A stretch of DNA of 61,204 bases, taken from contig JAGWHE010000004.1 in NCBI GenBank assembly GCA_028866945.1, positions 1-61,204 on the forward strand, in the 5' to 3' direction. The translations under genes were made by a program, and so were the position numbers. The stretch is from Nitrososphaerota archaeon (GTDB taxonomy: Archaea > Thermoproteota > Nitrososphaeria > Nitrososphaerales > Gagatemarchaeaceae). The number at the start of each line of letters is the position of its first letter. The stretch's first letter is position 1. Positions 1 to 61,204 of the stretch are shown here, piece by piece. The notes under the pieces are model-generated. The model made no database searches, was not told the origin of the DNA, and saw nothing but the letters and a program-made list of their open reading frames with translations.

Positions 1-57
1 GTCGAACCCTGAATACAGAGGCGTGCCGCAGGAGCTACAGGCAATCTCGTAGGTCAA
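1..57 (-). CDS. Zinc-ribbon protein, 5' end only (truncated by window edge)
   Basis: Only the first 19 codons are present. TTG at 57 opens a frame reading TYEIACSSCGTPLYSGFD, with a CxxC pair typical of the first half of a small zinc ribbon. An AT-rich TATA-like stretch at about 81-88 lies roughly 28 bp upstream, the spacing seen at other leaderless starts here. It follows cofE on the same strand with a 32-bp gap. The second CxxC and the function lie outside the window. Confidence 0.55.
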   Translation of the reverse strand, partial: MTYEIACSSCGTPLYSGFD

Positions 58-89
58 CGCCGTGCCTGTGCCTCGGCGTGGATTTAGGC

Positions 90-854
90 CTATGCGCCGT
101 GCCTGTACCCCAGGCTCCTGAGAAACACGTCGTCTTCGGCGGGGATGGCGAACCTACTCCCCGGGTACTCCTCGTCCTTCAGGAGCTTCCCCGCCCCTCG
201 CACTATCACGACAGGGGTCGCTTCGTCCGACTCTCCCATCAGCACCTCTGCCGCCGAACTGAGGTCGTCGGCGAGCGCCTGCGAGGTCACCTTGAGGACG
301 TTGCCGAAGAGGTCGGACCTCCCCCGCATGTCGAGCACTGCGTCCACCCCCGAAGCGGCCACGGCCACCCCTGTCGTACCCCTGCGCGTAGGCGAGAGCC
401 GGCTGTCGCAGATTACGACGCCCACAGAAACGCCCCTCGAGAACCTCAACTCCTCTCTTATCCTCCTCGCGGATGCTTCGGGCCTCCTCGGGTAGAGGAC
501 CACCATGCCGTGCCCTATGTTCGACTTGTCAATTCCCGCGTTGGGGGTTAGCAACCCCTCCTTGCTTGTCAGGAGGAAACCGGGGATCCCCCCTAGCACT
601 TCGTCAGACTCGCGGATGACGAGCTCGCAGAGCCTCGGGTCCATGCGGTGCTCCGCGGCCAGCTCCCTCGCCCGAGCGCCCGGGCGGACCCCGGCCAGCT
701 TCACCACCCGCCCTTCCGATATGGCGACGAACTTGCTCGAGATCACGAGCACGTCTCCGTCCCTCAGCTTCCCCCCAACTTTGGTGTCGATCAGTTCTAC
801 GACGTCGAACTTCGCACTCTTCCTCGGCATCGTCACCGGGACCAGCGTCAGCAA
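90..854 (-). CDS. cofE: Coenzyme F420-0:L-glutamate ligase
   Basis: This enzyme adds glutamate residues to F420-0 using GTP to make the mature deazaflavin coenzyme. The 254-residue protein matches the compact archaeal CofE core: an N-terminal GDVLVISSK segment, then VRPGARAREL, CELVIRESDEVL, the GIDKSNIG region and ICDSR. The frame is open to a GTG at 878, but the TATA box sits directly against that codon. TTG at 854 lies about 29 bp downstream of the TATA and is the more likely leaderless start. The gene is divergent from gcvT. No other F420 genes are visible in the window. Confidence 0.9.
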   Translation of the reverse strand: MLTLVPVTMPRKSAKFDVVELIDTKVGGKLRDGDVLVISSKFVAISEGRVVKLAGVRPGARARELAAEHRMDPRLCELVIRESDEVLGGIPGFLLTSKEGLLTPNAGIDKSNIGHGMVVLYPRRPEASARRIREELRFSRGVSVGVVICDSRLSPTRRGTTGVAVAASGVDAVLDMRGRSDLFGNVLKVTSQALADDLSSAAEVLMGESDEATPVVIVRGAGKLLKDEEYPGSRFAIPAEDDVFLRSLGYRHGA

Positions 855-878
855 ATGCCCCTCCGAGCCTTTGCCCAC

Positions 879-887
879 TTAAATAGA
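879..887. promoter_or_regulatory. Shared bidirectional TATA box between cofE and gcvT
   Basis: The AT-rich box CTTAAATAG reads as a TATA element on both strands. Its centre lies about 25 bp before a gcvT GTG (908) and about 29 bp before a cofE TTG (854). Both genes could therefore be leaderless transcripts driven from one box. This is inferred from spacing only. Confidence 0.6.
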
Positions 888-907
888 GTCGGGCATCCTT
901 GAGGCCG

Positions 908-2020
908 GTGTCCAGGACAACCCAGCTCTACGACTATCACGCGAAACATGCCAAGCTCACCGAGTTCGCTGGTTACGACATGCCTTTGTGGTATTCGACC
1001 ACCACTGAAGAGCACTTGGCGGTCAGGAACGACTCTGGGATCTTCGACGTGTCCCACATGGCTCGGTTCGAAGTCGGAGGCGAACACGCGACTGGGTTCC
1101 TCGAGGAGCTGGTCCCCACTTCAGTCGAGTCTCAACCCCCCGGGAAGGCGTTCTACACTCTGCTGCTCAACGAGCGGGGGGGAATCATCGACGACCTGAT
1201 CATCGAGAGGCTGGGGGCCGACAGATACATGGTAGTGGTCAACGCGGCGAATCACCAGGCTGACCTCCGCCACATGATGGACCGCGCCCCCTCGGGCCTC
1301 GCTATCCGGGACATGACCGAGGACTCTGCGATGATCGCAATCCAGGGCCCGGCTTCATCGGCTTCGTTGCAGCCGCTCACCGACCTCGACCTGAGCCAGC
1401 TGAAGCGCTTCAGGTGCGCCGAGGCAAAGGTCGCGGGCGAGGACGCTCTCATTTCAAGGACCGGATACACCGGCGAGGACGGGTTCGAGGTGATCGTCTA
1501 CCGCACATCGACGGCGAACCCCCAGGGCGCACTGAAGGTCTGGGACCGGCTCGCGTCGACTTCCGCTCCCTGTGGGCTCGGGGCCAGAGACTCGCTCAGG
1601 CTCGAGGCGGGCCTGCCGCTGCATGGCTCCGACATCGACCAAGAGACAGATCCATTCGAAGCAGACCTCACCTGGGTAATGACCGCGGGGAAGACCGGAT
1701 ACGTCGGTGCGGGCGCCCTCGCCAAGTACAGGGACCATGGACCAGCCACCGTCAGGAGGGGGCTTGTCGTGGAGTCGGGGATCCCCCGCCACGGGTTCGA
1801 GATCACGGTAGACTCCAGCCCGGTTGGGAGTGTGACCAGCGGTACCTTCTCGCCTCTGCTCCGGAAGGGGGTGGCGCTGTGCAGGGTGAAGAGCGACCGC
1901 TCCGCCCTCGGCGACCGGGTGGGGGTGCTCATCAGAGACGCCCGTCAGGACGGGACCATCACCAAGCCGCCGTTCTATGACGAGCGGCTCTACGGCTGGA
2001 AGCGCCAGAAGGGTAATTAG
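908..2020 (+). CDS. gcvT: Glycine cleavage system T protein (aminomethyltransferase)
   Basis: GcvT transfers the methylene group from aminomethyl-lipoyl-GcvH to tetrahydrofolate (or the archaeal pterin) and releases ammonia. About 370 residues, normal length. The N-terminus TTQLYDYHAKH and the segments FDVSHMARFEV, GGIIDDLI, ISRTGYTGEDGFE and LGARDSLRLEAGLPLHG are family hallmarks. A TTG at 899 is in frame, but GTG 908 has the better distance to the TATA box. gcvH follows after 23 bp, so they are probably cotranscribed. The P-protein (GcvP) genes are not in the window. Confidence 0.93.
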   Translation: MSRTTQLYDYHAKHAKLTEFAGYDMPLWYSTTTEEHLAVRNDSGIFDVSHMARFEVGGEHATGFLEELVPTSVESQPPGKAFYTLLLNERGGIIDDLIIERLGADRYMVVVNAANHQADLRHMMDRAPSGLAIRDMTEDSAMIAIQGPASSASLQPLTDLDLSQLKRFRCAEAKVAGEDALISRTGYTGEDGFEVIVYRTSTANPQGALKVWDRLASTSAPCGLGARDSLRLEAGLPLHGSDIDQETDPFEADLTWVMTAGKTGYVGAGALAKYRDHGPATVRRGLVVESGIPRHGFEITVDSSPVGSVTSGTFSPLLRKGVALCRVKSDRSALGDRVGVLIRDARQDGTITKPPFYDERLYGWKRQKGN

Positions 2021-2043
2021 TTCGCCGCGAGGACGCGCATCCG

Positions 2044-2454
2044 ATGGAAGTCCACGGATATCAAATCCTCGAGGGGCTGCTGTACACCAAGGAACATGAG
2101 TGGGCGAAGCAAGAAGGGGCAGTCGTCAAGATAGGCATCACGGACTACGCCGCCAAGACGCTGAACGACGTGGTCTACGTGGCCGCCCCCAAACCGAAGT
2201 CAAAGGTAGTGCATATGAAGTCGATGGGGACCGTCGAATCAATCAAAGCCGTGTCCGAGGTATACTCTCCGATTTCAGGGGAAGTTGCGAGGAACAACGG
2301 CGACCTCGACACTCACCCGGAGCTAGTGAACAAGGCACCCTATGGCGAGGGGTGGCTGGTCGAGGTTACGCCATCGAACTTCGCGGCGGAGGCCAAGTCC
2401 CTCTTGGATGCGAAGGCATACGCGGCATACCTCAACACCCTGCTCGCAAAGTGA
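2044..2454 (+). CDS. gcvH: Glycine cleavage system H protein
   Basis: A lipoyl carrier that shuttles the aminomethyl intermediate between the P, T and L proteins. 136 residues with a complete lipoyl domain. The attachment lysine is K68 in the motif ESIKAVSE, and the following VYSPISGEV hairpin is conserved. It lies directly behind gcvT. The LplA-like ligase at 47723-48379 is a candidate for attaching lipoate to it. Confidence 0.95.
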   Translation: MEVHGYQILEGLLYTKEHEWAKQEGAVVKIGITDYAAKTLNDVVYVAAPKPKSKVVHMKSMGTVESIKAVSEVYSPISGEVARNNGDLDTHPELVNKAPYGEGWLVEVTPSNFAAEAKSLLDAKAYAAYLNTLLAK

Positions 2455-2502
2455 CTGAAAAAGCACGCTTAAAATAGCCCAGCGGGCGCTCGATTTCCAG
2501 AT

Positions 2503-4923
2503 TTGGGTATACTCGACACCCTCCGGTCTTTCATGAAGCGCCCCACTGTCTCCCGCAGGGCCCTCATGACTTCCATGGTGCTTGCGATCGTCTTCTCCAT
2601 CGCCGTCCTCATCAGGGCCTATGCAGCGAGGTACGGCTTCTACCTGAACGAGTTCGACCCGTACTACGACTACTACGCGGCGCAGCACATCGTGAACCTG
2701 GCGAACCAGCAGGGGCTCTACTCCGCCCTCTTTGCCAACCCGGCCAGCTGCGGCCCGACGGTCTACACCGCCTGCCACAACTTGCAGGGGTACTTCTACT
2801 GGCACGACATCCAGACATGGTTCCCGGTCGGAAGAAACGTGGCCGCGACCTCCCAGGGGGGGCTTCAGCTCGCAGGAGCCCTGATCTTCCTGCTAGTCCA
2901 CAACGTCTTCGGCGTCCCGATTTCACTTTACAACCTCCTGGTCCTCCTCCCGGTGTTCTTCGGCGCGATAACCGCCGTGATCTTCTACTTCTTGGTGAGG
3001 AAGATCGCAGGCGACGCGGCGGGCCTCTTTGCCGCGCTGGTCTTTGCAGTCTCTCCCCCGCTGATCGAAAGAGGGAACTTGGGCTGGTTCAAGTCCGAGC
3101 CCCTCGCCATACTCCTGTTCGTCGCCGCCAGCTACCTGATGCTAAGCGTATTCGACAAGGAGAAGTCGGTGCGCGGGAGGGTCGTCCGGGGACTTCTGGG
3201 AGGCGCGATGATCGGCTATGCCAACACCGCCTGGGGCGGAGGCGACTTCTTCAGCGGCGCCTTCGCACTCGTCTTCCTTCTGGTCCCATTCCTGAACCTG
3301 GACCTAGCAGGCTTCTCGCCGGCCATCGTCACTTTCACAGCCTCGACCCTCTTCGTAAGCGCCATCTTTCCAAGGCCGGGGGTGTCGATAGTCACCAATC
3401 CGGTTGGCCTCGCGATGATCGGTGGGACGCTCTTCGTGCTCGTGGCCCAGTGGGCCAAGACATGGTCCAAGCCCGCCGAGTACAGGGCCACGCTGACGAA
3501 GTTCCTCTTCGGCTTCGGCCTCGGGGGTCTGGCGCTCCTCAGCTTCGGGCTGGTCAAGGGGCTTACGCTGAGGTACCTGACGGTGATCGCGCCCTGGGCC
3601 AGCGTCAGCAACGCCCTCGTCCGGTCGGTCGCCGAGCAGGCGTCTCCCACCGGCGCGGACTACTTCACGTCCTACGCCCTATTGCTCTCATTCGGGATGG
3701 CCGGAGCCCTGATCGCCTTCAGGCGCAGGGGGGTCCCCATGGTCTACGCCCTGGTCTTCGGGCTTACCGGCCTCTACTTCTCGGCCGCGTTCTCCAGGCT
3801 CCTCGTCTATTCTTCGGTCGCTCTCGGAATTCTGGGAGGTATCGGCTTCGCTGAGCTGGCGTTCGCCATCGCCAAGCCGAGCACCACCTCCTTGGTCAAG
3901 AAGAAGGCGGCGCCCACTTCCCGGAACGAAATGAAGGTCGTCTTCTCAATAGCCGTAATAGCGCTCATCGTACTTCCCGCGGGCTCCTACTGGATCCCCA
4001 ACCCGATCCAGTGCACATACAGCGGGCAGCTGTTCTGCGACAACAGCCCCGCCGACTCCGGGGTGAGCCTTGTCAACGGGGCCACCGTCTACTCCCGCTC
4101 AGCGTTCACTGACTGGATACAGACGTTGCAGTGGGTGCGCCAGAACACGCCGACCAACTCGGTGATGATTTCATGGTGGGATTATGGATACTGGTTCGCA
4201 GTGATGGGCAACAGGACGACGGTGGTCGACAACGCCACCCTCAACAGCACGAGGATCGCCCAGGTGGGGCAGCTGCTGATGTCCAATGCCACCCAGGCTG
4301 CCTCCATGGCCGAGAGCATGGGGGGTGGCAGGCCTACCTACGTGGCGATCTTCATCACTGGTAGCATCTTCCCCTTGACCAGCTCCAGTTCTGGCACCAC
4401 GCAGCAGTACTTCGTCCTGCAAGTCCCGAGCGGTGGGGGCTTCACCGCAGGCGGCGGGGACGAGAGCAAGAAGCAGTGGTTCATCCGCATCGGAGGGCTG
4501 AACGAGTCGCAGTACCTGGAGTGCCCTGGGACCTCGCCTGGCGAGCTGACTTCGGCGGGGCAGCCGTGCACCACGGTCGACGACTTCAACCTGACCCCCT
4601 ATGCCATGCAGAACAGCCTCTTCGGGCAACTCCTCCCGTTCAAGCTGGCTGGATACATCTACTCTACCACTTCGGGCGGCTCCTCCTCGGTCGCTTTCAG
4701 CCCCACCTATACGTACGGGTCCAACGGAGCGCCCCCAGTCGAAGCTTTCAGCTACCCGAGCAGCTTCAACTTCCCGACGAACAGCTCCGGCCCGTTCAGG
4801 CTAGCCTACGTCTCTCCGAGCCTGTCGGCGGCGGAGAACGGCAACTCGGCGTGTCCCGGGAACCCCAACCTGCAGTGCTTCAACGCGATACTGGTCTACC
4901 AGCTGGTTCAGCCTTCTTCGTAG
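2503..4923 (+). CDS. aglB: Archaeal oligosaccharyltransferase (AglB/STT3 family)
   Basis: A membrane enzyme that moves a lipid-linked glycan onto Asn of N-X-S/T sequons on the outer face of the membrane. 806 residues: a multi-spanning N-terminal half with the first catalytic acidic motif EFDPYYD (D52), many membrane segments to about residue 500, then a soluble C-terminal domain opening with WWDYG at residues 558-562. TTG at 2503 lies about 30 bp after TATA CTTAAAATAG (2468-2477). Its 3' end overlaps convergent nop10 by 16 bp. Exported proteins in this window rich in NxS/T are plausible substrates. Confidence 0.93.
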   Translation: MGILDTLRSFMKRPTVSRRALMTSMVLAIVFSIAVLIRAYAARYGFYLNEFDPYYDYYAAQHIVNLANQQGLYSALFANPASCGPTVYTACHNLQGYFYWHDIQTWFPVGRNVAATSQGGLQLAGALIFLLVHNVFGVPISLYNLLVLLPVFFGAITAVIFYFLVRKIAGDAAGLFAALVFAVSPPLIERGNLGWFKSEPLAILLFVAASYLMLSVFDKEKSVRGRVVRGLLGGAMIGYANTAWGGGDFFSGAFALVFLLVPFLNLDLAGFSPAIVTFTASTLFVSAIFPRPGVSIVTNPVGLAMIGGTLFVLVAQWAKTWSKPAEYRATLTKFLFGFGLGGLALLSFGLVKGLTLRYLTVIAPWASVSNALVRSVAEQASPTGADYFTSYALLLSFGMAGALIAFRRRGVPMVYALVFGLTGLYFSAAFSRLLVYSSVALGILGGIGFAELAFAIAKPSTTSLVKKKAAPTSRNEMKVVFSIAVIALIVLPAGSYWIPNPIQCTYSGQLFCDNSPADSGVSLVNGATVYSRSAFTDWIQTLQWVRQNTPTNSVMISWWDYGYWFAVMGNRTTVVDNATLNSTRIAQVGQLLMSNATQAASMAESMGGGRPTYVAIFITGSIFPLTSSSSGTTQQYFVLQVPSGGGFTAGGGDESKKQWFIRIGGLNESQYLECPGTSPGELTSAGQPCTTVDDFNLTPYAMQNSLFGQLLPFKLAGYIYSTTSGGSSSVAFSPTYTYGSNGAPPVEAFSYPSSFNFPTNSSGPFRLAYVSPSLSAAENGNSACPGNPNLQCFNAILVYQLVQPSS

Positions 4924-5069
4924 GCCAGCGGGCTCCTATATCTGGCGTACTTGTCGTCAGGCGAGTACCTGGCCGGGTGCACGGTGACAGTCTTGCCGCC
5001 GCAGCTTGGGCACTTCTCGGACAGGGTGTACCTGCCGCACTCGGCGCACTTCAGCATCAGGCTCTTCAC
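4908..5069 (-). CDS. nop10: H/ACA RNP protein Nop10
   Basis: A small protein of the H/ACA pseudouridylation particle that supports Cbf5. 53 residues, normal family size. A zinc ribbon is formed by CAECGRYTLSEKCPSCGG, followed by the typical basic C-terminal tail HPARYSPDDKYARYR. The GTG start at 5069 overlaps the aIF2-alpha stop as GTGA. The aIF2-alpha/Nop10 pairing is a common archaeal gene order. The 3' end overlaps aglB on the opposite strand. Confidence 0.93.
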   Translation of the reverse strand: MKSLMLKCAECGRYTLSEKCPSCGGKTVTVHPARYSPDDKYARYRSPLAYEEG

Positions 5070-5866
5070 GACGCGCCGCCGTACTTCCTGGAAATCTCAC
5101 GCTTGAAGCTGAATGCGTCGTGCTTGCCCACGCCGTCCTTGATCTTCTCCAGGACCATGTCCATCGCCTTCTCTGCCTGTTTGTAGTCGTCGGCGGTTAT
5201 CCTGACCCTGTAATGTGGCGCGCCCGCATAGGTGATGTGGACCTCGGCCGAGGGGGTGCTGGCTGCGGCCATCAGGGTCTTCTTCACCTGCTCGATGCCT
5301 TCGGGGGACCTGGACGACACCTCGACAAGGGCTCCCACCTCATACCTCGGAGGGACGATCTTCTCCTCCGCGAGCTCGGCGACGACCTTCGCCTCTTTGT
5401 CCGTGAGCCCTGCGTGCGCGAGTCCCTCCGGGCCCTTGCGCGCCGCAGTCTCCAGGGCGTCATACAGGGTGCCGAACCCCTCTTCCAGCTTGTGCCTGAT
5501 CTCCCTTTCTTTGACGTCGTCGACCCCCAACTTCTTCTTCACGGCGTCTACGATGGCGAGCGCACGCTCCTCCCTCTTCCACTCGATGACCTTCGCGCGC
5601 CTCTCCTCGTTGGTCACCTGCCTGAGGGAGAGATCGATCTCTCTCCTGGCCCTGTTGATGCGTATGACCTTCAGGATCAGCTTCTGCGAGACCTTCGCTA
5701 CCCGGTCGATGTTCCTGACCCAGCCGGTAGATATCTCGGACACGTGGAGGAAGCCGTTGGTCCCATCGTACTGGTCAAGGTTGACGTAGATGCCGTGAGA
5801 AGTAAGCTCCCTGACCGTGCATACGACCACCTCACCTGGGTCAGGAAGTGGCCTTTCAGCGCTCAT
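5066..5866 (-). CDS. eif2a: Translation initiation factor aIF2 subunit alpha
   Basis: Part of the heterotrimer that delivers initiator tRNA to the ribosome. 266 residues: an N-terminal S1/OB domain (PDPGEVVVCTVRELTSHGIYVNLDQYDG, then FLHVSEIS), a helical middle domain and an alpha-beta C-terminal domain. The gene sits in an operon running L44e, S27e, aIF2-alpha, Nop10, with overlaps at both ends except a 33-bp gap before it. Confidence 0.96.
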   Translation of the reverse strand: MSAERPLPDPGEVVVCTVRELTSHGIYVNLDQYDGTNGFLHVSEISTGWVRNIDRVAKVSQKLILKVIRINRARREIDLSLRQVTNEERRAKVIEWKREERALAIVDAVKKKLGVDDVKEREIRHKLEEGFGTLYDALETAARKGPEGLAHAGLTDKEAKVVAELAEEKIVPPRYEVGALVEVSSRSPEGIEQVKKTLMAAASTPSAEVHITYAGAPHYRVRITADDYKQAEKAMDMVLEKIKDGVGKHDAFSFKREISRKYGGAS

Positions 5867-5899
5867 GTGGGCTCAGCGAAAATACGTGGTATTTGGCGT

Positions 5900-6097
5900 T
5901 TAACCCAGCCGCTTCACGACCGTGGCCAGGACGACCGACTTGCCGCCCTTGCTCTCAGCAAGCTTCCTTCCGCAGCCCCTGCATCCGATGTCTTTCGACG
6001 AGTTGGAGAACAGGATCCTCTCTTCGCCGCAGTCGGGGCACTTCACCAGGAGGAATGTGCTCTTCGGCTTGGGGATCGGTTCCCTGTCTCGCTTCAC
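5900..6097 (-). CDS. rps27e: Small ribosomal subunit protein eS27 (S27e)
   Basis: 65 residues with a single zinc ribbon, CPDCGEERILFSNSSKDIGC followed by GC. It binds the small subunit. The ATG overlaps the L44e stop as ATGA, showing translational coupling in the ribosomal operon. Confidence 0.96.
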   Translation of the reverse strand: MKRDREPIPKPKSTFLLVKCPDCGEERILFSNSSKDIGCRGCGRKLAESKGGKSVVLATVVKRLG

Positions 6098-6372
6098 GCC
6101 GCAATCTCCGCCTTCCTCAACCTGATGCCATAGGTCATCATTTCACGGTTGCAATCCTTGCATTTCAGCCGCAGGGTCGCCTTCTTGGTGGTCTTTGCTG
6201 TCCTGATGAGCTCGGGGAACTTCTGGCCCCCGTAGCCGCGCTTCCTCCCCGCCTGCCTCCTGGCTCCCCACGAACCTGCTCGCTCTTTTCCTCTCTTGTA
6301 GAGAGCGACGGAGTGCACCGTGTGCTTATGACACCACGGGCAGTTCCTGCGTATCTCCTTTGGGAATTTCAA
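6094..6372 (-). CDS. rpl44e: Large ribosomal subunit protein eL42 (L44e)
   Basis: 92 residues. CPWCHKHTVHSV near the N-terminus and CKDCNREMM near the C-terminus form the zinc site, and the basic middle part GARRQAGRKRGYGGQ is typical. TTG at 6372 is used, preceded by a GGTGAG stretch that could act as a ribosome-binding site. A TATA-like ATTTAAG lies at about 6410-6417. Confidence 0.96.
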   Translation of the reverse strand: MKFPKEIRRNCPWCHKHTVHSVALYKRGKERAGSWGARRQAGRKRGYGGQKFPELIRTAKTTKKATLRLKCKDCNREMMTYGIRLRKAEIAA

Positions 6373-6434
6373 CCTCTCACCGAAGCGGATTTGCCCCGGT
6401 TTCGCTCATGCATTTAAGCTTGGTCTGCTGAAAT

Positions 6435-7190
6435 TCAGTCGCTAACGCGAGGGGCCAGGAAGTACCAGAGCTTGGCGCCCTGGTCGTTCAATTTCATCTC
6501 CAGGCGAAGCGGCTTCTTCGTGCTGAACTCCATCTGCACCGTGTCTGTCACGCCTCCGAGGGCCTTCAGTATCCCTTGGACGTAGTCGATTGAGTAGGTC
6601 GCCTTGCTGTCTGCGCCGACTTTGAACTCGAGCACATCAGCGTCATTGCCGGCCAGAGCTATCTCCGCCTTGCCCACATCTGACTTGCCGGAGAAGGTGA
6701 GCTTCTCCTTGGTGGCCTGGATTGTGAACTGGTCGGACACCACCGAGACGTCACCGAGCACCTTCTCCAAGATCGCTTTGGTGAGCGTGGCCTTCATGTC
6801 GAACTCGAGCTTGGGGAGTGGCGCAGCCCCCGCGGTGCTCTCAATCAGGTGGATGGTGAACTCACGCTTGTACCCATTGCTCAGCTTGACTGCGATGGCG
6901 TCTTCCTCGGTCGACCCGATCTCCACGCTGTCCTTGGCGTCGGACCTTCCCACCAACTTCACGAGGTCTTCGACGCGCACGCTGAACTTGAATGGCTTGT
7001 CGCACTCGAACGACGAGAAGCTTGAGTTGGGCAGCGAAAGGTCCACGAGGGCAACGTGCGACGGGTCCATGGCCCTGAAAGTCAGGCCCTCTGCATTCGC
7101 CTCGAACGTCGCTTCTTCCACAAGGGTCTTGACCGCAGCGGCAATCGCCTTCCACTCATTGGCGGTCGCAGTCTTGGCCAGAAACAACAA
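6435..7190 (-). CDS. pcn: DNA polymerase sliding clamp PCNA
   Basis: A ring-forming processivity factor for replicative polymerase, ligase and FEN1. 251 residues starting at TTG 7190 (MLFLAKTATANEWKAI), about 24 bp after the TATA box TTAATAT at 7211-7217. The frame extends further upstream, but that part resembles no PCNA. Family features include the early EANAEGLTFRAMDPSHVALVDL segment and the C-terminal YFLAPR. It is divergent from the PEBP gene. Confidence 0.95.
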   Translation of the reverse strand: MLFLAKTATANEWKAIAAAVKTLVEEATFEANAEGLTFRAMDPSHVALVDLSLPNSSFSSFECDKPFKFSVRVEDLVKLVGRSDAKDSVEIGSTEEDAIAVKLSNGYKREFTIHLIESTAGAAPLPKLEFDMKATLTKAILEKVLGDVSVVSDQFTIQATKEKLTFSGKSDVGKAEIALAGNDADVLEFKVGADSKATYSIDYVQGILKALGGVTDTVQMEFSTKKPLRLEMKLNDQGAKLWYFLAPRVSD

Positions 7191-7412
7191 GCCGGGCTCG
7201 GCGGGGTTGGATATTAAGCGTTGAGCAGTTTGGAAACCGATTTGGGACACTCCGTCGAAATTGTCTCCCTGCGATCGCTATTGAAGCGAGACTGGCTCCG
7301 CGTTCGAGGCATCGCGCTCCACGAGGACGGCATTTCCATAGGCAAGGACTTCCATCATCGCGCCCTCTGCCCCAAGGAATCCTTATCCAAGGGTGCAGGC
7401 CCAGCGGAGTCC

Positions 7413-7880
7413 ATGCCTCTGAAACTAGGCAGCCTCAGGATTACCAGCCCCGCCTTTGGGCCCTCGGGGAGGATGGACAAAAAGTTCGGCGGCGACGTCG
7501 GAAACCTGTCCCCACCACTCGAGTGGAGCGGGGCCCCGAAGGGGACCAAGGAGTTCGCACTAATCTGCCACGACCCTGACGCGCCGATGCCGCATGGTTT
7601 CACCCACTGGGTCGTCTACGGCATCCCTGCGGAAGTGACCAAGCTGGCCGAGGGGGAGAAGCCGAACATCTTCACCTCGGGCCTCAACGACGCGGGAAAG
7701 GAGGGCTACATGGGGCCCTATCCTCCGAACGGCCACGGGGTCCATCACTACTACTTCTGGATCTATGCCCTCGGGGCCGAGCTCAGGCTCAGGCCGGGAC
7801 TTGACAGGGCAGGCCTCCTGAGCGCCATCTCGGACCACATCCTCGAGCAGGCGCGCATCGTGGGCACCTACGAAAGGTAG
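7413..7880 (+). CDS. YbhB/YbcL-family phosphatidylethanolamine-binding-like protein
   Basis: 155 residues from ATG 7413. Family motifs are SPAFGPSG, CHDPDAP, GFTHWVVYGIP, YMGPYPPNGHGVHHYYFWIYAL. Prokaryotic members are small cytoplasmic proteins of unclear role, sometimes with protease-inhibitor activity. A longer in-frame start at 7221 is possible, but its first 64 residues do not resemble the family. Confidence 0.9.
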   Translation: MPLKLGSLRITSPAFGPSGRMDKKFGGDVGNLSPPLEWSGAPKGTKEFALICHDPDAPMPHGFTHWVVYGIPAEVTKLAEGEKPNIFTSGLNDAGKEGYMGPYPPNGHGVHHYYFWIYALGAELRLRPGLDRAGLLSAISDHILEQARIVGTYER

Positions 7881-7927
7881 CCGGCTCCTCCCAGGCTTAT
7901 AATCGCGGGAGCCGCGGCGCAGACCGC

Positions 7928-8422
7928 TTGCCCCGAGGTAGACTGATCATCTTCTGCGGCATCCCGGGGAGCGGCAAGACCACCATCGCAAGGCTCGCGG
8001 TGTCGGAGGTCAACGACGCGGCCCACATCCAGACCGACGCGGTCAGGGCGATGCTCGCGCACCCCTCGTTCGGGCAGAGCGAGTCTCAACTCGTCTACGA
8101 CGCCTGCTACGGGATTGCCAAGGAAGCGCTCCAGGCTGGGTATCTCGTGGTGCTCGACGGCACTTTCATGAGGGATGAATACAGATCGGAGGCTCGACGA
8201 CGTCTTAGACGACACTGCGCCAGTTTCGACATTGTCTGGGTCGACTGCCCCCTCGAGACCGCGGTCGAACGCAATTCCCTCAGAGAATCGCCTATCCCAC
8301 GCGATAAGCTCGAAGGGATCTACGCCGGCTTTCAGAACCCGAAGAGGGCGTTGAGAATCGATTCGTCGGCCCTCGCGCCAGATGACGCAGCGAGGCGCAT
8401 CACAGGCTCCCTGCGGCTCTGA
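7928..8422 (+). CDS. P-loop kinase, AAA_33/zeta-like nucleotide kinase family
   Basis: 164 residues with a Walker A GIPGSGKTT (11-19), then QTDAVRAML, VVLDGTF and VDCPLETAVERN. This is the layout of small kinases that phosphorylate tRNA ends, nucleosides or sugars; the substrate is not evident. TTG 7928 lies 29 bp after TATA CTTATAAT. No antitoxin-like partner is next to it, so a toxin role is unlikely. Confidence 0.8.
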   Translation: MPRGRLIIFCGIPGSGKTTIARLAVSEVNDAAHIQTDAVRAMLAHPSFGQSESQLVYDACYGIAKEALQAGYLVVLDGTFMRDEYRSEARRRLRRHCASFDIVWVDCPLETAVERNSLRESPIPRDKLEGIYAGFQNPKRALRIDSSALAPDDAARRITGSLRL

Positions 8423-8501
8423 CACTCGGCTGCCGCAGTCCCCCAAAACATCGGTCGAGACCGGATAGGCCTTATGTGGGCGCAGCCGGAGCCAGAATCG
8501 C

Positions 8502-9587
8502 TTGAACGACAGAACCACAGGTTTCCTGAAGCAGGCATATCGCGAATACTACTTCCGCGCCCAGGACTCCATCGAGCTCCCCGAGGACGTGGGTTCCAGG
8601 GAGTTCGGCTACTTCCCATTTGGCGGGGGGATGGTAAGGCACCTGTCGTTCAGAAGCAAGGGCGATGCTCTCGCCGAGATACTCAGGCAGTCGCCCTCAT
8701 CCGTCTACTGCTCCAATGCCAGGTACGAGTTCCCCGCCAGACCGATGGACGAGAAGGGCTGGCTCGGCGCCGAGCTAATCTTCGACATCGACGCCACCGA
8801 CATCCCCACCTCTTGCAAGAAGGGGCACGACCTGTGGTACTGCGAGAAGTGCCACGCGTCGGGGAAGCTGCCCCGGCCGGCGAAGTGCGCGAAGTGCGGC
8901 GGGCCTGCGGTCGAATACCATGGGGTCTGCGAGGAGTGTCTGGACGCAGCGAAAGACCACGCCGTCCGCGTGGTCGGCTTCCTGGCCGACGACTTCGGGG
9001 TGGCACCTGAAGCCATCAGGGTCTACTTCTCAGGGAACAGGGGGTACCACCTCCATGTCTTCGACGCGCGCTTTGACCCCCTTGATCAGCAAGCACGGGC
9101 GGAGATATCGGACTACATGCGCGGCTCGACTCTCCCGCCTTCCCAGACCATAGCCGCCACTCTGCGCAGGAAGATGCCTGCCGGCCCTCAGGGTGCCGGG
9201 TGGACGAGGAGGGTCACCAGCTATGTGGCAGAGCACAACCAGAATTACGGGGGCACGTTGCAGAGGCTCGTGTCGGAAGCTGTCGCCTCCCAGCGCGCGA
9301 TGGTGGACGCGTCTGTCACCACGGACATCCACAGAGTGTTCAGGCTCGCGGGCACCCTTCACGGCGACACAGGGATGGCGAAGGCACGGGTGAAAGCTGT
9401 GGCGCAGTTCGACCCTCAGGAGGCGCCGGTAGTGCTCAGCTCCAGGCCCGTGAAGGTCCAGGTCTCGTTCTACCCCCGGTTCAGGCTAAGGCACACAGAC
9501 TTCGGTCCCTTCAGATCCGAGACCGTCGAGCTGCCGACCTTCGCCGCAGTTTCGATTTTAACGAGGGGACTAGGGGAGGTGGCCTAG
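8502..9587 (+). CDS. priS: DNA primase small (catalytic) subunit PriS
   Basis: Makes RNA/DNA primers for replication. 361 residues. The catalytic aspartates lie in LIFDIDATD (D95, D97). A cysteine-rich insert with several CxxC pairs follows (residues about 106-147). FSGNRGYHLHV and the later DIHRVFRLAGTLHGDTG are conserved primase segments. TTG 8502 lies about 30 bp after a TATA-like CTTATG. The GINS gene starts right after its stop codon. The large subunit PriL is not in the window. Confidence 0.95.
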   Translation: MNDRTTGFLKQAYREYYFRAQDSIELPEDVGSREFGYFPFGGGMVRHLSFRSKGDALAEILRQSPSSVYCSNARYEFPARPMDEKGWLGAELIFDIDATDIPTSCKKGHDLWYCEKCHASGKLPRPAKCAKCGGPAVEYHGVCEECLDAAKDHAVRVVGFLADDFGVAPEAIRVYFSGNRGYHLHVFDARFDPLDQQARAEISDYMRGSTLPPSQTIAATLRRKMPAGPQGAGWTRRVTSYVAEHNQNYGGTLQRLVSEAVASQRAMVDASVTTDIHRVFRLAGTLHGDTGMAKARVKAVAQFDPQEAPVVLSSRPVKVQVSFYPRFRLRHTDFGPFRSETVELPTFAAVSILTRGLGEVA

Positions 9588-10145
9588 ATGCCTGAAACCA
9601 CTCTCGAATACCTGAAGAGGCGGCTCGACTCGGAGGGCAACTCTCCCGCGCTCCTCCCCCTCCCAAACGACTTCTACTCCAGCATCTCGTCGTACAGCCA
9701 GAAACTGAAGCGGTCGGCGGCTTCAGGGGCGTCCGAGTTGTCGGCGAGGCTGACCGGTACCCAGGAGAAGATGATCGAATCGATGGTGAGGCAGCTCCTG
9801 AAGCTCAGGGCGAGAAAGGCAGTCCAGCATGGCGCTGTCCTGCAGCTGCTGCCGGAGGAGAGGTACGTCTGCTCGGCTGAACAGCGGTTCCAGAGGAGGC
9901 TGGACGCCCTGGTGGACGCGGTGTCAGGCGGCCAGCCGTCCTTCGTCGAGTTCGCCCATCTGACCGAGGCAAGGAGGAACATCACGGTCAGGTTCCTCAG
10001 GAGGGTAGACGAACAGGTGGGGCTGGATTTGAGGCACTATGGCCCCTTCGAAGCCGAGGACGTGGCTTCGATACCGGCCGCGAGCGCAGACATCCTCATC
10101 GCAAGCGGAGACGCGGTGGAGATCTACACGAGGGACGAAACCTAG
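9588..10145 (+). CDS. gins51: GINS complex subunit, Gins51/Gins15 type
   Basis: 185 residues. GINS joins Cdc45/GAN and MCM in the replicative helicase. The N-terminal helical A domain contains LPNDFY. The C-terminal B domain reads VRFLRRVDEQVGLDLRHYG followed by PFEAEDVASIP and ILIASGDAV. A helical domain followed by a C-terminal B domain marks the Gins51 rather than the Gins23 type. ATG follows immediately after the priS TAG, so the two are translationally coupled; priS-GINS linkage is common in archaea. Confidence 0.8.
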   Translation: MPETTLEYLKRRLDSEGNSPALLPLPNDFYSSISSYSQKLKRSAASGASELSARLTGTQEKMIESMVRQLLKLRARKAVQHGAVLQLLPEERYVCSAEQRFQRRLDALVDAVSGGQPSFVEFAHLTEARRNITVRFLRRVDEQVGLDLRHYGPFEAEDVASIPAASADILIASGDAVEIYTRDET

Positions 10146-10169
10146 GCCTGAGAGCCGAGCCTGACCAGG

Positions 10170-10514
10170 TCAGCTATAGCTTCGCCAGGTGTGGTTGCAC
10201 TTCACGCACCTGTAGAACTGGGTGGGCGGCTCGTCTCCGCTCCTGGTCTGGAGGAACCACCAGAACGCTTCGTTGTTCCCGCACTTGGGACAGTCGATCT
10301 TCGTGGTGGGCAGCGAATTCAGCTTCTCCTCCTTCTCGCCGACGACCTTGATCTGGGGGGTGTTGGCCAGCTCGTCCTCCGTCTTCTGGACCAAAGCGTT
10401 CCCTTCCTTCTTCGAATAACCACAGTTGTCGCACATGTACGTCACCGAAATTTCGCGGGGACCCTTGATCTGCTTGAGCTTGAGGCGGGTTCCGCACTTC
10501 GGGCAGAACTTCAG
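10170..10514 (-). CDS. tfs: Transcription factor S (TFIIS-like), apparent CTG start
   Basis: Rescues stalled RNA polymerase by stimulating transcript cleavage. Read from CTG 10514 the protein has 114 residues. The N-terminal ribbon has C4/C7 and C28/C31, a linker follows, and the C-terminal ribbon has C75/C78 and C103/C106, with the catalytic acidic loop RSGDE at 91-95. The first standard start codon (GTG 10445) would delete the first CxxC. The CTG overlaps the rpoL stop as CTGA, as expected for coupled translation. No ATG, GTG or TTG exists upstream in this frame over the end of rpoL. Confidence 0.88.
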   Translation of the reverse strand: MKFCPKCGTRLKLKQIKGPREISVTYMCDNCGYSKKEGNALVQKTEDELANTPQIKVVGEKEEKLNSLPTTKIDCPKCGNNEAFWWFLQTRSGDEPPTQFYRCVKCNHTWRSYS

Positions 10515-10798
10515 CTGGAAGCACCGCCGAGTGCCTTCTTGACGCTGCCGTACAGGTCCTTGGTCGTCTCCATGGCTCTTTCGACGCTGTTGGTGAAGGC
10601 CTTCTCAGGCTTGACGCGCTGTGCCCGGACCTTCAACACGAGCTTCTTGATCAGGGGGTGAGGTGGAAGCACGCCTGCGAACGTCACGCTCTTCTCCTCG
10701 AGCAGCTCATGGTGGACGATCTCTGCAAGGGAGTAGTCCTCTCCGGTGATCTCCACTGTGAGGCCCTTCTCTTCTTCGCTTGTAGTCTGGACTTGCAA
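10511..10798 (-). CDS. rpoL: RNA polymerase subunit Rpo11 (RpoL)
   Basis: 95 residues. Forms the alpha-like assembly platform with Rpo3. The segments GEDYSLAEIVHHELL and VLPPHPLIKKLVLKV are characteristic of the Rpb11 family. TTG 10798 lies 30 bp after TATA CCTTAAAAGC. TFS overlaps its stop codon. Confidence 0.93.
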   Translation of the reverse strand: MQVQTTSEEEKGLTVEITGEDYSLAEIVHHELLEEKSVTFAGVLPPHPLIKKLVLKVRAQRVKPEKAFTNSVERAMETTKDLYGSVKKALGGASS

Positions 10799-10856
10799 TT
10801 TGCTTGACGGCCCGCCGGATTCTTGCTTTTAAGGAAATAGCCTGATTTTCAGTCGA

Positions 10857-11432
10857 TTAGGGCTCTATGGGCGTAGTCCCGAAGTCCCTCGCCAGCTTCC
10901 TTTCCTCCACGTTGCCGCACTCGTCGCACTTCACCCTGGTCTCGTTCCCCTTGAGCAGGGGCCTGCCGCAGTTCCCGCAGAGGGCGGCCACCACCCCCAT
11001 GTCTGGCTCGTCGATGTTGAGGTGGATTATGCCGTTGACCAAGCTGAACACCCTGCACCGCACGACATCCCCTGACTTGACAGGAGTGGTCCTTCGCGCC
11101 CCCCTCCCGCCCCCGGAGAGCCCCCTCAGTGAGAGCATCCCTGAGAAGTCCTTGAATGTCGGCTTCCCATTGTGGAAGTAGATGTGGACGTTGGCGGAGT
11201 TGGCCTGGGACCCTTCGACCTGCCCTGTCACCCAGTCGTCCACCTTGACCAGCTCCGGCTGGGCCGAGGGCTTCACGGAGATCTCCATGTTCTTCATGTC
11301 CCGCATGACAGACCCGGTCCTCAGGGCCCTGATCACTCCCGAAGCTTCGTAGGTGTGGACGCCGGGGAGGAACTCCTCCGAGATGGCTACCTTGTCTCCT
11401 GGTAGGACCCCTGTCTTCTTTGTCTCTTTCAT
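10857..11432 (-). CDS. csl4: Exosome RNA-binding protein Csl4
   Basis: A cap subunit of the archaeal exosome that recruits substrate RNA. 191 residues: an N-terminal domain beginning VLPGDKVAISEEFLPG, a central S1 domain, and a C-terminal zinc ribbon with CGNCG and CDECG. It overlaps the dph2 stop as ATGA, so it is the second gene of that operon. Confidence 0.93.
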   Translation of the reverse strand: MKETKKTGVLPGDKVAISEEFLPGVHTYEASGVIRALRTGSVMRDMKNMEISVKPSAQPELVKVDDWVTGQVEGSQANSANVHIYFHNGKPTFKDFSGMLSLRGLSGGGRGARRTTPVKSGDVVRCRVFSLVNGIIHLNIDEPDMGVVAALCGNCGRPLLKGNETRVKCDECGNVEERKLARDFGTTPIEP

Positions 11433-12460
11433 CTCTTGATCAGCCCCACCGTAAGTTCAATCCACTTCGCACGTTCAAGGAACTCCCCCGGTTCCCTCCC
11501 CTCAATAAGTGCCACTAAAGCGTCGGCCTGAGGGATCGAGAGCACCGGCCTGTCGAATGTGAAGCCGTCGATCGATATCCTCGGGCAGGCAGTCTGGACA
11601 AAGGCTTCGATCTCCCTGTGGGGAGCCAGCCTCTCTGGGGTCACTTCTCTCATGGCAAGCTGGACGACCTTCCTCCCGTTCATCTCCAGGCGCTTGGCTA
11701 TCCACTTGCTCCTCCCCAGCATCTTCTGGCCCTCTTTCAGGCCCGTGATGACGCCGAAGACCCTGGCGTCCCTCGCCTTGTATACGGCGAGAATCGCCCT
11801 CTTCCTCCTCTCCTCGGCTGCCTCCTGCATGTCGGTCACCTCGTTCATGTACGGGTCCAGCATAAACGTCGGCTTCCCCGTGGCGAGGGCCAGTCCCACC
11901 GCATGGAACTCGCTTTCGCCGAGCAGGGCGAAGGCGTCGACGTCGTCGCGTATGGGGTAGGGCGTCGAAAAGTCGCATCCGAAGACCTGCCCTTCTAGCA
12001 TCAGGTTGTTCCCTCTGCCGACCTTCACCTGGAACCCCTTGGATTCGAGCTTCTTCTTCACTGGGCCAAGCTGGTGCAGATGCTGGCTGAATGTGGCGAG
12101 CCCGACGCGCCGGTAGGGCGCCATGACCCTGGCCGCCGACTCTGCGACCTCATCGAAGTCGACGTCGTCCACGGCGTCGATAAGGTAGGTGTGATCACCC
12201 ACCTCCGTCACCGCGGCGTTGTGGCCGATGTGCAGCGCCAGGTCGGCCTGGAGCTTCTCCACATCGTCGTCGGCTGTGTCGCATATCCCGAAGCAGCTGT
12301 CTCCTGACATTATCGAAGTCACGCCGTACTTCTCTTTCACCCGCTCCATCATCTCCTTGGTCTGCCTGAGCAGCCCGCCCGGGGCGTTGACGAGCACGAC
12401 CTTCGGCTTCTTCGCCTCGATTATCTCGAACACCTTCGCTTCGTCTATCCTGACCGTCAT
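11429..12460 (-). CDS. dph2: Diphthamide synthase subunit Dph2
   Basis: A radical-SAM-like enzyme that transfers the 3-amino-3-carboxypropyl group to a histidine of elongation factor 2. 343 residues. Three widely spaced cysteines suit its unusual 4Fe-4S cluster: the SCFGIC region near residues 56-60, GCDFSTPYPI, and QTACPRISID near the C-terminus. TATA TATATAAT at 12511-12518 implies a short leader. The Dph6-like gene at 19.6 kb would supply the last pathway step. Confidence 0.93.
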   Translation of the reverse strand: MTVRIDEAKVFEIIEAKKPKVVLVNAPGGLLRQTKEMMERVKEKYGVTSIMSGDSCFGICDTADDDVEKLQADLALHIGHNAAVTEVGDHTYLIDAVDDVDFDEVAESAARVMAPYRRVGLATFSQHLHQLGPVKKKLESKGFQVKVGRGNNLMLEGQVFGCDFSTPYPIRDDVDAFALLGESEFHAVGLALATGKPTFMLDPYMNEVTDMQEAAEERRKRAILAVYKARDARVFGVITGLKEGQKMLGRSKWIAKRLEMNGRKVVQLAMREVTPERLAPHREIEAFVQTACPRISIDGFTFDRPVLSIPQADALVALIEGREPGEFLERAKWIELTVGLIKR

Positions 12461-12560
12461 ACTATTCCCCCGAGTCCTGCCTCGCTTTTCACGCGCACGA
12501 CATTGAGGTTCATTATATACTTCTGGGAGGCGAATCTGGCGAAACCTGTCCGAGGGCTCT

Positions 12561-13082
12561 CTAGGCCGCTTCCTGAGTCGGCGCCGCTTCCTCTCTCAGT
12601 TTGATTATCGCTGTGTGAGTCTTCATCGGGAGTTTTGTCGCGGCGGCCCACATGGCTTCCTTCCCCTTCTCGTAGTTCTCCGCCTTGACGCTCAGTTCGA
12701 GCACGACGCTGCCTATGCCCACCCTGGCCGCCAGCCCGATCGGCTTGCCGAAGGCCTTCCTCATCCCTTCCTGCAGCCTGTCTGCGCCGGCGGTGGCGAT
12801 CATCTTGTTTTCCCTGAGCACGAGGTGCGGGTAGGTCACCACTCTGAGAAGGAAGTTCTCTTCGCCGACGAGCGCCACTTTCTTGCTTGCGGCGACCCTG
12901 GCTGCTTCGAGGGCGTTGTGCCGGATCTGCAGTTTCCCCTCGGAGACCAGCTTGAACAGGAAGTCGTAGTCGTCCCGATACTTTCCGGTTGTGAAACGCG
13001 CGACTTTGGGATTAGGGGCGCCTGGGGCGAACTTCTTGTTGTAGAACATCCCCTTCTGCTGGCGATAGTTCGAGCCGTGCAA
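12561..13082 (-). CDS. rpl10e: Large ribosomal subunit protein uL16 (archaeal L10e)
   Basis: 173 residues. Conserved segments include LQIRHNALEAARVAASKK, YPHLVLRENKMIATAGADR, QEGMRKAFGKP and ARV. The TTG at 13082 gives MHGSNYR. An AT box at about 13121-13127 would allow a leader of roughly 15 nt. Confidence 0.94.
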   Translation of the reverse strand: MHGSNYRQQKGMFYNKKFAPGAPNPKVARFTTGKYRDDYDFLFKLVSEGKLQIRHNALEAARVAASKKVALVGEENFLLRVVTYPHLVLRENKMIATAGADRLQEGMRKAFGKPIGLAARVGIGSVVLELSVKAENYEKGKEAMWAAATKLPMKTHTAIIKLREEAAPTQEAA

Positions 13083-13254
13083 CCGAAACGACCTTCGAAA
13101 AAGGCGCTTCGGCGACCCCTAATTAAGCTTCAGCGGCCCAGTCTCACTCTTCTGGTCTTCCAAGGGCAATGGGCTGCCTTTCACGGACGCCGCCTCCAGC
13201 CCGGCGGACTTACGGCCCACGCTTAATACCGTGGGCTAGGTCGAGCGGGACCGC

Positions 13255-14436
13255 TTGCCCTTCACGCTTCCGCCCTCCCTGCTCGAGTCTGACGAAGTGG
13301 CGCTCGTACTTGCCTTCGGGAAGCTGTCTGTCCTCGAGGCCTGCGCCCTTTTCGGACGCGACATCCAGAGGGCAGAGGAGCCGGTCGAGCGCGTGTCTGT
13401 GCTCCACGTCGACCACCTCGCGCCGCGGTTCCTTGGGGAGCTGTCCGGGGCGCACAAGTGCGGCCCGATAACCGAAGTGGTGGAACAGGCATCATCCGAC
13501 CAGCCCAAGCTGGTCGACCTCCTGTCCTCGCACCTCGACGAGAAGTCCAACATTTCCCTCAGCGGATACGGCATCTCAGAGGATGACTACGAGGACCTGG
13601 TGAGGTCGATGCTCGACGGCCTCAGGGAGAAGGGGCTCAGGAAGGTCCGCCTGCTCCGGCCCGACGGAAACGAGCTGCTCTCCGAACAGGTGCTTGCGCG
13701 GGAGTCGGCCGACGTGGTCGCCTTCCCATACCACGGAGGCTTTGCACTGGCGCCGACTGCCTGGGTCCCCGACTCCGCCAAGATGCGTCAGAGAGGGACC
13801 CGGCGCCCGGCCCCACACCCTGACATCGCGCTCTCTCCGCGCCTCGCAAGGACGCTGGTGAACCTGGCCGGACTCGCGCCCGGTCAGGCCCTGTTGGATC
13901 CATTCTGCGGCGCAGGGACGATCCTGGTCGAGGCACTGGCGAAGTCGCTGCGCTGCCTGGGGGTGGATTCGCGCGCCAGCCGCGTCCAGGAGGCCAGGGA
14001 GAACCTGCGATGGTCCATCGGAGGTGTGACGGACATGGGCTACGATATCAGGAAGGGAGACGCCCGAGACCTGCAGAGGATGCTCAGGGGGACGAAGGTG
14101 AACGGCATCGTCACCGAGCCGCTCCTTCTACCCCGGCTGGACGCGAGGCCCAAGACAGCCACGGCCCAGGCCATGGTCGAGGAGGCTGCCAGGGTGTACA
14201 ACGATGCCCTCGCGTCGATGGCAGAGTGCATCCAGCCTGACGGTAGGATAGTGGTGGTGGTACCCGCGGTGCAAACCATGGACGGGGACGAGGTCACCCT
14301 CACCCTCGACGGCCGGAGGGTGGGCCTGAGGCTCTACCAGCCCGGACCGGTAGGCTTCGATTACCCGGTCAGGCTCTCGTTCGAGAGCACGCGGTGGATC
14401 AGGAGGGCGGTCTACGTCTTCGAGCCTCGGTCCTGA
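13255..14436 (+). CDS. Trm11/Trm-G10-like RNA methyltransferase with altered catalytic motif
   Basis: 393 residues. An N-terminal part of about 160 residues replaces or diverges from THUMP. A Rossmann SAM-binding domain follows with motif I DPFCGAGT (215-222), GVDSRASRVQEARENL and a KGDARDL segment. In the position of the usual (D/N/S)PP(Y/F) motif it has TEPLLLP (287-293), so its target amino group or even its activity may differ from Trm-G10. TTG 13255 is 29 bp after TATA CTTAATAC. The 3' end overlaps the convergent TrmJ-like gene by 25 bp. Confidence 0.8.
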   Translation: MPFTLPPSLLESDEVALVLAFGKLSVLEACALFGRDIQRAEEPVERVSVLHVDHLAPRFLGELSGAHKCGPITEVVEQASSDQPKLVDLLSSHLDEKSNISLSGYGISEDDYEDLVRSMLDGLREKGLRKVRLLRPDGNELLSEQVLARESADVVAFPYHGGFALAPTAWVPDSAKMRQRGTRRPAPHPDIALSPRLARTLVNLAGLAPGQALLDPFCGAGTILVEALAKSLRCLGVDSRASRVQEARENLRWSIGGVTDMGYDIRKGDARDLQRMLRGTKVNGIVTEPLLLPRLDARPKTATAQAMVEEAARVYNDALASMAECIQPDGRIVVVVPAVQTMDGDEVTLTLDGRRVGLRLYQPGPVGFDYPVRLSFESTRWIRRAVYVFEPRS

Positions 14437-15128
14437 GCCGAATCCATAGTATTCACTGCCTTCCTGAACACCCCTGACAGCATGTTGAGCTGGGCGTCGG
14501 TCATGCTCGATGTCGCTGCTATCCTCCTGGCGGCGTCGAGCGCGTTCCTGGTCTTGTGCCCGGGGATTCTCGACGCTACCGCCAGTTCGTAGAAGCTGCG
14601 CGCGAAGACTTCTCTCGCTTTGCGGCCCTGCACAGACTTCCGCCCCTTGTTCCCCCTCGACCCGAGATAGAGCGAGATGGCGACCGCATGCCCTATGTTG
14701 AGCGACCTGTACTCCTTGCCCGGGTCTATGGTGATGGTGGCATCGCACATCCCAATTTCTTCGTTGGTCAGCCCAGTGCTGTCCCTGCCGAAAACCAGTG
14801 AAGACGAAGCCGACAACGAAAGGATCTCGTGGAGCCGGTCCAGCCTCACCATCCTGCGGACGAGGTTCGACCCCTTGGTCGCTCGCACTGCGGTGGTGGC
14901 CACCAGCAGCTCGTGCTCCTTCCTGACCTGCTCGAACGTCGTTATCACCGCCCGGTCCAGGACGGCGGACGCATGAGAGGCATAGATGGCCGCCACAGAG
15001 AGGTCCGCCTTGGGCTCGACCAGGTACAGCTTCTCAACCCCGAAGTTCTGGACCAGCCTGGCCACGTGGCCGATGTTGACCGGCCCCTTGGGCTCGACCA
15101 GGGTGACCGACACGCCGCGCGGGAGCAT
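14412..15128 (-). CDS. SpoU/TrmH-family RNA 2'-O-methyltransferase, TrmJ-like
   Basis: 238 residues from ATG 15128 (MLPRGVSVTLVEPKGPVN). SPOUT knot motifs are NIGHVARLVQNFGV, LVFGRDSTGLTNEEI and SLNIGHAVAISLYL. TrmJ methylates position 32 of tRNA anticodon loops; the exact target here is inferred. ATG 15128 lies 26 bp after TATA TTAAAG, which excludes the longer upstream reading. Confidence 0.88.
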   Translation of the reverse strand: MLPRGVSVTLVEPKGPVNIGHVARLVQNFGVEKLYLVEPKADLSVAAIYASHASAVLDRAVITTFEQVRKEHELLVATTAVRATKGSNLVRRMVRLDRLHEILSLSASSSLVFGRDSTGLTNEEIGMCDATITIDPGKEYRSLNIGHAVAISLYLGSRGNKGRKSVQGRKAREVFARSFYELAVASRIPGHKTRNALDAARRIAATSSMTDAQLNMLSGVFRKAVNTMDSAQDRGSKT

Positions 15129-15159
15129 GGCCGGGCACGGCCTTCGGCGGTTAAAGCCA

Positions 15160-15861
15160 TCACTGCTTGCAGATCTCGTGCACTTCATCGGGGGCCAGCG
15201 AGACCACCCGCCTTCTACCGAAGCTCCTCCTCCGCTCCATCCCCAGCTTCGCGAGCGCCACATCCACCTGTCTGCGCCTCAGCGAAAACAGGCGGATGAC
15301 GCCCGAGACCTCGCCTTCTGCCATCTTCTTCCTCGGGACGAACGAAGCGATGACCGAGTCGACCCGGGGCTGAGGGTCGAACGCAGCCCTGGCCACCTTC
15401 CCGAGCATCCTGACTCCGAACGCTATCTGACTGACGGCGGAAATGCCGCGGTACTCCCGATCCCCCGGCGCGGCAGTTATCTTCTCCACGAAATCCTTCT
15501 GAAGGACGGCTATCGCCCTCGAGAACTCTCGCGAGCTCAGCCACCGGACGAAGGTCGCCGACTCGGAGTAGGGGAGGCTGGTCACGAGCACGTCGAACTT
15601 GGGGTCGCTTGCGAAAGCGTCCCCATGCACTATCTCCGCCTTGGTCCCTCGTACTGCTTCGCACGTCGCCTCGTAGTTGTCATCATCGATTTCGTAGCCA
15701 ATGAAGCCGGCGCCCAACCTGACCAGCTCTCCGGTAAGGGCTCCCCTCCCCGTCCCAATCTCCAGGACCCGCTCCGAAGGCTGTATGCGTGCGAATTCGA
15801 CGACTTCTCTGATCACTTGCGTGTCGACGAGGTAGTGCTGACCGAGTCTCTGACGCTTCAT
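15160..15861 (-). CDS. ksgA: 16S rRNA dimethyladenosine transferase (KsgA/Dim1)
   Basis: Dimethylates two adjacent adenines near the 3' end of 16S rRNA. 233 residues. LGQHYLVD, VLEIGTGRGALTGEL and the active-site TSLPYSES (usually NLPY or NIPY) are seen, with QKDFVEKI after it. The ATG directly follows the DUF655 stop codon. DUF655-KsgA is a conserved archaeal pair. Confidence 0.94.
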   Translation of the reverse strand: MKRQRLGQHYLVDTQVIREVVEFARIQPSERVLEIGTGRGALTGELVRLGAGFIGYEIDDDNYEATCEAVRGTKAEIVHGDAFASDPKFDVLVTSLPYSESATFVRWLSSREFSRAIAVLQKDFVEKITAAPGDREYRGISAVSQIAFGVRMLGKVARAAFDPQPRVDSVIASFVPRKKMAEGEVSGVIRLFSLRRRQVDVALAKLGMERRRSFGRRRVVSLAPDEVHEICKQ

Positions 15862-16419
15862 CTATTTCTTGACGAATATGCTGACCCTCGAGTCCCCTGC
15901 CAGCTCCTCGATGACCCTCTTCGCAATCATCTTCGCCGGCTCCCGGAGCCCGACCCTCTTCTGGATGTCGTCGAAGCTGGCGAACGGCTGCTTCTCTCTC
16001 ATCTCCACGATCTCCATCATGAAGGTCTTCCCGATGCCCGGGATCAGTTCCAGTCCGTGCAGCCTCGGCGTCAGCGGTTGGAGGTCGTTGAAGGCGGCGA
16101 CGTACTTCTTCTCATTGTCCTTCACCAATGCCTCGACCACGAGGGGGAGAGACGTCCTGGCCTCGGGGGACATGTCTTCGTAGGTGAGCTTCCCCAGCAC
16201 ACTGACTATCTTCTCCCGTCCCTCCTTGCCAATCTTGACCTTCTCCCCGACGTCGAAGTCGCGGTCCTCCATCGCGAGGAGCTCGAGCAATGTCAGCCTG
16301 TCCTCTCCGATTGCCTGGACCATGGGACCTTCTCTCCCCTTTATCGCGACGGACTTCCCTCTGGGCATGAAATCCAATACGTATGCGAACTCCTCGTACT
16401 TCTTGTCAGCTGGCATCAT
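15862..16419 (-). CDS. DUF655 family protein (helix-hairpin-helix nucleic-acid binder)
   Basis: 185 residues. The N-terminus YEEFAYVLDFMPRG is the DUF655 signature. The C-terminal half has a helix-hairpin-helix motif, LELIPGIGKTFMMEIVEMR. The family is restricted to archaea plus a few thermophiles and sits between RpoF and KsgA in many genomes; its function is unknown but likely RNA- or ribosome-related. A TATA-like GTTAAATAAG at about 16540-16549 lies 120 bp upstream, implying a leader of about 95 nt in the gap after rpoF. Confidence 0.9.
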   Translation of the reverse strand: MMPADKKYEEFAYVLDFMPRGKSVAIKGREGPMVQAIGEDRLTLLELLAMEDRDFDVGEKVKIGKEGREKIVSVLGKLTYEDMSPEARTSLPLVVEALVKDNEKKYVAAFNDLQPLTPRLHGLELIPGIGKTFMMEIVEMREKQPFASFDDIQKRVGLREPAKMIAKRVIEELAGDSRVSIFVKK

Positions 16420-16558
16420 GTTCCAGGACTACCTCTTCGAGCTGCCTAGTCTGAGGGGGACCTCACGGAACGGTAGAGAACCACGACTGTCATCTGAAAT
16501 CCCCTGCGCTTCCCCGTTGGAATTCAGCGGCCGCCTTCTTATTTAACGCTTGGTCGGA

Positions 16559-16885
16559 CTAGGACTTCGAGTGGAGGATCTTCAGTATCTTCTCGAGTGT
16601 CTCGGTGGAGAGCAGCTTCCTCCACCCTGACGTGAACGTCCTCAGCTCTTCGACAGACTTCGGCGCTATGTTGACCAGCTCGACGGCCTCTTCCTCGCTA
16701 AGGCCAGCCTCGTGCTCCAGCTCCTTCCTCAGCTTCTTCGCCTTGTCCGCCTCCGACTTTGCAAACTTCGTGGTGTAGTCGAGGGTGCGCTTCTGAATCT
16801 GGTCTGCCTTCTCGACGTCGATCTTCTGGAGTATCTGGTTCGCCTCGGCGATGGTAAGCAGTTTCTTCTCGGGCTTCTCTGACAT
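16559..16885 (-). CDS. rpoF: RNA polymerase subunit Rpo4 (RpoF)
   Basis: 108 residues. Forms the stalk with Rpo7. LTIAEANQIL, QKRTLDYTTKFAK and LSEEEAVELVNIAPKSVEEL, then a helical end, match Rpb4. The ATG overlaps the L21e stop as ATGA. Confidence 0.92.
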   Translation of the reverse strand: MSEKPEKKLLTIAEANQILQKIDVEKADQIQKRTLDYTTKFAKSEADKAKKLRKELEHEAGLSEEEAVELVNIAPKSVEELRTFTSGWRKLLSTETLEKILKILHSKS

Positions 16886-17169
16886 CAGCTCCCCTCCATG
16901 CGCACTACGTGCTCCTTCCTGGCGACGAGCTTCTTGACTTTGTTCCCCACTGCGACGTCCACGGTCACTGCCCTCCTCCCAACCTCGGTGACCGTGCCCA
17001 CGAGCCCGTTGAACCTCCTGTGCGGCATCCCCTTCACCTGAGCCGGGTCGATCTTTACGACGACTTTGTCATTCGGAGAGTACTCTACGAGCAGGCTGCT
17101 CAGACCCTTCTTGGCCGACGACCTCAGAAGGGACCTAGTTCTTCTCCTCGCTCCGTGCGATTTCGGCAA
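16885..17169 (-). CDS. rpl21e: Large ribosomal subunit protein eL21 (L21e)
   Basis: 94 residues. The basic N-terminus PKSHGARRRTRSLLR and the segment KGMPHRRFNGLVGTV are typical. TTG 17169 lies inside the 3' end of pus10 (35-bp overlap). rpoF follows with a 1-bp overlap of stop and start. Confidence 0.94.
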   Translation of the reverse strand: MPKSHGARRRTRSLLRSSAKKGLSSLLVEYSPNDKVVVKIDPAQVKGMPHRRFNGLVGTVTEVGRRAVTVDVAVGNKVKKLVARKEHVVRMEGS

Positions 17170-18277
17170 ATCCGAATTCCCCTATCTCTCTGACTTTGCG
17201 GATGTCGAAACTGCGGCAACCGACTTCAGTTTTTAAGACTTCCGACACCGACGGTGAGACGAGTTCGCCGCTTACGAACCTCTTGACCGGGAGGCCGCCG
17301 TCCAGCTCGGCCCTGATGAGAAGGGCCCTCCCCCTGGCGGTGGCCGAGGCCCTGTAGACCGTCTTCATGGCTGGCCTGTTGTTGGGCCGCTGGAACGTGA
17401 CCGAGGCTCCCCTGAAAGCCGATTTCAGCTCCCGCAGAGCCTCCTGACCCACCTTCGTCGCAGCCTGGGCACGGATGTCGGTGATGAATCTGAACGGCGG
17501 GAGGCGAGTGGGCTTGGAAGGCAGCACCCTCCCCGCCGAGACCGCCAGGGTCCCCTTCCGGAGCCTGGCCCCGAGCTTCTTCGGCAGCTTCCTCTTCCTC
17601 GGGTTCTTGATCTCGGCGACGAATGGCCGCCCGGGGGCGAAGACCCGGCTTTCTCTGTCTTCGCTTCCCAGCCAGGTGAACACCACCCTGGTGCTTCCGC
17701 AGATCCCCCCGAGTTTCTTGCCGAGGACTTCCTCCACACTGGGCTTCCGCTGGTATCCGGTGCCACGGCATTTCTCACACCCCGACCCCCGACACTCCTC
17801 GCAGAACGACCTGCGCTGTGCGATGCCTGCAGGCTTCGCGTATCTGCCATAGTAGAACAGGGGCTTCGACGAGAGCAGGACTTCCCCCACTTCGAAGTTG
17901 GCCAGGACGGTGACGTCGGGGTTCTTCTTGTCCAGCCGCTTCCTGGTGGAGCGGGATACGAAGGAGGCGACGAGTCTAGCTGCCTGCGTCTTGATCGTCT
18001 CCCTGCCCTTCAGCTTCAGGTCGGACCGCAGCTCGTCTTCCTTCTCTTGGACCCCTTCGGGGAGAGAGACTCCGACCGCGAAGGTACGGAAATCATAGAA
18101 GCGCAGCTTCCTCACTGCTTGCTCGCCCATGGCCTCCGTCCTGTCCATGAGTCCTGAGCAGACGACGCATTCGGCGCCGGGCACCACCGCCAGTCCGGGC
18201 GCTTCCGCCCCCTCCCTTTCGGAGCAGTACCTGCAGAGCCTGTAGGCCTGCAGCGTCCCCGACACTCTATCCTTCAC
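17135..18277 (-). CDS. pus10: tRNA pseudouridine synthase Pus10
   Basis: Makes pseudouridine 54/55 in the tRNA T-loop. 380 residues. The N-terminal THUMP-like domain has CRYC and CVVC zinc pairs (15/18, 37/40). A second Cys cluster (159-170) precedes the catalytic motif GSEDRESRV with D207, then GRPFVAEIKNPRKR. GTG 18277 overlaps the srp54 stop by about 11 bp. It lies in the SRP54-Pus10-L21e-RpoF operon, a conserved archaeal order. Confidence 0.95.
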   Translation of the reverse strand: MKDRVSGTLQAYRLCRYCSEREGAEAPGLAVVPGAECVVCSGLMDRTEAMGEQAVRKLRFYDFRTFAVGVSLPEGVQEKEDELRSDLKLKGRETIKTQAARLVASFVSRSTRKRLDKKNPDVTVLANFEVGEVLLSSKPLFYYGRYAKPAGIAQRRSFCEECRGSGCEKCRGTGYQRKPSVEEVLGKKLGGICGSTRVVFTWLGSEDRESRVFAPGRPFVAEIKNPRKRKLPKKLGARLRKGTLAVSAGRVLPSKPTRLPPFRFITDIRAQAATKVGQEALRELKSAFRGASVTFQRPNNRPAMKTVYRASATARGRALLIRAELDGGLPVKRFVSGELVSPSVSEVLKTEVGCRSFDIRKVREIGEFGFAEIARSEEKN

Positions 18278-19589
18278 CCATGCGCCGCATCATCTGACGG
18301 AGCTCGCGGCCCTTGCTCGTCTTCACCAGGGTCTTCATCTGCTTGTATCTGGCGAGCAGCTCCCTCACATCCTTCTCGCTCCGCCCTGAACCCCTCGCGA
18401 TGCGCTTCAGCCTGCTGGAATTGATGGTCTCGGGGTTGTTCTTCTCGTCCCCTGTCATAGACTGGATGATCGACTTGTAGACCTTGACCCTGCCCTCGGC
18501 CTTGTCGAGCTCCTTGGCGTCTACCTGGCCGGAGAAGCCGGGTATCCGCTCCAGGACTTTCTTCAGCGACCCGAACTTCTTCATCTGCTCGAACTGAGCC
18601 AGGAGGTCGTTCATGGTCATCTTCCCCGTCATGACCCGCTGCGTCATCTTCTCGTCCACGACGACCTCGGCGTCCCTGACCATCTCCATGAGCGACTTCA
18701 GGTCTCCCATGCCGAGCAGCCGCCCGACGAACCTCGTCGGGGCGAACTCCTCGAGGTCGTCTATCCTCTCTCCGGTCCCTATGAAGAAGATCTTGGCTCC
18801 GGTGGCCGCGGACGCAGCCAGGGCTCCGCCCCCCTTGGCCGCGCCGTCGAGCTTGGTCACGATGATCCCTCCGACAGGCGCCGCCTGATGGAACGCCAGG
18901 GCCTGGTTGTAGCACTGCTGCCCGATGGTACCGTCTATCACCAGCACCGTGGCGTCTGGCTTGACCCCACTGACGATCTCCTTCATCTCCTGGAGAAGCC
19001 CTTTCTCCTCCTTGTGCCTCCCCGCCGTGTCTACGATGATCAGGTTCTTCGTATCTTCGAACTGCTTCTTCCCCGCCTTCGCGATCTTTACCGAGTCCTT
19101 CTCCTTCTCGTCGCTGTAGACGTCCACCCCGGACGAGGCGACCAGGGTCTTCAGCTGGGCGACCGCGCCCGGCCTGAACGTGTCGGCCGCCACCACTCCC
19201 ACCTTGAACCCACGTTTCGAGTAGAGCCTGGCCAGCTTCCCCGTAGTGGTCGTCTTCCCCGACCCCTGGACCCCCAGCATGACGAGGACGTTGACCTTGC
19301 CCTTGTCGAGCTGCAGGCCCCCTTCGCCTCCCAGTAGCCTGGCGAGCTCTTCGTAGAGTATCGAGACGATCTGATCCTTCTTGGTCACCCCGGGGGGCGG
19401 CTTGTCTTCCAGCGCCCTCTTCTGCACCCGGTCGGTGACCTCCAGGGCGATCCTGACGTTGACATCTGACTGGATAAGCGCACGCTGCAAGTCCCTGACG
19501 AACTCTTTGACGCTCTTCTCATCGACGACGTTCGAGCCGACGAAGCGCTTCACCGCCGCCTGGAGCCCTTCTCTCAGGGAGTCTAGCAT
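18267..19589 (-). CDS. srp54: Signal recognition particle 54 kDa protein
   Basis: GTPase that binds signal sequences and delivers ribosomes to FtsY. 440 residues: N domain, then G domain with [21 protein letters not shown] and TKLDG, then a Met-rich M domain. ATG 19589 lies 29 bp from a TATA box shared with the divergent Dph6-like gene. Confidence 0.96.
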
Positions 19590-19613
19590 CGAAACCGCCG
19601 ACCCAGTTCCGTC

Positions 19614-19622
19614 TATTTAATA
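19614..19622. promoter_or_regulatory. Shared bidirectional TATA box, srp54 / dph6-like
   Basis: TATTTAATA is nearly self-complementary. The srp54 ATG lies about 29 bp to one side. A GTG at 19645 lies about 27 bp to the other side, which supports that GTG as the original start of the Dph6-like gene. Confidence 0.6.
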
Positions 19623-19644
19623 CCTCAAAGGCTGACTGCGTCCG

Positions 19645-20359
19645 GTGAACTGAGACGAGGGTAGGTGCGCTCTTCTCCGGCGGCAAGGACTCTACCTATG
19701 CGGCCTGGGAGGCCTCGAAGAAGGACGAGCTGGAGTGCCTGATCACTCTGTTCCCAAAGTCCGAGATGTCCTTCATGTTCCATTTCCCCGACCTGATGTG
19801 GACCCGGCTCCAAGCCGAAGCCATGGGGGTCCCACAGCTCACTGCGGCGACCGAGGGGGTGAAGGAAGAGGAGCTGGTCGACCTCAGGAAGGCGATCGAA
19901 GGCGCGAAGGCGGAGTACCGCCTGGAGGGGCTCTATACCGGGGCGCTCGCCAGCGTCTACCAGAAGACCCGGGTGGAAAAAATATGCGGCGACCTTGGCA
20001 TCGAGTGCATCTCTCCCCTGTGGGGCGTAGACCCCGAGGCGCACCTGCGAAGGCTGGCCGCCGAACAGTTCTCCGTCATGGTCGTCAGCGTGTCCGCCCT
20101 CGGGCTGGACGAGAGCTGGCTGGGGAGGGTGCTGGACGAGCGGAGCATCGACGAGCTGGTGGCCCTTGGGAAGAAGTACAGGTTCCACGTCGGGCTCGAG
20201 GGAGGCGAAGGCGAGACGTTCGTCTTGGACGCGCCCCTGTTCTCACAGAGGATCGAAGTCCGCTCGGCCGCAAGGCACTGGAAGGGGGACTCGGGGTACC
20301 TCGAGATCACGGACGCTGCCCTGGTGCCGAAGCCTAGGCTGAGGGCGCCGGGGGCCTAG
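19645..20359 (+). CDS. dph6: Diphthine-ammonia ligase (Dph6-like), apparent frameshift at codon 3
   Basis: An ATP-pyrophosphatase family protein that amidates diphthine on EF2. The conserved PP-loop reads VGALFSGGKDSTYAAWEA and later LEGLYTGALAS and GGEGETFVLDAPLF. That frame opens after a TGA at 19646 and has no ATG, GTG, TTG or CTG before the PP-loop. The first standard start, ATG 19766, would delete the catalytic loop. GTG 19645 has perfect TATA spacing but runs GTG AAC TGA; removing one base gives MNETRVGALFSGGKDS. This is either a sequencing or assembly indel or a real mutation. The 3' end overlaps the convergent protease gene. Confidence 0.82.
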
Positions 20360-21533
20360 TGCCGAGGACCAGGTCCACGGTCATAGTCTTACCGTTCCTC
20401 ACAATCTGAACGACGATGGTCTGCCCAGCGAGGGCACGCCCTGCCAGATACGAAGAAAGGGCGTCTGTGTTGATGATCTTGGTCCCGTTGATGGAGACGA
20501 TGATGTCACCGCCTATCAGGTAGCTCGTGCCTGCCACCGTCGCGGTCTGTGTCCCCCCTCTGAGCCCAGCCACGGCAGCCGGCCCTCCTGCCGTGACGTT
20601 CTCAATGAGTACGCCGTAGGTGACGTTCGACTTCTGCAGCTGCGCCAGCTGGTAGTTCATGTCGACGGAAGAGATCCCCATGAGCGGGTGAAGGTCGTAG
20701 CTCCCAGTGGTAATCAGGAACGGCAGCTCCGCGAGGATTGTGTCTGACGGGATCGCGAAGCCCACCCCCTGGGAGCTTACCACCGTGGCGGTGGTTATCC
20801 CCACCACGGCGCCGTTGGCGTCGAGGAGGGGCCCGCCCGAGTTGCCGGGGTTTATCGCCGCACTGAATTGGATCACGTTCGCAATCGCATAGTTGCCCGC
20901 CAGGCTCTCCGAGATCGTCCTCCCGAGCTGGCTCACTATCCCGACCGTCATCGACCCGGACAGCCCGAAGGGGTTCCCGATGGCCGCCACGGGCTGACCG
21001 ACGGCGAGCAGCGCCGAACTCACCAGCCGCAGAGGATGGAACTCGTACGTTGGGGCGCCCACCTTCAGCACGGCAAGGTCGCTGTAGCCGTCGGTGCCGA
21101 GGACCGTCGCGGGATATGAGTCGCCGTTCTGGAACGTCACAGTGACGCCGCTCACCCCTGCCACCACATGGAAGTTCGTGACTACGTAGTATGCGCTGGA
21201 GTAGTTCACCACGATGCCCGAGCCCAGCACCGTCGAGTTAGTGAGTCCCGACGACTGCGTTCCCTGGACAGTCACGATCCCCGACGAGTCCGCCTGGTAG
21301 ATCGCGACGCTGTTCAGCCCGAGCGAAGTGCCGTTGGCTGACTGCGTGATCGCCGCGAGCTGGGTCCGGAGCTGGGCGTTCTGGCTCTGAAGAGAATCGA
21401 TCAGGGCTTGGTCGGAGTTCGAGTTGGGTGGGTTCAGGCTCGCGGCGAATGAGAACGTGACAAGGAAAGTGACTGCGACAGCCAAGACCAAGACCCCCCA
21501 GTAGGCCGCTCCGACCCCCCGGCGCACCAACAT
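20334..21533 (-). CDS. HtrA/DegP-like membrane-anchored serine protease with PDZ domain
   Basis: 399 residues from ATG 21533. One N-terminal membrane helix (about 10-33), a coiled-coil-like stretch (DSLQSQNAQLRTQL), then a trypsin-like domain with H122 (TNFHVVAG), D152 (YSDLAVL) and S232 (NPGNSGGPL), then a PDZ domain (LIGGDIIVSING). Acts outside the membrane in protein quality control. TATA ATAATATA lies at about 21569-21577. A TTG at 21563 is in frame but too close to the TATA. Confidence 0.9.
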   Translation of the reverse strand: MLVRRGVGAAYWGVLVLAVAVTFLVTFSFAASLNPPNSNSDQALIDSLQSQNAQLRTQLAAITQSANGTSLGLNSVAIYQADSSGIVTVQGTQSSGLTNSTVLGSGIVVNYSSAYYVVTNFHVVAGVSGVTVTFQNGDSYPATVLGTDGYSDLAVLKVGAPTYEFHPLRLVSSALLAVGQPVAAIGNPFGLSGSMTVGIVSQLGRTISESLAGNYAIANVIQFSAAINPGNSGGPLLDANGAVVGITTATVVSSQGVGFAIPSDTILAELPFLITTGSYDLHPLMGISSVDMNYQLAQLQKSNVTYGVLIENVTAGGPAAVAGLRGGTQTATVAGTSYLIGGDIIVSINGTKIINTDALSSYLAGRALAGQTIVVQIVRNGKTMTVDLVLGTRPPAPSA

Positions 21534-21726
21534 TTCTGAGAGGGCGCGACGCCGGGTGCACAAAAACCTATATTATGAAACGACCTCTTTGACTTTCGCT
21601 CTAGATGAAGGGGTTTAGGGAAGAGCCGTCTGAGTTAACCGATGAAGAGCCAAACCATCGATAGAGCACTTTCGGCCTAGGGTCTACGCAAGCGATCGGC
21701 CGTTGAAGGGGCGCCTCGTCTGAAGT

Positions 21727-21771
21727 CAGATTCCAGAAAAGAAAACAGGACGGAGAGCCGAGAGGCTCTCC
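21727..21771 (-). terminator. Hairpin plus T-rich tail after the exported protein gene
   Basis: On the minus strand an 8-bp perfect stem (GGAGAGCC / GGCTCTCC, 21752-21771, loop of 4) lies 2 bp after the stop of the upstream gene. It is followed by CTGTTTTCTTTTC. The layout matches a transcription terminator. Confidence 0.6.
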
Positions 21772-21773
21772 AA

Positions 21774-22751
21774 TCAGACTGGAAGGGTGGTGTTTGTCTG
21801 AGCGGGGGCTCTGTGCCTGGCCCGCGACCTGAAGCCGAAGTACCCCGCCACTGCCGCAAGCAGGATGACGACGACTCCGAGCTCAATGAATCCCGCCGAG
21901 GATGCAGGTGCCTGGGTGATGACAAGGGAGTCGCCCTGGGGGCTCGCGTATCCCTGCACGGCCACGACGCCCGTTGGATCAGACGTGGCGGACAGAGAGT
22001 AGTTCTGTCCGTTGTAGTCCAGGGACGAAGTGAACTTGGACGAGCCCGAGATGGTCTTGGTGAACGTCGTCGTGTTGGTGGCTGAATTGTAGTTCTTGGT
22101 CCACGCGCTCAGAGGGGTGTCAAGTTGCGAGAAGTTCAGGGTGGGCTGGTTCCAGACGCTCCTGCCGCCGAAGTAGTCAAGCAGGAAGCTTGCGGCCGTC
22201 GCGCGCGATGCCAGCGAGCTCTGGATGGTCGAGCCTACCATGTTGATGTCGACAGTGTGGTCTTCCATGTCAACGTTCATGGCGCCTTGGATGACGAACG
22301 ACCGCCATCTCAGGTCAGCCACGACGGTGCCGTTGACCACCTTGAAGACCCCGGAGACCCAAGCTGTGATGTTGGTGACTTTGTCGATGACCAGCGCCGT
22401 CGAGTTGCCGGTCACCGTGTAGTCGAGGGGGGCCACTGTCATGTTCCGCACGGACAAGTGGCTGTCTTCGTTGTCGAAGCTCCCCTGGAGCTCCATGGCT
22501 CCGCTCGAGTCGCCCGTGAACGACGAGTTCAGCTTGACCGACGAGCTCACGTTCTCCAGGTACTTGGAGACCGCGGACCCGGCCGGGTAGGTGAACACGA
22601 TCTTCGTCGTGCTGACGCTGTCGACTTTGGCCATGCCAGTCGACGGGTTCAGGTTCACGGTGAGGGTCGAGGCGTTCGCAAGCGGCGCAGACGAAAGGAG
22701 GATGAGTGTCAATGCGGTCAATGAGATTGTGCTCTTTGCGAATTTCTTCAT
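21774..22751 (-). CDS. Exported surface protein with C-terminal membrane anchor, function unknown
   Basis: 325 residues. A Sec-type signal peptide (about 1-28, ending ANA) and a C-terminal membrane helix with basic tail (IELGVVVILLAAVAGYFGF then RSRARHR) flank a beta-rich, Ser/Thr/Asn-rich outer domain. It holds many NxS/T sequons that AglB could glycosylate. No known catalytic motif is seen. It stands alone with its own terminator-like hairpin. Confidence 0.75.
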   Translation of the reverse strand: MKKFAKSTISLTALTLILLSSAPLANASTLTVNLNPSTGMAKVDSVSTTKIVFTYPAGSAVSKYLENVSSSVKLNSSFTGDSSGAMELQGSFDNEDSHLSVRNMTVAPLDYTVTGNSTALVIDKVTNITAWVSGVFKVVNGTVVADLRWRSFVIQGAMNVDMEDHTVDINMVGSTIQSSLASRATAASFLLDYFGGRSVWNQPTLNFSQLDTPLSAWTKNYNSATNTTTFTKTISGSSKFTSSLDYNGQNYSLSATSDPTGVVAVQGYASPQGDSLVITQAPASSAGFIELGVVVILLAAVAGYFGFRSRARHRAPAQTNTTLPV

Positions 22752-22827
22752 GAACCGTAAACCCGCCGTTCCGAGGTTAAACCTACGATTTTGAACGGAA
22801 ATTCAACGGGGTAGAGCCGAAATGGCC

Positions 22828-23238
22828 CTAGCTTCCGCCCTTGACCCGCATTATCCTGTTGCGGCCCATCATGGCCCAGTACTCCACTTCGGCTCCTGGG
22901 GCAAGATCGCCGCTGAACTCCGACATTTCTTCCGGAGTGGGCTTCGTGGTCTCGAGGACTTCGAACGTGGCCAGATCCATGATCTGGACCGTGTTGTCCA
23001 TGATCGAGGTCACCTGACCCGACCTCTTGTCGATCATCGGTATGTCCACCCTCGACTCCGCCGGCGAGACGTAACTCTTCTTCGAGCCTGTGAACAGCGA
23101 AATGGCGACGAGCCTGACCTTCGCGCTCCCGTGCTTCCCGGGCTTGAAGTGCTCTCGGCTCACCACTTTGCACGGCTCTCCGTCGATGATGATGTAGCTC
23201 CCTTCCTTCACGCTTCCGAGTTCAGCAGGTCTGCTCAA
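22828..23238 (-). CDS. eif5a: Translation factor aIF5A
   Basis: 136 residues. The hypusine or deoxyhypusine site is K35 in FKPGKHGSAK; an SH3-like domain is followed by an OB fold. It relieves ribosome stalling at proline-rich sequences. TTG 23238 lies about 34 bp after TATA GTTTATTTAG. Deoxyhypusine synthase is not in the window. Confidence 0.96.
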   Translation of the reverse strand: MSRPAELGSVKEGSYIIIDGEPCKVVSREHFKPGKHGSAKVRLVAISLFTGSKKSYVSPAESRVDIPMIDKRSGQVTSIMDNTVQIMDLATFEVLETTKPTPEEMSEFSGDLAPGAEVEYWAMMGRNRIMRVKGGS

Positions 23239-23373
23239 TGATAAGCGGGGGTGCCTCGCCGAACAAGCTAAATAAACGTCTCAGTGGCTGAAAGTCCCGT
23301 CCGAGTAAATGACGTTGCGACTGCTGTCCGCTTCTTCGACAAGGCAAGAATGAATCCTTGAAGGCCTCCCTAA

Positions 23374-23868
23374 TTGTCTGAGCCGGCATACGTCCTCGAC
23401 TCGACGGCGTTCTACGCTGGAATCCCCTACCAGGGGAGCGGCCGCTACTACACGACCTATCTTGTCCTTGAAGAGGTCAAGCACCACAACGTCGGGGCGT
23501 CATTCATCCAGACGAGGGTGATGGTCACGGAGCCGACGCCGGACTCGGTGAACAGGGTGAAGACCACGGCTGCCAAGACCGGGGATCTGGGGGCCCTCTC
23601 GCAGACGGATATCTCGCTGCTGGCTCTGGCCCTCGACCTCAAGGGGAGCGACGGGAGCGCGAGCCTCATCTCCGACGACTTCGCCGTCCGAAACGTGGCC
23701 CAAGTCCTCTCTATACGCCTCGCACCGACCTCGATGAAGGGTGGGGAGTGGAAGAACCTCTCCTGGAAGATCTACTGCAGGGGGTGCGGGAAGACGTACA
23801 CCAACCCCAAGCTCACAGTCTGCCCCGTCTGCGGGACGCAACTGGCCAGAAAGGCGTCAAACAGTTAG
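23374..23868 (+). CDS. nob1: rRNA maturation endonuclease Nob1
   Basis: 164 residues: an N-terminal PIN domain (VLDSTAFYAG with the first acidic residue, later QTDISLLALAL and SDDFAVRN) and a C-terminal zinc ribbon (CRGCGKTY, CPVCG). It cuts the 3' end of pre-16S rRNA. TTG 23374 follows a TAA. The gene is divergent from aIF5A. Confidence 0.92.
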   Translation: MSEPAYVLDSTAFYAGIPYQGSGRYYTTYLVLEEVKHHNVGASFIQTRVMVTEPTPDSVNRVKTTAAKTGDLGALSQTDISLLALALDLKGSDGSASLISDDFAVRNVAQVLSIRLAPTSMKGGEWKNLSWKIYCRGCGKTYTNPKLTVCPVCGTQLARKASNS

Positions 23869-23900
23869 GTTCGAGTGGGCCAACCCCAGACGGGATCTCG

Positions 23901-24593
23901 TTGTCCGTGAGAAGGGCCGGGAGACGGAAGCGGAGGACAGCCATCATCGCCCTCGCGACTTGCGCGCTGGTGGTCGGCTCACTGGCTGTCTTCTATCTGC
24001 TCCCGCACCAGCCCAAACCAATCATCCTCTACGTGGACCAGGGGAACGGCGCGGTGAACGCTTCCAATTTCAAACCGATGCTCAGCTTTGCATCTGGCCA
24101 CGGCTTCAACACGGTCTTCTTCCAAGTCTATCGGGCGGGGGTGCTTCTGTTCAACGGCACGGAGCTGGCTTCGTTTGCAAGTCAGGCTCACCAGAGGGAC
24201 TTGAAGATCTTCTTCGCCCTATACCTCACCAATTCGACCCAGACCATACCCGGCGCAGTCATGCATCAGGGGGAGGACGGGGTCAGCCTCGACATGTCGG
24301 GGCTCCCCTCCGCCGTCCAGGGGGCCCTGCTTCAGGACCTGTCGAGCTCGTGCAGCTGCCAGACCGCGGTCACCACGACCGACATGGCGTCTCCTCTCAG
24401 GCCTGACCGTCTCATACTGGAGACCTACGGCGACGCCGCGAGGCCATACGTGAGGCAGGGAATCGTCTCCAGCGTTGGGGTCTTCGCGACGACCAGCCAG
24501 CAGGACTACCAAGCTCAGTTCCAATACGACCTGAACCACAGCGACGGGGTCATGGTCTTCGACTACGCCGGGTTGCTCAGAAGCGGCTACTGA
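23901..24593 (+). CDS. Membrane-anchored exported protein, possibly TIM-barrel-like
   Basis: About 230 residues from TTG 23901. A short basic N-terminus (RRAGRRKRR) and one membrane helix are followed by an outer domain. The pattern YVDQGNGAV, MLSFASGHGFNTVFFQVYR, DLKIFFALYL and VMVFDYAG resembles barrel proteins such as glycosidase-like folds. No catalytic residues can be assigned. The frame continues upstream inside nob1, but that part is an overlap artefact. Confidence 0.65.
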   Translation: MSVRRAGRRKRRTAIIALATCALVVGSLAVFYLLPHQPKPIILYVDQGNGAVNASNFKPMLSFASGHGFNTVFFQVYRAGVLLFNGTELASFASQAHQRDLKIFFALYLTNSTQTIPGAVMHQGEDGVSLDMSGLPSAVQGALLQDLSSSCSCQTAVTTTDMASPLRPDRLILETYGDAARPYVRQGIVSSVGVFATTSQQDYQAQFQYDLNHSDGVMVFDYAGLLRSGY

Positions 24594-24651
24594 TGGGCTG
24601 GCTGACCGGGGCTCCTTTATACCGGAAGAGCATTCCAAACCGACCTTCCCC

Positions 24652-25017
24652 ATGGAATGGGTCCTACCAGTTTTCGCCGTCGGAGGCGCAGTCCTCATGG
24701 TGACGATGTACAAGCTCACCCAACTTTCCAAGGAGCCCGACGGGTGGTGGACCAGCGCCCTGCTGCAGGATCGGCGGGTGAAAGTGAGGACCGACTGGAA
24801 CCTCTGCATGGGAGCCGGGAGCTGCACCGAGCTGGCGCCGGGGATGTTCAGGCTGGACTGGAGCAAGAAGAAGTCAAGGTTCGACCCCGCCCCCCTGGAG
24901 ATGCTGGACGACAAGACCACCAGGGCGGAGGAGATCTTCAGGGCGGCGCAGTCGTGCCCCTACAGGGCGATAATCCTGGAGGATCTCGACACAGGAGAGC
25001 GGCTGTTCCCTCAGTAG
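24652..25017 (+). CDS. Membrane-anchored 3Fe-4S type ferredoxin
   Basis: 121 residues. An N-terminal hydrophobic helix (EWVLPVFAVGGAVLMVTMY) is followed by a single-cluster ferredoxin domain: CMGAGSC (C-x5-C), then SCPYRAIIL with the last cysteine. This C-x5-C...CP pattern is the 3Fe-4S (or single 4Fe-4S) ferredoxin of the kind paired with P450s and other oxidases. No redox partner is adjacent. TATA CTTTATACC lies about 33 bp upstream. Confidence 0.82.
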   Translation: MEWVLPVFAVGGAVLMVTMYKLTQLSKEPDGWWTSALLQDRRVKVRTDWNLCMGAGSCTELAPGMFRLDWSKKKSRFDPAPLEMLDDKTTRAEEIFRAAQSCPYRAIILEDLDTGERLFPQ

Positions 25018-25102
25018 AATCAGCTTCCATTGGTATGCTACGGTTTTGCTACTAATACCTAGGATACTACTACGCTTATATGGAACTGGTTGTATAGTGG
25101 TT

Positions 25103-26104
25103 TTGATTAGTTTGAGATACCCTAGAACATCCGTTTTGCAGGTTTCGGACAGGTGCCCTCAGTGTGGCAAGAGAACACTGGTGGAAGACGCCAACACGGG
25201 CGAGCTTTCATGCAACAACTGCGGCTTTGTGGTTACCGAGCGTGCCGTCGACCAGGGGCCCGAGTGGCGGTCATTCGGCGATGAGAAGGGCCAGGACAAG
25301 GCACGGACCGGCGCGCCGACTTCGATTACCTACAGGGACATGGGACTGTCCACTATGATAGGGCGTTCTAACCGCGACGCCTCCGGCAGGTCATTCGACT
25401 CCCCCATGCGGAGCAGCATCGACCGGCTCAGGAAGTGGGACAACCGGTCCCCGGCATTCGGCAACCAGGAGAAGAACCTCAGCATAGCTCTGCGCGAACT
25501 GGAGAAGATGGCCGATAAGCTCGGCGTCTCACGGGCAGTCAGGGAGAGGGCAGCCTACATCTACAGGAAGGCGCTCGACCGCGGTCTTCTAAGGGGCCGC
25601 TCCATCATCGGGATCTCGGCCGCATCCCTCTACGCGGCCATGCGGGACACGGAGACTCCAAGGACGCTGAAGGACATAGCCGCCGCCGAGAACCTCGACA
25701 AGAAGTCGGTCGCACGCGACTACAGGATCCTCGTCAGAGAAATGGACCTGACCATGCCGGTTGCAGACGCAGCCAGGAACGTCAACAGGATCGCATCCCA
25801 GGTGGGACTCTCCGAGAGGGTGGCCCGCAAGGCCATCGAGATCGTCAGGATCACCGAAGAGAAAGAGATCTCGGCAGGCAAGTCCCCCATGGGGCTCGCC
25901 GCCGCGTCGCTCTACCTCGCCGGTGTCATCGAAGGAGAAATCAAGACGCAGAAGGAGATCGCCGAAGCCGCCGGGGTCACCGAGGTCACAGTCCGCAACA
26001 GGTACAAGGGACTCAGGGCCGACCTCGGCAAACAGCTGGGCCTTGTCGATGCCGAGACTCCGGCCACCGTCCCCGTCCTCCAGAACCGGGCTGTCGCAGC
26101 CTAG
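25103..26104 (+). CDS. tfb: Transcription initiation factor B (TFB)
   Basis: Recruits RNA polymerase to TBP-bound promoters. An N-terminal zinc ribbon (CPQCGKRTL...CNNCGFV), the B-reader region with GPEWRSFGDE, and two cyclin repeats ending KEIAEAAGVTEVTVRNRYKGL. TTG 25103 lies 25 bp after TATA CTTATATGG (about 25073-25081). TTG 25136 closer to the ribbon is an alternative. The promoter region is clearly more AT-rich than the surroundings. Confidence 0.95.
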   Translation: MISLRYPRTSVLQVSDRCPQCGKRTLVEDANTGELSCNNCGFVVTERAVDQGPEWRSFGDEKGQDKARTGAPTSITYRDMGLSTMIGRSNRDASGRSFDSPMRSSIDRLRKWDNRSPAFGNQEKNLSIALRELEKMADKLGVSRAVRERAAYIYRKALDRGLLRGRSIIGISAASLYAAMRDTETPRTLKDIAAAENLDKKSVARDYRILVREMDLTMPVADAARNVNRIASQVGLSERVARKAIEIVRITEEKEISAGKSPMGLAAASLYLAGVIEGEIKTQKEIAEAAGVTEVTVRNRYKGLRADLGKQLGLVDAETPATVPVLQNRAVAA

Positions 26105-26174
26105 CCGCCGTACCCTTTCATTCGGGGAGCCCGCCGGCCTCTCGAGCAACGACGGGCAGGATTCTTGGATAAAG

Positions 26175-26247
26175 TGGACCGGGGGGGAATTGAACCCCCG
26201 ACCTTCCGCGTGCGAGGCGGACGTTCATACCGCTGAACTACCGGCCC
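26175..26247 (-). tRNA. tRNA-Ala (anticodon CGC)
   Basis: A 73-nt cloverleaf. The acceptor GGGCCGG pairs with CCGGTCC, giving the G3-U70 wobble that identifies alanine tRNAs. Anticodon stem TCCGC/GCGGA encloses loop CTCGCAC (anticodon CGC). The T-arm contains GGTTCAATTCC. Discriminator A73; CCA not encoded. No intron. TATA-like CTTATACAAG lies about 28 bp upstream on the minus strand. Confidence 0.95.
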
Positions 26248-26282
26248 TTGATTTCGGCCTCGTCCCATTCCTTGTATAAGAG

Positions 26283-27059
26283 TTAGTGAACCCTGCAGAC
26301 TTCAGGGGTTTCGCGCTTGTGGGCGGTTCGCTCCACCCTCGCCGTAATCTTCCTGATTTCGGAGACTTTCACTCCGAGCCTGGCCGCGATTTCGTCGATG
26401 CCCTTTCTCTGGTCGACGTGCAGCCGAAGCACTTCGTCGATGGTGTTGTAGTTCATCCCGAGTTCCCCCTCGGCTGTCTGGCCCGGCCAGAGCCTGGGGC
26501 TGCTCCTCTTCGAAGTTATCTTCCTGCTGATTCCGAGTATCTCGCCCATCTTCCTCACCTCCGTCTTGTACAGGTCTCCGATGGGGAGTATGTCCACCCC
26601 GCCGTCGCCGTACTTGGTGAAGTACCCGAGCAGCGCCTCCGACCGGTCCCCTGTGCCCACCACCATCCGACTCGCGGAGTTGGCGTAGAAGTAAAGGAAG
26701 GCCATCCTGATCCTCGCCCTGAGGTTCCCTTCCGCCAGTCTGTTCTGCTCGAGCCCCTTCATGAACGCACGGTGAATCGGAGCGATGTCGATGACCCTAG
26801 TCTCGACGCAGAGCTCCTCGGCGACCTGCCTGGCGTCTGATACATCGCCTTCCGGGGTCACCCGGAAGTCGGGCATGATCAGGGCGGCCACGCGCCTGCT
26901 CCCCAGCGCCTCAACCGTAAGATAGGCCGCCACAGCGGAGTCGACGCCTCCGCTGAGCCCGAGGACGGCCCCCTCCGCCTCGGCCTTCTCAGCCCTGCTG
27001 CTGATGAAGGAGACTATCTTCTTCCTCGCGGCCCCCAAGTCGAGCTGCCCGCGTGCCAA
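26283..27059 (-). CDS. nadE: NH3-dependent NAD+ synthetase
   Basis: Converts nicotinate adenine dinucleotide to NAD+. 258 residues. PP-loop LSGGVDSA (residues 35-42), VGTGDRSEALLGYFTKYGDGG, IGDLYKTEVR and LWPGQTAEGELGM are conserved. There is no glutaminase domain, so ammonia is the nitrogen donor. TTG 27059 lies about 31 bp from an AT box shared with the divergent pncB. Confidence 0.95.
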   Translation of the reverse strand: MARGQLDLGAARKKIVSFISSRAEKAEAEGAVLGLSGGVDSAVAAYLTVEALGSRRVAALIMPDFRVTPEGDVSDARQVAEELCVETRVIDIAPIHRAFMKGLEQNRLAEGNLRARIRMAFLYFYANSASRMVVGTGDRSEALLGYFTKYGDGGVDILPIGDLYKTEVRKMGEILGISRKITSKRSSPRLWPGQTAEGELGMNYNTIDEVLRLHVDQRKGIDEIAARLGVKVSEIRKITARVERTAHKRETPEVCRVH

Positions 27060-27084
27060 CCTGAAAATCTGCTCTCTGCGTGCA

Positions 27085-27096
27085 GAAATACCTTTT
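27085..27096. promoter_or_regulatory. Candidate shared TATA region, nadE / pncB
   Basis: The AT-rich stretch GAAATACCTTTT is centred about 31 bp before the nadE TTG (27059) and about 34 bp before the pncB ATG (27124). It could feed both NAD genes. Inferred from spacing. Confidence 0.4.
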
Positions 27097-27123
27097 CAAG
27101 AAGGCGCCCCGTCGCCCTCTCAT

Positions 27124-28338
27124 ATGCCCGGCTTCGACCTGGACGACAGGACGTTCTGGCTCGCAAACGAGCGGGAGATCAAGGCGGGGGACACCACCGA
27201 CGTCTACTTCCGCCACACCGAGAAGGTCCTTCGCAAGAGCGGGTACAATCCGAAGGTGGTGATGGAAGTGTACGCCCGCGACGTCCCGTACCAGCAGAAC
27301 TGGGGGCTCCTCAGCGGGGTCTACGAAGCCGCGAAGCTGCTTGAAGGCGTCCCCGTCGACGTCTGGGCCATGGAGGAGGGCTCGGTCTTCCTTGCCGATG
27401 GCGCCACGGCGATGTACGAGCCCCTTCTCACCATCGAGGGGCGCTATCTCGACTTCCTGTGGTACGAGACAGCCATTCTTGGCTTGCTCGCCTCGTCGAC
27501 GAGCGTCTCGACCCGGGCGGCCAGGTTCCGCCAGGCTGCTGGAGACAGGACGCTTCTCAGCTTCGGGACCCGCAGGGTCCACCCGGCGCTTTCGGCGCTG
27601 GTCGAGCGCGCGTGTTACATCGCAGGTTTCGACGGCGTGTCCAACGTGCTCGGTGCCAGGCTTCTCAGGATTGCGCCGGCAGGGACGATGCCGCATGCGC
27701 TCATCCAGATAGTGGGGGACCCGGAGAAGGCCTGGAGGCTCTTCGACAGGGACGCGCCGAAGGAGGCCGCCCGGATCGCCCTCGTGGACACCTTCTGGGA
27801 CGAGAAGACGGAAGCTGTGAGGGCCTATGAAGCGCTCGGCAAGAAACTCTGGGGGGTACGTCTCGACACCCCCGCGTCGCGGCGCGGGAACTTCCGGCAG
27901 ATAGTCGAGGAAGTCCGCTGGGAGCTGAACATCCGCGGCGGCAAAGACGTGAAGATCATAGCTTCAGGGAGGCTCGACGAGGACGCGGTCGCCGGCCTCA
28001 GAGACGTGGTGGACGGGTTTGGGGTGGGGACCGCGGTCGCGTATCCGCCGGTCATAGACCTCAGCGCGAAGATAGTCGAAGTCGCTGGAAGGGGCGGGAC
28101 GGAGTTCAGGGCGAAGAGGGGTGGCCTGGGAGGGAGAAAGCAGGTTCACCGCAGCAAGGGGTACAACGACGTGGTGACGCTCGAAGGAGGGCCAGCGGCC
28201 GGCGAGTCTCTGCTCAAGCCTCTGATGAAGAGGGGCAAGATCATCCGAAAGTATGAGGGGTTAGAAGCCATCAGGGCCAGGGTCGCGAAAGAACTGAAGC
28301 AACTATCGGCTGCCCAACCCAAGATTTCATGGGGGTGA
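27124..28338 (+). CDS. pncB: Nicotinate phosphoribosyltransferase
   Basis: Makes nicotinate mononucleotide from nicotinate and PRPP. 404 residues from ATG 27124. Segments IKAGDTTDVYF, YFRHTEKVL, LLSFGTRRVHPAL, FDGVSNVLGARL, GTMPHALIQI and DTFWDEKTEA, then IIASGRLDEDAV, fit the archaeal class. Nicotinamidase follows after 4 bp. With divergent nadE it forms a nicotinamide salvage cluster. Confidence 0.95.
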   Translation: MPGFDLDDRTFWLANEREIKAGDTTDVYFRHTEKVLRKSGYNPKVVMEVYARDVPYQQNWGLLSGVYEAAKLLEGVPVDVWAMEEGSVFLADGATAMYEPLLTIEGRYLDFLWYETAILGLLASSTSVSTRAARFRQAAGDRTLLSFGTRRVHPALSALVERACYIAGFDGVSNVLGARLLRIAPAGTMPHALIQIVGDPEKAWRLFDRDAPKEAARIALVDTFWDEKTEAVRAYEALGKKLWGVRLDTPASRRGNFRQIVEEVRWELNIRGGKDVKIIASGRLDEDAVAGLRDVVDGFGVGTAVAYPPVIDLSAKIVEVAGRGGTEFRAKRGGLGGRKQVHRSKGYNDVVTLEGGPAAGESLLKPLMKRGKIIRKYEGLEAIRARVAKELKQLSAAQPKISWG

Positions 28339-28342
28339 GGCC

Positions 28343-28930
28343 ATGCCCAACGCCGCCCTTCTGGTCGTGGACGTCCAGAACGACTTCTGCCCCGGTGGGA
28401 CTCTCGCCGTGCCCAGGGGCGATTCGATAGTCCCGGGTTTGAACAGGGTCATCTCAGCGTTCACGGGCGCGAGGCTGCCGATCTTCTTCACCAGGGACTG
28501 GCACCCGGCGAACCACTGTTCCTTCAAAGCCCAGGGGGGGATATGGCCGCCGCACTGCGTGCAGGGGACCTACGGTGCGGAAATCCACGGCGGGGTCCAG
28601 CGGCCATCCGGCTCGGTGCTCATCAACAAAGGGGACGACCCCGGCAAGGAGGCGTACTCAGGTTTCCAGGGCACCGACCTCGCCGACAGGCTCAGGAAGC
28701 TGGGGGTGAAGGAAGTGTTCATCGGGGGCCTGACAATCGAATACTGCGTCAGGACCACTGCCGAGGACGCGCTGCGCGGAGGCTTCGCCGTCCATGTGAT
28801 CTTGGATTGCGTCAAAGGGCTTGAGATCCACACGGGGGACTCCGCCGCGGCCGTCGACGAGATGGTGAGGGCGGGAGCTTCGACCATGACGGGAGCGGAC
28901 GTAGCAGAATTATTCGGCGCGCAGCAGTGA
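28343..28930 (+). CDS. pncA: Nicotinamidase
   Basis: Hydrolyses nicotinamide to nicotinate, the substrate of the gene upstream. 195 residues. Catalytic triad D10 (VVDVQNDF), K96 (INKG) and C135 (IEYCVRTTAEDAL). Metal-site residues D52, H54 and H71 are present. It is cotranscribed with pncB. Confidence 0.95.
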   Translation: MPNAALLVVDVQNDFCPGGTLAVPRGDSIVPGLNRVISAFTGARLPIFFTRDWHPANHCSFKAQGGIWPPHCVQGTYGAEIHGGVQRPSGSVLINKGDDPGKEAYSGFQGTDLADRLRKLGVKEVFIGGLTIEYCVRTTAEDALRGGFAVHVILDCVKGLEIHTGDSAAAVDEMVRAGASTMTGADVAELFGAQQ

Positions 28931-29085
28931 TGTCATCATCCTGACCTTGCGAGCCAGTCCAGATCGCCCGTCGTAGCACGCTGCGCGCCGGACTTTGCTT
29001 AACGTAGCCTCTAGTTATTTAGCCGTTGGGAATCGCCAAATCCGGCGCTCGGTCTTATTAACGACGGGCGTCTCATCCGCAAGCC

Positions 29086-29532
29086 TTGAGCGACGAAAAG
29101 GAGGAGTACGCCAGTTGGTGGTTGGCCCTGTCGAGGGACCCAGACTACTACACCAACACAGAGCAGGGCCAGAAGGAGCTCGCGGACATGATCCGCAAGG
29201 AGTCGGAGCGCCTCCTCGAAGAGATTGGGAAGCTGGTAAAGCCGACGAAGGAGATCATCTGGCTCTCGAACTTCTGCATGTCCTGCCACCACTTCAAGCA
29301 GGAGGGAAGGAAGATGTCGTGCAACAGATGGCACGTACGCATCGTCAAACCCTTTCACGGCCGGGCGATCTGGAAGCAGATATCTTCGAGGGCAGGGGGA
29401 GACGAGAAGGAGTTCGTGGTCGACGGCATCGACTGGGACGCAAGATGGAAGGAGGTCTCCGAGAAGATCGTAGACATGGCCGTCGGCATGGTGAACGGCG
29501 GGTACCCATACTTCTGCTTCAAAGGGACCTAG
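29086..29532 (+). CDS. Conserved-looking Cys/His-rich protein of unknown function
   Basis: 148 residues, mostly helical and charged. A compact metal-site candidate lies at C64, C67, H68, H69, C79 and H83 (NFCMSCHHFKQEGRKMSCNRWH), with another cysteine near the end (PYFCFKG). TTG 29086 lies 26 bp after TATA CTTATTAACG, supporting a real leaderless gene. I do not recognise the family. Confidence 0.7.
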   Translation: MSDEKEEYASWWLALSRDPDYYTNTEQGQKELADMIRKESERLLEEIGKLVKPTKEIIWLSNFCMSCHHFKQEGRKMSCNRWHVRIVKPFHGRAIWKQISSRAGGDEKEFVVDGIDWDARWKEVSEKIVDMAVGMVNGGYPYFCFKGT

Positions 29533-29613
29533 CCCCGGCCTCGCTCATTCCCAAACCGAAAAATCGTGTATCATGGTTAAGAGCGGACAAGCTGGAACGC
29601 GGCCTGAAGTCAG

Positions 29614-30033
29614 ATGCCGGTCACGATGAAGGTCAAAGACGTGATGGACAGGAAAGTGATCACCATCGACTCCAGCGCTTCCGTCGACGAGGCAGTGAAG
29701 AAGATGGTCCAGAACGGGGTCTGGTCGCTGGTCGTAGAGCGGAAGGGCGCTTCGGAGGGGGTCGTCACCGAGCGGGACGTGATCAGGCGCTGCGTCGCCA
29801 AGGGGCTCCCCACAGCCAAGACCCCGGTGGGCGACATCGTTTCGGCGCCTCTCATCACCGTCGCCCCGGACGCCACCCTCAGAGAAGCGATGGATCTGAT
29901 GGCGGCGAAAGACATCAGGCGCCTGTTCGTTGTCGACAAAGGCAAGATCGTTGGCAGGGTGACGCAGACCGAGGTATTCCAGAGCACCCTGTCGGTCATG
30001 GAGATACTTTCTTCCCTCACCAGCACGCTCTGA
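29614..30033 (+). CDS. CBS-domain pair protein
   Basis: 139 residues made only of two CBS repeats (KVKDVMDRKVITIDSSAS and VGDIVSAPLITVAPDAT). Such proteins bind adenine nucleotides or SAM and act as energy sensors on other proteins. The partner is not evident from context. Confidence 0.88.
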   Translation: MPVTMKVKDVMDRKVITIDSSASVDEAVKKMVQNGVWSLVVERKGASEGVVTERDVIRRCVAKGLPTAKTPVGDIVSAPLITVAPDATLREAMDLMAAKDIRRLFVVDKGKIVGRVTQTEVFQSTLSVMEILSSLTSTL

Positions 30034-30112
30034 CCTTCGGCGTCGGACGTACAACGGCCATATCGCGCCGTTCTCGTGCCTAGAACTATTACCTCCGCCC
30101 AGGCAGGCTCTC

Positions 30113-30118
30113 AGGAGG
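30113..30118 (+). promoter_or_regulatory. Shine-Dalgarno-like site before exported protein
   Basis: AGGAGG lies 4 bp before ATG 30123. It is one of few strong ribosome-binding sites in the window, where most first genes appear leaderless. Confidence 0.5.
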
Positions 30119-30122
30119 CATC

Positions 30123-30755
30123 ATGAAGGGCTTGGCGGCACCGTCGACATTCATCGGGGTCGCGGCGGTGGTCGTGATCGCCATCTTGGCATCCGCACTG
30201 GGGCTCTTCCCGGCCCGGTCGGGGGTGCCTGTCCCATCCGGCGCAGACTCCACTTCTGTCATGTCGGCCGGCGGTCTCAGGCTTTCCCTGCAGATCAGCA
30301 CTACGAGCGACCGGCAGGGCGGTTCAGTCGGAATCAACGTCACGGAGACCAACACCAACCCCGCTCACGTCAACGAGTCTGCTGCGACCAAGTGGGCTGT
30401 CACCGGCCTCCACATGGACGCATGCTACGCATCCATCTACCCGTTCGGGGTCGCCGTCTACCCTGGCCACTACACCGCGCAGAACATCTCTTCCGCCAAG
30501 GCCGTGAACCTCTACCCGTTGGTCCCATGCCCTCTGCTGATACGATCCATCAGCGGTTACTACTTCAAGCCGTCCAGCAGCGTCGTGGTGGTTCTGCCGG
30601 GCACCGGACCTGGGGTGCCCATGACTTCGGGAGTGGTGGCAGCAGGCAACTACACGTCGGGGACCAATGTCAACCCGTTCGCCCGGGGGTCCTACACCGT
30701 CGTTGCGGGGGATGAGTGGGGCTCACTGGTGTTCCTCTATTTCGCAGTTGTCTAG
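30123..30755 (+). CDS. Exported or membrane-anchored protein, function unknown
   Basis: 210 residues. An N-terminal hydrophobic helix (FIGVAAVVVIAILASALGLF) serves as signal or anchor. The outer part is beta-rich with NxS/T sequons and two conserved-looking cysteines (DACYASIYP, VPCPLL). No known domain is recognised. Confidence 0.7.
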   Translation: MKGLAAPSTFIGVAAVVVIAILASALGLFPARSGVPVPSGADSTSVMSAGGLRLSLQISTTSDRQGGSVGINVTETNTNPAHVNESAATKWAVTGLHMDACYASIYPFGVAVYPGHYTAQNISSAKAVNLYPLVPCPLLIRSISGYYFKPSSSVVVVLPGTGPGVPMTSGVVAAGNYTSGTNVNPFARGSYTVVAGDEWGSLVFLYFAVV

Positions 30756-30770
30756 AACCAGGCATCAAGG

Positions 30771-30846
30771 GGCCCTGGGTGGGATTTGAACCCACGATCG
30801 AGAGGTCCACAGCCTCCTATGCTAACCAAGCTGCACCACCAGGGCC
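30771..30846 (-). tRNA. tRNA-His (anticodon GTG)
   Basis: Acceptor GCCCTGG pairs perfectly with CCAGGGC. An encoded G-1 (30846) faces discriminator C73 (30771), the hallmark of histidine tRNAs. The anticodon loop CTGTGGA gives GTG. The T-arm GTGGG-TTCAAAT-CCCAC is perfect. CCA is not encoded. TATA-like ATAAAG lies about 30 bp upstream. Confidence 0.95.
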
Positions 30847-30945
30847 ACGAAGTACTGCAGGCCGCCCGACCGGCTTTATGTCTTAAGGCATTCTCTCAGG
30901 CATCTCAGCACAAAGCATATCGAGCGGAGAGCCGCCGTCAAACCC

Positions 30946-31686
30946 ATGGTCCGGTGGACGCTCGTTGAGCTGGACGCGGTGGGTTCGACGCAGGGGGTTG
31001 CAAGAGAACACGCTGCCCGCGGCGCCCCCGAGGGCACGGTCGTCACCGCCAGGTCCCAGACTTCGGGAACCGGTCGCCTGGGACGGTTCTGGGTCTCTCC
31101 CTTGGGAGGGCTCTACATGTCCTTCATTCTGAGGCCCAAAAAGGTCGCAAGGCCTGAGCTTGCCGCCCTCGTGGCCGCGACTGCGATGGTCGAAGGCATC
31201 CGGCAGGCAACAGGGCTCGCGCCGACCATCCGCTGGCCCAACGACGTCACCATCCGGGCCCGGAAGCTGGGGGGAACGATCGCCGAAGCCCAGTCCAGCG
31301 GGGGCGAGGTCGACCAGATCATCGTCGGGATGGGAGTGGACTGCAACGCCCCGCCATCGGAGATGGGCGACCTGCAACACGAGTCCACCAGCCTGGCATC
31401 GGAGCTGGGCAGGAAGGTCGAAGTCCCTGACGTCATGCACTCCATACTCGAATCGTTCTCCCTGCTCTACGAGAGGTGGAAGTCAGGCGAAGACCTCAGC
31501 GACGAGTGGTCGCGGCTGGTCGGAACCATTGGCAAGGAGGTCTCGATCAAGCTGAAAACCGGAGAAAACCCGTTTTCATGCGTAGCCGAAGACATCGACG
31601 CCGAAGGGAGCTTGGTCGTCTCGCTCGAGGGGGAATCAGTGGCGATCAGCGCGGAAGACCTCGAGTGGCTCAGAGAGCGGGGCTGA
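30946..31686 (+). CDS. birA: Biotin-protein ligase
   Basis: Activates biotin as biotinyl-AMP and attaches it to a lysine of the carrier protein. 246 residues with no N-terminal repressor domain. Motifs are GTGRLGRFWVSP, the RWPNDV segment and RKLGGTIAEA. It sits just upstream of the acyl-CoA carboxylase genes whose BCCP (34821-35327) is its expected target. A TATA-like GCATATCG lies 28 bp upstream of the ATG. Confidence 0.94.
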   Translation: MVRWTLVELDAVGSTQGVAREHAARGAPEGTVVTARSQTSGTGRLGRFWVSPLGGLYMSFILRPKKVARPELAALVAATAMVEGIRQATGLAPTIRWPNDVTIRARKLGGTIAEAQSSGGEVDQIIVGMGVDCNAPPSEMGDLQHESTSLASELGRKVEVPDVMHSILESFSLLYERWKSGEDLSDEWSRLVGTIGKEVSIKLKTGENPFSCVAEDIDAEGSLVVSLEGESVAISAEDLEWLRERG

Positions 31687-31770
31687 CGGTTCGTCAATCG
31701 GCTACGGAAACTGGGATTCGACATCTGAACGAGCCCACCCTTTTAACATCCGGAGCGAAGAGCGCCACAA

Positions 31771-33312
31771 TTGAGTGGGGCCGAAAGAGACCTCGATGAG
31801 ATGGACCGGGTCGCAGAGCTGGGGGGCGGCCAAGAAAGGGTCGACGACCAGCACAGGAAGGGCAAGCTCGCCGCCCGGGAACGGATAGGCCTCCTCCTCG
31901 ACCAGGGTACGTTCAACGAGCTCGACAAGTTCGTCACCCACAGGTCCACGGACCTCGGAATGGACCGGTCGCACCCTCTCGGTGACGGCGTGGTCGCTGG
32001 CTATGGGAAAATCGACGGGCGCCTGGTCTATGTCTACGCCCACGACTTTACTGTGTTCGGAGGTTCCCTCGGGGAAGCGTTGATGAAGAAGGTGACCAAG
32101 GTCATGGACCTGGCCCTGAAGAACGGCGCCCCGATCATAGGGCTGAACGATTCGGGGGGCGCTAGGATCCAGGAAGGCGTCTCCAGCCTTGCGGGCGTGA
32201 GCGAGATGTTCTTCAGGAACACGCTGGCGTCGGGAGTGATCCCCCAGATCAGCGCAGTCCTCGGCCCGAGCGCCGGCGCGGCTGTCTACTCTCCAGCCAT
32301 GACCGACTTCATCTTCATGGTGAAGGGCATCGGCCAGATGTTCGTAACCGGCCCCGACGTCGTAAAGGCAGCGCTCGGCGAGACCGTGACCTTCGAGGAC
32401 CTCGGGGGCGCCACGATCCACGCGACACAGAGCGGCGTCGCCCAATTTATGTTCGACAGCGAGAAGGACTGCCTTGCTTCTATCAGGTCGCTGCTCTCGT
32501 ATCTGCCGCAGAACAACACCGAGTCCCCCCCGGCCGTCGAGTGGACCTTGCCCATCGAGCCCGACCCCGAGCTCGACTCCCTCGCCCCGGCCGAGCCCTA
32601 CAAGGCGTACGACATCAGGAAGATCATCCAGAAGCTCGTCGACAACGGGAACTACATGGAGGTCCACGCGGGGTGGGCACAGAACGTCACGGTCGGCTTC
32701 GCCCGCATGGCGGGGAACAGCGTGGGAGTGGTCGCGAACCAGCCCATGGTCCTCGGCGGCGCCCTCGACGTTGACAGCTCCGACAAGGCCGCAAGGTTCG
32801 TGCGGTTTTGCGACTCCTTCAACATCCCAGTCCTCACCCTGGTGGACGTGCCCGGCTACCTCCCGGGGACTGACCAGGAGCACAGGGGTCTGATCCGTCA
32901 TGGATGCAAGCTGCTCTACGCCTACTGCGAAGCCACCGTCCCCAAAGTGACTCTGATCGTGAAGAAAGCGTACGGCGGGGCCTACTGCGCCATGGGGTCA
33001 AAGTACAGCAAGGCCGACATCAACTACGCCTGGCCAGGCGCAGAGATCGCGGTCATGGGCCCAGAGGGCGCCATCAACATCATCTACAGGAAGGAGATCG
33101 AAGCCGCCGCCGATCCGGAGAGCATGAGGAATCAGCTGACCTCCGACTATAGGAAGAAGTTCGCCAACCCCTACGTCGCCGCGAGCAGGGGGATAATCGA
33201 CGAAGTGATCCCGCCCTCCTCCACCAGACCGAAGATCATCTCCGCCTTCGAGTCCCTGAAGGGCAAGAGCGAGTTCAGGCCCGCAAAGAAGCACGGCAAC
33301 ATCCAGCTGTGA
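31771..33312 (+). CDS. pccB: Acyl-CoA (acetyl/propionyl-CoA) carboxylase, carboxyltransferase subunit
   Basis: Transfers CO2 from carboxybiotin to acetyl- or propionyl-CoA. 513 residues with N- and C-terminal crotonase-like halves. FGGSLGEALMKKVTKVMDLAL, SGGARIQEGVSSLAG, GPSAGAAVYSPA, DVPGYLPGTDQEHRG and KAYGGAYCAMGSK are typical. TTG 31771 lies 26 bp after TATA CTTTTAACA. It is first in an operon with the biotin carboxylase and BCCP. In Nitrososphaerota this enzyme serves the 3-hydroxypropionate/4-hydroxybutyrate cycle; here that is inference. Confidence 0.95.
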   Translation: MSGAERDLDEMDRVAELGGGQERVDDQHRKGKLAARERIGLLLDQGTFNELDKFVTHRSTDLGMDRSHPLGDGVVAGYGKIDGRLVYVYAHDFTVFGGSLGEALMKKVTKVMDLALKNGAPIIGLNDSGGARIQEGVSSLAGVSEMFFRNTLASGVIPQISAVLGPSAGAAVYSPAMTDFIFMVKGIGQMFVTGPDVVKAALGETVTFEDLGGATIHATQSGVAQFMFDSEKDCLASIRSLLSYLPQNNTESPPAVEWTLPIEPDPELDSLAPAEPYKAYDIRKIIQKLVDNGNYMEVHAGWAQNVTVGFARMAGNSVGVVANQPMVLGGALDVDSSDKAARFVRFCDSFNIPVLTLVDVPGYLPGTDQEHRGLIRHGCKLLYAYCEATVPKVTLIVKKAYGGAYCAMGSKYSKADINYAWPGAEIAVMGPEGAINIIYRKEIEAAADPESMRNQLTSDYRKKFANPYVAASRGIIDEVIPPSSTRPKIISAFESLKGKSEFRPAKKHGNIQL

Positions 33313-33319
33313 AAACCAG

Positions 33320-34834
33320 TTGTTCAGAGACGTCCTAATAGCGAACCGGGGCGAAATCGCAGTCCGGATCATCCGGACCTGCAAGCTCCTCGGCGTCAAG
33401 ACGGTCGCGGTCTATTCGGACGTAGACGCAGACGCGCTGCACGTCAGGCTCGCGGACAGGGCGGTCAGGATAGGGCCCGCCGACCCCGGGGACAGCTATC
33501 TGAACATAGACAGGGTGGTGCAGGCTGCCGTCGACGCGGGGGTCGACGCCCTCCACCCCGGCTACGGCTTCGTGTCTGAGAACTGGAACCTCGCCGAGAA
33601 GTGCCGTCAGGCGGGCATCAAGTTCGTGGGTCCCAAGGCGCGGACCCTCGTCATCGCGGGGAACAAGGTCGACTGCAAGAGACTGGCCAAGAGGGCCGGA
33701 GTCCCCGTGATAGAGGGTGGGGAGACAGTCGTCTACACTCCGGAGGCGGCCCTCGAGGCAGCCCGTGAGCTGGGGTATCCTGTCCTGCTCAAGGCTGCGT
33801 TCGGCGGGGGCGGACGCGGGATCAGGGAAGCCAACGACGACAGGCAGCTGCTTCAGGGGTTCAACCTGGCATCAACCGAGATGAAACGGTCCCTCGGGAA
33901 GGTGGGGCTGTTCGTCGAGAAACTGGTCAGGCCGGCGCGCCACATCGAAGTCCAGATCGTCTCCGACGGCAGAGGCAAGGTGCTCCAGCTGGGTGAGAGA
34001 GAGTGCAGCATCCAGCGCCGGCACCAGAAGCTGCTTGAGATAACCCCCGCTCCAGGACTCGATGGGCTGGCGAGAACCAGGGTCGCCGACTATGCGGTGA
34101 ACCTTGCCAAGGCGCTGGAGTACGAGAACGTGGGGACGGTGGAGTTCCTGATGGACAAAGACCAGAACTTCTACTTCATCGAAGTGAACTCTAGGCTCCA
34201 AGTGGAACACCCAATCACGGAGATGCGGGCGAGGCTTGACCTCGTCAAGGAACAGCTTGAGATCGCCACAGGGGAAGGCATCGACTACGGCCAGGACGAC
34301 GTCAAGCTGCAGGGCGCCGCGATCCAGTGCAGGATAAACGCCGAAGACCCGGCAGCAGGTTTCGCGCCCTCGAGCGGCAGAATAGAGCGGCTCTTCTTCC
34401 CAGGCGGGGCCGGAGTCAGGATAGACACCGCCCTCTACCCGGGCTACGAAGTCCCAGAATACTACGACTCCCTCCTCGCCAAGCTCGTCGTCTTCGGCAA
34501 CGACCTTGAAGAGGCGAGGAAGCGGATGCTCCTCGCGCTGTCCGAGTTCGTCATCGACGGCCCCAAGACCACGATACCGCTCCAGAAGTTCATCCTCAAC
34601 CATGAGGAGTTCGCCAACTGGAACCTCGACGTGCAGTTCCTCGAGAAGCACAGGATAGTCCAGTCCTTCGCCGACAAGCTCGCGTATGAGAGGGTGGCCC
34701 TCGCCCACGATGGGGCGGCGATAGCCGCCGCGATCATCGAATCAGGGGCGAGCCTGGCTATCCTGCGGGCGAAGCAGGAGCGACCAAGGCAACCGCCGGC
34801 AAGGCAGAAGGGGAGGTACTATGACGCGCTATGA
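33320..34834 (+). CDS. accC: Biotin carboxylase subunit of acyl-CoA carboxylase
   Basis: Carboxylates biotin with bicarbonate and ATP. 504 residues: FRDVLIANRGEIAVRIIRT at the start, ATP-grasp core KAAFGGGGRGIREA, ECSIQRRHQKLLEI and FIEVNSRLQVEHPITEM. TTG 33320 follows the pccB stop by 7 bp. The last 14 bp overlap the BCCP gene. Confidence 0.96.
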   Translation: MFRDVLIANRGEIAVRIIRTCKLLGVKTVAVYSDVDADALHVRLADRAVRIGPADPGDSYLNIDRVVQAAVDAGVDALHPGYGFVSENWNLAEKCRQAGIKFVGPKARTLVIAGNKVDCKRLAKRAGVPVIEGGETVVYTPEAALEAARELGYPVLLKAAFGGGGRGIREANDDRQLLQGFNLASTEMKRSLGKVGLFVEKLVRPARHIEVQIVSDGRGKVLQLGERECSIQRRHQKLLEITPAPGLDGLARTRVADYAVNLAKALEYENVGTVEFLMDKDQNFYFIEVNSRLQVEHPITEMRARLDLVKEQLEIATGEGIDYGQDDVKLQGAAIQCRINAEDPAAGFAPSSGRIERLFFPGGAGVRIDTALYPGYEVPEYYDSLLAKLVVFGNDLEEARKRMLLALSEFVIDGPKTTIPLQKFILNHEEFANWNLDVQFLEKHRIVQSFADKLAYERVALAHDGAAIAAAIIESGASLAILRAKQERPRQPPARQKGRYYDAL

Positions 34835-35327
34835 GCTGGAAAGCGGGGACGGCCACTTCGTCGTAGACGTGACCCCGGCAGGCGAAGGGTACACGGCGAC
34901 GGTCTCAGGCAAGGAGTATCGCCTCAAGCTGAAGCGCCAACCAGGGCAGAACACGATTCTCGTGGAGGTCGGAGACAAGCCTGTCACGGTGACATTGCTC
35001 GAAGCGAACCCACAGCAGGTGCGGATGGCTATCGACGGCGAGCACTTCTCCTATACGCGGGCCGCTCCCCTTGTCACGGCATCGGCCCCGAGGGCCGCCG
35101 CGGCGGCGACACTGAAGGACGTGGTGGTCGCCCCCATGCCCGGGAGGGTCACCACGACGCTAGTCAAAGACGGAGAGAGGGTCAGCGCGGGCGATCCCCT
35201 GGTCGTGCTCGAGTCGATGAAGATGGAGGTCGCGGTGAGGGCCGATCGCGATGCGGAAGTGAAGGAGGTACTGGTCGCCGAGGGTGCCGCGGTGAAGCGG
35301 GGCCAGGGCCTCATACGTCTCGGCTAG
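34821..35327 (+). CDS. accB: Biotin carboxyl carrier protein
   Basis: 168 residues. The C-terminal biotinyl domain carries K134 in ESMKMEV, with PMPGRV before it; the N-terminal half is a linker/docking region. It overlaps accC and ends convergently against the peroxiredoxin gene (4-bp overlap). Confidence 0.95.
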   Translation: MTRYELESGDGHFVVDVTPAGEGYTATVSGKEYRLKLKRQPGQNTILVEVGDKPVTVTLLEANPQQVRMAIDGEHFSYTRAAPLVTASAPRAAAAATLKDVVVAPMPGRVTTTLVKDGERVSAGDPLVVLESMKMEVAVRADRDAEVKEVLVAEGAAVKRGQGLIRLG

Positions 35328-35788
35328 AGCGCTTTCCTAATCGCGTCGAAATCGGGGAACTTGCCTGGGTTCTCTGCCACCCACGCATACGCTATCTTCC
35401 CCGAGTCGTCAGCGACGAAGACCGCCCGGTTGGCCGAGTCATACCCCTCCAACCCACCGAGGTTCTTCCAGACCACGTCGTACTTGCGGATCGCCTCCCG
35501 CTTGAAGTCGCTGAGCAGGGTGAAGGTGAGCCCATGCTTCTCCGCGAACGCCTTGTTCGCAAAGGGCGCGTCCACAGAAATCCCTACTACGGTTGCGTTG
35601 AGCTTCTGGAACTCGTCGTGCATGTCCCTGAATGCACACATCTCCTTGGTGCAGACGCCTGTGAAGGCGCCGGGGTAGAACGCGAATATCGTCTTCCTCC
35701 CCTTGGCCAGGAAGTCGGAAGTCTTCCTCAGCTTCAGGTCAGTATCATAGAGGGCGAACTCCGGGATTTTGGTGCCTACTTCGAGCAT
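35324..35788 (-). CDS. Peroxiredoxin (AhpC/TSA-Prx family)
   Basis: 154 residues from ATG 35788, 27 bp from the AT box TTTTTTAC. Peroxidatic C46 lies in AFTGVCTKEMC, with C51 nearby. The BCP/1-Cys-like layout FAFYPGAFTGVCTKEMC and GLTFTLLSDF is clear. It reduces peroxides using thiols. The open frame upstream of this ATG is antisense to the divergent ThiF gene and not part of the protein. Confidence 0.93.
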   Translation of the reverse strand: MLEVGTKIPEFALYDTDLKLRKTSDFLAKGRKTIFAFYPGAFTGVCTKEMCAFRDMHDEFQKLNATVVGISVDAPFANKAFAEKHGLTFTLLSDFKREAIRKYDVVWKNLGGLEGYDSANRAVFVADDSGKIAYAWVAENPGKFPDFDAIRKAL

Positions 35789-35879
35789 AGGTGCCCCCCT
35801 CATCGACCAGTAAAAAATCTGTGGCTTGCGGCCTAAATCTCCGAAGGTTCTATGTATCCGCACACGCGCGGAAGGGGCC

Positions 35880-37019
35880 ATGAGAGGGCCTCCACTCACC
35901 GAAGCCGAGGTGAAGCGGTACGGCAGACACCTCGTCCTCCCTGAGATAGGGGCAGAGGGGCAGTCGAAGCTCAGGGCCTCATCCGTGCTGGTGGTCGGGG
36001 TCGGTGGCCTCGGGGTGCCGGCCGCCGTGCAGCTTGCTTCGGCGGGGGTGGGGAGAATCGGGCTACTCGACGGCGACACCGTGGAGGCATCCAACCTTCA
36101 AAGGCAGTTCATCTTCTCAGAGGCAGATGTCGGGAGAAAGAAGGTGGAGATAGCCGCGGAGAGGCTCAGGCAGGTCAACCCCAATGCCAGAGTCGCCACC
36201 TACGACGTCAGGCTCGGCTCGGACAACGCGCTCGACTTCATCGGAGAGTACGACGTCGTGGTTGACGCAACCGACAACCTTCCGAGCAGGTATCTGATCA
36301 GCGATGCCTGCGTCATGCTGTCGAAGCCCGACGTCTACGCGAGCGCCCAGGCATTCGAAGGCCAGGTGTCGGTGTTCTACTCTCCCCTCGGCCCGTGCTA
36401 CCGCTGCATCTACCCGGCTCCGCCGCCTCCGGAATCGGTAAGATCCTGCGAAGAGACCGGAGTCATGAGCGCCGTGCCTTCTGTCCTGGGTACTCTCCAG
36501 GCCATCCAGGCGGTAGCCCTCATCCTGCAGAGGGGCTCCCCCCTCGTCGGCAGGCTCCTAGTCTTCAACGCCCTCGACAGTTCCTTCGACGAAGTGAAGA
36601 TCAGGAAGAGCGGAAGCTGTGCAGCCTGTGGTCCGGAGGCGACTCTGACGGCTCTCATCGACTACGAGGAGTTCTGCAACGTCAGGCCACGGCCGGAGTC
36701 CAAGGTTGACGTCACCCCCGTCGAGCTGAAGGCGATGCTCGACGCCGGCGCCCCGGTCACCCTCCTCGACGTCAGGGAACCGTATGAACACTCCATCTGT
36801 CACCTGGATGGTGCGGTGCTCGTCCCCCTGGGCAGCCTAGTCCGGGGCGCCGCCAAGTTGGACAGGTCGAAGCGGCTGGTCGCCTACTGTCACACGGGAG
36901 TCAGAAGCAGGACCGCGGTGGAGTTCCTGCGCAAGGCAGGGTTCTCGGATGTCATGAACCTCAAGGGGGGCATCGAAGCTTGGGCGGAAGAAGTCGAGCC
37001 CACGATGCCGAGGTACTGA
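35880..37019 (+). CDS. moeB: ThiF/MoeB/HesA-type adenylyltransferase fused to rhodanese
   Basis: 379 residues from ATG 35880. The N-terminal E1-like domain (GVGGLGVPAA, DGDTVEASNLQRQF, DNLPSRYL, CYRC and CAACG zinc pairs) adenylates the C-terminus of a ubiquitin-like sulfur carrier. The C-terminal rhodanese (LLDVREPYEH, CHTGVRSRT) carries the active cysteine. It supplies sulfur to molybdopterin, thiamine or tRNA thiolation via SAMP/MoaD/ThiS. Immediately downstream lies a transposon-like element. Confidence 0.93.
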   Translation: MRGPPLTEAEVKRYGRHLVLPEIGAEGQSKLRASSVLVVGVGGLGVPAAVQLASAGVGRIGLLDGDTVEASNLQRQFIFSEADVGRKKVEIAAERLRQVNPNARVATYDVRLGSDNALDFIGEYDVVVDATDNLPSRYLISDACVMLSKPDVYASAQAFEGQVSVFYSPLGPCYRCIYPAPPPPESVRSCEETGVMSAVPSVLGTLQAIQAVALILQRGSPLVGRLLVFNALDSSFDEVKIRKSGSCAACGPEATLTALIDYEEFCNVRPRPESKVDVTPVELKAMLDAGAPVTLLDVREPYEHSICHLDGAVLVPLGSLVRGAAKLDRSKRLVAYCHTGVRSRTAVEFLRKAGFSDVMNLKGGIEAWAEEVEPTMPRY

Positions 37020-37032
37020 CCGGTCCACCTCA

Positions 37033-37040
37033 CGCAGTCC
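37033..37040 (+). repeat. Left 8-bp target-site duplication
   Basis: CGCAGTCC directly precedes the left inverted terminal repeat and is repeated exactly at 37556-37563 after the right one. Confidence 0.85.
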
Positions 37041-37056
37041 GGTTCTGTTAACTTAG
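37041..37056 (+). repeat. Left terminal inverted repeat
   Basis: GGTTCTGTTAACTTAG, perfect inverted match to 37540-37555. Confidence 0.85.
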
Positions 37057-37081
37057 CGGTTGTTCGGGGAGTTTGTTCCCC

Positions 37082-37099
37082 CTGTTAACTTGCGGTTGG
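37082..37099 (+). repeat. Sub-terminal direct copy of the left end
   Basis: CTGTTAACTTGCGGTTGG repeats the left-end core CTGTTAACTTAGCGGTTG with one base missing. It may be a second transposase-binding site, or serve as the TATA region for the cargo gene. Confidence 0.6.
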
Positions 37100-37136
37100 C
37101 GAGGCTTCTCAAGCCGCGCATTCTGCATGGCCTTTC

Positions 37137-37451
37137 ATGCCCTTAGTCAAGGGGCGCCCCAGGCACTCTCTCGCCTACAATATCTCCTTCATTCTGGGCG
37201 GGTTCGGATTGTGGGCGATTGCATTTCCATTCTATCCTCTGTGGTTCAGAATCGCATTCATCTTCCCTTTTCTTTTTGGGACAGGGCTGTGGGTTGGAGG
37301 AGTCCTTTTCCGCTTCATCGGATGGGAAGAGTCATTTCCATCAATCAAATCAATAGTGGATGGCATCACTGACGGTATTGGAATCGCGGCCCTTTTGATT
37401 ACGATTGCGCACTTCTATCTCGGGCTTCCCGTCTCTGCCCCTGCTCTCTGA
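37137..37451 (+). CDS. Small membrane protein carried by the transposon-like element
   Basis: 104 residues with about three membrane helices (ISFILGGFGLWAIAFPF, IAFIFPFLFGTGLWVGGVLF, GIGIAALLITIAHFYLGL). It lies entirely within the inverted repeats, and its GC content is visibly lower than that of neighbouring genes, suggesting transfer. It shows no transposase motif. The family is not recognised. Confidence 0.6.
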   Translation: MPLVKGRPRHSLAYNISFILGGFGLWAIAFPFYPLWFRIAFIFPFLFGTGLWVGGVLFRFIGWEESFPSIKSIVDGITDGIGIAALLITIAHFYLGLPVSAPAL

Positions 37452-37539
37452 CTGCCGCATTCTGGATAATCGTCTTCCACTTGTCAGCCCCCTCGACCTT
37501 GATACCCGCCATCTCCGAGGGGGTCAGTCCGCTCAACCT

Positions 37540-37555
37540 CTAAGTTAACAGAACC
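37540..37555 (-). repeat. Right terminal inverted repeat
   Basis: CTAAGTTAACAGAACC, the reverse complement of 37041-37056. Confidence 0.85.
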
Positions 37556-37563
37556 CGCAGTCC
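37556..37563 (+). repeat. Right 8-bp target-site duplication
   Basis: CGCAGTCC, identical to 37033-37040. Confidence 0.85.
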
Positions 37564-37602
37564 TCTCCCTTAAGTGGCCCGGAGGCGCAAGCAGCGCCTT
37601 CC

Positions 37603-38478
37603 TTGGTCACGGCTCTCATAATCGCCGGCGAGTGGGCCCTGTTCTTCGTCGGCGCTGCCGTCCCCGTCTACATAGTCTTCGGGCTCATAGGCCTCGCCGG
37701 CCTGAGAGAACTCACGCGATACGAGTCGCACGGCTCCATCTACTACCAGCTCAACCCGGCCACCAAGCTTGCCGCCCTCTTCATGGTGGCCGTGTCATCT
37801 TCGTTCGCCGGGCTCTACCTGGGGCTGCTGGCGACCGGGGTCATCCTTGCATCATACGTCACCTTGTTCCACGGCGCAGAGAAACTGAAGCTAGGCTTTC
37901 TGTTCACGGTCGCCGTTGTCTGGGGGACCGTGTGGGGCTCGGTCTCCGACAGGATATCCTTCGCTATCAACGCCGGATCCAGCGGCCTCCCAGTCAACGA
38001 CTCGTTCCTCTACAGGGACCTGACCAGGGTGGTCGCCTCTGAGGTTGCGGTCTCAGGGGTCTTCCTCCTCGCCCTGATCCTCGTGATGACCAGCACCCCA
38101 TCGTCGGTGATGCGGGCGCTTAGGAGGATCGGGATACCCAACCCCATCACCTTCTCCGTGGTCGTGGGCATGAGGACGGTCCCTCTCCTCCTGGAGGCCA
38201 TCAACGGCATCGTCAAAGTGCAGCTGAGCCGGGGGTTCGGGACGCGGGGCAGCCGGTCGCTTGGACCGCTGTACGTCGTCGCAGCCGCTGTCTTCGCGCT
38301 TGTCCCCGCCCTGATCTACCTGCTGAGGGGGGCGAGGAACACCGCCATCTCGACAGGGACCAGGGCCTTCGGAGCTTACAAGAGCCGTACCTACATGAAG
38401 AAGCCGCGCTTCGGTCCCGCCGATGTCACGGTGCTCGCCCTCGCCGCGGCGTTCCTCTTGGCCGCGTTCTTCTACTAG
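37603..38478 (+). CDS. ecfT: ECF transporter T component (EcfT-like), copy 1
   Basis: Membrane scaffold linking the ATPases to a substrate-binding S protein. 291 residues with several membrane helices. The EcfT-type arginine segments are STPSSVMRALRRIGIPN and GFGTRGSRS. TTG 37603 lies 31 bp after TATA CCTTAAGT, which survived the element insertion just upstream. It is convergent with a second T gene (4-bp overlap). Confidence 0.85.
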   Translation: MVTALIIAGEWALFFVGAAVPVYIVFGLIGLAGLRELTRYESHGSIYYQLNPATKLAALFMVAVSSSFAGLYLGLLATGVILASYVTLFHGAEKLKLGFLFTVAVVWGTVWGSVSDRISFAINAGSSGLPVNDSFLYRDLTRVVASEVAVSGVFLLALILVMTSTPSSVMRALRRIGIPNPITFSVVVGMRTVPLLLEAINGIVKVQLSRGFGTRGSRSLGPLYVVAAAVFALVPALIYLLRGARNTAISTGTRAFGAYKSRTYMKKPRFGPADVTVLALAAAFLLAAFFY

Positions 38479-39530
38479 GCAGTCGAGGTGGCGCCGCAGC
38501 TCGACCCCACCGCCGAGTATGGGATGGCCCTGCCGAACCCATACAGGTTGGAGAAGACCGCCAGGGCGACCAGGCCTGCGATGATCGCGAAGAAGACGTA
38601 GTCTCCCTTCGAGAACGTGAATGGCTTCAGGAAGGTCCGCTGCTTGTACGCCCTGAACGCCCTGGTGTCCGCGGAGATCGCCGTGTTCCTCGCCCCCCTG
38701 AACAGGAACGTCATCGCAGGCACGATGCTGGTGAGCACCCCGCCGAAGAGGTAGAAGACCCGGGTGACCTTGTTGGCCTTGGCGCCGTACCCCCTCATGA
38801 ACTGGACCTTCACAGCTGTGTCGAGGGTGTCGAAGATCCTCGGGACCGTCCTCATCCCGACGACGAGCGCAAAGATCAGGACCACGGGGAGCTTGAGCCG
38901 CCCCAGGGTACGGAGAATCGCCGAGGGCGTGCTCGTCATGATGAGTATGAGAGAGGAGATCAGCACCACCCCTGCTCTCGTGGATACCTGCATGCCATAG
39001 AGCAGCCCCTGGGTGGTCAAGACCGGCTGATACCCGAGGATCGTGAAGTAGGACGCCCACTGCCAGACCGGGGTGAACAGTGCCATCCAGGCGGCGCTCG
39101 GCGGCTGGGGGGTCGCGCTGACGGACGCCACGCAGATGTGGTAGAACGCGTACATGAGCAGCCCATAGGGGGTCTGGGTGGCGTAGTACCAGGCGAGCCC
39201 GATCACAGAGGCGAAGACCAGGGCGCTCCCGAGGGCGAGCCTCCTGAGCCCCCTCTTGAGGGTAAGGTACGTCGACAGGACCACCAGGCCGATGACCAGG
39301 TCGATGGACCAGGCGGTGACCGCCACCACGAAGGTGAGAACGATCGTGAAGATGATCTTCGTCAGCGGATTGAGCCGGTAGTAGAAGGTGTGGTGCTCCT
39401 CGTACCTGGAGATGTCCCTGAACCCGGTGAGTCCAATGTACCCGAAGATGAGATAGAGTGGGGTCACCAAGCCGAAGACGAAGAGGAACCAGCTCCCGAC
39501 GTTGACCCAGACCGCGTCGAGGAGCGCCAA
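38475..39530 (-). CDS. ecfT: ECF transporter T component (EcfT-like), copy 2
   Basis: 351 residues. The same fold and motifs as copy 1: LNPLTKI, STPSAILRTLGRLKLP, VVGMRTVPRIFD, RGYGAKANK, LFRGARNTAISADTRAF. The two copies share clear blocks (FRDISRYEEHHTFYYRLNP versus LRELTRYESHGSIYYQLNP), so they are paralogues. Longer than copy 1 owing to an extra central loop. It follows the fused ATPase gene in the same operon with a 2-bp gap. Confidence 0.87.
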   Translation of the reverse strand: MALLDAVWVNVGSWFLFVFGLVTPLYLIFGYIGLTGFRDISRYEEHHTFYYRLNPLTKIIFTIVLTFVVAVTAWSIDLVIGLVVLSTYLTLKRGLRRLALGSALVFASVIGLAWYYATQTPYGLLMYAFYHICVASVSATPQPPSAAWMALFTPVWQWASYFTILGYQPVLTTQGLLYGMQVSTRAGVVLISSLILIMTSTPSAILRTLGRLKLPVVLIFALVVGMRTVPRIFDTLDTAVKVQFMRGYGAKANKVTRVFYLFGGVLTSIVPAMTFLFRGARNTAISADTRAFRAYKQRTFLKPFTFSKGDYVFFAIIAGLVALAVFSNLYGFGRAIPYSAVGSSCGATSTA

Positions 39531-39532
39531 TC

Positions 39533-41179
39533 TCAGACCCCCAGCATCCCGAGCTCCGGGATGGGGATGTCCGGGTTCCTCAGGTAGTACTCCGTCGGGG
39601 GGATCACCGAATAGTTCTGCGAAGAAGCGAAGACCTCTTCGGGGGTCCCTTCGAGGACCTTCTTCCCGCCGTCAAGGACGAGCATCGAGTCAGCGTACCT
39701 GTACACGAACTTCGCGTCGTGGGTGACTATGATGAACGAGTACCCGAGCCCCTTGAGCATGTTGATCTCCTTGGCGATTATCTCCTTGTGGTAGAAGTCC
39801 TGGCCCGAGGTGGGCTCGTCCATCATCACGATCTTGACACCGGACGAGAGCGCCGCCGCCATCGCCACCCTCCTCCTCTGTCCCACGCTGAGCATCAGCG
39901 GGTCGCGCCGCCTGAACTCCTGCAGCCCGAACAGCTTCAGGAACTCCTCCGTCGGCCCCTTGTAGTCCTTGACCCCGCGCTTCCTCATGGAGTAGGAGAT
40001 CTCCTCTTCGACGGTCTTGTTGATCAGCATGAGATCGAAGCTCTGAGGGACGTAGGCGATGTGCTTCCCCCTCTCCTGGATGGACGCCTTGCTCAGGTCG
40101 ACCCCGTTGATCATGAGCTTCGACTTCGCCGTGAGCTCCTTGTCCAGGAAGTTCATCACAGCCTTGAGGAAGGTGGATTTGCCCGCGCCGTTCCTTCCCA
40201 TGATCGCCAGCATCTGTGGCTCTCTCAGGGTCAGGTCGGCTTCGACCAGGACCTTCCCCTGGACCTCGACGTGGGCGAACGCCTCCATGATCACCTTCCC
40301 CCCGCCCCCCCGCTGAGGGGTGCCCAGCTGCAGCCCTTCGCGCGCTATCCTCTGCCTGATCCCCTCTATGTTCGACGGGTCCATCCTGAACTTCTTGGCG
40401 TACAGGTAGTGTTCCGGTACGTCGATCCCTGCCGCGTGGAGCTCGTCGACGTAGTCCACCAGCTTGGCCTTGGCTATGTCGAAGACCACCTTGCCTTCGT
40501 CCACCAGGACGACCCTGTCGATGAAATGCAGCGCCCTCTCCAGCTTGTGCTCAACGATGATCAGGGTGCTCTTCCCCTTCAGCCCCGTCAGGGTCTGGAA
40601 GACGCGCGCGGTCCCCTCGGGGTCGATGTTCGACGTTGGTTCGTCCATTATGAGCAGCTTGGGCTGCATCGCCAGCACCGCCGCCAGGGCCACCCTCTGC
40701 AGCTCTCCGCCCGAGAGGACGTAGGTCTCCCTCTCTCTCAGGTTCTCGATGCCCGTCGTCGCGATGGCCAGGTCGACTCTCCGCTGTATCTCGTCTGGAG
40801 GCATCATGAGGTTCTCGGGCCCGAACGCGATCTCCTCTTCCACCGTGTAGTTCAGCACCTGGGTCTCCGGGTCCTGGAGGAGGGTTCCCACCATGGTCGA
40901 AAGCTTGGGGAGCGGCGTCTGCTTGACGGCGTTCCCGTAAACCACGACCCCGTCGGGGTCGTTCCCCTTGAAGATGTGAGGTATCACACCGTTGAAGCAG
41001 TTGACGAGGGTAGACTTGCCGCCCCCTGACTTGCCTATGACCAGGGCGACTTCCCCGTCGACCACATGGAAATCGCCGACCGTGAGGACGGGCTTGCCTA
41101 CGCCGACATAGTTGAAGACGAGGTCTTTGACATCCACCGGATTCGCCAGCGAGGCCTCGGGCGAACCTGTTTCCGCCAC
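39533..41179 (-). CDS. ecfA: ECF transporter ATPase, two fused domains (EcfA-EcfA')
   Basis: 548 residues with two complete ABC domains. Domain 1 (about 15-260): Walker A GKSGGGKS (49-56), signature LSGGELQ, Walker B LLIMDEP. Domain 2 (about 295-530): Walker A GRNGAGKS, a variant signature LSVGQ, Walker B IVMMDEP. Together they replace the usual A1/A2 pair. GTG 41179 lies 26 bp from TATA CTTAAGCACG. It powers the transporter with the T protein downstream and the S protein upstream. Confidence 0.93.
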   Translation of the reverse strand: MAETGSPEASLANPVDVKDLVFNYVGVGKPVLTVGDFHVVDGEVALVIGKSGGGKSTLVNCFNGVIPHIFKGNDPDGVVVYGNAVKQTPLPKLSTMVGTLLQDPETQVLNYTVEEEIAFGPENLMMPPDEIQRRVDLAIATTGIENLRERETYVLSGGELQRVALAAVLAMQPKLLIMDEPTSNIDPEGTARVFQTLTGLKGKSTLIIVEHKLERALHFIDRVVLVDEGKVVFDIAKAKLVDYVDELHAAGIDVPEHYLYAKKFRMDPSNIEGIRQRIAREGLQLGTPQRGGGGKVIMEAFAHVEVQGKVLVEADLTLREPQMLAIMGRNGAGKSTFLKAVMNFLDKELTAKSKLMINGVDLSKASIQERGKHIAYVPQSFDLMLINKTVEEEISYSMRKRGVKDYKGPTEEFLKLFGLQEFRRRDPLMLSVGQRRRVAMAAALSSGVKIVMMDEPTSGQDFYHKEIIAKEINMLKGLGYSFIIVTHDAKFVYRYADSMLVLDGGKKVLEGTPEEVFASSQNYSVIPPTEYYLRNPDIPIPELGMLGV

Positions 41180-41273
41180 GGAACACGGCCGGCCCTATCA
41201 CGTGCTTAAGTCTTGCCAGACTCGTTCCGGCGAATCGTCACCTTGGGCGGAAGCCCGCCACTCTGACCGCATA

Positions 41274-41306
41274 AAACAGGTCGGGAGGAGGTCTCCCTTG
41301 ACCTCC
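41274..41306 (-). terminator. Hairpin and T-run after the S-component gene
   Basis: A 7-bp perfect stem GGAGGTC / GACCTCC (41287-41306, 6-nt loop), followed on the minus strand by CCCGACCTGTTTTATG. It likely ends the S-component transcript before the ecfA promoter. Confidence 0.45.
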
Positions 41307-41339
41307 CCTTTCCCTTCTTACCTTCACCCTAACTCGCTG

Positions 41340-42101
41340 CTATTGGCCTATTGCTCTAGACACACGGTTCGCGATTATCCCGCCTAATGCGCCTGCGGGG
41401 ATACCGCTTATGATGAACCGGGTCAAGGTGGCGTAGATGGTCTCCCAGTTGACTTTGCTGCCGTTGATGAATGGGCCGAAGAACGCTGAGTAGATGATTG
41501 GGTCTGGGAATGCGAAGAGGAAGCCGACGATGGCGCCCTCGACGATCATCAGCGCCAGGAGCTTGTTGGAGGAACCGCCGCTGCCCGACGTTGCCGTGGC
41601 TTCAGCGGATGCCTTCATGGAGCTCTTGACCCCGAAGATGTTGCCCCCAGTTGCTGCGATTGTCAGGTCGAGGATGAGGCCGTACGTCAGACCCTCGTAG
41701 ATGAAGTACATCGGTTCGCCGCCGAACCCATAGTGGAAGATGTCGCTGAGGAACGAATAGACGACGAAGGACGTGGTTCCAACGCCGACCTTCCGCACGA
41801 GAGCGGCAATCACCATCATGGTGATCAGCTGTCCGCCGATGTAGCCGAGGTTGATGTATTGGCCTACTTCCCCTGGCAGGAACCCGCCCAGGAAAGCGCC
41901 AATGAACCACTGCCAAACCACAGCGAACGCGACGCCTATGCCTATGTAGACGAAGTCGAGTGTTGTGAATGAGCCTAGTCCACCTGTTTTCTTACCAAGG
42001 AAGAATGCTATCACCAGGGCTACGATGAAGTACCCGGCAACATACTCCCAAGGAATCTGGCCAACCTGGTTCAGCGAGCCGTCAATGCCGTTGAAACCCA
42101 T
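41340..42101 (-). CDS. ECF transporter S (substrate-binding) component, substrate unknown
   Basis: 253 residues from ATG 42101. About six membrane helices with glycine-rich turns and a C-terminal GIPAGALGGIIANRVSRAIG, typical of S proteins. A soluble Ser/Gly-rich loop (ATSGSGGSSNK) splits the protein. An in-frame start at 42170 is possible but lies upstream of the TATA-like GTTTATTAG. The S family, and so the vitamin or metal carried, cannot be assigned by eye. Confidence 0.75.
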   Translation of the reverse strand: MGFNGIDGSLNQVGQIPWEYVAGYFIVALVIAFFLGKKTGGLGSFTTLDFVYIGIGVAFAVVWQWFIGAFLGGFLPGEVGQYINLGYIGGQLITMMVIAALVRKVGVGTTSFVVYSFLSDIFHYGFGGEPMYFIYEGLTYGLILDLTIAATGGNIFGVKSSMKASAEATATSGSGGSSNKLLALMIVEGAIVGFLFAFPDPIIYSAFFGPFINGSKVNWETIYATLTRFIISGIPAGALGGIIANRVSRAIGQ

Positions 42102-42237
42102 GTTAGTGAGCCCGTCGTCATCGAGAAGTTCTAATAAACATTCGCAGAATATCCTCAATAGAAGCTGCACTCTGCGTTATAATTAGGTGAACAGGGGGAG
42201 AATGCTTAATAGAATTGGAAGGACAACCCGGCCTCGG

Positions 42238-42711
42238 ATGTCCGAAACAGTCCTGAACGCTGCAGGGACTTCCGCAGCAGGGACCGTTGCCGGTGCACCA
42301 ATGAGAACAGTGAAGATGCAGTATTTCGGGTATCTCTACATGTTCTTCGGCCTCTGCCTCCTGGTCTTCGGCAACTTGTTTGTCGAGTATCCAAAGGCAG
42401 GGATCGGGAACTTCACCCCGGCCGCCAGCTTCAACACCACCAACGCCGGAATCCTTTCCGTCGTCGGGATACTCGTCTTGGTCCTCGGGTACATGGACTA
42501 CAGAGGCGCCAAGATGTCCTCGTTCAAAATCTACTTCCCGGCGGTCATCTTCATCCTGGGACTTGTCCTCATCCCACTCTACTCGTACTACGGCGCCTTC
42601 ACGGGGCTGCTCGGCAACTCGTACAACCTGGCGGGAGCCAGCATGGGCGGGCTCCTCCTGGTCTTCGCCTCTCTGGGCGAAATAGTCCTGGCGCGGAAGA
42701 AACCGATGTAA
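42238..42711 (+). CDS. Four-helix membrane protein of unknown function
   Basis: 157 residues from ATG 42238, 29 bp after TATA GCTTAATAG. Four predicted membrane segments (YLYMFFGLCLLVFGNLF, GILSVVGILVLVLGYM, FPAVIFILGLVLIPLYSYY, MGGLLLVFASLGEIVLA). It is divergent from the S-component gene, so it could be linked to the ECF system, but no motif shows this. Confidence 0.7.
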   Translation: MSETVLNAAGTSAAGTVAGAPMRTVKMQYFGYLYMFFGLCLLVFGNLFVEYPKAGIGNFTPAASFNTTNAGILSVVGILVLVLGYMDYRGAKMSSFKIYFPAVIFILGLVLIPLYSYYGAFTGLLGNSYNLAGASMGGLLLVFASLGEIVLARKKPM

Positions 42712-42731
42712 GATTCGGTCGACGGAGCAAC

Positions 42732-42764
42732 GTGGGGCCTGCGACGGCCCTACCTCGCTTTTTT
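42732..42764 (+). terminator. Hairpin plus T6 after the membrane protein gene
   Basis: Stem GTGGGGCC / GGCCCTAC (one mismatch, 6-nt loop, 42732-42753) followed by CTCGC and six T residues at 42759-42764. It resembles an intrinsic terminator. Confidence 0.6.
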
Positions 42765-42785
42765 CGTATTCTAGAAGCGGCGACC

Positions 42786-44201
42786 CTACTGTCCGGTTCC
42801 GCGCCGCGACTTTCTGGCGTACCTGGCGACCAGCACCAAGAGGACGAGCAACCCTACTGCGACCGTACCCGTGAACGGGAGGCTCTGGAAGAACGGGGTG
42901 ACCGTCGAGTTGCCGGCCGTGTAGACCACAGCTCCCATCGACGAAAGGTCGCCGGAATACGACCCCTGCCTGGAGTATGGCAGGCCTGCAAGAGGCATCT
43001 GGGGGGTCACAGGGAAGGTGCTGTCGCTGCTGAGAACCACCGGTTGCCGGACCAGGGTGCCTCCGGCGTAGGTCTGGTTGAAGTTGAACATGTCAAGCGG
43101 GAGCCCCGAGTCGGCCACGAACGAGTTCAGGGCCGGGAGCCTCCAGTTGTAGTCGATGAACGCCAGCGTCGAAGCATGGTTCATCACCGTGTGTGAGACG
43201 TAGTTCTCCTTCGCGTAGGGAGATATCACGAACAGCGGGACCCTGAACCCGAGCCGCACCCCGTCCACCGCAGGGGGCGGGACGTGGTCGTAGTACCCTC
43301 CTCCTTCGTCGTAGGTGATGAGGATCGCCGTGGAGTTCCAGTACTGGCTCTTCATGACGCCGTTGACCACCCCCAGGAGCCAGTCCTGCCCCCCTGTCAT
43401 GTTCGCCTCGGGGTGCTGGTCGAGGCCAGAAGCGCCGCCCCCCACGGGCATCACCCAGGAGACAGCTGGTAGGGAACCCTGGCTCAGGGCGCCGTAGAAC
43501 GAGCTGAAGCTCTGGACGTCCGACGAGTAGGCGCCGATGCCGTCGAAATAGTTTAGCGGGAAGTTACCCGTCGCGGGGTTGCTGACATAGTACCCCCAGC
43601 TGACGCCGTACTTGCTCAGCTCGCCGAAGATCGACTGGTTGACTGGGACGTACGGAGGGGGCCCCGAGTCGTCAGATATCCCAGCGCCGTAGCCGGCAAG
43701 CGAGTAGAGCCTGTTGGGGTTGGTCTCGCAGATGCAGCTGGCGAAGTACCTGTCGGCGATGGCATACTGCTCGGCCCAGTCCCACTCCACGGCCAGCTGC
43801 CAGGAGCTGTAGTATGTCATCGACTGGCTCCCGCTGTTGGCCGCGAAGCCGTCCATCTTCCCGTTGTTCCAGTCCAGGCTGTAGACGCTCTCCACAGGGT
43901 TGGCGGTGGAGTAGGTCCCGTTCGGGACCTGGGCGAGCTGTACCCCACTGGGTGCGCCTAGGACGTCGTCCGGCGCCTGGATCGAGCTCAGCATAGACCC
44001 CGGCTGGCTCCGGTTCATCGTCGGGTAGAGCCCGAAGACGTTGTCGAAGCTGTGGTTCTCCATCATCACTACGACCACGTGCTTGATCGGCGTCGCGGTG
44101 CCTGTCGGCGAAGCGAACGTCACGCCGCCAAGAATCTGAACGCTCAGGATCGCCAAGACGGCGGTCGCCCCGACCTTCGAGAGCCCGTGATGTCGAGCCA
44201 A
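42786..44201 (-). CDS. Exported phosphoesterase, phospholipase C / acid phosphatase family
   Basis: 471 residues. A signal peptide (about 1-30) is followed by the AcpA/PLC catalytic start HVVVVMMENHSFDNVFG, then YDEGGGYYDHVPPP and NHASTLAFIDYN, and a C-terminal membrane helix with basic tail (VAVGLLVLLVLVARYARKSRR). It hydrolyses phosphate esters outside the cell. Divergent from another phosphodiesterase gene, suggesting organic phosphate use. Confidence 0.9.
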   Translation of the reverse strand: MARHHGLSKVGATAVLAILSVQILGGVTFASPTGTATPIKHVVVVMMENHSFDNVFGLYPTMNRSQPGSMLSSIQAPDDVLGAPSGVQLAQVPNGTYSTANPVESVYSLDWNNGKMDGFAANSGSQSMTYYSSWQLAVEWDWAEQYAIADRYFASCICETNPNRLYSLAGYGAGISDDSGPPPYVPVNQSIFGELSKYGVSWGYYVSNPATGNFPLNYFDGIGAYSSDVQSFSSFYGALSQGSLPAVSWVMPVGGGASGLDQHPEANMTGGQDWLLGVVNGVMKSQYWNSTAILITYDEGGGYYDHVPPPAVDGVRLGFRVPLFVISPYAKENYVSHTVMNHASTLAFIDYNWRLPALNSFVADSGLPLDMFNFNQTYAGGTLVRQPVVLSSDSTFPVTPQMPLAGLPYSRQGSYSGDLSSMGAVVYTAGNSTVTPFFQSLPFTGTVAVGLLVLLVLVARYARKSRRGTGQ

Positions 44202-44298
44202 CGCCCTTCCGCCGTGGCCGCCCGTGATTATACGGGTTGCCGGCGTCTCTCCGACCCGCCAGGGAATGCATATCAGGTCTGAAGAGGGGGCCGCCCCG

Positions 44299-45546
44299 AT
44301 GCTGCCCCCGGGAGCCGTCAGGCCGGACTACTCCGGGTACTGCCTTGCGAACCTCCCTTCCACCCTGGCTTCGGTCCTGGGGCACAACGATCCGAGGCCG
44401 GCTCTGCCCAAGGACGCCTTCGGGGACCTGGACACTTCGGGCATCGAGAACGTGGTCCTGATACTATGTGACGGCTTTGGCTACAACGAGTGGCAGAGGC
44501 AGAGCGACCACGGGTTCTTCGGGGCCCTCGCGGCCAAGGGGAGCGTCAGGTCAATCACCCCAGTGTTCCCATCAACCACCGCGGCGAACCTTACCGCCCT
44601 CGCCACCGGGCTGACCACCCAGGAGCACGGGCTACCAGAGTGGTACGTCTACATGGAGGAGGTGGGGGAGATCATCATCACCCTCCCCTTCGTCAAGGTC
44701 GGGGACTCGGGCAGGGACACACTGGTCGGGACGATGAACCCGCGCTCCCTCTTCGACGGGACCACGATCTATGAGCGCATGAAGAGCTCGGGGATCAGCA
44801 GCACTTCTTTCACCAGTCGGGGGCTCGCCAACACGGCCTACTCGAACGTGTCCAGGGCAGGGAGCGAAGTCAGCGGCTATAACACCGCCTCCGACCTTAG
44901 CGTCTCGCTCAGGACATTCGTCGAGAGGGCCAGGGGCCTGAACTACATCTACGTCTATTGGAGCTACGTCGATACGATAGAGCACATCTACGGTCCGGGG
45001 ACCGACGAGGCCCTTGTGGAGGGCTCGCTGATTTCGCATGCGCTGTACGAGGGCTTCCTCTCAAAGCTCGACAGGAAAGCCGCCAAGAAGACCATGGTCG
45101 CCCTGACCGCGGACCACGGCCAATTGCAGGTGGACTCGAAGAAGACGCTATACATGAACCGGCTCTCGAAGCTCGCGAAGAGCTTCCGGAAGACCCCTGA
45201 AGGGAAGGTCATCCGGCCCTGGGGGAGCGCCAGAGACTCCTTCCTTTCCATCGAAGAGGACAGGCTCGACGAGACGGCAACCTATCTTCAGAAGAAGTTC
45301 AAGGGCGTGGCGACGGTCATCAAGACCGAGGACGCCATCGAAGCCGGACTGTTCGGGATCAACAAGCCCACCAGGAAGTTCAGGCGCAGGGTCGGCAACC
45401 TGATGGTGCTCCCTCACGGCAACAAGACTGTGTGGTACAGGTACGTCGAAGAGCGCAAGCTGAACGTCGGCGGCCACCACGGGGGCCTGACCGAGTCGGA
45501 GATGACAATCCCGCTTGCGGCTGCGAGGGCGTCGGACCTCCAGTAG
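44299..45546 (+). CDS. Type I phosphodiesterase / nucleotide pyrophosphatase family protein
   Basis: 415 residues from ATG 44299, 29 bp after TATA-like GCATATC. Metal and nucleophile motifs are LILCDGFGYNEW, FPSTTAANLTALATG (Thr nucleophile), WSYVDTIEHIYG, TADHGQ and GGHHGGLT. There is no signal peptide, so it acts in the cytoplasm or is not Sec-exported. Substrate unknown. Confidence 0.87.
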   Translation: MLPPGAVRPDYSGYCLANLPSTLASVLGHNDPRPALPKDAFGDLDTSGIENVVLILCDGFGYNEWQRQSDHGFFGALAAKGSVRSITPVFPSTTAANLTALATGLTTQEHGLPEWYVYMEEVGEIIITLPFVKVGDSGRDTLVGTMNPRSLFDGTTIYERMKSSGISSTSFTSRGLANTAYSNVSRAGSEVSGYNTASDLSVSLRTFVERARGLNYIYVYWSYVDTIEHIYGPGTDEALVEGSLISHALYEGFLSKLDRKAAKKTMVALTADHGQLQVDSKKTLYMNRLSKLAKSFRKTPEGKVIRPWGSARDSFLSIEEDRLDETATYLQKKFKGVATVIKTEDAIEAGLFGINKPTRKFRRRVGNLMVLPHGNKTVWYRYVEERKLNVGGHHGGLTESEMTIPLAAARASDLQ

Positions 45547-45548
45547 TC

Positions 45549-47660
45549 CTACCGAGAGACGAGGGCCCGGGAGTCGACGGCGAGGACCGAGCCTCTAGCT
45601 GCTATCAGCGGGTTCACTTCGATCTCTTCGATGGACGGGTTCTCTACCATTATCTTGGAGAACTTCGAGACTACCTCACAGAGCCGTTTCACGGAGGCAC
45701 CGGGGCCTCCCCTATATCCGCGGACTAGCTTCTCGAGGTTCGTCCCCTCCAGCATCGCCCGCACCTCGGATGGCGCGACGGGGGCGACAGCGATGGAGAC
45801 GTTTCTGGAGAGCTCGACGTAGGTCCCACCGAGCCCGACCGCCACCGTGGGGCCGAAAGCCGGATCTCTTCTGGCTCCGAGGATCAGCTCGACCCCCTTC
45901 CCCACCATCTCCTGCACCAGTACCCCATCGAACTTCGCATGGGCCCTATCCGCGACCGCCCTCAGCTTGGCAAACCGCTCGCGGGCCTCGTCAGACGTCT
46001 TCACGCCCAGCACGACTCCTCCGACGTCTGTCTTGTGGGACAGGTCCTTCGACAGGAGCTTGCAGGCAACGGGGTACCTGACCTTGCTTAGCATCGCGAA
46101 ATCCTTGGGCGCGCGAAGCAGGACCGACCGGGGCTCTTGCAGGCCGTATACCTTGAGCAGGTCTGAGAGCTCCTGGTGCGCCAGCTGCCCGCTCTTCCAC
46201 GACCACCGCCGAACCCTGACCCTGGTACTGGGGGACTGTTCCACCTGCTTCTTCAGACTGGAGCAGAACCACAGGGACGCCAGCGCCCGGACTGCCCTCT
46301 CAGGGGTGGGGAAGCTTGGGATATTGTTCCTCACAAAGACACTATGAAGCTCGGAAGCGAGCTCGGCCCTGCCGACGACGCACATACAGACGGGCTTCCT
46401 GGTGCTGCCTGCTACTTCGACGAGCCTGCTCGCGATGTCACTGCTGATCCCAGGCGTCTGGTGCGTCGGCAAGACAAGGACGAGGTCGTACTGCGGGAGT
46501 GCGGCGACCTCCCTGACGATCTTCACGAAATCTTCCGTCTTGGCCGACGCCGTGAGGTCGACCGGGTTGCCGAAGGAGGCGTTGGAGACGAAGCCCGAGT
46601 CGGTGAACTCGGCGCGGATGCGCTCCACGGCCTCGTCAACCATCGGCTCGACCCGGAGGCCCGACCTGTTTGCTTCGTCGGCAGCTATGGCCCCCACCCC
46701 GCCTGCGTTGGTGACTATGGCGAGCCGGTTCCCGGAAGGCTGCAGCATCGAAAGCGAGATCGAGAAGTCGACCAGCTCCTGGAAGGTCTGCGCTTCGACC
46801 ACCCCGGACTGTCGGAACGCGGCACGGTAGATGTCGTAGTCTCCGACCAGGGACGCGGTGTGCGTCAGTGCCGCCCTCGCTCCACTCCTGGTCTTTCCTA
46901 CCTTCAGCGCGACGATTGGCTTCTTCCTGGAGATGCGGCGAGCGGCTTCCATGAACTTCCTCCCCTCGCGCAACCCCTCGATGTAGACCGCGATCACCTT
47001 CGTGTCAGGGTCGCCACCGAAGTACTCGACGACGTCCTCCACCGACACGTCGACCTGGTTGCCCGTCCCCACCAGGGCCCTGATCCCCACCTCGTTGGCG
47101 GCGAGCTCTTCGACTATGGCCTGCCCCAGGTGCCCGCTCTGGGTCACGATGACGATGCCCCCCTTGAGGGGCTTGAGAAGAGACTCGACTCTCCTCCCGT
47201 CAGGGAGCTGCTTGGTGGGGCGGAGAAACAGCGAGTCGACCCCTGAATACGGGTCGACCACGCCTATCGTATTGGGGCCGATGATCCTCATACCGCTCCT
47301 GGCCGCGATCTTTGCCATCCTCACTTCGGCATCCTTCCTCCCAGTCTCCGCGTAGCCACTCGTCACGATGATGGCTGCCTTCACTCCCCCAGTCGCAGCC
47401 GAATCGATCAGGGCCTCCGTCTGTGACTCGGGGACCGCCACGATCAGAAGCTCGGGGACCTCGGGAAGAGACCCAATCGAAGGGTAGGCCCGTATGGTCC
47501 CGATGAACTCGTGGCTCGGGTTCAGCGCATAGACCGAAGCCTTGAGCAGTCCCTTGGCCTTGTTTTCCATGAGGTTCTGGAAGATGATCGATCCGAGCTT
47601 GTCAGGATCGGTGGACACACCTGCCACGGCGACGCTGCGCGGCTCGAAGAAGCTCTTCAT
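45549..47660 (-). CDS. acd: ADP-forming acyl-CoA synthetase, fused alpha-beta
   Basis: Interconverts acyl-CoA plus ADP and acid plus ATP. 703 residues from ATG 47660. A CoA-binding Rossmann domain (VAVAGVSTDPDKLGS), succinyl-CoA-ligase-like domains with the phospho-His segment ALTHTASLVG, then an ATP-grasp domain at the C-terminus (KLLSKDLSHKTDVGGVV). The alpha and beta parts are joined in one chain. In TACK archaea related enzymes act on acetate, hydroxypropionate or hydroxybutyrate; the substrate here is open. Confidence 0.92.
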   Translation of the reverse strand: MKSFFEPRSVAVAGVSTDPDKLGSIIFQNLMENKAKGLLKASVYALNPSHEFIGTIRAYPSIGSLPEVPELLIVAVPESQTEALIDSAATGGVKAAIIVTSGYAETGRKDAEVRMAKIAARSGMRIIGPNTIGVVDPYSGVDSLFLRPTKQLPDGRRVESLLKPLKGGIVIVTQSGHLGQAIVEELAANEVGIRALVGTGNQVDVSVEDVVEYFGGDPDTKVIAVYIEGLREGRKFMEAARRISRKKPIVALKVGKTRSGARAALTHTASLVGDYDIYRAAFRQSGVVEAQTFQELVDFSISLSMLQPSGNRLAIVTNAGGVGAIAADEANRSGLRVEPMVDEAVERIRAEFTDSGFVSNASFGNPVDLTASAKTEDFVKIVREVAALPQYDLVLVLPTHQTPGISSDIASRLVEVAGSTRKPVCMCVVGRAELASELHSVFVRNNIPSFPTPERAVRALASLWFCSSLKKQVEQSPSTRVRVRRWSWKSGQLAHQELSDLLKVYGLQEPRSVLLRAPKDFAMLSKVRYPVACKLLSKDLSHKTDVGGVVLGVKTSDEARERFAKLRAVADRAHAKFDGVLVQEMVGKGVELILGARRDPAFGPTVAVGLGGTYVELSRNVSIAVAPVAPSEVRAMLEGTNLEKLVRGYRGGPGASVKRLCEVVSKFSKIMVENPSIEEIEVNPLIAARGSVLAVDSRALVSR

Positions 47661-47722
47661 GCGGACTCGCGCCCCGGCATTCCCGCCCACCGCGGAGGGT
47701 TTGGCTTGTAAGCCTTTGAGGG

Positions 47723-48379
47723 TCAGATGACGGCGCCGGTCGCGAGCTTCACCCTCACCCCTGAGGCTCGCAGCGCCCTCACGAACGCCCTGACCACTGA
47801 CGCAGGTTCGATAGGTCCCGTCCACTGGCTGATGTTGGCCACCGGCGGACAGCCTGCAGGAGGTATGCAGAGCCTGTTGAGCGATTCCAGATCGGAGTCA
47901 ATCAGGAGCGTGCCGTGGACCAGGCGGGCCTTCGGCGTCGACCTCGCAGCCATGCCGGAGACCTTGAAGCCCTGGACATCGATTCGATTCGGGGGTGCGA
48001 ACTGGGCAGGGACCCCTAGTTCCGCCAGGGCCCCGACCGCATGCCTGGAGGCGTCTTCGAACATCTGGGTTGGGGACAGCAACCGCCCAGAATTCCTCAG
48101 GAAGAAGCTCCAGTTCAGGTTGCCAGCGTCGTGATACACGACGCCGCCGCCAGTGGCCCTCTCAATGACCTCGACCCCCATTTTCTTTGCGAGGGCTTCA
48201 TTATACCAACCATATTTCTGGTTCTTTGCCTTCCCTCGCACAAGGCACTTCGAGTCGATCCAGAAGCGGACGAGTTCGGGGAGCTCCCCAGACTCCACGC
48301 GCCTGAAGAGGCCCTCCTCCCGCTTCAGGTTCTTCGCGGGATCTCTCCCCTTGTCGATGTGTATCTGCAGAGTCTTCAC
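47723..48379 (-). CDS. lplA: Lipoate-protein ligase A-like, catalytic domain only
   Basis: 218 residues. RATGGGVVYHDAGNLNWS binds lipoyl-AMP, and RIDVQGFKVSGMAAR carries the catalytic lysine. No C-terminal accessory domain is present; archaeal LplA often needs a separate LplB. GcvH at 2 kb is a likely acceptor. Confidence 0.9.
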   Translation of the reverse strand: MKTLQIHIDKGRDPAKNLKREEGLFRRVESGELPELVRFWIDSKCLVRGKAKNQKYGWYNEALAKKMGVEVIERATGGGVVYHDAGNLNWSFFLRNSGRLLSPTQMFEDASRHAVGALAELGVPAQFAPPNRIDVQGFKVSGMAARSTPKARLVHGTLLIDSDLESLNRLCIPPAGCPPVANISQWTGPIEPASVVRAFVRALRASGVRVKLATGAVI

Positions 48380-48395
48380 TTTCTGATTGTCGCCT

Positions 48396-48417
48396 GGGCT
48401 CGGGCCTGGCCGAGCCC
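48396..48417. repeat. Perfect 8-bp hairpin upstream of lplA
   Basis: GGGCTCGG / CCGAGCCC with a 6-nt loop lies in the 196-bp divergent spacer between lplA and the toroid gene. Role unknown; no T-run follows. The rest of the spacer shows no gene. Confidence 0.4.
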
Positions 48418-48575
48418 TACCTCTAGCTCTTCTGGCACTACGCGTATGAGACTGCGACGGCTCTTTGTAGTTTGTGGGTTGACAACAGAACGTGACCAGC
48501 TGAAATCCCTGGTGGGGTTCGACAGGCCCGGAGCAATGGCTACCCTCTTAGGGGGCCATCGGCTGGCTCTGTGCG

Positions 48576-49535
48576 ATGAAGAGCGCAATCAACTGGCTAC
48601 TCGAGCCATCCCAGCCCGCGGTCCGCTACCTGGCTATGAGGAATCTCGTTGAGCAGACGAGTGCCGGTGACCTCAAGGAAGCAAAGGAAGCGGTCGCCTC
48701 CAAAGGTTGGGTGGCCGACATTCTGTCGAAGCAGAAGCCCGAAGGCAACTGGCTCGACAAGGAAGAGAACCTGTACAGACCGAAGTACATCTCGACCAAC
48801 TGGATGCTCCTCACGCTTTCCGACCTTGGGGTTACCAAGGAAGACCCCCGTGTCGCCAGGGCGTGCTCACTGTGGATGGACACCTATTCCAGGCCAGACG
48901 GCGGCTTCGACACGCCCGGCGGGGAGACCAGCGAGCACTGTCTCACGGGAAACACAGCCAGGGCCCTCATCAAGTTCGGGTTTGTGGACGAACCGAGGGT
49001 GAAGAGCGCCTTCGACCTACTCGTGAAGACCCAGAAGCCCAACGGCGGCTGGCACTGCTGGGGCAAGAACGGGACGATAGACGCTTGGGAAGGGTTGAGC
49101 GCCTTCGCAGTTTTTCCCAGACAGAAGTGGTCCAGAAGCATGAAGGCGGCCGTGGAGCGCGGATGCGAGTTCTATCTCGAACGCAGACTCTTCAGGCAGG
49201 GCGCCCGCTACGACCCCTGGTTCCGTTTCCACTTCCCATACCATTACTACTACGACGTCCTCGTGGGCCTGGAGTTCATGACCGCCCTCGGTTACGCCGG
49301 CGACAAGCGTATGGGACTCGCCCTCTCTCTTCTAACGAAGAAGCGGCGAAAGGACGGCCGTTGGAACCTCGACGCGGTGCACCCGGACTACAACAACGAC
49401 GGGAAGTGGCCCCGGTGGTGGAAGCAATACAAGAGCAGGTTCCACCCCTTCGCCCTCGAGCAGGTCGGCAGCCCGAGCAAGATGATAACACTCAGGGCCA
49501 TGACCGTCCTGAAAAGGGTCGAGTCGGGTTCTTGA
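48576..49535 (+). CDS. Prenyltransferase/squalene-cyclase-like alpha-toroid protein
   Basis: 319 residues. Repeats of the type QKPEGNW, SRPDGGFDTPGG, QKPNGGWHCWG and RRKDGRWNLDAV are QW-like motifs of alpha/alpha-barrel terpene cyclases and related proteins. The DxDD cyclase motif is not seen and the chain is half the usual size, so it is probably not a squalene-hopene cyclase. Role unknown. Confidence 0.78.
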   Translation: MKSAINWLLEPSQPAVRYLAMRNLVEQTSAGDLKEAKEAVASKGWVADILSKQKPEGNWLDKEENLYRPKYISTNWMLLTLSDLGVTKEDPRVARACSLWMDTYSRPDGGFDTPGGETSEHCLTGNTARALIKFGFVDEPRVKSAFDLLVKTQKPNGGWHCWGKNGTIDAWEGLSAFAVFPRQKWSRSMKAAVERGCEFYLERRLFRQGARYDPWFRFHFPYHYYYDVLVGLEFMTALGYAGDKRMGLALSLLTKKRRKDGRWNLDAVHPDYNNDGKWPRWWKQYKSRFHPFALEQVGSPSKMITLRAMTVLKRVESGS

Positions 49536-49574
49536 TTCCACGGCGGACAGACTCGGCGGTCCGGACAGGGTCTA

Positions 49575-50072
49575 CTATGTCGCCCGAGTCCCGGCTTTCA
49601 CGCCGACGTTCTTCAGGAACTTTCCGAAGGCCTCTTCCGAGATCCACTCCACCTTGAGGTACTGGGTGACGTGTTCCTCGTCCATCCCGATCCTCCGCGC
49701 CTCCTTGACGGCTACCTTGTACGCTTCGATTTCCGTCGGCCTGTCGACGTATTCGTACTTCTTGTCCCAGAGTTCCTTCCCCTCCCTGTGCTGACGGATG
49801 TGCACCAACTCGTGTATCACATCGAGGTAGACGTCGACCTCGTTCCCCTCCCTGAGGTACTTGGCGTTCACCACGATGGATCCCTTGTCATCGTTTATCC
49901 TCATGTAACCACGGTCGTCGACTACTTCGATAGACAGGTCGCCAAGCACTTCCTTCGTCTTGCTCCCGAAGATCGACTTGACCGCCCTGACGCGCTCGAA
50001 CCCACCGAACACCATCGTGAAGGGGTGCGCGCCGACCGTCACCTTCCGCTCTATGCAGACGCCCAGGTCCAC
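49575..50072 (-). CDS. Putative zinc metallopeptidase-like protein (HExxH)
   Basis: 165 residues. VIHELVHIRQHREG holds the HExxH zinc motif (H87, E88, H91), and TEIEAYKVA 25 residues on can give the third ligand, in the style of minigluzincins/ImmA-like peptidases. No signal peptide. GTG 50072 lies about 26 bp from a TATA-like CTAAAATG. Substrate unknown. Confidence 0.75.
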   Translation of the reverse strand: MDLGVCIERKVTVGAHPFTMVFGGFERVRAVKSIFGSKTKEVLGDLSIEVVDDRGYMRINDDKGSIVVNAKYLREGNEVDVYLDVIHELVHIRQHREGKELWDKKYEYVDRPTEIEAYKVAVKEARRIGMDEEHVTQYLKVEWISEEAFGKFLKNVGVKAGTRAT

Positions 50073-50094
50073 TCTGAAAGCCGCCCTCCGTTCT

Positions 50095-50820
50095 TCATTT
50101 TAGCCTTTTTTCGAGAATCAGCTTCTCGTACATCACCTCGAACCCATTGTCTAGGTAGAGCTGCGTCGCTCCCTCTGATGCAAGGGATTGGAGGATGAGC
50201 CCTCTCCTCTCCGACTCGGCCATCCTCCTTGCCTTCGCGAGCAGGGACGTCGCGACCCCTTGTTTCCTGTGCTCTGGGACGGTCCCCACGCAGTAGACCC
50301 CCATCAACCCCGGCGTCCTGAAAAGGGCGAGCACCCCCATCGTCTCTCCCTCCACTTTCTGCTCGAGCAATGTCACCGCCCTGTCTCTGAGGAGTGAGGC
50401 GACGATGGGCTTGACCGTCCTGGTCATCTCTTCATTCCCATAGAATGCCCTGAGGTAGGCAGCTGTCCACTCACCCGGAGAGCTTGTGGTCGTTACCTCT
50501 CCTGCTCCCTCGATAGGGGCCGTCGAGATCATGACCTTCATCACGTCAACTTTCGAGTAGCCAGACGCGGCGAGCGCGTCCGCACCCCTACACGAGGCGA
50601 AGACGACGAAAGTTGGGGCCGTCCCGGACCTGGCGAAGTACCTTTCAGCCCAGCGCGAGGTTCCGGTCACTGCTCTGCAGGAAAGCGTCCCGGCGCGATT
50701 GTAGAAAGGCTCCCTCAGGGCTTCAGAGGACAGCAGATACCCGTCCCCACGCCATCTGATCCTCGCCCACCTGGACCACCAGCGCGCTTCGTTGAGCTCG
50801 ACGACTCTTCTATCAGGAAT
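50095..50820 (-). CDS. GNAT acetyltransferase with N-terminal domain, no standard start codon
   Basis: The C-terminal GNAT fold is clear (VLALFRTPGLMGVYCVGTVPE then HRKQGVATSLLAKARRMAESE). The first GTG is at 50670, but protein-like sequence continues upstream in frame (IPDRRVVELNEARWW, LREPFYNRAGTL), matching a typical partner domain. The open frame begins after a stop at 50841 and contains only an ATT (50820) overlapping the cysS stop as a plausible start. Length about 241 residues if so. It is probably coupled to cysS. Acetyl acceptor unknown. Confidence 0.75.
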   Translation of the reverse strand: MPDRRVVELNEARWWSRWARIRWRGDGYLLSSEALREPFYNRAGTLSCRAVTGTSRWAERYFARSGTAPTFVVFASCRGADALAASGYSKVDVMKVMISTAPIEGAGEVTTTSSPGEWTAAYLRAFYGNEEMTRTVKPIVASLLRDRAVTLLEQKVEGETMGVLALFRTPGLMGVYCVGTVPEHRKQGVATSLLAKARRMAESERRGLILQSLASEGATQLYLDNGFEVMYEKLILEKRLK

Positions 50821-51997
50821 CTTCGAAGAGGTCCACCCCTAGCACCTTCATTCCTGCCACAGCTGGCGCAGCCATCCGCCTGGCCTTGTCCCTGTCTGCA
50901 TGCTTCGACGCCGCCATCAGGGTGGCTTCCGCCCACCTCAGAGCCCTGGGAGTATCGAAGTCGTCGTCCAAGGCTCGCCCGAACTCACCCAGAGAGGGCC
51001 CTGGCATCTCCTCGACTCGAGCGAACTTCCTCGCCATTACCCTCATCTTCCGGAGCCTCTTCTGTGCTGCGTCGAGCCCGGTGAGACCGGCCTCCTTCCT
51101 GTAATGGATGGAGAGGAAGAAGAGCCTGATTTCGTCGGCCGAGAATGACTTCAGGGCCTCCTTGACAGTCACCGCGTTGCCCATGGACTTCGACATCTTC
51201 GCCCCCTCGGTCTTCAGGAGGTTGGTGTGCACCCAGTGCCTGACGAAGGGGCGCACCCCGGAGAGCGACTCGGCCTCGGCCATCTCCGCTTCGTGGTGGG
51301 GGTAGACGAGCTCGTAGGCTCCTCCGTGGATGTCGTACTGGGGCCCCAGCAGAGGGATGGTGACCGCGGTGTCCTGGATGTGCCACCCGGGGGACCCAAG
51401 CCCCCATGGGCTCGCCCAGCGGCCCTCGACGAGCATCTCAGGGCGCCACAGGCCGAAGTCATTGAGGTTCCTCTTCGCGGGGGAGAGCTCGAGAGGTCTC
51501 AGTGCAAGGTCCTTCTTCGTCTGGTGCGAAAGGCGCCCCCACCGGCTGAACTTTGCGGTGTCGAAGTAGACCCAGCCGCCGGCTTGGTATGCGAAGCCCT
51601 TCTCCAGGAGCAACCTAGTTTGCCTTATGGCCTCGTCGACATGTTCGGAGACCGGCTCGAACTTCGAGACCGTCTCGATGTTCAACATTCGGAAATCCTC
51701 CTTGAGGGAGCTTGTCATATGGCGCGCATATTCGAGCGGGTCCTCCCCCGCCCCGGCGGCCGCACTGGTAATCTTCTCGTCGATGTCGGTTATGTTCATC
51801 AGGTAGAAGACGTCGTAGCCGAGGTGACCCAGGTATCTGGCCAGGGCGTCGAAGAAGATGTAGGTTCTCGCGTGCCCCAGATGCATCGCCGACTGGACCG
51901 TAGGGCCGCAGACGAACATGTTGACGCGGGGAGGGGCCAGAGCCCGGAACGTCTCCTTCCTCCCGCTCAGGGTGTCGTAGAGCCTCAGCCTGCTCAA
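50813..51997 (-). CDS. cysS: Cysteinyl-tRNA synthetase-like protein with altered zinc site
   Basis: 394 residues. Class I motifs: CGPTVQSAMHLGHARTY (HIGH at 39-42) and KMSKSMGN (267-274). Bacterial CysRS zinc ligands are two Cys, His and Glu; here C30, H234 and E238 are kept, but the second cysteine is D209 (GWHIQDTA instead of GWHIECSA). The C-terminal tRNA-binding part is short. It may still be the only CysRS, or a related cysteine ligase. It starts at ATG 51997. Confidence 0.88.
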   Translation of the reverse strand: MSRLRLYDTLSGRKETFRALAPPRVNMFVCGPTVQSAMHLGHARTYIFFDALARYLGHLGYDVFYLMNITDIDEKITSAAAGAGEDPLEYARHMTSSLKEDFRMLNIETVSKFEPVSEHVDEAIRQTRLLLEKGFAYQAGGWVYFDTAKFSRWGRLSHQTKKDLALRPLELSPAKRNLNDFGLWRPEMLVEGRWASPWGLGSPGWHIQDTAVTIPLLGPQYDIHGGAYELVYPHHEAEMAEAESLSGVRPFVRHWVHTNLLKTEGAKMSKSMGNAVTVKEALKSFSADEIRLFFLSIHYRKEAGLTGLDAAQKRLRKMRVMARKFARVEEMPGPSLGEFGRALDDDFDTPRALRWAEATLMAASKHADRDKARRMAAPAVAGMKVLGVDLFEDS

Positions 51998-52059
51998 GCA
52001 GTGGCCACCGAGAAGGGCCGGGTATTAGTTTTTGAACGGGAGGACGCACGCACAGGACG

Positions 52060-52338
52060 ATGTTCTACGAGGAGAGGGTGACCTCGCAGGCTGAGCTGAA
52101 AAGGAGGGTGCGGGCCCTGGACCAGGACGCTGGGGTGCGACTGATCGCGGGGTCGGGGAGGCACAGGTATCTGATGTTCGTCACCAGGTTCGGCCGGAAG
52201 TACACCGTCATGACGTACTCCATGGGGAGGTCAGGAGCCCCGGGCAAGAGGCTGCAGACGACGGAGTATGACGACCTCGGCGTTGTGGAAAGAATCCTGA
52301 CGGCGCTCGACAGGCCTCTGCGCGCCTGGGTTTACTGA
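52060..52338 (+). CDS. Small conserved-looking protein, function unknown
   Basis: 92 residues, basic, alpha-beta (RLIAGSGRHRYLMFVTRFGRKYTVMTYSMG). ATG 52060 lies about 34 bp after the AT box GTATTAG. No domain is recognised. Confidence 0.6.
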   Translation: MFYEERVTSQAELKRRVRALDQDAGVRLIAGSGRHRYLMFVTRFGRKYTVMTYSMGRSGAPGKRLQTTEYDDLGVVERILTALDRPLRAWVY

Positions 52339-52381
52339 GCTCTGCCGCCGGATTAATATCCATGGAAGCTATGTATCTACC

Positions 52382-52711
52382 ATGCGACCGAAGGCGATAC
52401 ACGTGGTCTACGCCAACTGGTGCCCCCACTGCGTCCCCACCACCGTGGCGCCCCTGAAAGAGAGGGCGGAGGAGCTTGGAGTGCCGCTCCATTTGCACGA
52501 CATCGATACCCCGGACGTGAAGGTCGCCGACGAGCTGGTCGAGAAGTACGGGGATTGGACGCCGGACTACCTCGTGCCCCAGGTCTTCTTCGAATATGAC
52601 GGTCGGATTGAGCATGTCCTGACGGGGAACCCGAAGGGGGTGTCGCTGACGAAGAAGGCGGTGGAGGACCTGCTGGCCAACGAGCCCCTCAACGCCCAGA
52701 GCGCGCCCTAA
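52382..52711 (+). CDS. Thioredoxin/glutaredoxin-fold protein (CPHC)
   Basis: 109 residues. VVYANWCPHCVPTT places redox cysteines C14 and C17 after the first strand. The cis-Pro region is VPQVFFEYDG. It likely reduces protein disulfides. TATA GATTAATATC lies about 27 bp upstream. Confidence 0.87.
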   Translation: MRPKAIHVVYANWCPHCVPTTVAPLKERAEELGVPLHLHDIDTPDVKVADELVEKYGDWTPDYLVPQVFFEYDGRIEHVLTGNPKGVSLTKKAVEDLLANEPLNAQSAP

Positions 52712-52736
52712 ATAGTGGCGGCGCCGCGGAGTACGC

Positions 52737-53792
52737 ATGTCAGCATCCACTCTTGATACACTGTACACGAAAGTAGCGCAGAAGATACTCAGGGAGACCC
52801 TCCAGGTGAAGAAGGGCGAGTCGGTCACCGTAGAGACCTGGGACAACGGGCTACCTTTCGCCAAGCGAGCCATCGCAGAAGCAAGGGCGCTCGGCTGCAT
52901 CGCCGTCATGGTCTACGAGGACGAGCGGGCATACGTCGAAGGGGTGAGGAGGGCCCCCGAGGACTCCGTCGGGATGATGGGGAAGAACGAATACGGGCTC
53001 CTTTCAGGGACGGACTCCTACATCTTCATCCCCGGCCAGGCACTCGGCGCATACTCGAAGACGCTGAAGCCTGGGGAGCGGGAAAAGTCGACGCGCTACA
53101 ACTCGTCCTGGTACGAAGCCGCGCAGAAGGCAGGGCTGAAGGGCGCAAGGCTCTCCTTCGGGTACGTTGGGAAGGACCTGGCCCGCATCCTTGGGATGAG
53201 GGTGCAGGACGTCGTCCAGGCGCAGCTCAAGGCGGCCCTGACCGACTACGGGCAGATCTCCCGGAGCGCGGGGCACGTCTCGGGTCTCCTCGGCGATGGG
53301 GGAGCCGAACTGGAAACGAAGGGCGCCAGCCTCACTTTCTCACTGCAAGGTGAGCTCACGGTCGAAGACGGTCTGGTCGACGACCAGGACAAGAAGACCG
53401 GGAACAACATGACCTACGTCCCACCGGGGTTCGTCGGGAAGGAGGTTGACCCTCAGAGCGCCAACGGGAGCGTCGTCCTCACGGACACACTGACCGAGTA
53501 CGGGGCGATTCGCAGCGCCAGGCTCGACTTCAAGGACGGCGCGGTCGTCGGTTGGGAGTCGTCGGACAGGGCCGTGGTAAAGAAGATGCTAGAGGCCGTC
53601 CCCCCTGAGAAGAGGACGCTGAAGCTGATGACTGTCGGGCTCAACCCGGCCCTGAAGTACGGCGCGGGCCAGGACAGGTTCGTCGGAGGGTCAGTGACCC
53701 TGGCCGGGTTCGGGTTCAGAGGGCAGGTCAAGAAGGGCGCCCTGAGGGCCGGAGGTTCGGCGGTAGTGTCGGCTGGACACGTCCAGGGCTGA
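52737..53792 (+). CDS. M29 aminopeptidase-like protein lacking metal ligands
   Basis: 351 residues that align by eye to the M29 (AmpS) family through ILRETLQVKKGESVTVETWD, NNMTYVPPGFVG, ANGSVVLTD, LDFKDGAVVGWES and VGLNPALKYGA. The family metal residues are missing: the PxGE glutamate is F (PPGF), the GE before GxNP is MT, the TxH histidine is T, and the final HxD is absent. Probably a non-peptidase pseudoenzyme or a new activity. Confidence 0.75.
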   Translation: MSASTLDTLYTKVAQKILRETLQVKKGESVTVETWDNGLPFAKRAIAEARALGCIAVMVYEDERAYVEGVRRAPEDSVGMMGKNEYGLLSGTDSYIFIPGQALGAYSKTLKPGEREKSTRYNSSWYEAAQKAGLKGARLSFGYVGKDLARILGMRVQDVVQAQLKAALTDYGQISRSAGHVSGLLGDGGAELETKGASLTFSLQGELTVEDGLVDDQDKKTGNNMTYVPPGFVGKEVDPQSANGSVVLTDTLTEYGAIRSARLDFKDGAVVGWESSDRAVVKKMLEAVPPEKRTLKLMTVGLNPALKYGAGQDRFVGGSVTLAGFGFRGQVKKGALRAGGSAVVSAGHVQG

Positions 53793-53813
53793 ACTGCAGC
53801 GAAGTGAGAGGGG

Positions 53814-54194
53814 CTACGTGACGAGCTCGATGTATATGCCGTCAGGGTCGCTCACGTAAGCCCACCTGCCGGTCTTGTTGTCGATGTCTAGCACCTTGGG
53901 GTGCCCAGCCTTTGCGAACTTCGCCAGGGCCTCGTCCAAGTTCTCCACCCTGAACGCCAGGTGGTCCAGCCCCTCGCCGACGGTGTAGTCGACGGCGTGC
54001 TCGCTCCCCTCGGGGTAGTAGTTGAGCTCCAGCTCGGGTCCGCCCTTCTGGCTCACGAGGCCGACGACCTCCCCGCCCGTGGCCGCGATCTTGATCCTGC
54101 TCGTCTCTTGCATCCCCAGCAGCTCGGTGTAGAACTTCACCGACGCCTCGAGGTTTCTCACCCGGATGCCTGTGTACACAAATGTCGGCTTCAA
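53814..54194 (-). CDS. Glyoxalase/bleomycin-resistance (VOC) family protein
   Basis: 126 residues from TTG 54194 (MKPTFVYTGIRVRNLEASVKFY). FYTELLGM, DHLAFRVENLDEAL and YVSDPDGIYIELV form the two beta-alpha-beta modules with His and Glu metal ligands, close to lactoylglutathione lyase. A longer frame exists upstream but precedes the TATA-like GCATATCC. Confidence 0.88.
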   Translation of the reverse strand: MKPTFVYTGIRVRNLEASVKFYTELLGMQETSRIKIAATGGEVVGLVSQKGGPELELNYYPEGSEHAVDYTVGEGLDHLAFRVENLDEALAKFAKAGHPKVLDIDNKTGRWAYVSDPDGIYIELVT

Positions 54195-54328
54195 TTCGAA
54201 CTCGCGTTTAGGGATATGCGCTTCTAAACATGTCGCGTCAGCGAACACTGAAGGCGCAGTACTGCGTGAAAGTGACAGGGAGGGGGCGAAGGCTCTCTGT
54301 GCGACACGCCTTGGGCGGACGGGCCTAC

Positions 54329-54799
54329 TTACTGGGTGAACCTTGGCGTCGTCTTCTGCCACTCACCGAGCTCGGCCATCATCTCAGCGAGCTTCGGGTC
54401 TTCATTCTGGACGAGGACGACATAGCGCGCGAGGTCGGTATCGGTAAGATGCTCGGTCAGCTTCGGGAGGCCGATGTCGTGGCTCTCGACGATCCTGACG
54501 CCAGCGTCGAAGGAGGGGTCCTTGATGAAGGCCCCGAACTGCTCGTTCTTGTTGGCGAACCCCTTGGAGACCTCCTTCCTCAGCCCTGCGAACACGTCGC
54601 GGAGCTTGGCGTCCATCTGTGCCTTGTCCGACTTGCTGATGGCGGAGGGGTTCCCGCTGAGAGCCTCGGCCATCCCTGACATCGCCTCTGCCAACCCCGC
54701 CGCCATAGCAGAGAACACGCCCTCGAACATCCCCATCATTATCATCGAGAAGTTGGTGACGAGGTTCTCGACTTTCTCGTCGCGGCTGAGGTTAGCCAT
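54329..54799 (-). CDS. Helical protein of unknown function
   Basis: 156 residues, mostly helical and rich in Ala, Met and Glu, with an amphipathic N-terminal third (MIMMGMFEGVFSAMAAGLAEAMSG split by glycines). No catalytic motif. The overlapping plus-strand frame has less natural composition and is judged a shadow. Confidence 0.6.
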   Translation of the reverse strand: MANLSRDEKVENLVTNFSMIMMGMFEGVFSAMAAGLAEAMSGMAEALSGNPSAISKSDKAQMDAKLRDVFAGLRKEVSKGFANKNEQFGAFIKDPSFDAGVRIVESHDIGLPKLTEHLTDTDLARYVVLVQNEDPKLAEMMAELGEWQKTTPRFTQ

Positions 54800-54837
54800 C
54801 CCGCGCGGTCGGCGGACGGGTTGTAAAGGGGTTGCCT

Positions 54838-56439
54838 TCAGCGATGAGACGCGGCGTGAAGGCCGGCCAGGTAGCCGAAGGTGAGCGCCGGACCCAAAGT
54901 CGCCCCACTCCCCGCGTACCCAGGCCCCATGACGCTCGCCGCGTTGTTCCCCACAGCATAGAGCCCCTCAATCGGCTTGCCCTCGCAGTCCAGGACCCTC
55001 GCGTTCGCGTCGGTCACCATCCCACCCTTCGTCCCGATGTCTCCGGCGAGTATCCTCACCCCGTAGAAGGGGGGCTTTGCTATCGGCCCCAGTGTCGGGT
55101 TGGGCGCGGAAGGGTCTCCCCAGTGCCGGTCGTAGTGGCTCTCGCCCCGATGGAAGTCGGGGTCCACGCCTGACTGCGCGTTCCGGTTGAACTCGGAGAC
55201 CGTGTCCCGGAAGATCAGGCTGTCGATGCCGAGCTTCGAGGCCAGCTCCTCAAGGGTCCTGCCCCTGACGAGCCACTTCTCTGCGCTCTCCTTCCTCTCC
55301 CCCGCCACCGGGTACTTTGACAGATAGTCGGAGTCGAACACGAGGTAGGCGGGGACGTTCCTCAGGTCGTAGCGCTCAAGGTCGTAGGTCAGCATCGCCC
55401 TCGTGAGGTCGAGGTAGTTCATCGCCTCGTTGGCGAAGCGCCTCCCCTCGGAGTTCACCATGATCGACCCAGGCAGCGTCCGCTCGCTGGTGACAAGCCA
55501 TCCCCTCTTCTGGCCCGGTTTCAGGATGAGGGTGAACCACCATGCCTCGTCCATCAGGGAGGTCGCGCCCCCGGCAGTCATCCCCATCACTATGCCGTCG
55601 CCGGTGTTGGTGGTCGCCCCGGCGGAGTTCTCAGAAGGGACAGAGAGGTATGACTGCTTCATCGCAGGGTTCCACTCGAACCCGCCCGCGGCAAGAACGA
55701 CCCCATGCTTCGCCCGCACCTGCCTCTTCCCCGACGGAGTCAGGACCTCCACTCCTGTAACCTCATGTCCATCCGTCGACAATCTGACGACTCTGTGGGC
55801 AAGGAACAGAGGGACCCCTGCATCCATCGTCCCCTTTCTCAGGGCGCCGACGAGCGCCTCCCCCAGCGCGAGCGTGCTAGGCTTCCTATGTTTCAGGGCT
55901 GGCACTTCTTCTCCTCTCATCAGCATCTCGAACTCGAGCGACGTAGTGTGCAGCCCTCCGGGGAGATGATACTGGGGGTTGTGCAGGATGGACTGGTATT
56001 CCTTCCCGAGCGACCTGCCGTCGAAGAGCCCTGGATCGAGGGTGCGCCCCGCCTTCACACCCCCGTCCCACTCGGGGTGGTAGTCGGGCTCGTTTTCCCT
56101 CAGAGCGGGTTCGAGCGGAGACGACTCCATGACGAATTCAAGGGCTCTCGGAGCCTTGTCGACGAACGATTTGACAAGGGACCGGCCGGCCCTTCCTCTG
56201 GCGAGCTTCGTCAGGTACTGCATGGCCATCTGCTCCGAATCTTTGATTCCGGCCGTCTTGGCGAGCTGGTTGTTCGGCATCCAGAGCTGGCCCCCGGATA
56301 ACGACGACGAACCTCCGAACTTCTTCCCTCTCTCAATGATAACGGCCGAAGCACCGCGGGACGCGGCAGCCAGGGCCGCAGTCAGTCCTCCAGCGCCTGA
56401 CCCGATGACGACCACGTCGTATGACTTGGCTATGGGCAA
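54838..56439 (-). CDS. FAD-dependent oxidoreductase, 3-ketosteroid-1-dehydrogenase/fumarate reductase-like
   Basis: 533 residues. FAD site DVVVIGSGAGGLTAALAAASRG (start), GGSSSLSGGQLW, AAGGFEWNP and the closing segment GLYAVGNNAASVMGPGYAG then SGATLGPALTFG are the KstD/Frds-type flavoprotein layout. Steroid dehydrogenation in archaea is not expected; the substrate may be another ketone or lipid. TTG 56439 lies about 35 bp from TATA ATAAATAGAA. Possible acquisition from bacteria. Confidence 0.88.
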   Translation of the reverse strand: MPIAKSYDVVVIGSGAGGLTAALAAASRGASAVIIERGKKFGGSSSLSGGQLWMPNNQLAKTAGIKDSEQMAMQYLTKLARGRAGRSLVKSFVDKAPRALEFVMESSPLEPALRENEPDYHPEWDGGVKAGRTLDPGLFDGRSLGKEYQSILHNPQYHLPGGLHTTSLEFEMLMRGEEVPALKHRKPSTLALGEALVGALRKGTMDAGVPLFLAHRVVRLSTDGHEVTGVEVLTPSGKRQVRAKHGVVLAAGGFEWNPAMKQSYLSVPSENSAGATTNTGDGIVMGMTAGGATSLMDEAWWFTLILKPGQKRGWLVTSERTLPGSIMVNSEGRRFANEAMNYLDLTRAMLTYDLERYDLRNVPAYLVFDSDYLSKYPVAGERKESAEKWLVRGRTLEELASKLGIDSLIFRDTVSEFNRNAQSGVDPDFHRGESHYDRHWGDPSAPNPTLGPIAKPPFYGVRILAGDIGTKGGMVTDANARVLDCEGKPIEGLYAVGNNAASVMGPGYAGSGATLGPALTFGYLAGLHAASHR

Positions 56440-56536
56440 TGATTTTTCTGCGACAGGGGCGACCCTGGGTTCTATTTATCGGAGACCTGCCCCTGCTGGC
56501 GAAATTCTCGCTCATCGGTGGCGCCATTGGCCCGAT

Positions 56537-56947
56537 TTGACCCGTCTGGAAAGCACTCTTGACAGACCCGACTTATGGCCGGGAGCACGGCGCCGGTGGG
56601 AGATGGGTGGTCGCGAGGCAGAGCTCGTCAGGGCCAGGTGCGACTCGATCCGAAGGATATCGAAAGACTGGGTTGACATCGCAGCGTCGCTCGAGGCGAA
56701 GGACGCATCAAGGAGCATCAGGGACCTGACCCATCCTCCATCGATCAAGAAGACGATGCGCGCGGCAGGGATTGCACTCGCAGTCGCCCCAGAGCCCTTC
56801 ACGACGGTAGCCGGGGCCGCCCTCGTCGCGGGTTCCTTCGCTATGCGGGGAGAACCGGCGACCCTGAAGACAGTGGCAGAGGAACTCCGAAGTCAGATGT
56901 CGGCAATCTCTGATTTGGACCTAGGGGACCTTGCCATCTCCATCTAG
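56537..56947 (+). CDS. Hypothetical protein, function unknown
   Basis: 136 residues from TTG 56537. N-terminal half charged and helical, then a hydrophobic Ala/Val-rich stretch (GIALAVAPEPFTTVAGAALVAGSFAM), then an acidic end. The longer upstream frame is antisense to the flavoprotein gene, so I start it here. Weak support. Confidence 0.45.
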   Translation: MTRLESTLDRPDLWPGARRRWEMGGREAELVRARCDSIRRISKDWVDIAASLEAKDASRSIRDLTHPPSIKKTMRAAGIALAVAPEPFTTVAGAALVAGSFAMRGEPATLKTVAEELRSQMSAISDLDLGDLAISI

Positions 56948-57335
56948 GTGTCCTACACTTCAAGTGGCTCGGAGTTGCAGCCTAGACGTGGGAGAAACGC
57001 CGCGGGTCGGGGTTGAGCTTGAATCTGCCATCAGTCGAGAGCGACTTCGATTCAGGCCAGAGCCCCGAGGTCCTAACCTGGAGGGTCTGAAGAATGGATT
57101 CCGGGGAACAGTCATGAGGGCGTCTCGGCGCCCGCAGGCTCGAACTGAATTGCTGGGATGTCGTTACTTGGATTCCTTCACTCAGCACCTAGGCCCGAGC
57201 CGTTCCGGCGCGGGGCGTGGCGTCCTAGTTGGGTTTCGTGGTACGCAGACCGCGCTGTTCAAGAGTGTGTTGATGGGAAGAATGCCTGCGCTTCCGAATC
57301 ACTGCCCACTTCTTTCTGCGTGCGAACGTCATGGT
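56948..57335. other. 388-bp stretch without a recognisable gene
   Basis: Between the hypothetical gene and the convergent thermosome gene. Frames on both strands are short and unlike known proteins. I see no tRNA, SRP RNA or RNase P signature and no clear inverted ends. Confidence 0.5.
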
Positions 57336-58985
57336 CTACTCCATCCCTTCCATTCCACTGGGACCGCCCCGCGGAGGCGAATGGCCCTTCCTGCCGCCTG
57401 CGATCACGTCGTCGATTCGCAGAATCATGCAGGCACACTCGGTGGCCGATTTGATGACCTGTCCCTTGACTGAAACAGGCTCGATGACTTCCTTGGCGTA
57501 CATGTCCCGGACGCCTCTTCCCAGAACATCCACCCCGGCCCACGTCTTGCCAGCCTCATGGCTCTCCCTAAGCTCGACTTGGGTATCTATCGGGTCGAAC
57601 CCTGCGTTCACGGCCAAGGCGATAGGTATGGTCTCCATGGCGTCTGCGAACTTCTCAACGGCAAGCTGCTCTCTCCCCTGAATGGTGGCCGACCACTTCA
57701 ACAGGCGATAGGCCAGTTCCTCCTCGACCGCTCCGCCGCCGGCCACTATGGCCGGATTCTCAAGAACGTCCTTTACGACCATGACTGCGTCATGGATCGA
57801 CCTTTCCGCCTCATCGACGATCCTCTGGCTTCCGCCTCTGACGAGTATCGACACAGCCTTGGGGTTCTTGCAGTCCGTCACGAATATCCACTTGTCATCC
57901 TCGACCTTTCTTTCCTCCACAAGACCCGCTTGGCCAAGGTCGGCCTTGGTCAGGGCGTCGAGGCCCGTTACCATCCTCGCCCCGGTGGCCCTTGCAAGCT
58001 TGGTCATGTCAGACTCCTTCACCCTTCTTACCGACAGAATGCCGGCCTTGGCGAGGTAGCTCTGAGCCACGTCAGCGATCCCCTTCTGACACAGGAGGAC
58101 ATTGGCCCCTGCTTCTGAAACCTTGTCGACCATATCCTTCAGCATGCGCGTCTCTTCATCGAGGAACTGTTGGATCTGTGCCGGCTTGTCGATGCTGATC
58201 TTGGCGTCAAATTCCGTCTTCTCTATTTCGAGGGGTGAGCTGACCAGCGCGATCCTTGCCTTCTCCACGCGCTTCGGCATTCCAGAGTGGGCGACTTCCT
58301 TGTCCAAGATGATTCCCAAGGTGAGAGCGGTGTCCTTGAGAGAGTCTCCTGGCTTCTTCTCGACCTTCAGATTGTCGAGGTCGACCCTGAAGGTCCCCTC
58401 GGTCGTCTTCTCGACAACCTGGAGGAGGGCGTCGACAACGATGGCCCCAAGGGACGTGCTGTCGTCCGAAACCATCTTTGAAGCCATGCTGGTCCGGGCG
58501 ATCTTCGTCAACGTGGCCCTGTCTTCTGGTTCCACGCCAACGGATATCTCGTTCAGGATCTTCTGAGCCTTCTTGGCGGCGCTGCTGTAGCCGTTGACTA
58601 TGACCATGGGGTGGACGCCCTTCTCAATCAGTTCGCCTGCGCGCTCCAGGAGGGCGCCTGTCAGGACCACCGACGACGTGGTCCCGTCCCCCACCTCGCT
58701 GTCCACCGTCTTGGCCACTTCAATTATCATCTTTCCAGCCGGATGCTGTATGTCCATTTCTTTCAGCATCGTCGCTCCGTCGTTCGTGATGGTGACGTCC
58801 CCCATGGAGTCCACGAGCATCTTGTCCATCCCCTTGGGTCCCATGGACGTCTTCACCGCCTCAGCGACCAGCTTGGCGGCTGCGATGTTGTTGTTCTGCG
58901 CTCTTCTTCCTCGGCGTTGTGTGCTCCCCTCTCGGAGAATCAGGACCTGCTGTCCACCCGTAGTCACGAACGAAGCTTCTGACAT
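57336..58985 (-). CDS. thsA: Thermosome subunit (group II chaperonin)
   Basis: Folds proteins in a closed two-ring cage. 549 residues: NIAAAKLVAEAVKTSMGPKGMDKMLVD, NDGATMLKEM, VGDGTTSSVVLTG, GGGAVEEELAYRL and a Gly-rich tail ending GMEGME. ATG 58985 follows a GGTGGG ribosome-binding site and a TATA at about 59047-59054, giving a leader of some 40 nt, unusual for this window. Confidence 0.96.
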   Translation of the reverse strand: MSEASFVTTGGQQVLILREGSTQRRGRRAQNNNIAAAKLVAEAVKTSMGPKGMDKMLVDSMGDVTITNDGATMLKEMDIQHPAGKMIIEVAKTVDSEVGDGTTSSVVLTGALLERAGELIEKGVHPMVIVNGYSSAAKKAQKILNEISVGVEPEDRATLTKIARTSMASKMVSDDSTSLGAIVVDALLQVVEKTTEGTFRVDLDNLKVEKKPGDSLKDTALTLGIILDKEVAHSGMPKRVEKARIALVSSPLEIEKTEFDAKISIDKPAQIQQFLDEETRMLKDMVDKVSEAGANVLLCQKGIADVAQSYLAKAGILSVRRVKESDMTKLARATGARMVTGLDALTKADLGQAGLVEERKVEDDKWIFVTDCKNPKAVSILVRGGSQRIVDEAERSIHDAVMVVKDVLENPAIVAGGGAVEEELAYRLLKWSATIQGREQLAVEKFADAMETIPIALAVNAGFDPIDTQVELRESHEAGKTWAGVDVLGRGVRDMYAKEVIEPVSVKGQVIKSATECACMILRIDDVIAGGRKGHSPPRGGPSGMEGME

Positions 58986-59282
58986 GATTTCCCACCTGTT
59001 ATACTCAAAACAACCTGGCAGGGACGACTCTAACGGGATAGCCTGCTCTTTATCCGCCGGAGGTAGTCCCTAAACCGACTGCCAGACTTGGATGCTTCTG
59101 GCGCCTTCTGCTGAGTTGTTTCCATCTTACTTCACTGGTGATATCTACCTCCGGTCACATATAGAGACGAGGTATTTTTTGTGTCCAGATGCAATTCGAA
59201 AAGAGGGTCCGGACCGGTCTCTCCCGACGTGCCCGTTGGCAAGCTAATAAAACGGCAGACGTGAAGCGGCGCCGAGTGGAGC

Positions 59283-59801
59283 TTGAGGCCAAAGACAGCG
59301 ACGGCTTCCTTCAGGTTGGACGAATCCGCCCTGAAGGCCATCCAGGAAGACGCGAAGAAGCAGAACGTCAGCGTCAACACCGTGCTCAACCAACTCGTCC
59401 TCACGTACGCCAACTACGACCGGCCGATGAAGAGGTTCCACATCCTGAAGTTACCGACTTCTAGTTTCGTGCACATCCTGCAGGCGGCGACTGATGAAGC
59501 GATAATCGAAGCCGGCAAGTCCGCGGGCAAGGACGTCCCAAAGACATACATCCAAGCCAAGTGGGGAGAACTCACGGCGCAGAACGCCCTGGAATATCTC
59601 AAAGCCACAGCGGATTACACTAACCTCTTTGAATACAGCGAAGTCGTGCGCGGTGGAAAAGTCAGCGTCACACTCTCACACGATTTCGGTGCGAAGGGGA
59701 GCCTGTTTCTTCAGCGCTACGTCCAGGCGATCTTCGAGCCGCTAGGAAAGCCGCCGAGGTTCCTTCCGGACGAGAACGCGGTCTCGTTCGAACTGCAGTG
59801 A
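59283..59801 (+). CDS. Ribbon-helix-helix transcription regulator with C-terminal domain
   Basis: 172 residues. An N-terminal Arc-like RHH domain (ATASFRLDESALKAIQEDAKKQNVSV split over one strand and two helices) is followed by an alpha-beta domain of about 120 residues that may sense a ligand or mediate oligomerisation. The type is common in Nitrososphaerota. TTG 59283 follows a TATA-like GCTAATAAAA. Targets unknown. Confidence 0.78.
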   Translation: MRPKTATASFRLDESALKAIQEDAKKQNVSVNTVLNQLVLTYANYDRPMKRFHILKLPTSSFVHILQAATDEAIIEAGKSAGKDVPKTYIQAKWGELTAQNALEYLKATADYTNLFEYSEVVRGGKVSVTLSHDFGAKGSLFLQRYVQAIFEPLGKPPRFLPDENAVSFELQ

Positions 59802-59906
59802 AGCAGCCATTCTCCAACTTCCTTCAACGGCCCACTTTCATTTGCGATTGATTGCAGAAAATACGTCAGCTTCAATAGCGTCCGCGTTCTGAAACCGACT
59901 CGACCG

Positions 59907-60164
59907 ATGAACAGTAGAAGGAACCAGGAGGCGACCGCCGTCATCAAGATCTGGGGGATGAGCGACCCGGGAAAGGCCCAGCATCTCAGGCAAGCGGCTG
60001 GCAAGCTAGACGGGGTTCTCCGGGTCGACTTCAACTACATTCTGGATTCGGTAACAGTGAAATACGATGCTGACAAGCTGACGACCACCCAAGTCAAGAG
60101 GAAACTTGGACTGGGCAATCAAAGGCCCAGATCGGGTCCGGAGAACGTTCGAGGCCAAGTGTAG
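59907..60164 (+). CDS. HMA-fold small protein without metal cysteines
   Basis: 85 residues. The ferredoxin-like HMA pattern KIWGM...KAQHLRQAAGKLDGVLRVDFNYILDSVTVKYD is clear, but the GMxCxxC metal loop reads GMSDPGK, so copper or mercury binding is not expected. A small zinc protein gene follows 2 bp later. Confidence 0.65.
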   Translation: MNSRRNQEATAVIKIWGMSDPGKAQHLRQAAGKLDGVLRVDFNYILDSVTVKYDADKLTTTQVKRKLGLGNQRPRSGPENVRGQV

Positions 60165-60166
60165 GC

Positions 60167-60301
60167 ATGTCGGAGTCGGTCTATCGCTATTGCAGCAGAT
60201 GCGGCCGGGAGATTGTCTGGATGAGGAGCGGAAGGCGGTGGGTTCCGTACGACCCCGTCGGCAGTCACCATAGGTGCATGGGACAGTACTTGGGCCGCTG
60301 A
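60167..60301 (+). CDS. Small zinc-finger-like protein, 44 residues
   Basis: ATG 60167 opens ESVYRYCSRCGREIVWMRSG then RRWVPYDP and GSHHRCMG. C8, C11, a His pair and C37 could bind one zinc. It starts 2 bp after the HMA-like gene and is probably cotranscribed with it. The family is not known to me. Confidence 0.6.
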   Translation: MSESVYRYCSRCGREIVWMRSGRRWVPYDPVGSHHRCMGQYLGR

Positions 60302-60312
60302 TCGCGGAAGTC

Positions 60313-60478
60313 AATCTCAGAAAGCGAGTCTGAGATAGGGCGGTGAGTCGGTGCGGAAGCGCCTGGCCACACTCACATCGCGTGATGTTGGGACGAGAAT
60401 CCCAACGGAATCGATGCTGCGGGGTCTGACCCTCCCCGACTCTGCGGGTCAGATTAGAACAGCAGTCTGCAAGCAGAC
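60313..60478. other. Cluster of five inverted repeats, possible structured RNA or terminators
   Basis: In a convergent spacer: 7-bp stem 60314-60320/60330-60336; 6-bp 60343-60348/60371-60376; 7-bp 60387-60393/60400-60406 (GTTGGGA...TCCCAAC); 8-bp 60425-60432/60446-60453 (TCTGACCC...GGGTCAGA); 6-bp 60465-60470/60473-60478. All stems are perfect. No coding frame is convincing here. Confidence 0.45.
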
Positions 60479-60490
60479 GAATTCGTAGTC

Positions 60491-60973
60491 CTAGGCGTTA
60501 AGCACCCAGACATAGTAGTTCAGCGCCGAGGCGATCGTGACCCACACAATGTACGGAACCAGGAGCGCCGCGGAGCTCCTCGAGACTCGGTAGGAGAAGG
60601 CCATTGTAACCAGTATGGTCAACCAAAGCGCTGCTATGACCACGAACCCATAGAACAGCTCGTGCGCCCCGAAGAAGACCACCGACCAGGCAACGTTGAA
60701 CGCCAGCTGGACGGTGAACGCCGCGAGCGCTGCTCCCGATTGGGGTCGCTTCCCCCACAAGAGATACAGCGCCGCCCCCATCAGGAAGTACAGCGACAGC
60801 CAGACGGGCGCGAAAAGCCAATTCGGAGAGGTGAACCAAGGCTTCTGGAGGGCCGCGTACCAACCGGGAATCGCGGAAATCGTGAACACGGAACCAATGA
60901 TGCCCGCCGCCTCGCAGACTACGACCGATGCCACGAGACGAATCAAGTTCGACCTACTGGTGCTCAGCCCCAC
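60491..60973 (-). CDS. tspO: TspO/MBR family membrane protein
   Basis: 160 residues with five membrane helices. Tryptophan-rich loops WYAALQKPWFTSPNWLFAPVW and LAFNVAWSVVFF match TspO. The family binds porphyrins and other ligands and takes part in stress signalling. GTG 60973; TATA-like GGTTAAGAGG about 37 bp upstream. Confidence 0.92.
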   Translation of the reverse strand: MGLSTSRSNLIRLVASVVVCEAAGIIGSVFTISAIPGWYAALQKPWFTSPNWLFAPVWLSLYFLMGAALYLLWGKRPQSGAALAAFTVQLAFNVAWSVVFFGAHELFYGFVVIAALWLTILVTMAFSYRVSRSSAALLVPYIVWVTIASALNYYVWVLNA

Positions 60974-61092
60974 TCCACTCGCTTCATGCTTGACTGAAGC
61001 CGCCCTCTTAACCTATCCTTGGGGCCCCGAGAAGCGCAACCAAGAAGAGCCGCCACGAGCTCTTGCGCGAGAGTACAAGATGCCGCGGGTCG

Positions 61093-61122
61093 GATTTGAT
61101 CCAACGTACGTTGGCTCAAATC
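61093..61122. repeat. 30-bp near-perfect palindrome without spacer
   Basis: Left arm GATTTGATCCAACGT meets the right arm, whose reverse complement is GATTTGAGCCAACGT: 14 of 15 positions pair and no loop separates them. It lies in the 230-bp region after the tspO start. A TATA-like GGATATAAGC at about 61172-61181 suggests a gene starting just beyond the window, so this could be its operator. Confidence 0.55.
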
Positions 61123-61171
61123 TTAGCGTAGACACGTCAAAGAGCGGACGAAGCCGCTTATTCACTCAGGT

Positions 61172-61181
61172 GGATATAAGC
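61172..61181 (+). promoter_or_regulatory. TATA-like box for a gene beyond the window edge
   Basis: GGATATAAGC would place a leaderless start close to 61204. It is supported only by its likeness to other TATA boxes here. The rest of 60974-61204 holds no convincing gene. Confidence 0.35.
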
Positions 61182-61204
61182 TATGCGGGTCTGTTTCTCT
61201 TTTC

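Follow-up and report, generated by a model that had tools for sequence, protein, structure and literature searches.

A 515-bp insertion in a Nitrososphaerota genome as a probable internal-deletion derivative of a cargo-carrying IS6-related transposon

Background

Insertion sequences (IS) of the IS6 family are described as compact elements that almost never contain passenger genes inside their ends. An arrangement of IS ends and a passenger gene that is devoid of a functional transposase represents a mobile insertion cassette (MIC), and the combination of an own transposase with a passenger characterises a tIS. With respect to archaea, the IS6 members from ISfinder are 696-853 bp in size and encode transposases of 211-237 amino acids, according to the consulted part of the respective study (PMC6807381). 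ISDsp3 is the sole passenger-bearing member listed in the consulted parts of the IS6 review, which likewise describe two MITEs of 227 and 336 bp without open reading frames (ORFs) as well as zinc-finger transposases in clade h (Clostridia, 340-350 amino acids) and in clade i (PMC7986276).

A 515-bp insertion from a Nitrososphaerota archaeon, the genome assembly of which comprises 1.27 Mb on 73 contigs, was compared with these systems. The window designates the whole stretch of DNA that was analysed, i.e. 61,204 nucleotides of contig JAGWHE010000004.1. Taken alone, the element is of modest significance and mainly an example of decay into a transposase-less cassette; the main interest lies in a cargo-carrying archaeal IS6-related group, some members of which carry defence genes. 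Within the literature that was searched, cargo-carrying IS6-related elements of these archaea are not described.

Structure and insertion site of the 515-bp element

The insertion, as read directly from the sequence, comprises 515 bp (37041-37555) and is flanked by two identical copies of the 8-bp target-site duplication CGCAGTCC, located at 37033..37040 and 37556..37563. The inverted ends GGTTCTGTTAACTTAG are perfect over 16 bp and agree at 24 of 27 positions across a 27-bp span. The left terminal inverted repeat (37041..37067, plus strand), which contains the outer box GGTTCTGTTAACTTAGCGGTTG..., represents the transposase-3' (IRR) end, and the right terminal inverted repeat (37529..37555, minus strand) consists of the outer box only, lacks the inner box and abuts a transposase remnant. 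Both ends read GGTTCTG, i.e. they start with GG and have a G at position 7, and the GC content of the element is 0.53 versus 0.63 in the flanks. A sequence-only reading of this stretch had reported the segment with its 16-bp perfect ends, the 24/27 match over the longer span and the 8-bp duplications, an enclosed three-helix ORF of 104 residues with lower GC content, an IS6-like end sequence and duplication length, and moeB and ecfT as neighbouring genes, and all of these features were recovered in the present analysis. The neighbours were specified as a ThiF plus rhodanese gene of the MoeB type (35826..37019, plus strand) and an EcfT/CbiQ-type transporter gene (37603..38478, plus strand), both of which are located outside the element. 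Two EcfT-type genes are arranged convergently at positions 37603-39530 of the window, and this arrangement is repeated in the genomes G017 and G008.

The earlier suggestion that the segment is a true transposition footprint was confirmed at the sequence level. The combination of a 16-bp inverted match with an 8-bp direct match was estimated to occur by chance at ~4^-24 per position pair, and a search for ends at 98 transposase loci detected them in 33 cases, some of which represent one element counted twice, versus 0-2 cases in a control with wrong-offset duplications. These two results exclude chance as the origin of the footprint. A second copy of the 515-bp element was not detected in its own genome. 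Moreover, when 31 genomes of the genus were searched for MoeB, no moeB gene adjoining ecfT was revealed. Inspection of the ecfT neighbourhoods showed that the genome G008 contains carboxylase, biotin carrier, peroxiredoxin and ecfT genes in the same order as the window, and this syntenic locus is devoid of both moeB and the insert. The sequence-only reading had recommended a search for empty sites, in which moeB and ecfT would be separated by one copy of CGCAGTCC. As moeB is missing from this locus in the closest relatives, neither the MoeB search in the 31 genomes nor the ecfT neighbourhoods yielded such a base-exact empty site. The insert-free locus of G008 along with the absence of a moeB-ecfT pair elsewhere in the genomes searched indicated that the segment is not common to the relatives, so that the possibility of all relatives sharing it at the same place could be dismissed.

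Transposase remnants inside the element

No transposase ORF is present in the 515-bp element, in which ~29 codons and a tail of this gene remain. The right remnant (37453..37539, minus strand; codons ~342-372, RLSGLTPSEMAGIKVEGADKWKTIIQNAA) covers the ~29 final codons of a gene for a DDE transposase and is 63-72% (~70%) identical to intact transposases, in frame; on the minus strand, the right terminal repeat runs directly into it. At the left end, a transposase 3' tail (37048..37125, minus strand) with the codons QNARLEKPRQPQVNRGNKLPEQPLS was detected, which reads MQNARLEKPRQPQVNRGNKLPEQPLS followed by a stop codon within the terminal repeat and comprises the last ~25 codons only. The GCATTCTG motif is located 78 nt from the left end of the element, and the corresponding GC(A/G)TTCTG motif, representing the QNA codons, is found 57-76 nt from the end in those intact elements in which the transposase gene ends at the terminal repeat. 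The similarity of these distances identifies the left end as the transposase-3' end and the right end as the promoter-side end. Accordingly, the previous statement that the segment contains no transposase holds for a functional enzyme, but C-terminal remnants occur at both ends.

The passenger ORF (37137..37451, plus strand) encodes 104 amino acids with three predicted membrane helices, deduced from hydrophobic segments, and is oriented convergently with the lost transposase. It is located between the two transposase 3' pieces, both of which are marked by a direct repeat matching at 11 of 12 positions (CGCATTCTGCAT at 37117..37128 and CGCATTCTGGAT at 37456..37467).

Intact relatives and comparison with known systems

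Contig C31 of this genome was found to contain an intact relative of 2,332 bp, the inverted ends of which match at 20/20 positions; it is flanked by the 8-bp duplication TCGGCGCA and encodes a transposase of 385 amino acids. A genus-wide search provided transposase matches in 24 of the 31 genomes, and a named-genome search added records from Bathyarchaeota, Nitrosopumilus, Gagatemarchaeum and Sifarchaeum; no transposase relatives were found on viral contigs. By means of their ends and 8-bp duplications, 28 distinct elements were delimited in Nitrososphaerota and Bathyarchaeota under decoy control, and the intact relatives share GGTTCTG ends and 8-bp duplications with the 515-bp element. The full-length IS with such ends that the sequence-only reading had proposed to look for therefore exists in the same genome, in the genus and in Bathyarchaeota, and its counter-hypothesis that the ends have no other copies in related genomes is contradicted by the 28 elements with ends of the same kind.

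The transposases of the relatives comprise ~376-402 amino acids with SWIM and CxxC zinc motifs. A Pfam search assigned the domains SWIM (PF04434) and DDE_Tnp_IS240 (PF13610, IS6-type), the latter with scores of 47.8 and 51.9 bits at a cut-off of 27. In NCBIfam, the IS6 family model NF033587 was the best match by far, with scores of 99.6 and 122.6 bits that are just under the cut-off of 125. A structure model of the transposase was of poor quality.

The group resembles the IS6 family (IS26, IS240 and the archaeal IS6 clades) in its 8-bp duplications, in the GG start and the G at position 7, and in the DDE_Tnp_IS240 catalytic domain of the intact relatives. Unlike the simple IS6 plan of 700-890 bp, in which the transposase spans nearly the whole IS, the relatives measure 2.1-5.3 kb and are distinguished by the large SWIM and CxxC transposase, by cargo and by two-box ends, and the 515-bp element is devoid of a functional transposase. 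In clades h and i, a zinc finger likewise extends the IS6-type catalytic domain at the N-terminus, but the consulted parts of the review refer to no cargo and no SWIM domain in either clade. As in ISDsp3 and tIS elements in general, a passenger gene is located within IS ends, but the own transposase that accompanies the passenger in the intact relatives has been lost from the 515-bp element, and extra DNA is present in all 20 near-complete relatives. The 515-bp element corresponds to an MIC in that IS ends surround a passenger and no transposase gene is present, but it differs by its transposase 3' pieces and by its archaeal, IS6-type nature. With the MITEs of IS6 it shares the short length, the inverted ends and the 8-bp duplication; in contrast to these ORF-less elements, it contains a 104-aa ORF with a homologue.

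Two-box organisation of the ends

Most ends of the group consist of an outer box (e.g. CTGTTAACTTAGCGGTTG), a short spacer and a direct copy of the outer box that is usually ~1 base shorter. The left end of the 515-bp element contains both boxes, and the right end the outer box alone. The left inner box CTGTTAACTTGCGGTTG (37082..37098, plus strand), which repeats the outer box in direct orientation (18 versus 17 nt aligned), reached a score of 30 (p=0.005) and outscored all 54 swapped inner regions. A comparison of 56 ends, which are not fully independent as the inverted repeat links the two ends of each element, revealed that the inner box matches the outer box of its own element better (mean score 18.6 versus 13.1), and none of 5,000 permutations reached the observed sum. 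The two-box ends make the recognition of DNA by the transposase directly testable. In the element L111 (788 bp, genome G025), the inner box has also been lost from the right end, beside a transposase remnant. Moreover, inspection by eye suggested that one end of each of the elements L039, L081:11690-14123 and L107 contains an inner box in inverted (ATCTCCAGC...GTTAAC) and not in direct orientation.

Origin and mobility of the 515-bp element

The transposase remnants indicate that the element was derived from a larger one by internal deletion and is not a self-standing cargo IS. Very probably, the 515-bp element is a non-autonomous, MIC-like derivative that arose by internal deletion from a larger cargo-carrying IS6-related archaeal transposon. 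In this scenario, a cargo-bearing transposon of this type, or an altered derivative of one, would have inserted between moeB and ecfT, and a deletion extending from just inside the outer box of the right end to transposase codon ~342 would have eliminated ~90% of the transposase together with the right inner box and the region on the promoter side. The remaining order would be outer box, last transposase codons, passenger, transposase tail, inner box and outer box, and, as judged by eye, the junction sequence GGTTGA would suit a deletion by microhomology. An earlier insertion or recombination step would be needed before or besides the deletion, since the position of the passenger between two 3' pieces is not explained by one simple deletion of a typical parent, the cargo of which lies beside the transposase gene. 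The loss of the right inner box favours the view that the deletion may have followed the insertion or that the derivative may be poorly mobile; deletion before and after insertion are indistinguishable in a single-copy element. In mechanical terms, the element is an insertion cassette, either stranded or mobile, and not an autonomous element. It is presumably unable to transpose alone, although it might be acted on in trans by L028, an intact related element at another place in the genome.

Transposase-truncated elements are not restricted to this locus. Short elements with 8-bp duplications occur in sister genomes, and those retaining the transposase C-terminus only include L107 (721 bp, G002), L111 (788 bp) and L167 (946 bp) as well as the longer elements L109 (1,607 bp) and L176 (2,277 bp). 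A manual count of the list from the 31 genomes of the genus yielded ~40 partial matches that cover only the last ~100 transposase codons and ~5 that cover only the N-terminus. These short elements, the intact inverted ends and 8-bp duplication of the 515-bp element, and the occurrence in the genome of a group member with an intact transposase gene would all be consistent with a functional non-autonomous MIC that is moved with its passenger by a related transposase in trans, for instance from contig C31. This alternative is possible but rather unlikely, as the 515-bp element is present in one copy, its right inner box is absent, and, by eye, only 13 of 20 end positions are shared with the intact element that resides in the genome. 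No further copies were found of the two short relatives tested either, so that there is no sign that short derivatives move. Thus, the initial proposal of a MITE-like, gene-mobilising element gained no support, given the single copy, the lost right inner box and the presence of an ORF.

A collapsed pseudo-compound transposon, in which two directly oriented copies once surrounded the passenger and deletions left two 3' pieces, appears improbable. It would account for the transposase 3' pieces, neither of them a complete copy, that flank the passenger in the same orientation and for the 11/12 direct repeat at the QNA codons, and directly repeated structures are known to be formed by IS6 elements, as stated in the consulted parts of the review (PMC7986276). 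However, the left piece is restricted to the last ~25 codons, and no relative with two copies around this passenger was found; the repeat is short and may have arisen fortuitously from conserved codons or as a small duplication upon insertion.

Cargo of the related elements

Extra DNA is present in each of the 20 elements (2,095-5,316 bp) in which the transposase region is essentially complete, and it amounts to at least ~0.6 kb of non-transposase sequence per element. Judged from these sequences, the parent group of IS6-related archaeal elements with zinc-finger transposases routinely carries cargo. The earlier expectation that IS6 elements do not normally carry cargo agrees with the single passenger-bearing member in the IS6 review but does not apply to this group, so that cargo in the 515-bp element is normal and not an anomaly. 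If the group is widespread and every well-delimited copy carries cargo, the view of gene flow and of defence-gene transfer in Nitrososphaerota and Bathyarchaeota would change.

The annotated cargo includes a complete type II restriction-modification pair, composed of an enzyme of the Tsp45I family and an N6/N4 methyltransferase, in an element with a perfect 8-bp duplication (L083:1303-4882, G023:C40), a methyltransferase with an Mrr domain (L033), a HEPN AbiV gene along with a four-helix membrane protein in an element with 16/16 ends (L084:3004-6012, G004), and a GIY-YIG protein (L085). Among the elements with a truncated transposase, L176:4637-6913 carries a ShosA/ShosT-like pair (Shosta-like DprA and phosphoribosyltransferase) and L109 a trypsin-like PDC-S45 protein. 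A similar DprA/phosphoribosyltransferase pair is located in another genome (L041:1947-3560, G012:C74), where it is flanked, as seen by eye, by a GGTTCTG end on one side and a putative transposase 3' remnant on the other. Many of the further cargo ORFs encode unannotated membrane proteins. With cargo and flanking ORFs called mechanically, membrane proteins were not significantly enriched in the cargo (19/44 versus 56/173, p=0.21) and are therefore not put forward as a rule; the enrichment of defence genes, likewise not significant in a manual tally (6/44 versus 3/84, p=0.06), is suggestive only.

A wider reading, which we regard as doubtful, assumes an undescribed IS6-related group of Nitrososphaerota and Bathyarchaeota that would be defined by SWIM-zinc-finger transposases, double-box ends and obligate cargo, the latter often consisting of defence genes (type II restriction-modification, Shosta-like, AbiV) and small membrane proteins. 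The transposase-less cassettes would then form a trans-mobilised second tier, and the passenger of the 515-bp element would be a membrane-acting defence or stabilisation protein.

The passenger gene

Searches in Pfam, PHROGs, NCBIfam and PADLOC assigned the passenger to no family, and a phage search provided no match. NCBIfam matches at E 0.03 were dismissed as weak. A class-wide profile search yielded additional matches that were weak only (E 3e-5 to 0.006) and were set aside. The structure model, of low confidence (pLDDT 64), contains three helices and gave no fold match. The company kept by its relatives prompts the guess, made with low confidence, that the passenger could be a small membrane protein for defence, toxin or stabilisation functions.

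One clear homologue, of 101 amino acids, was identified in the genome G023 of the same genus, and no element ends were found near its gene. It supports the passenger as a real protein, which would be a translated membrane protein that is kept for its own sake or merely not yet lost. That the ORF exists by chance in decayed transposon DNA and is not a gene would be compatible with the missing family match, the lack of a clear promoter by eye and the low-confidence model, but is very unlikely, as the G023 homologue is of near-equal length, shares the C-terminal motif and is 31-33% identical from end to end (E=4e-10).
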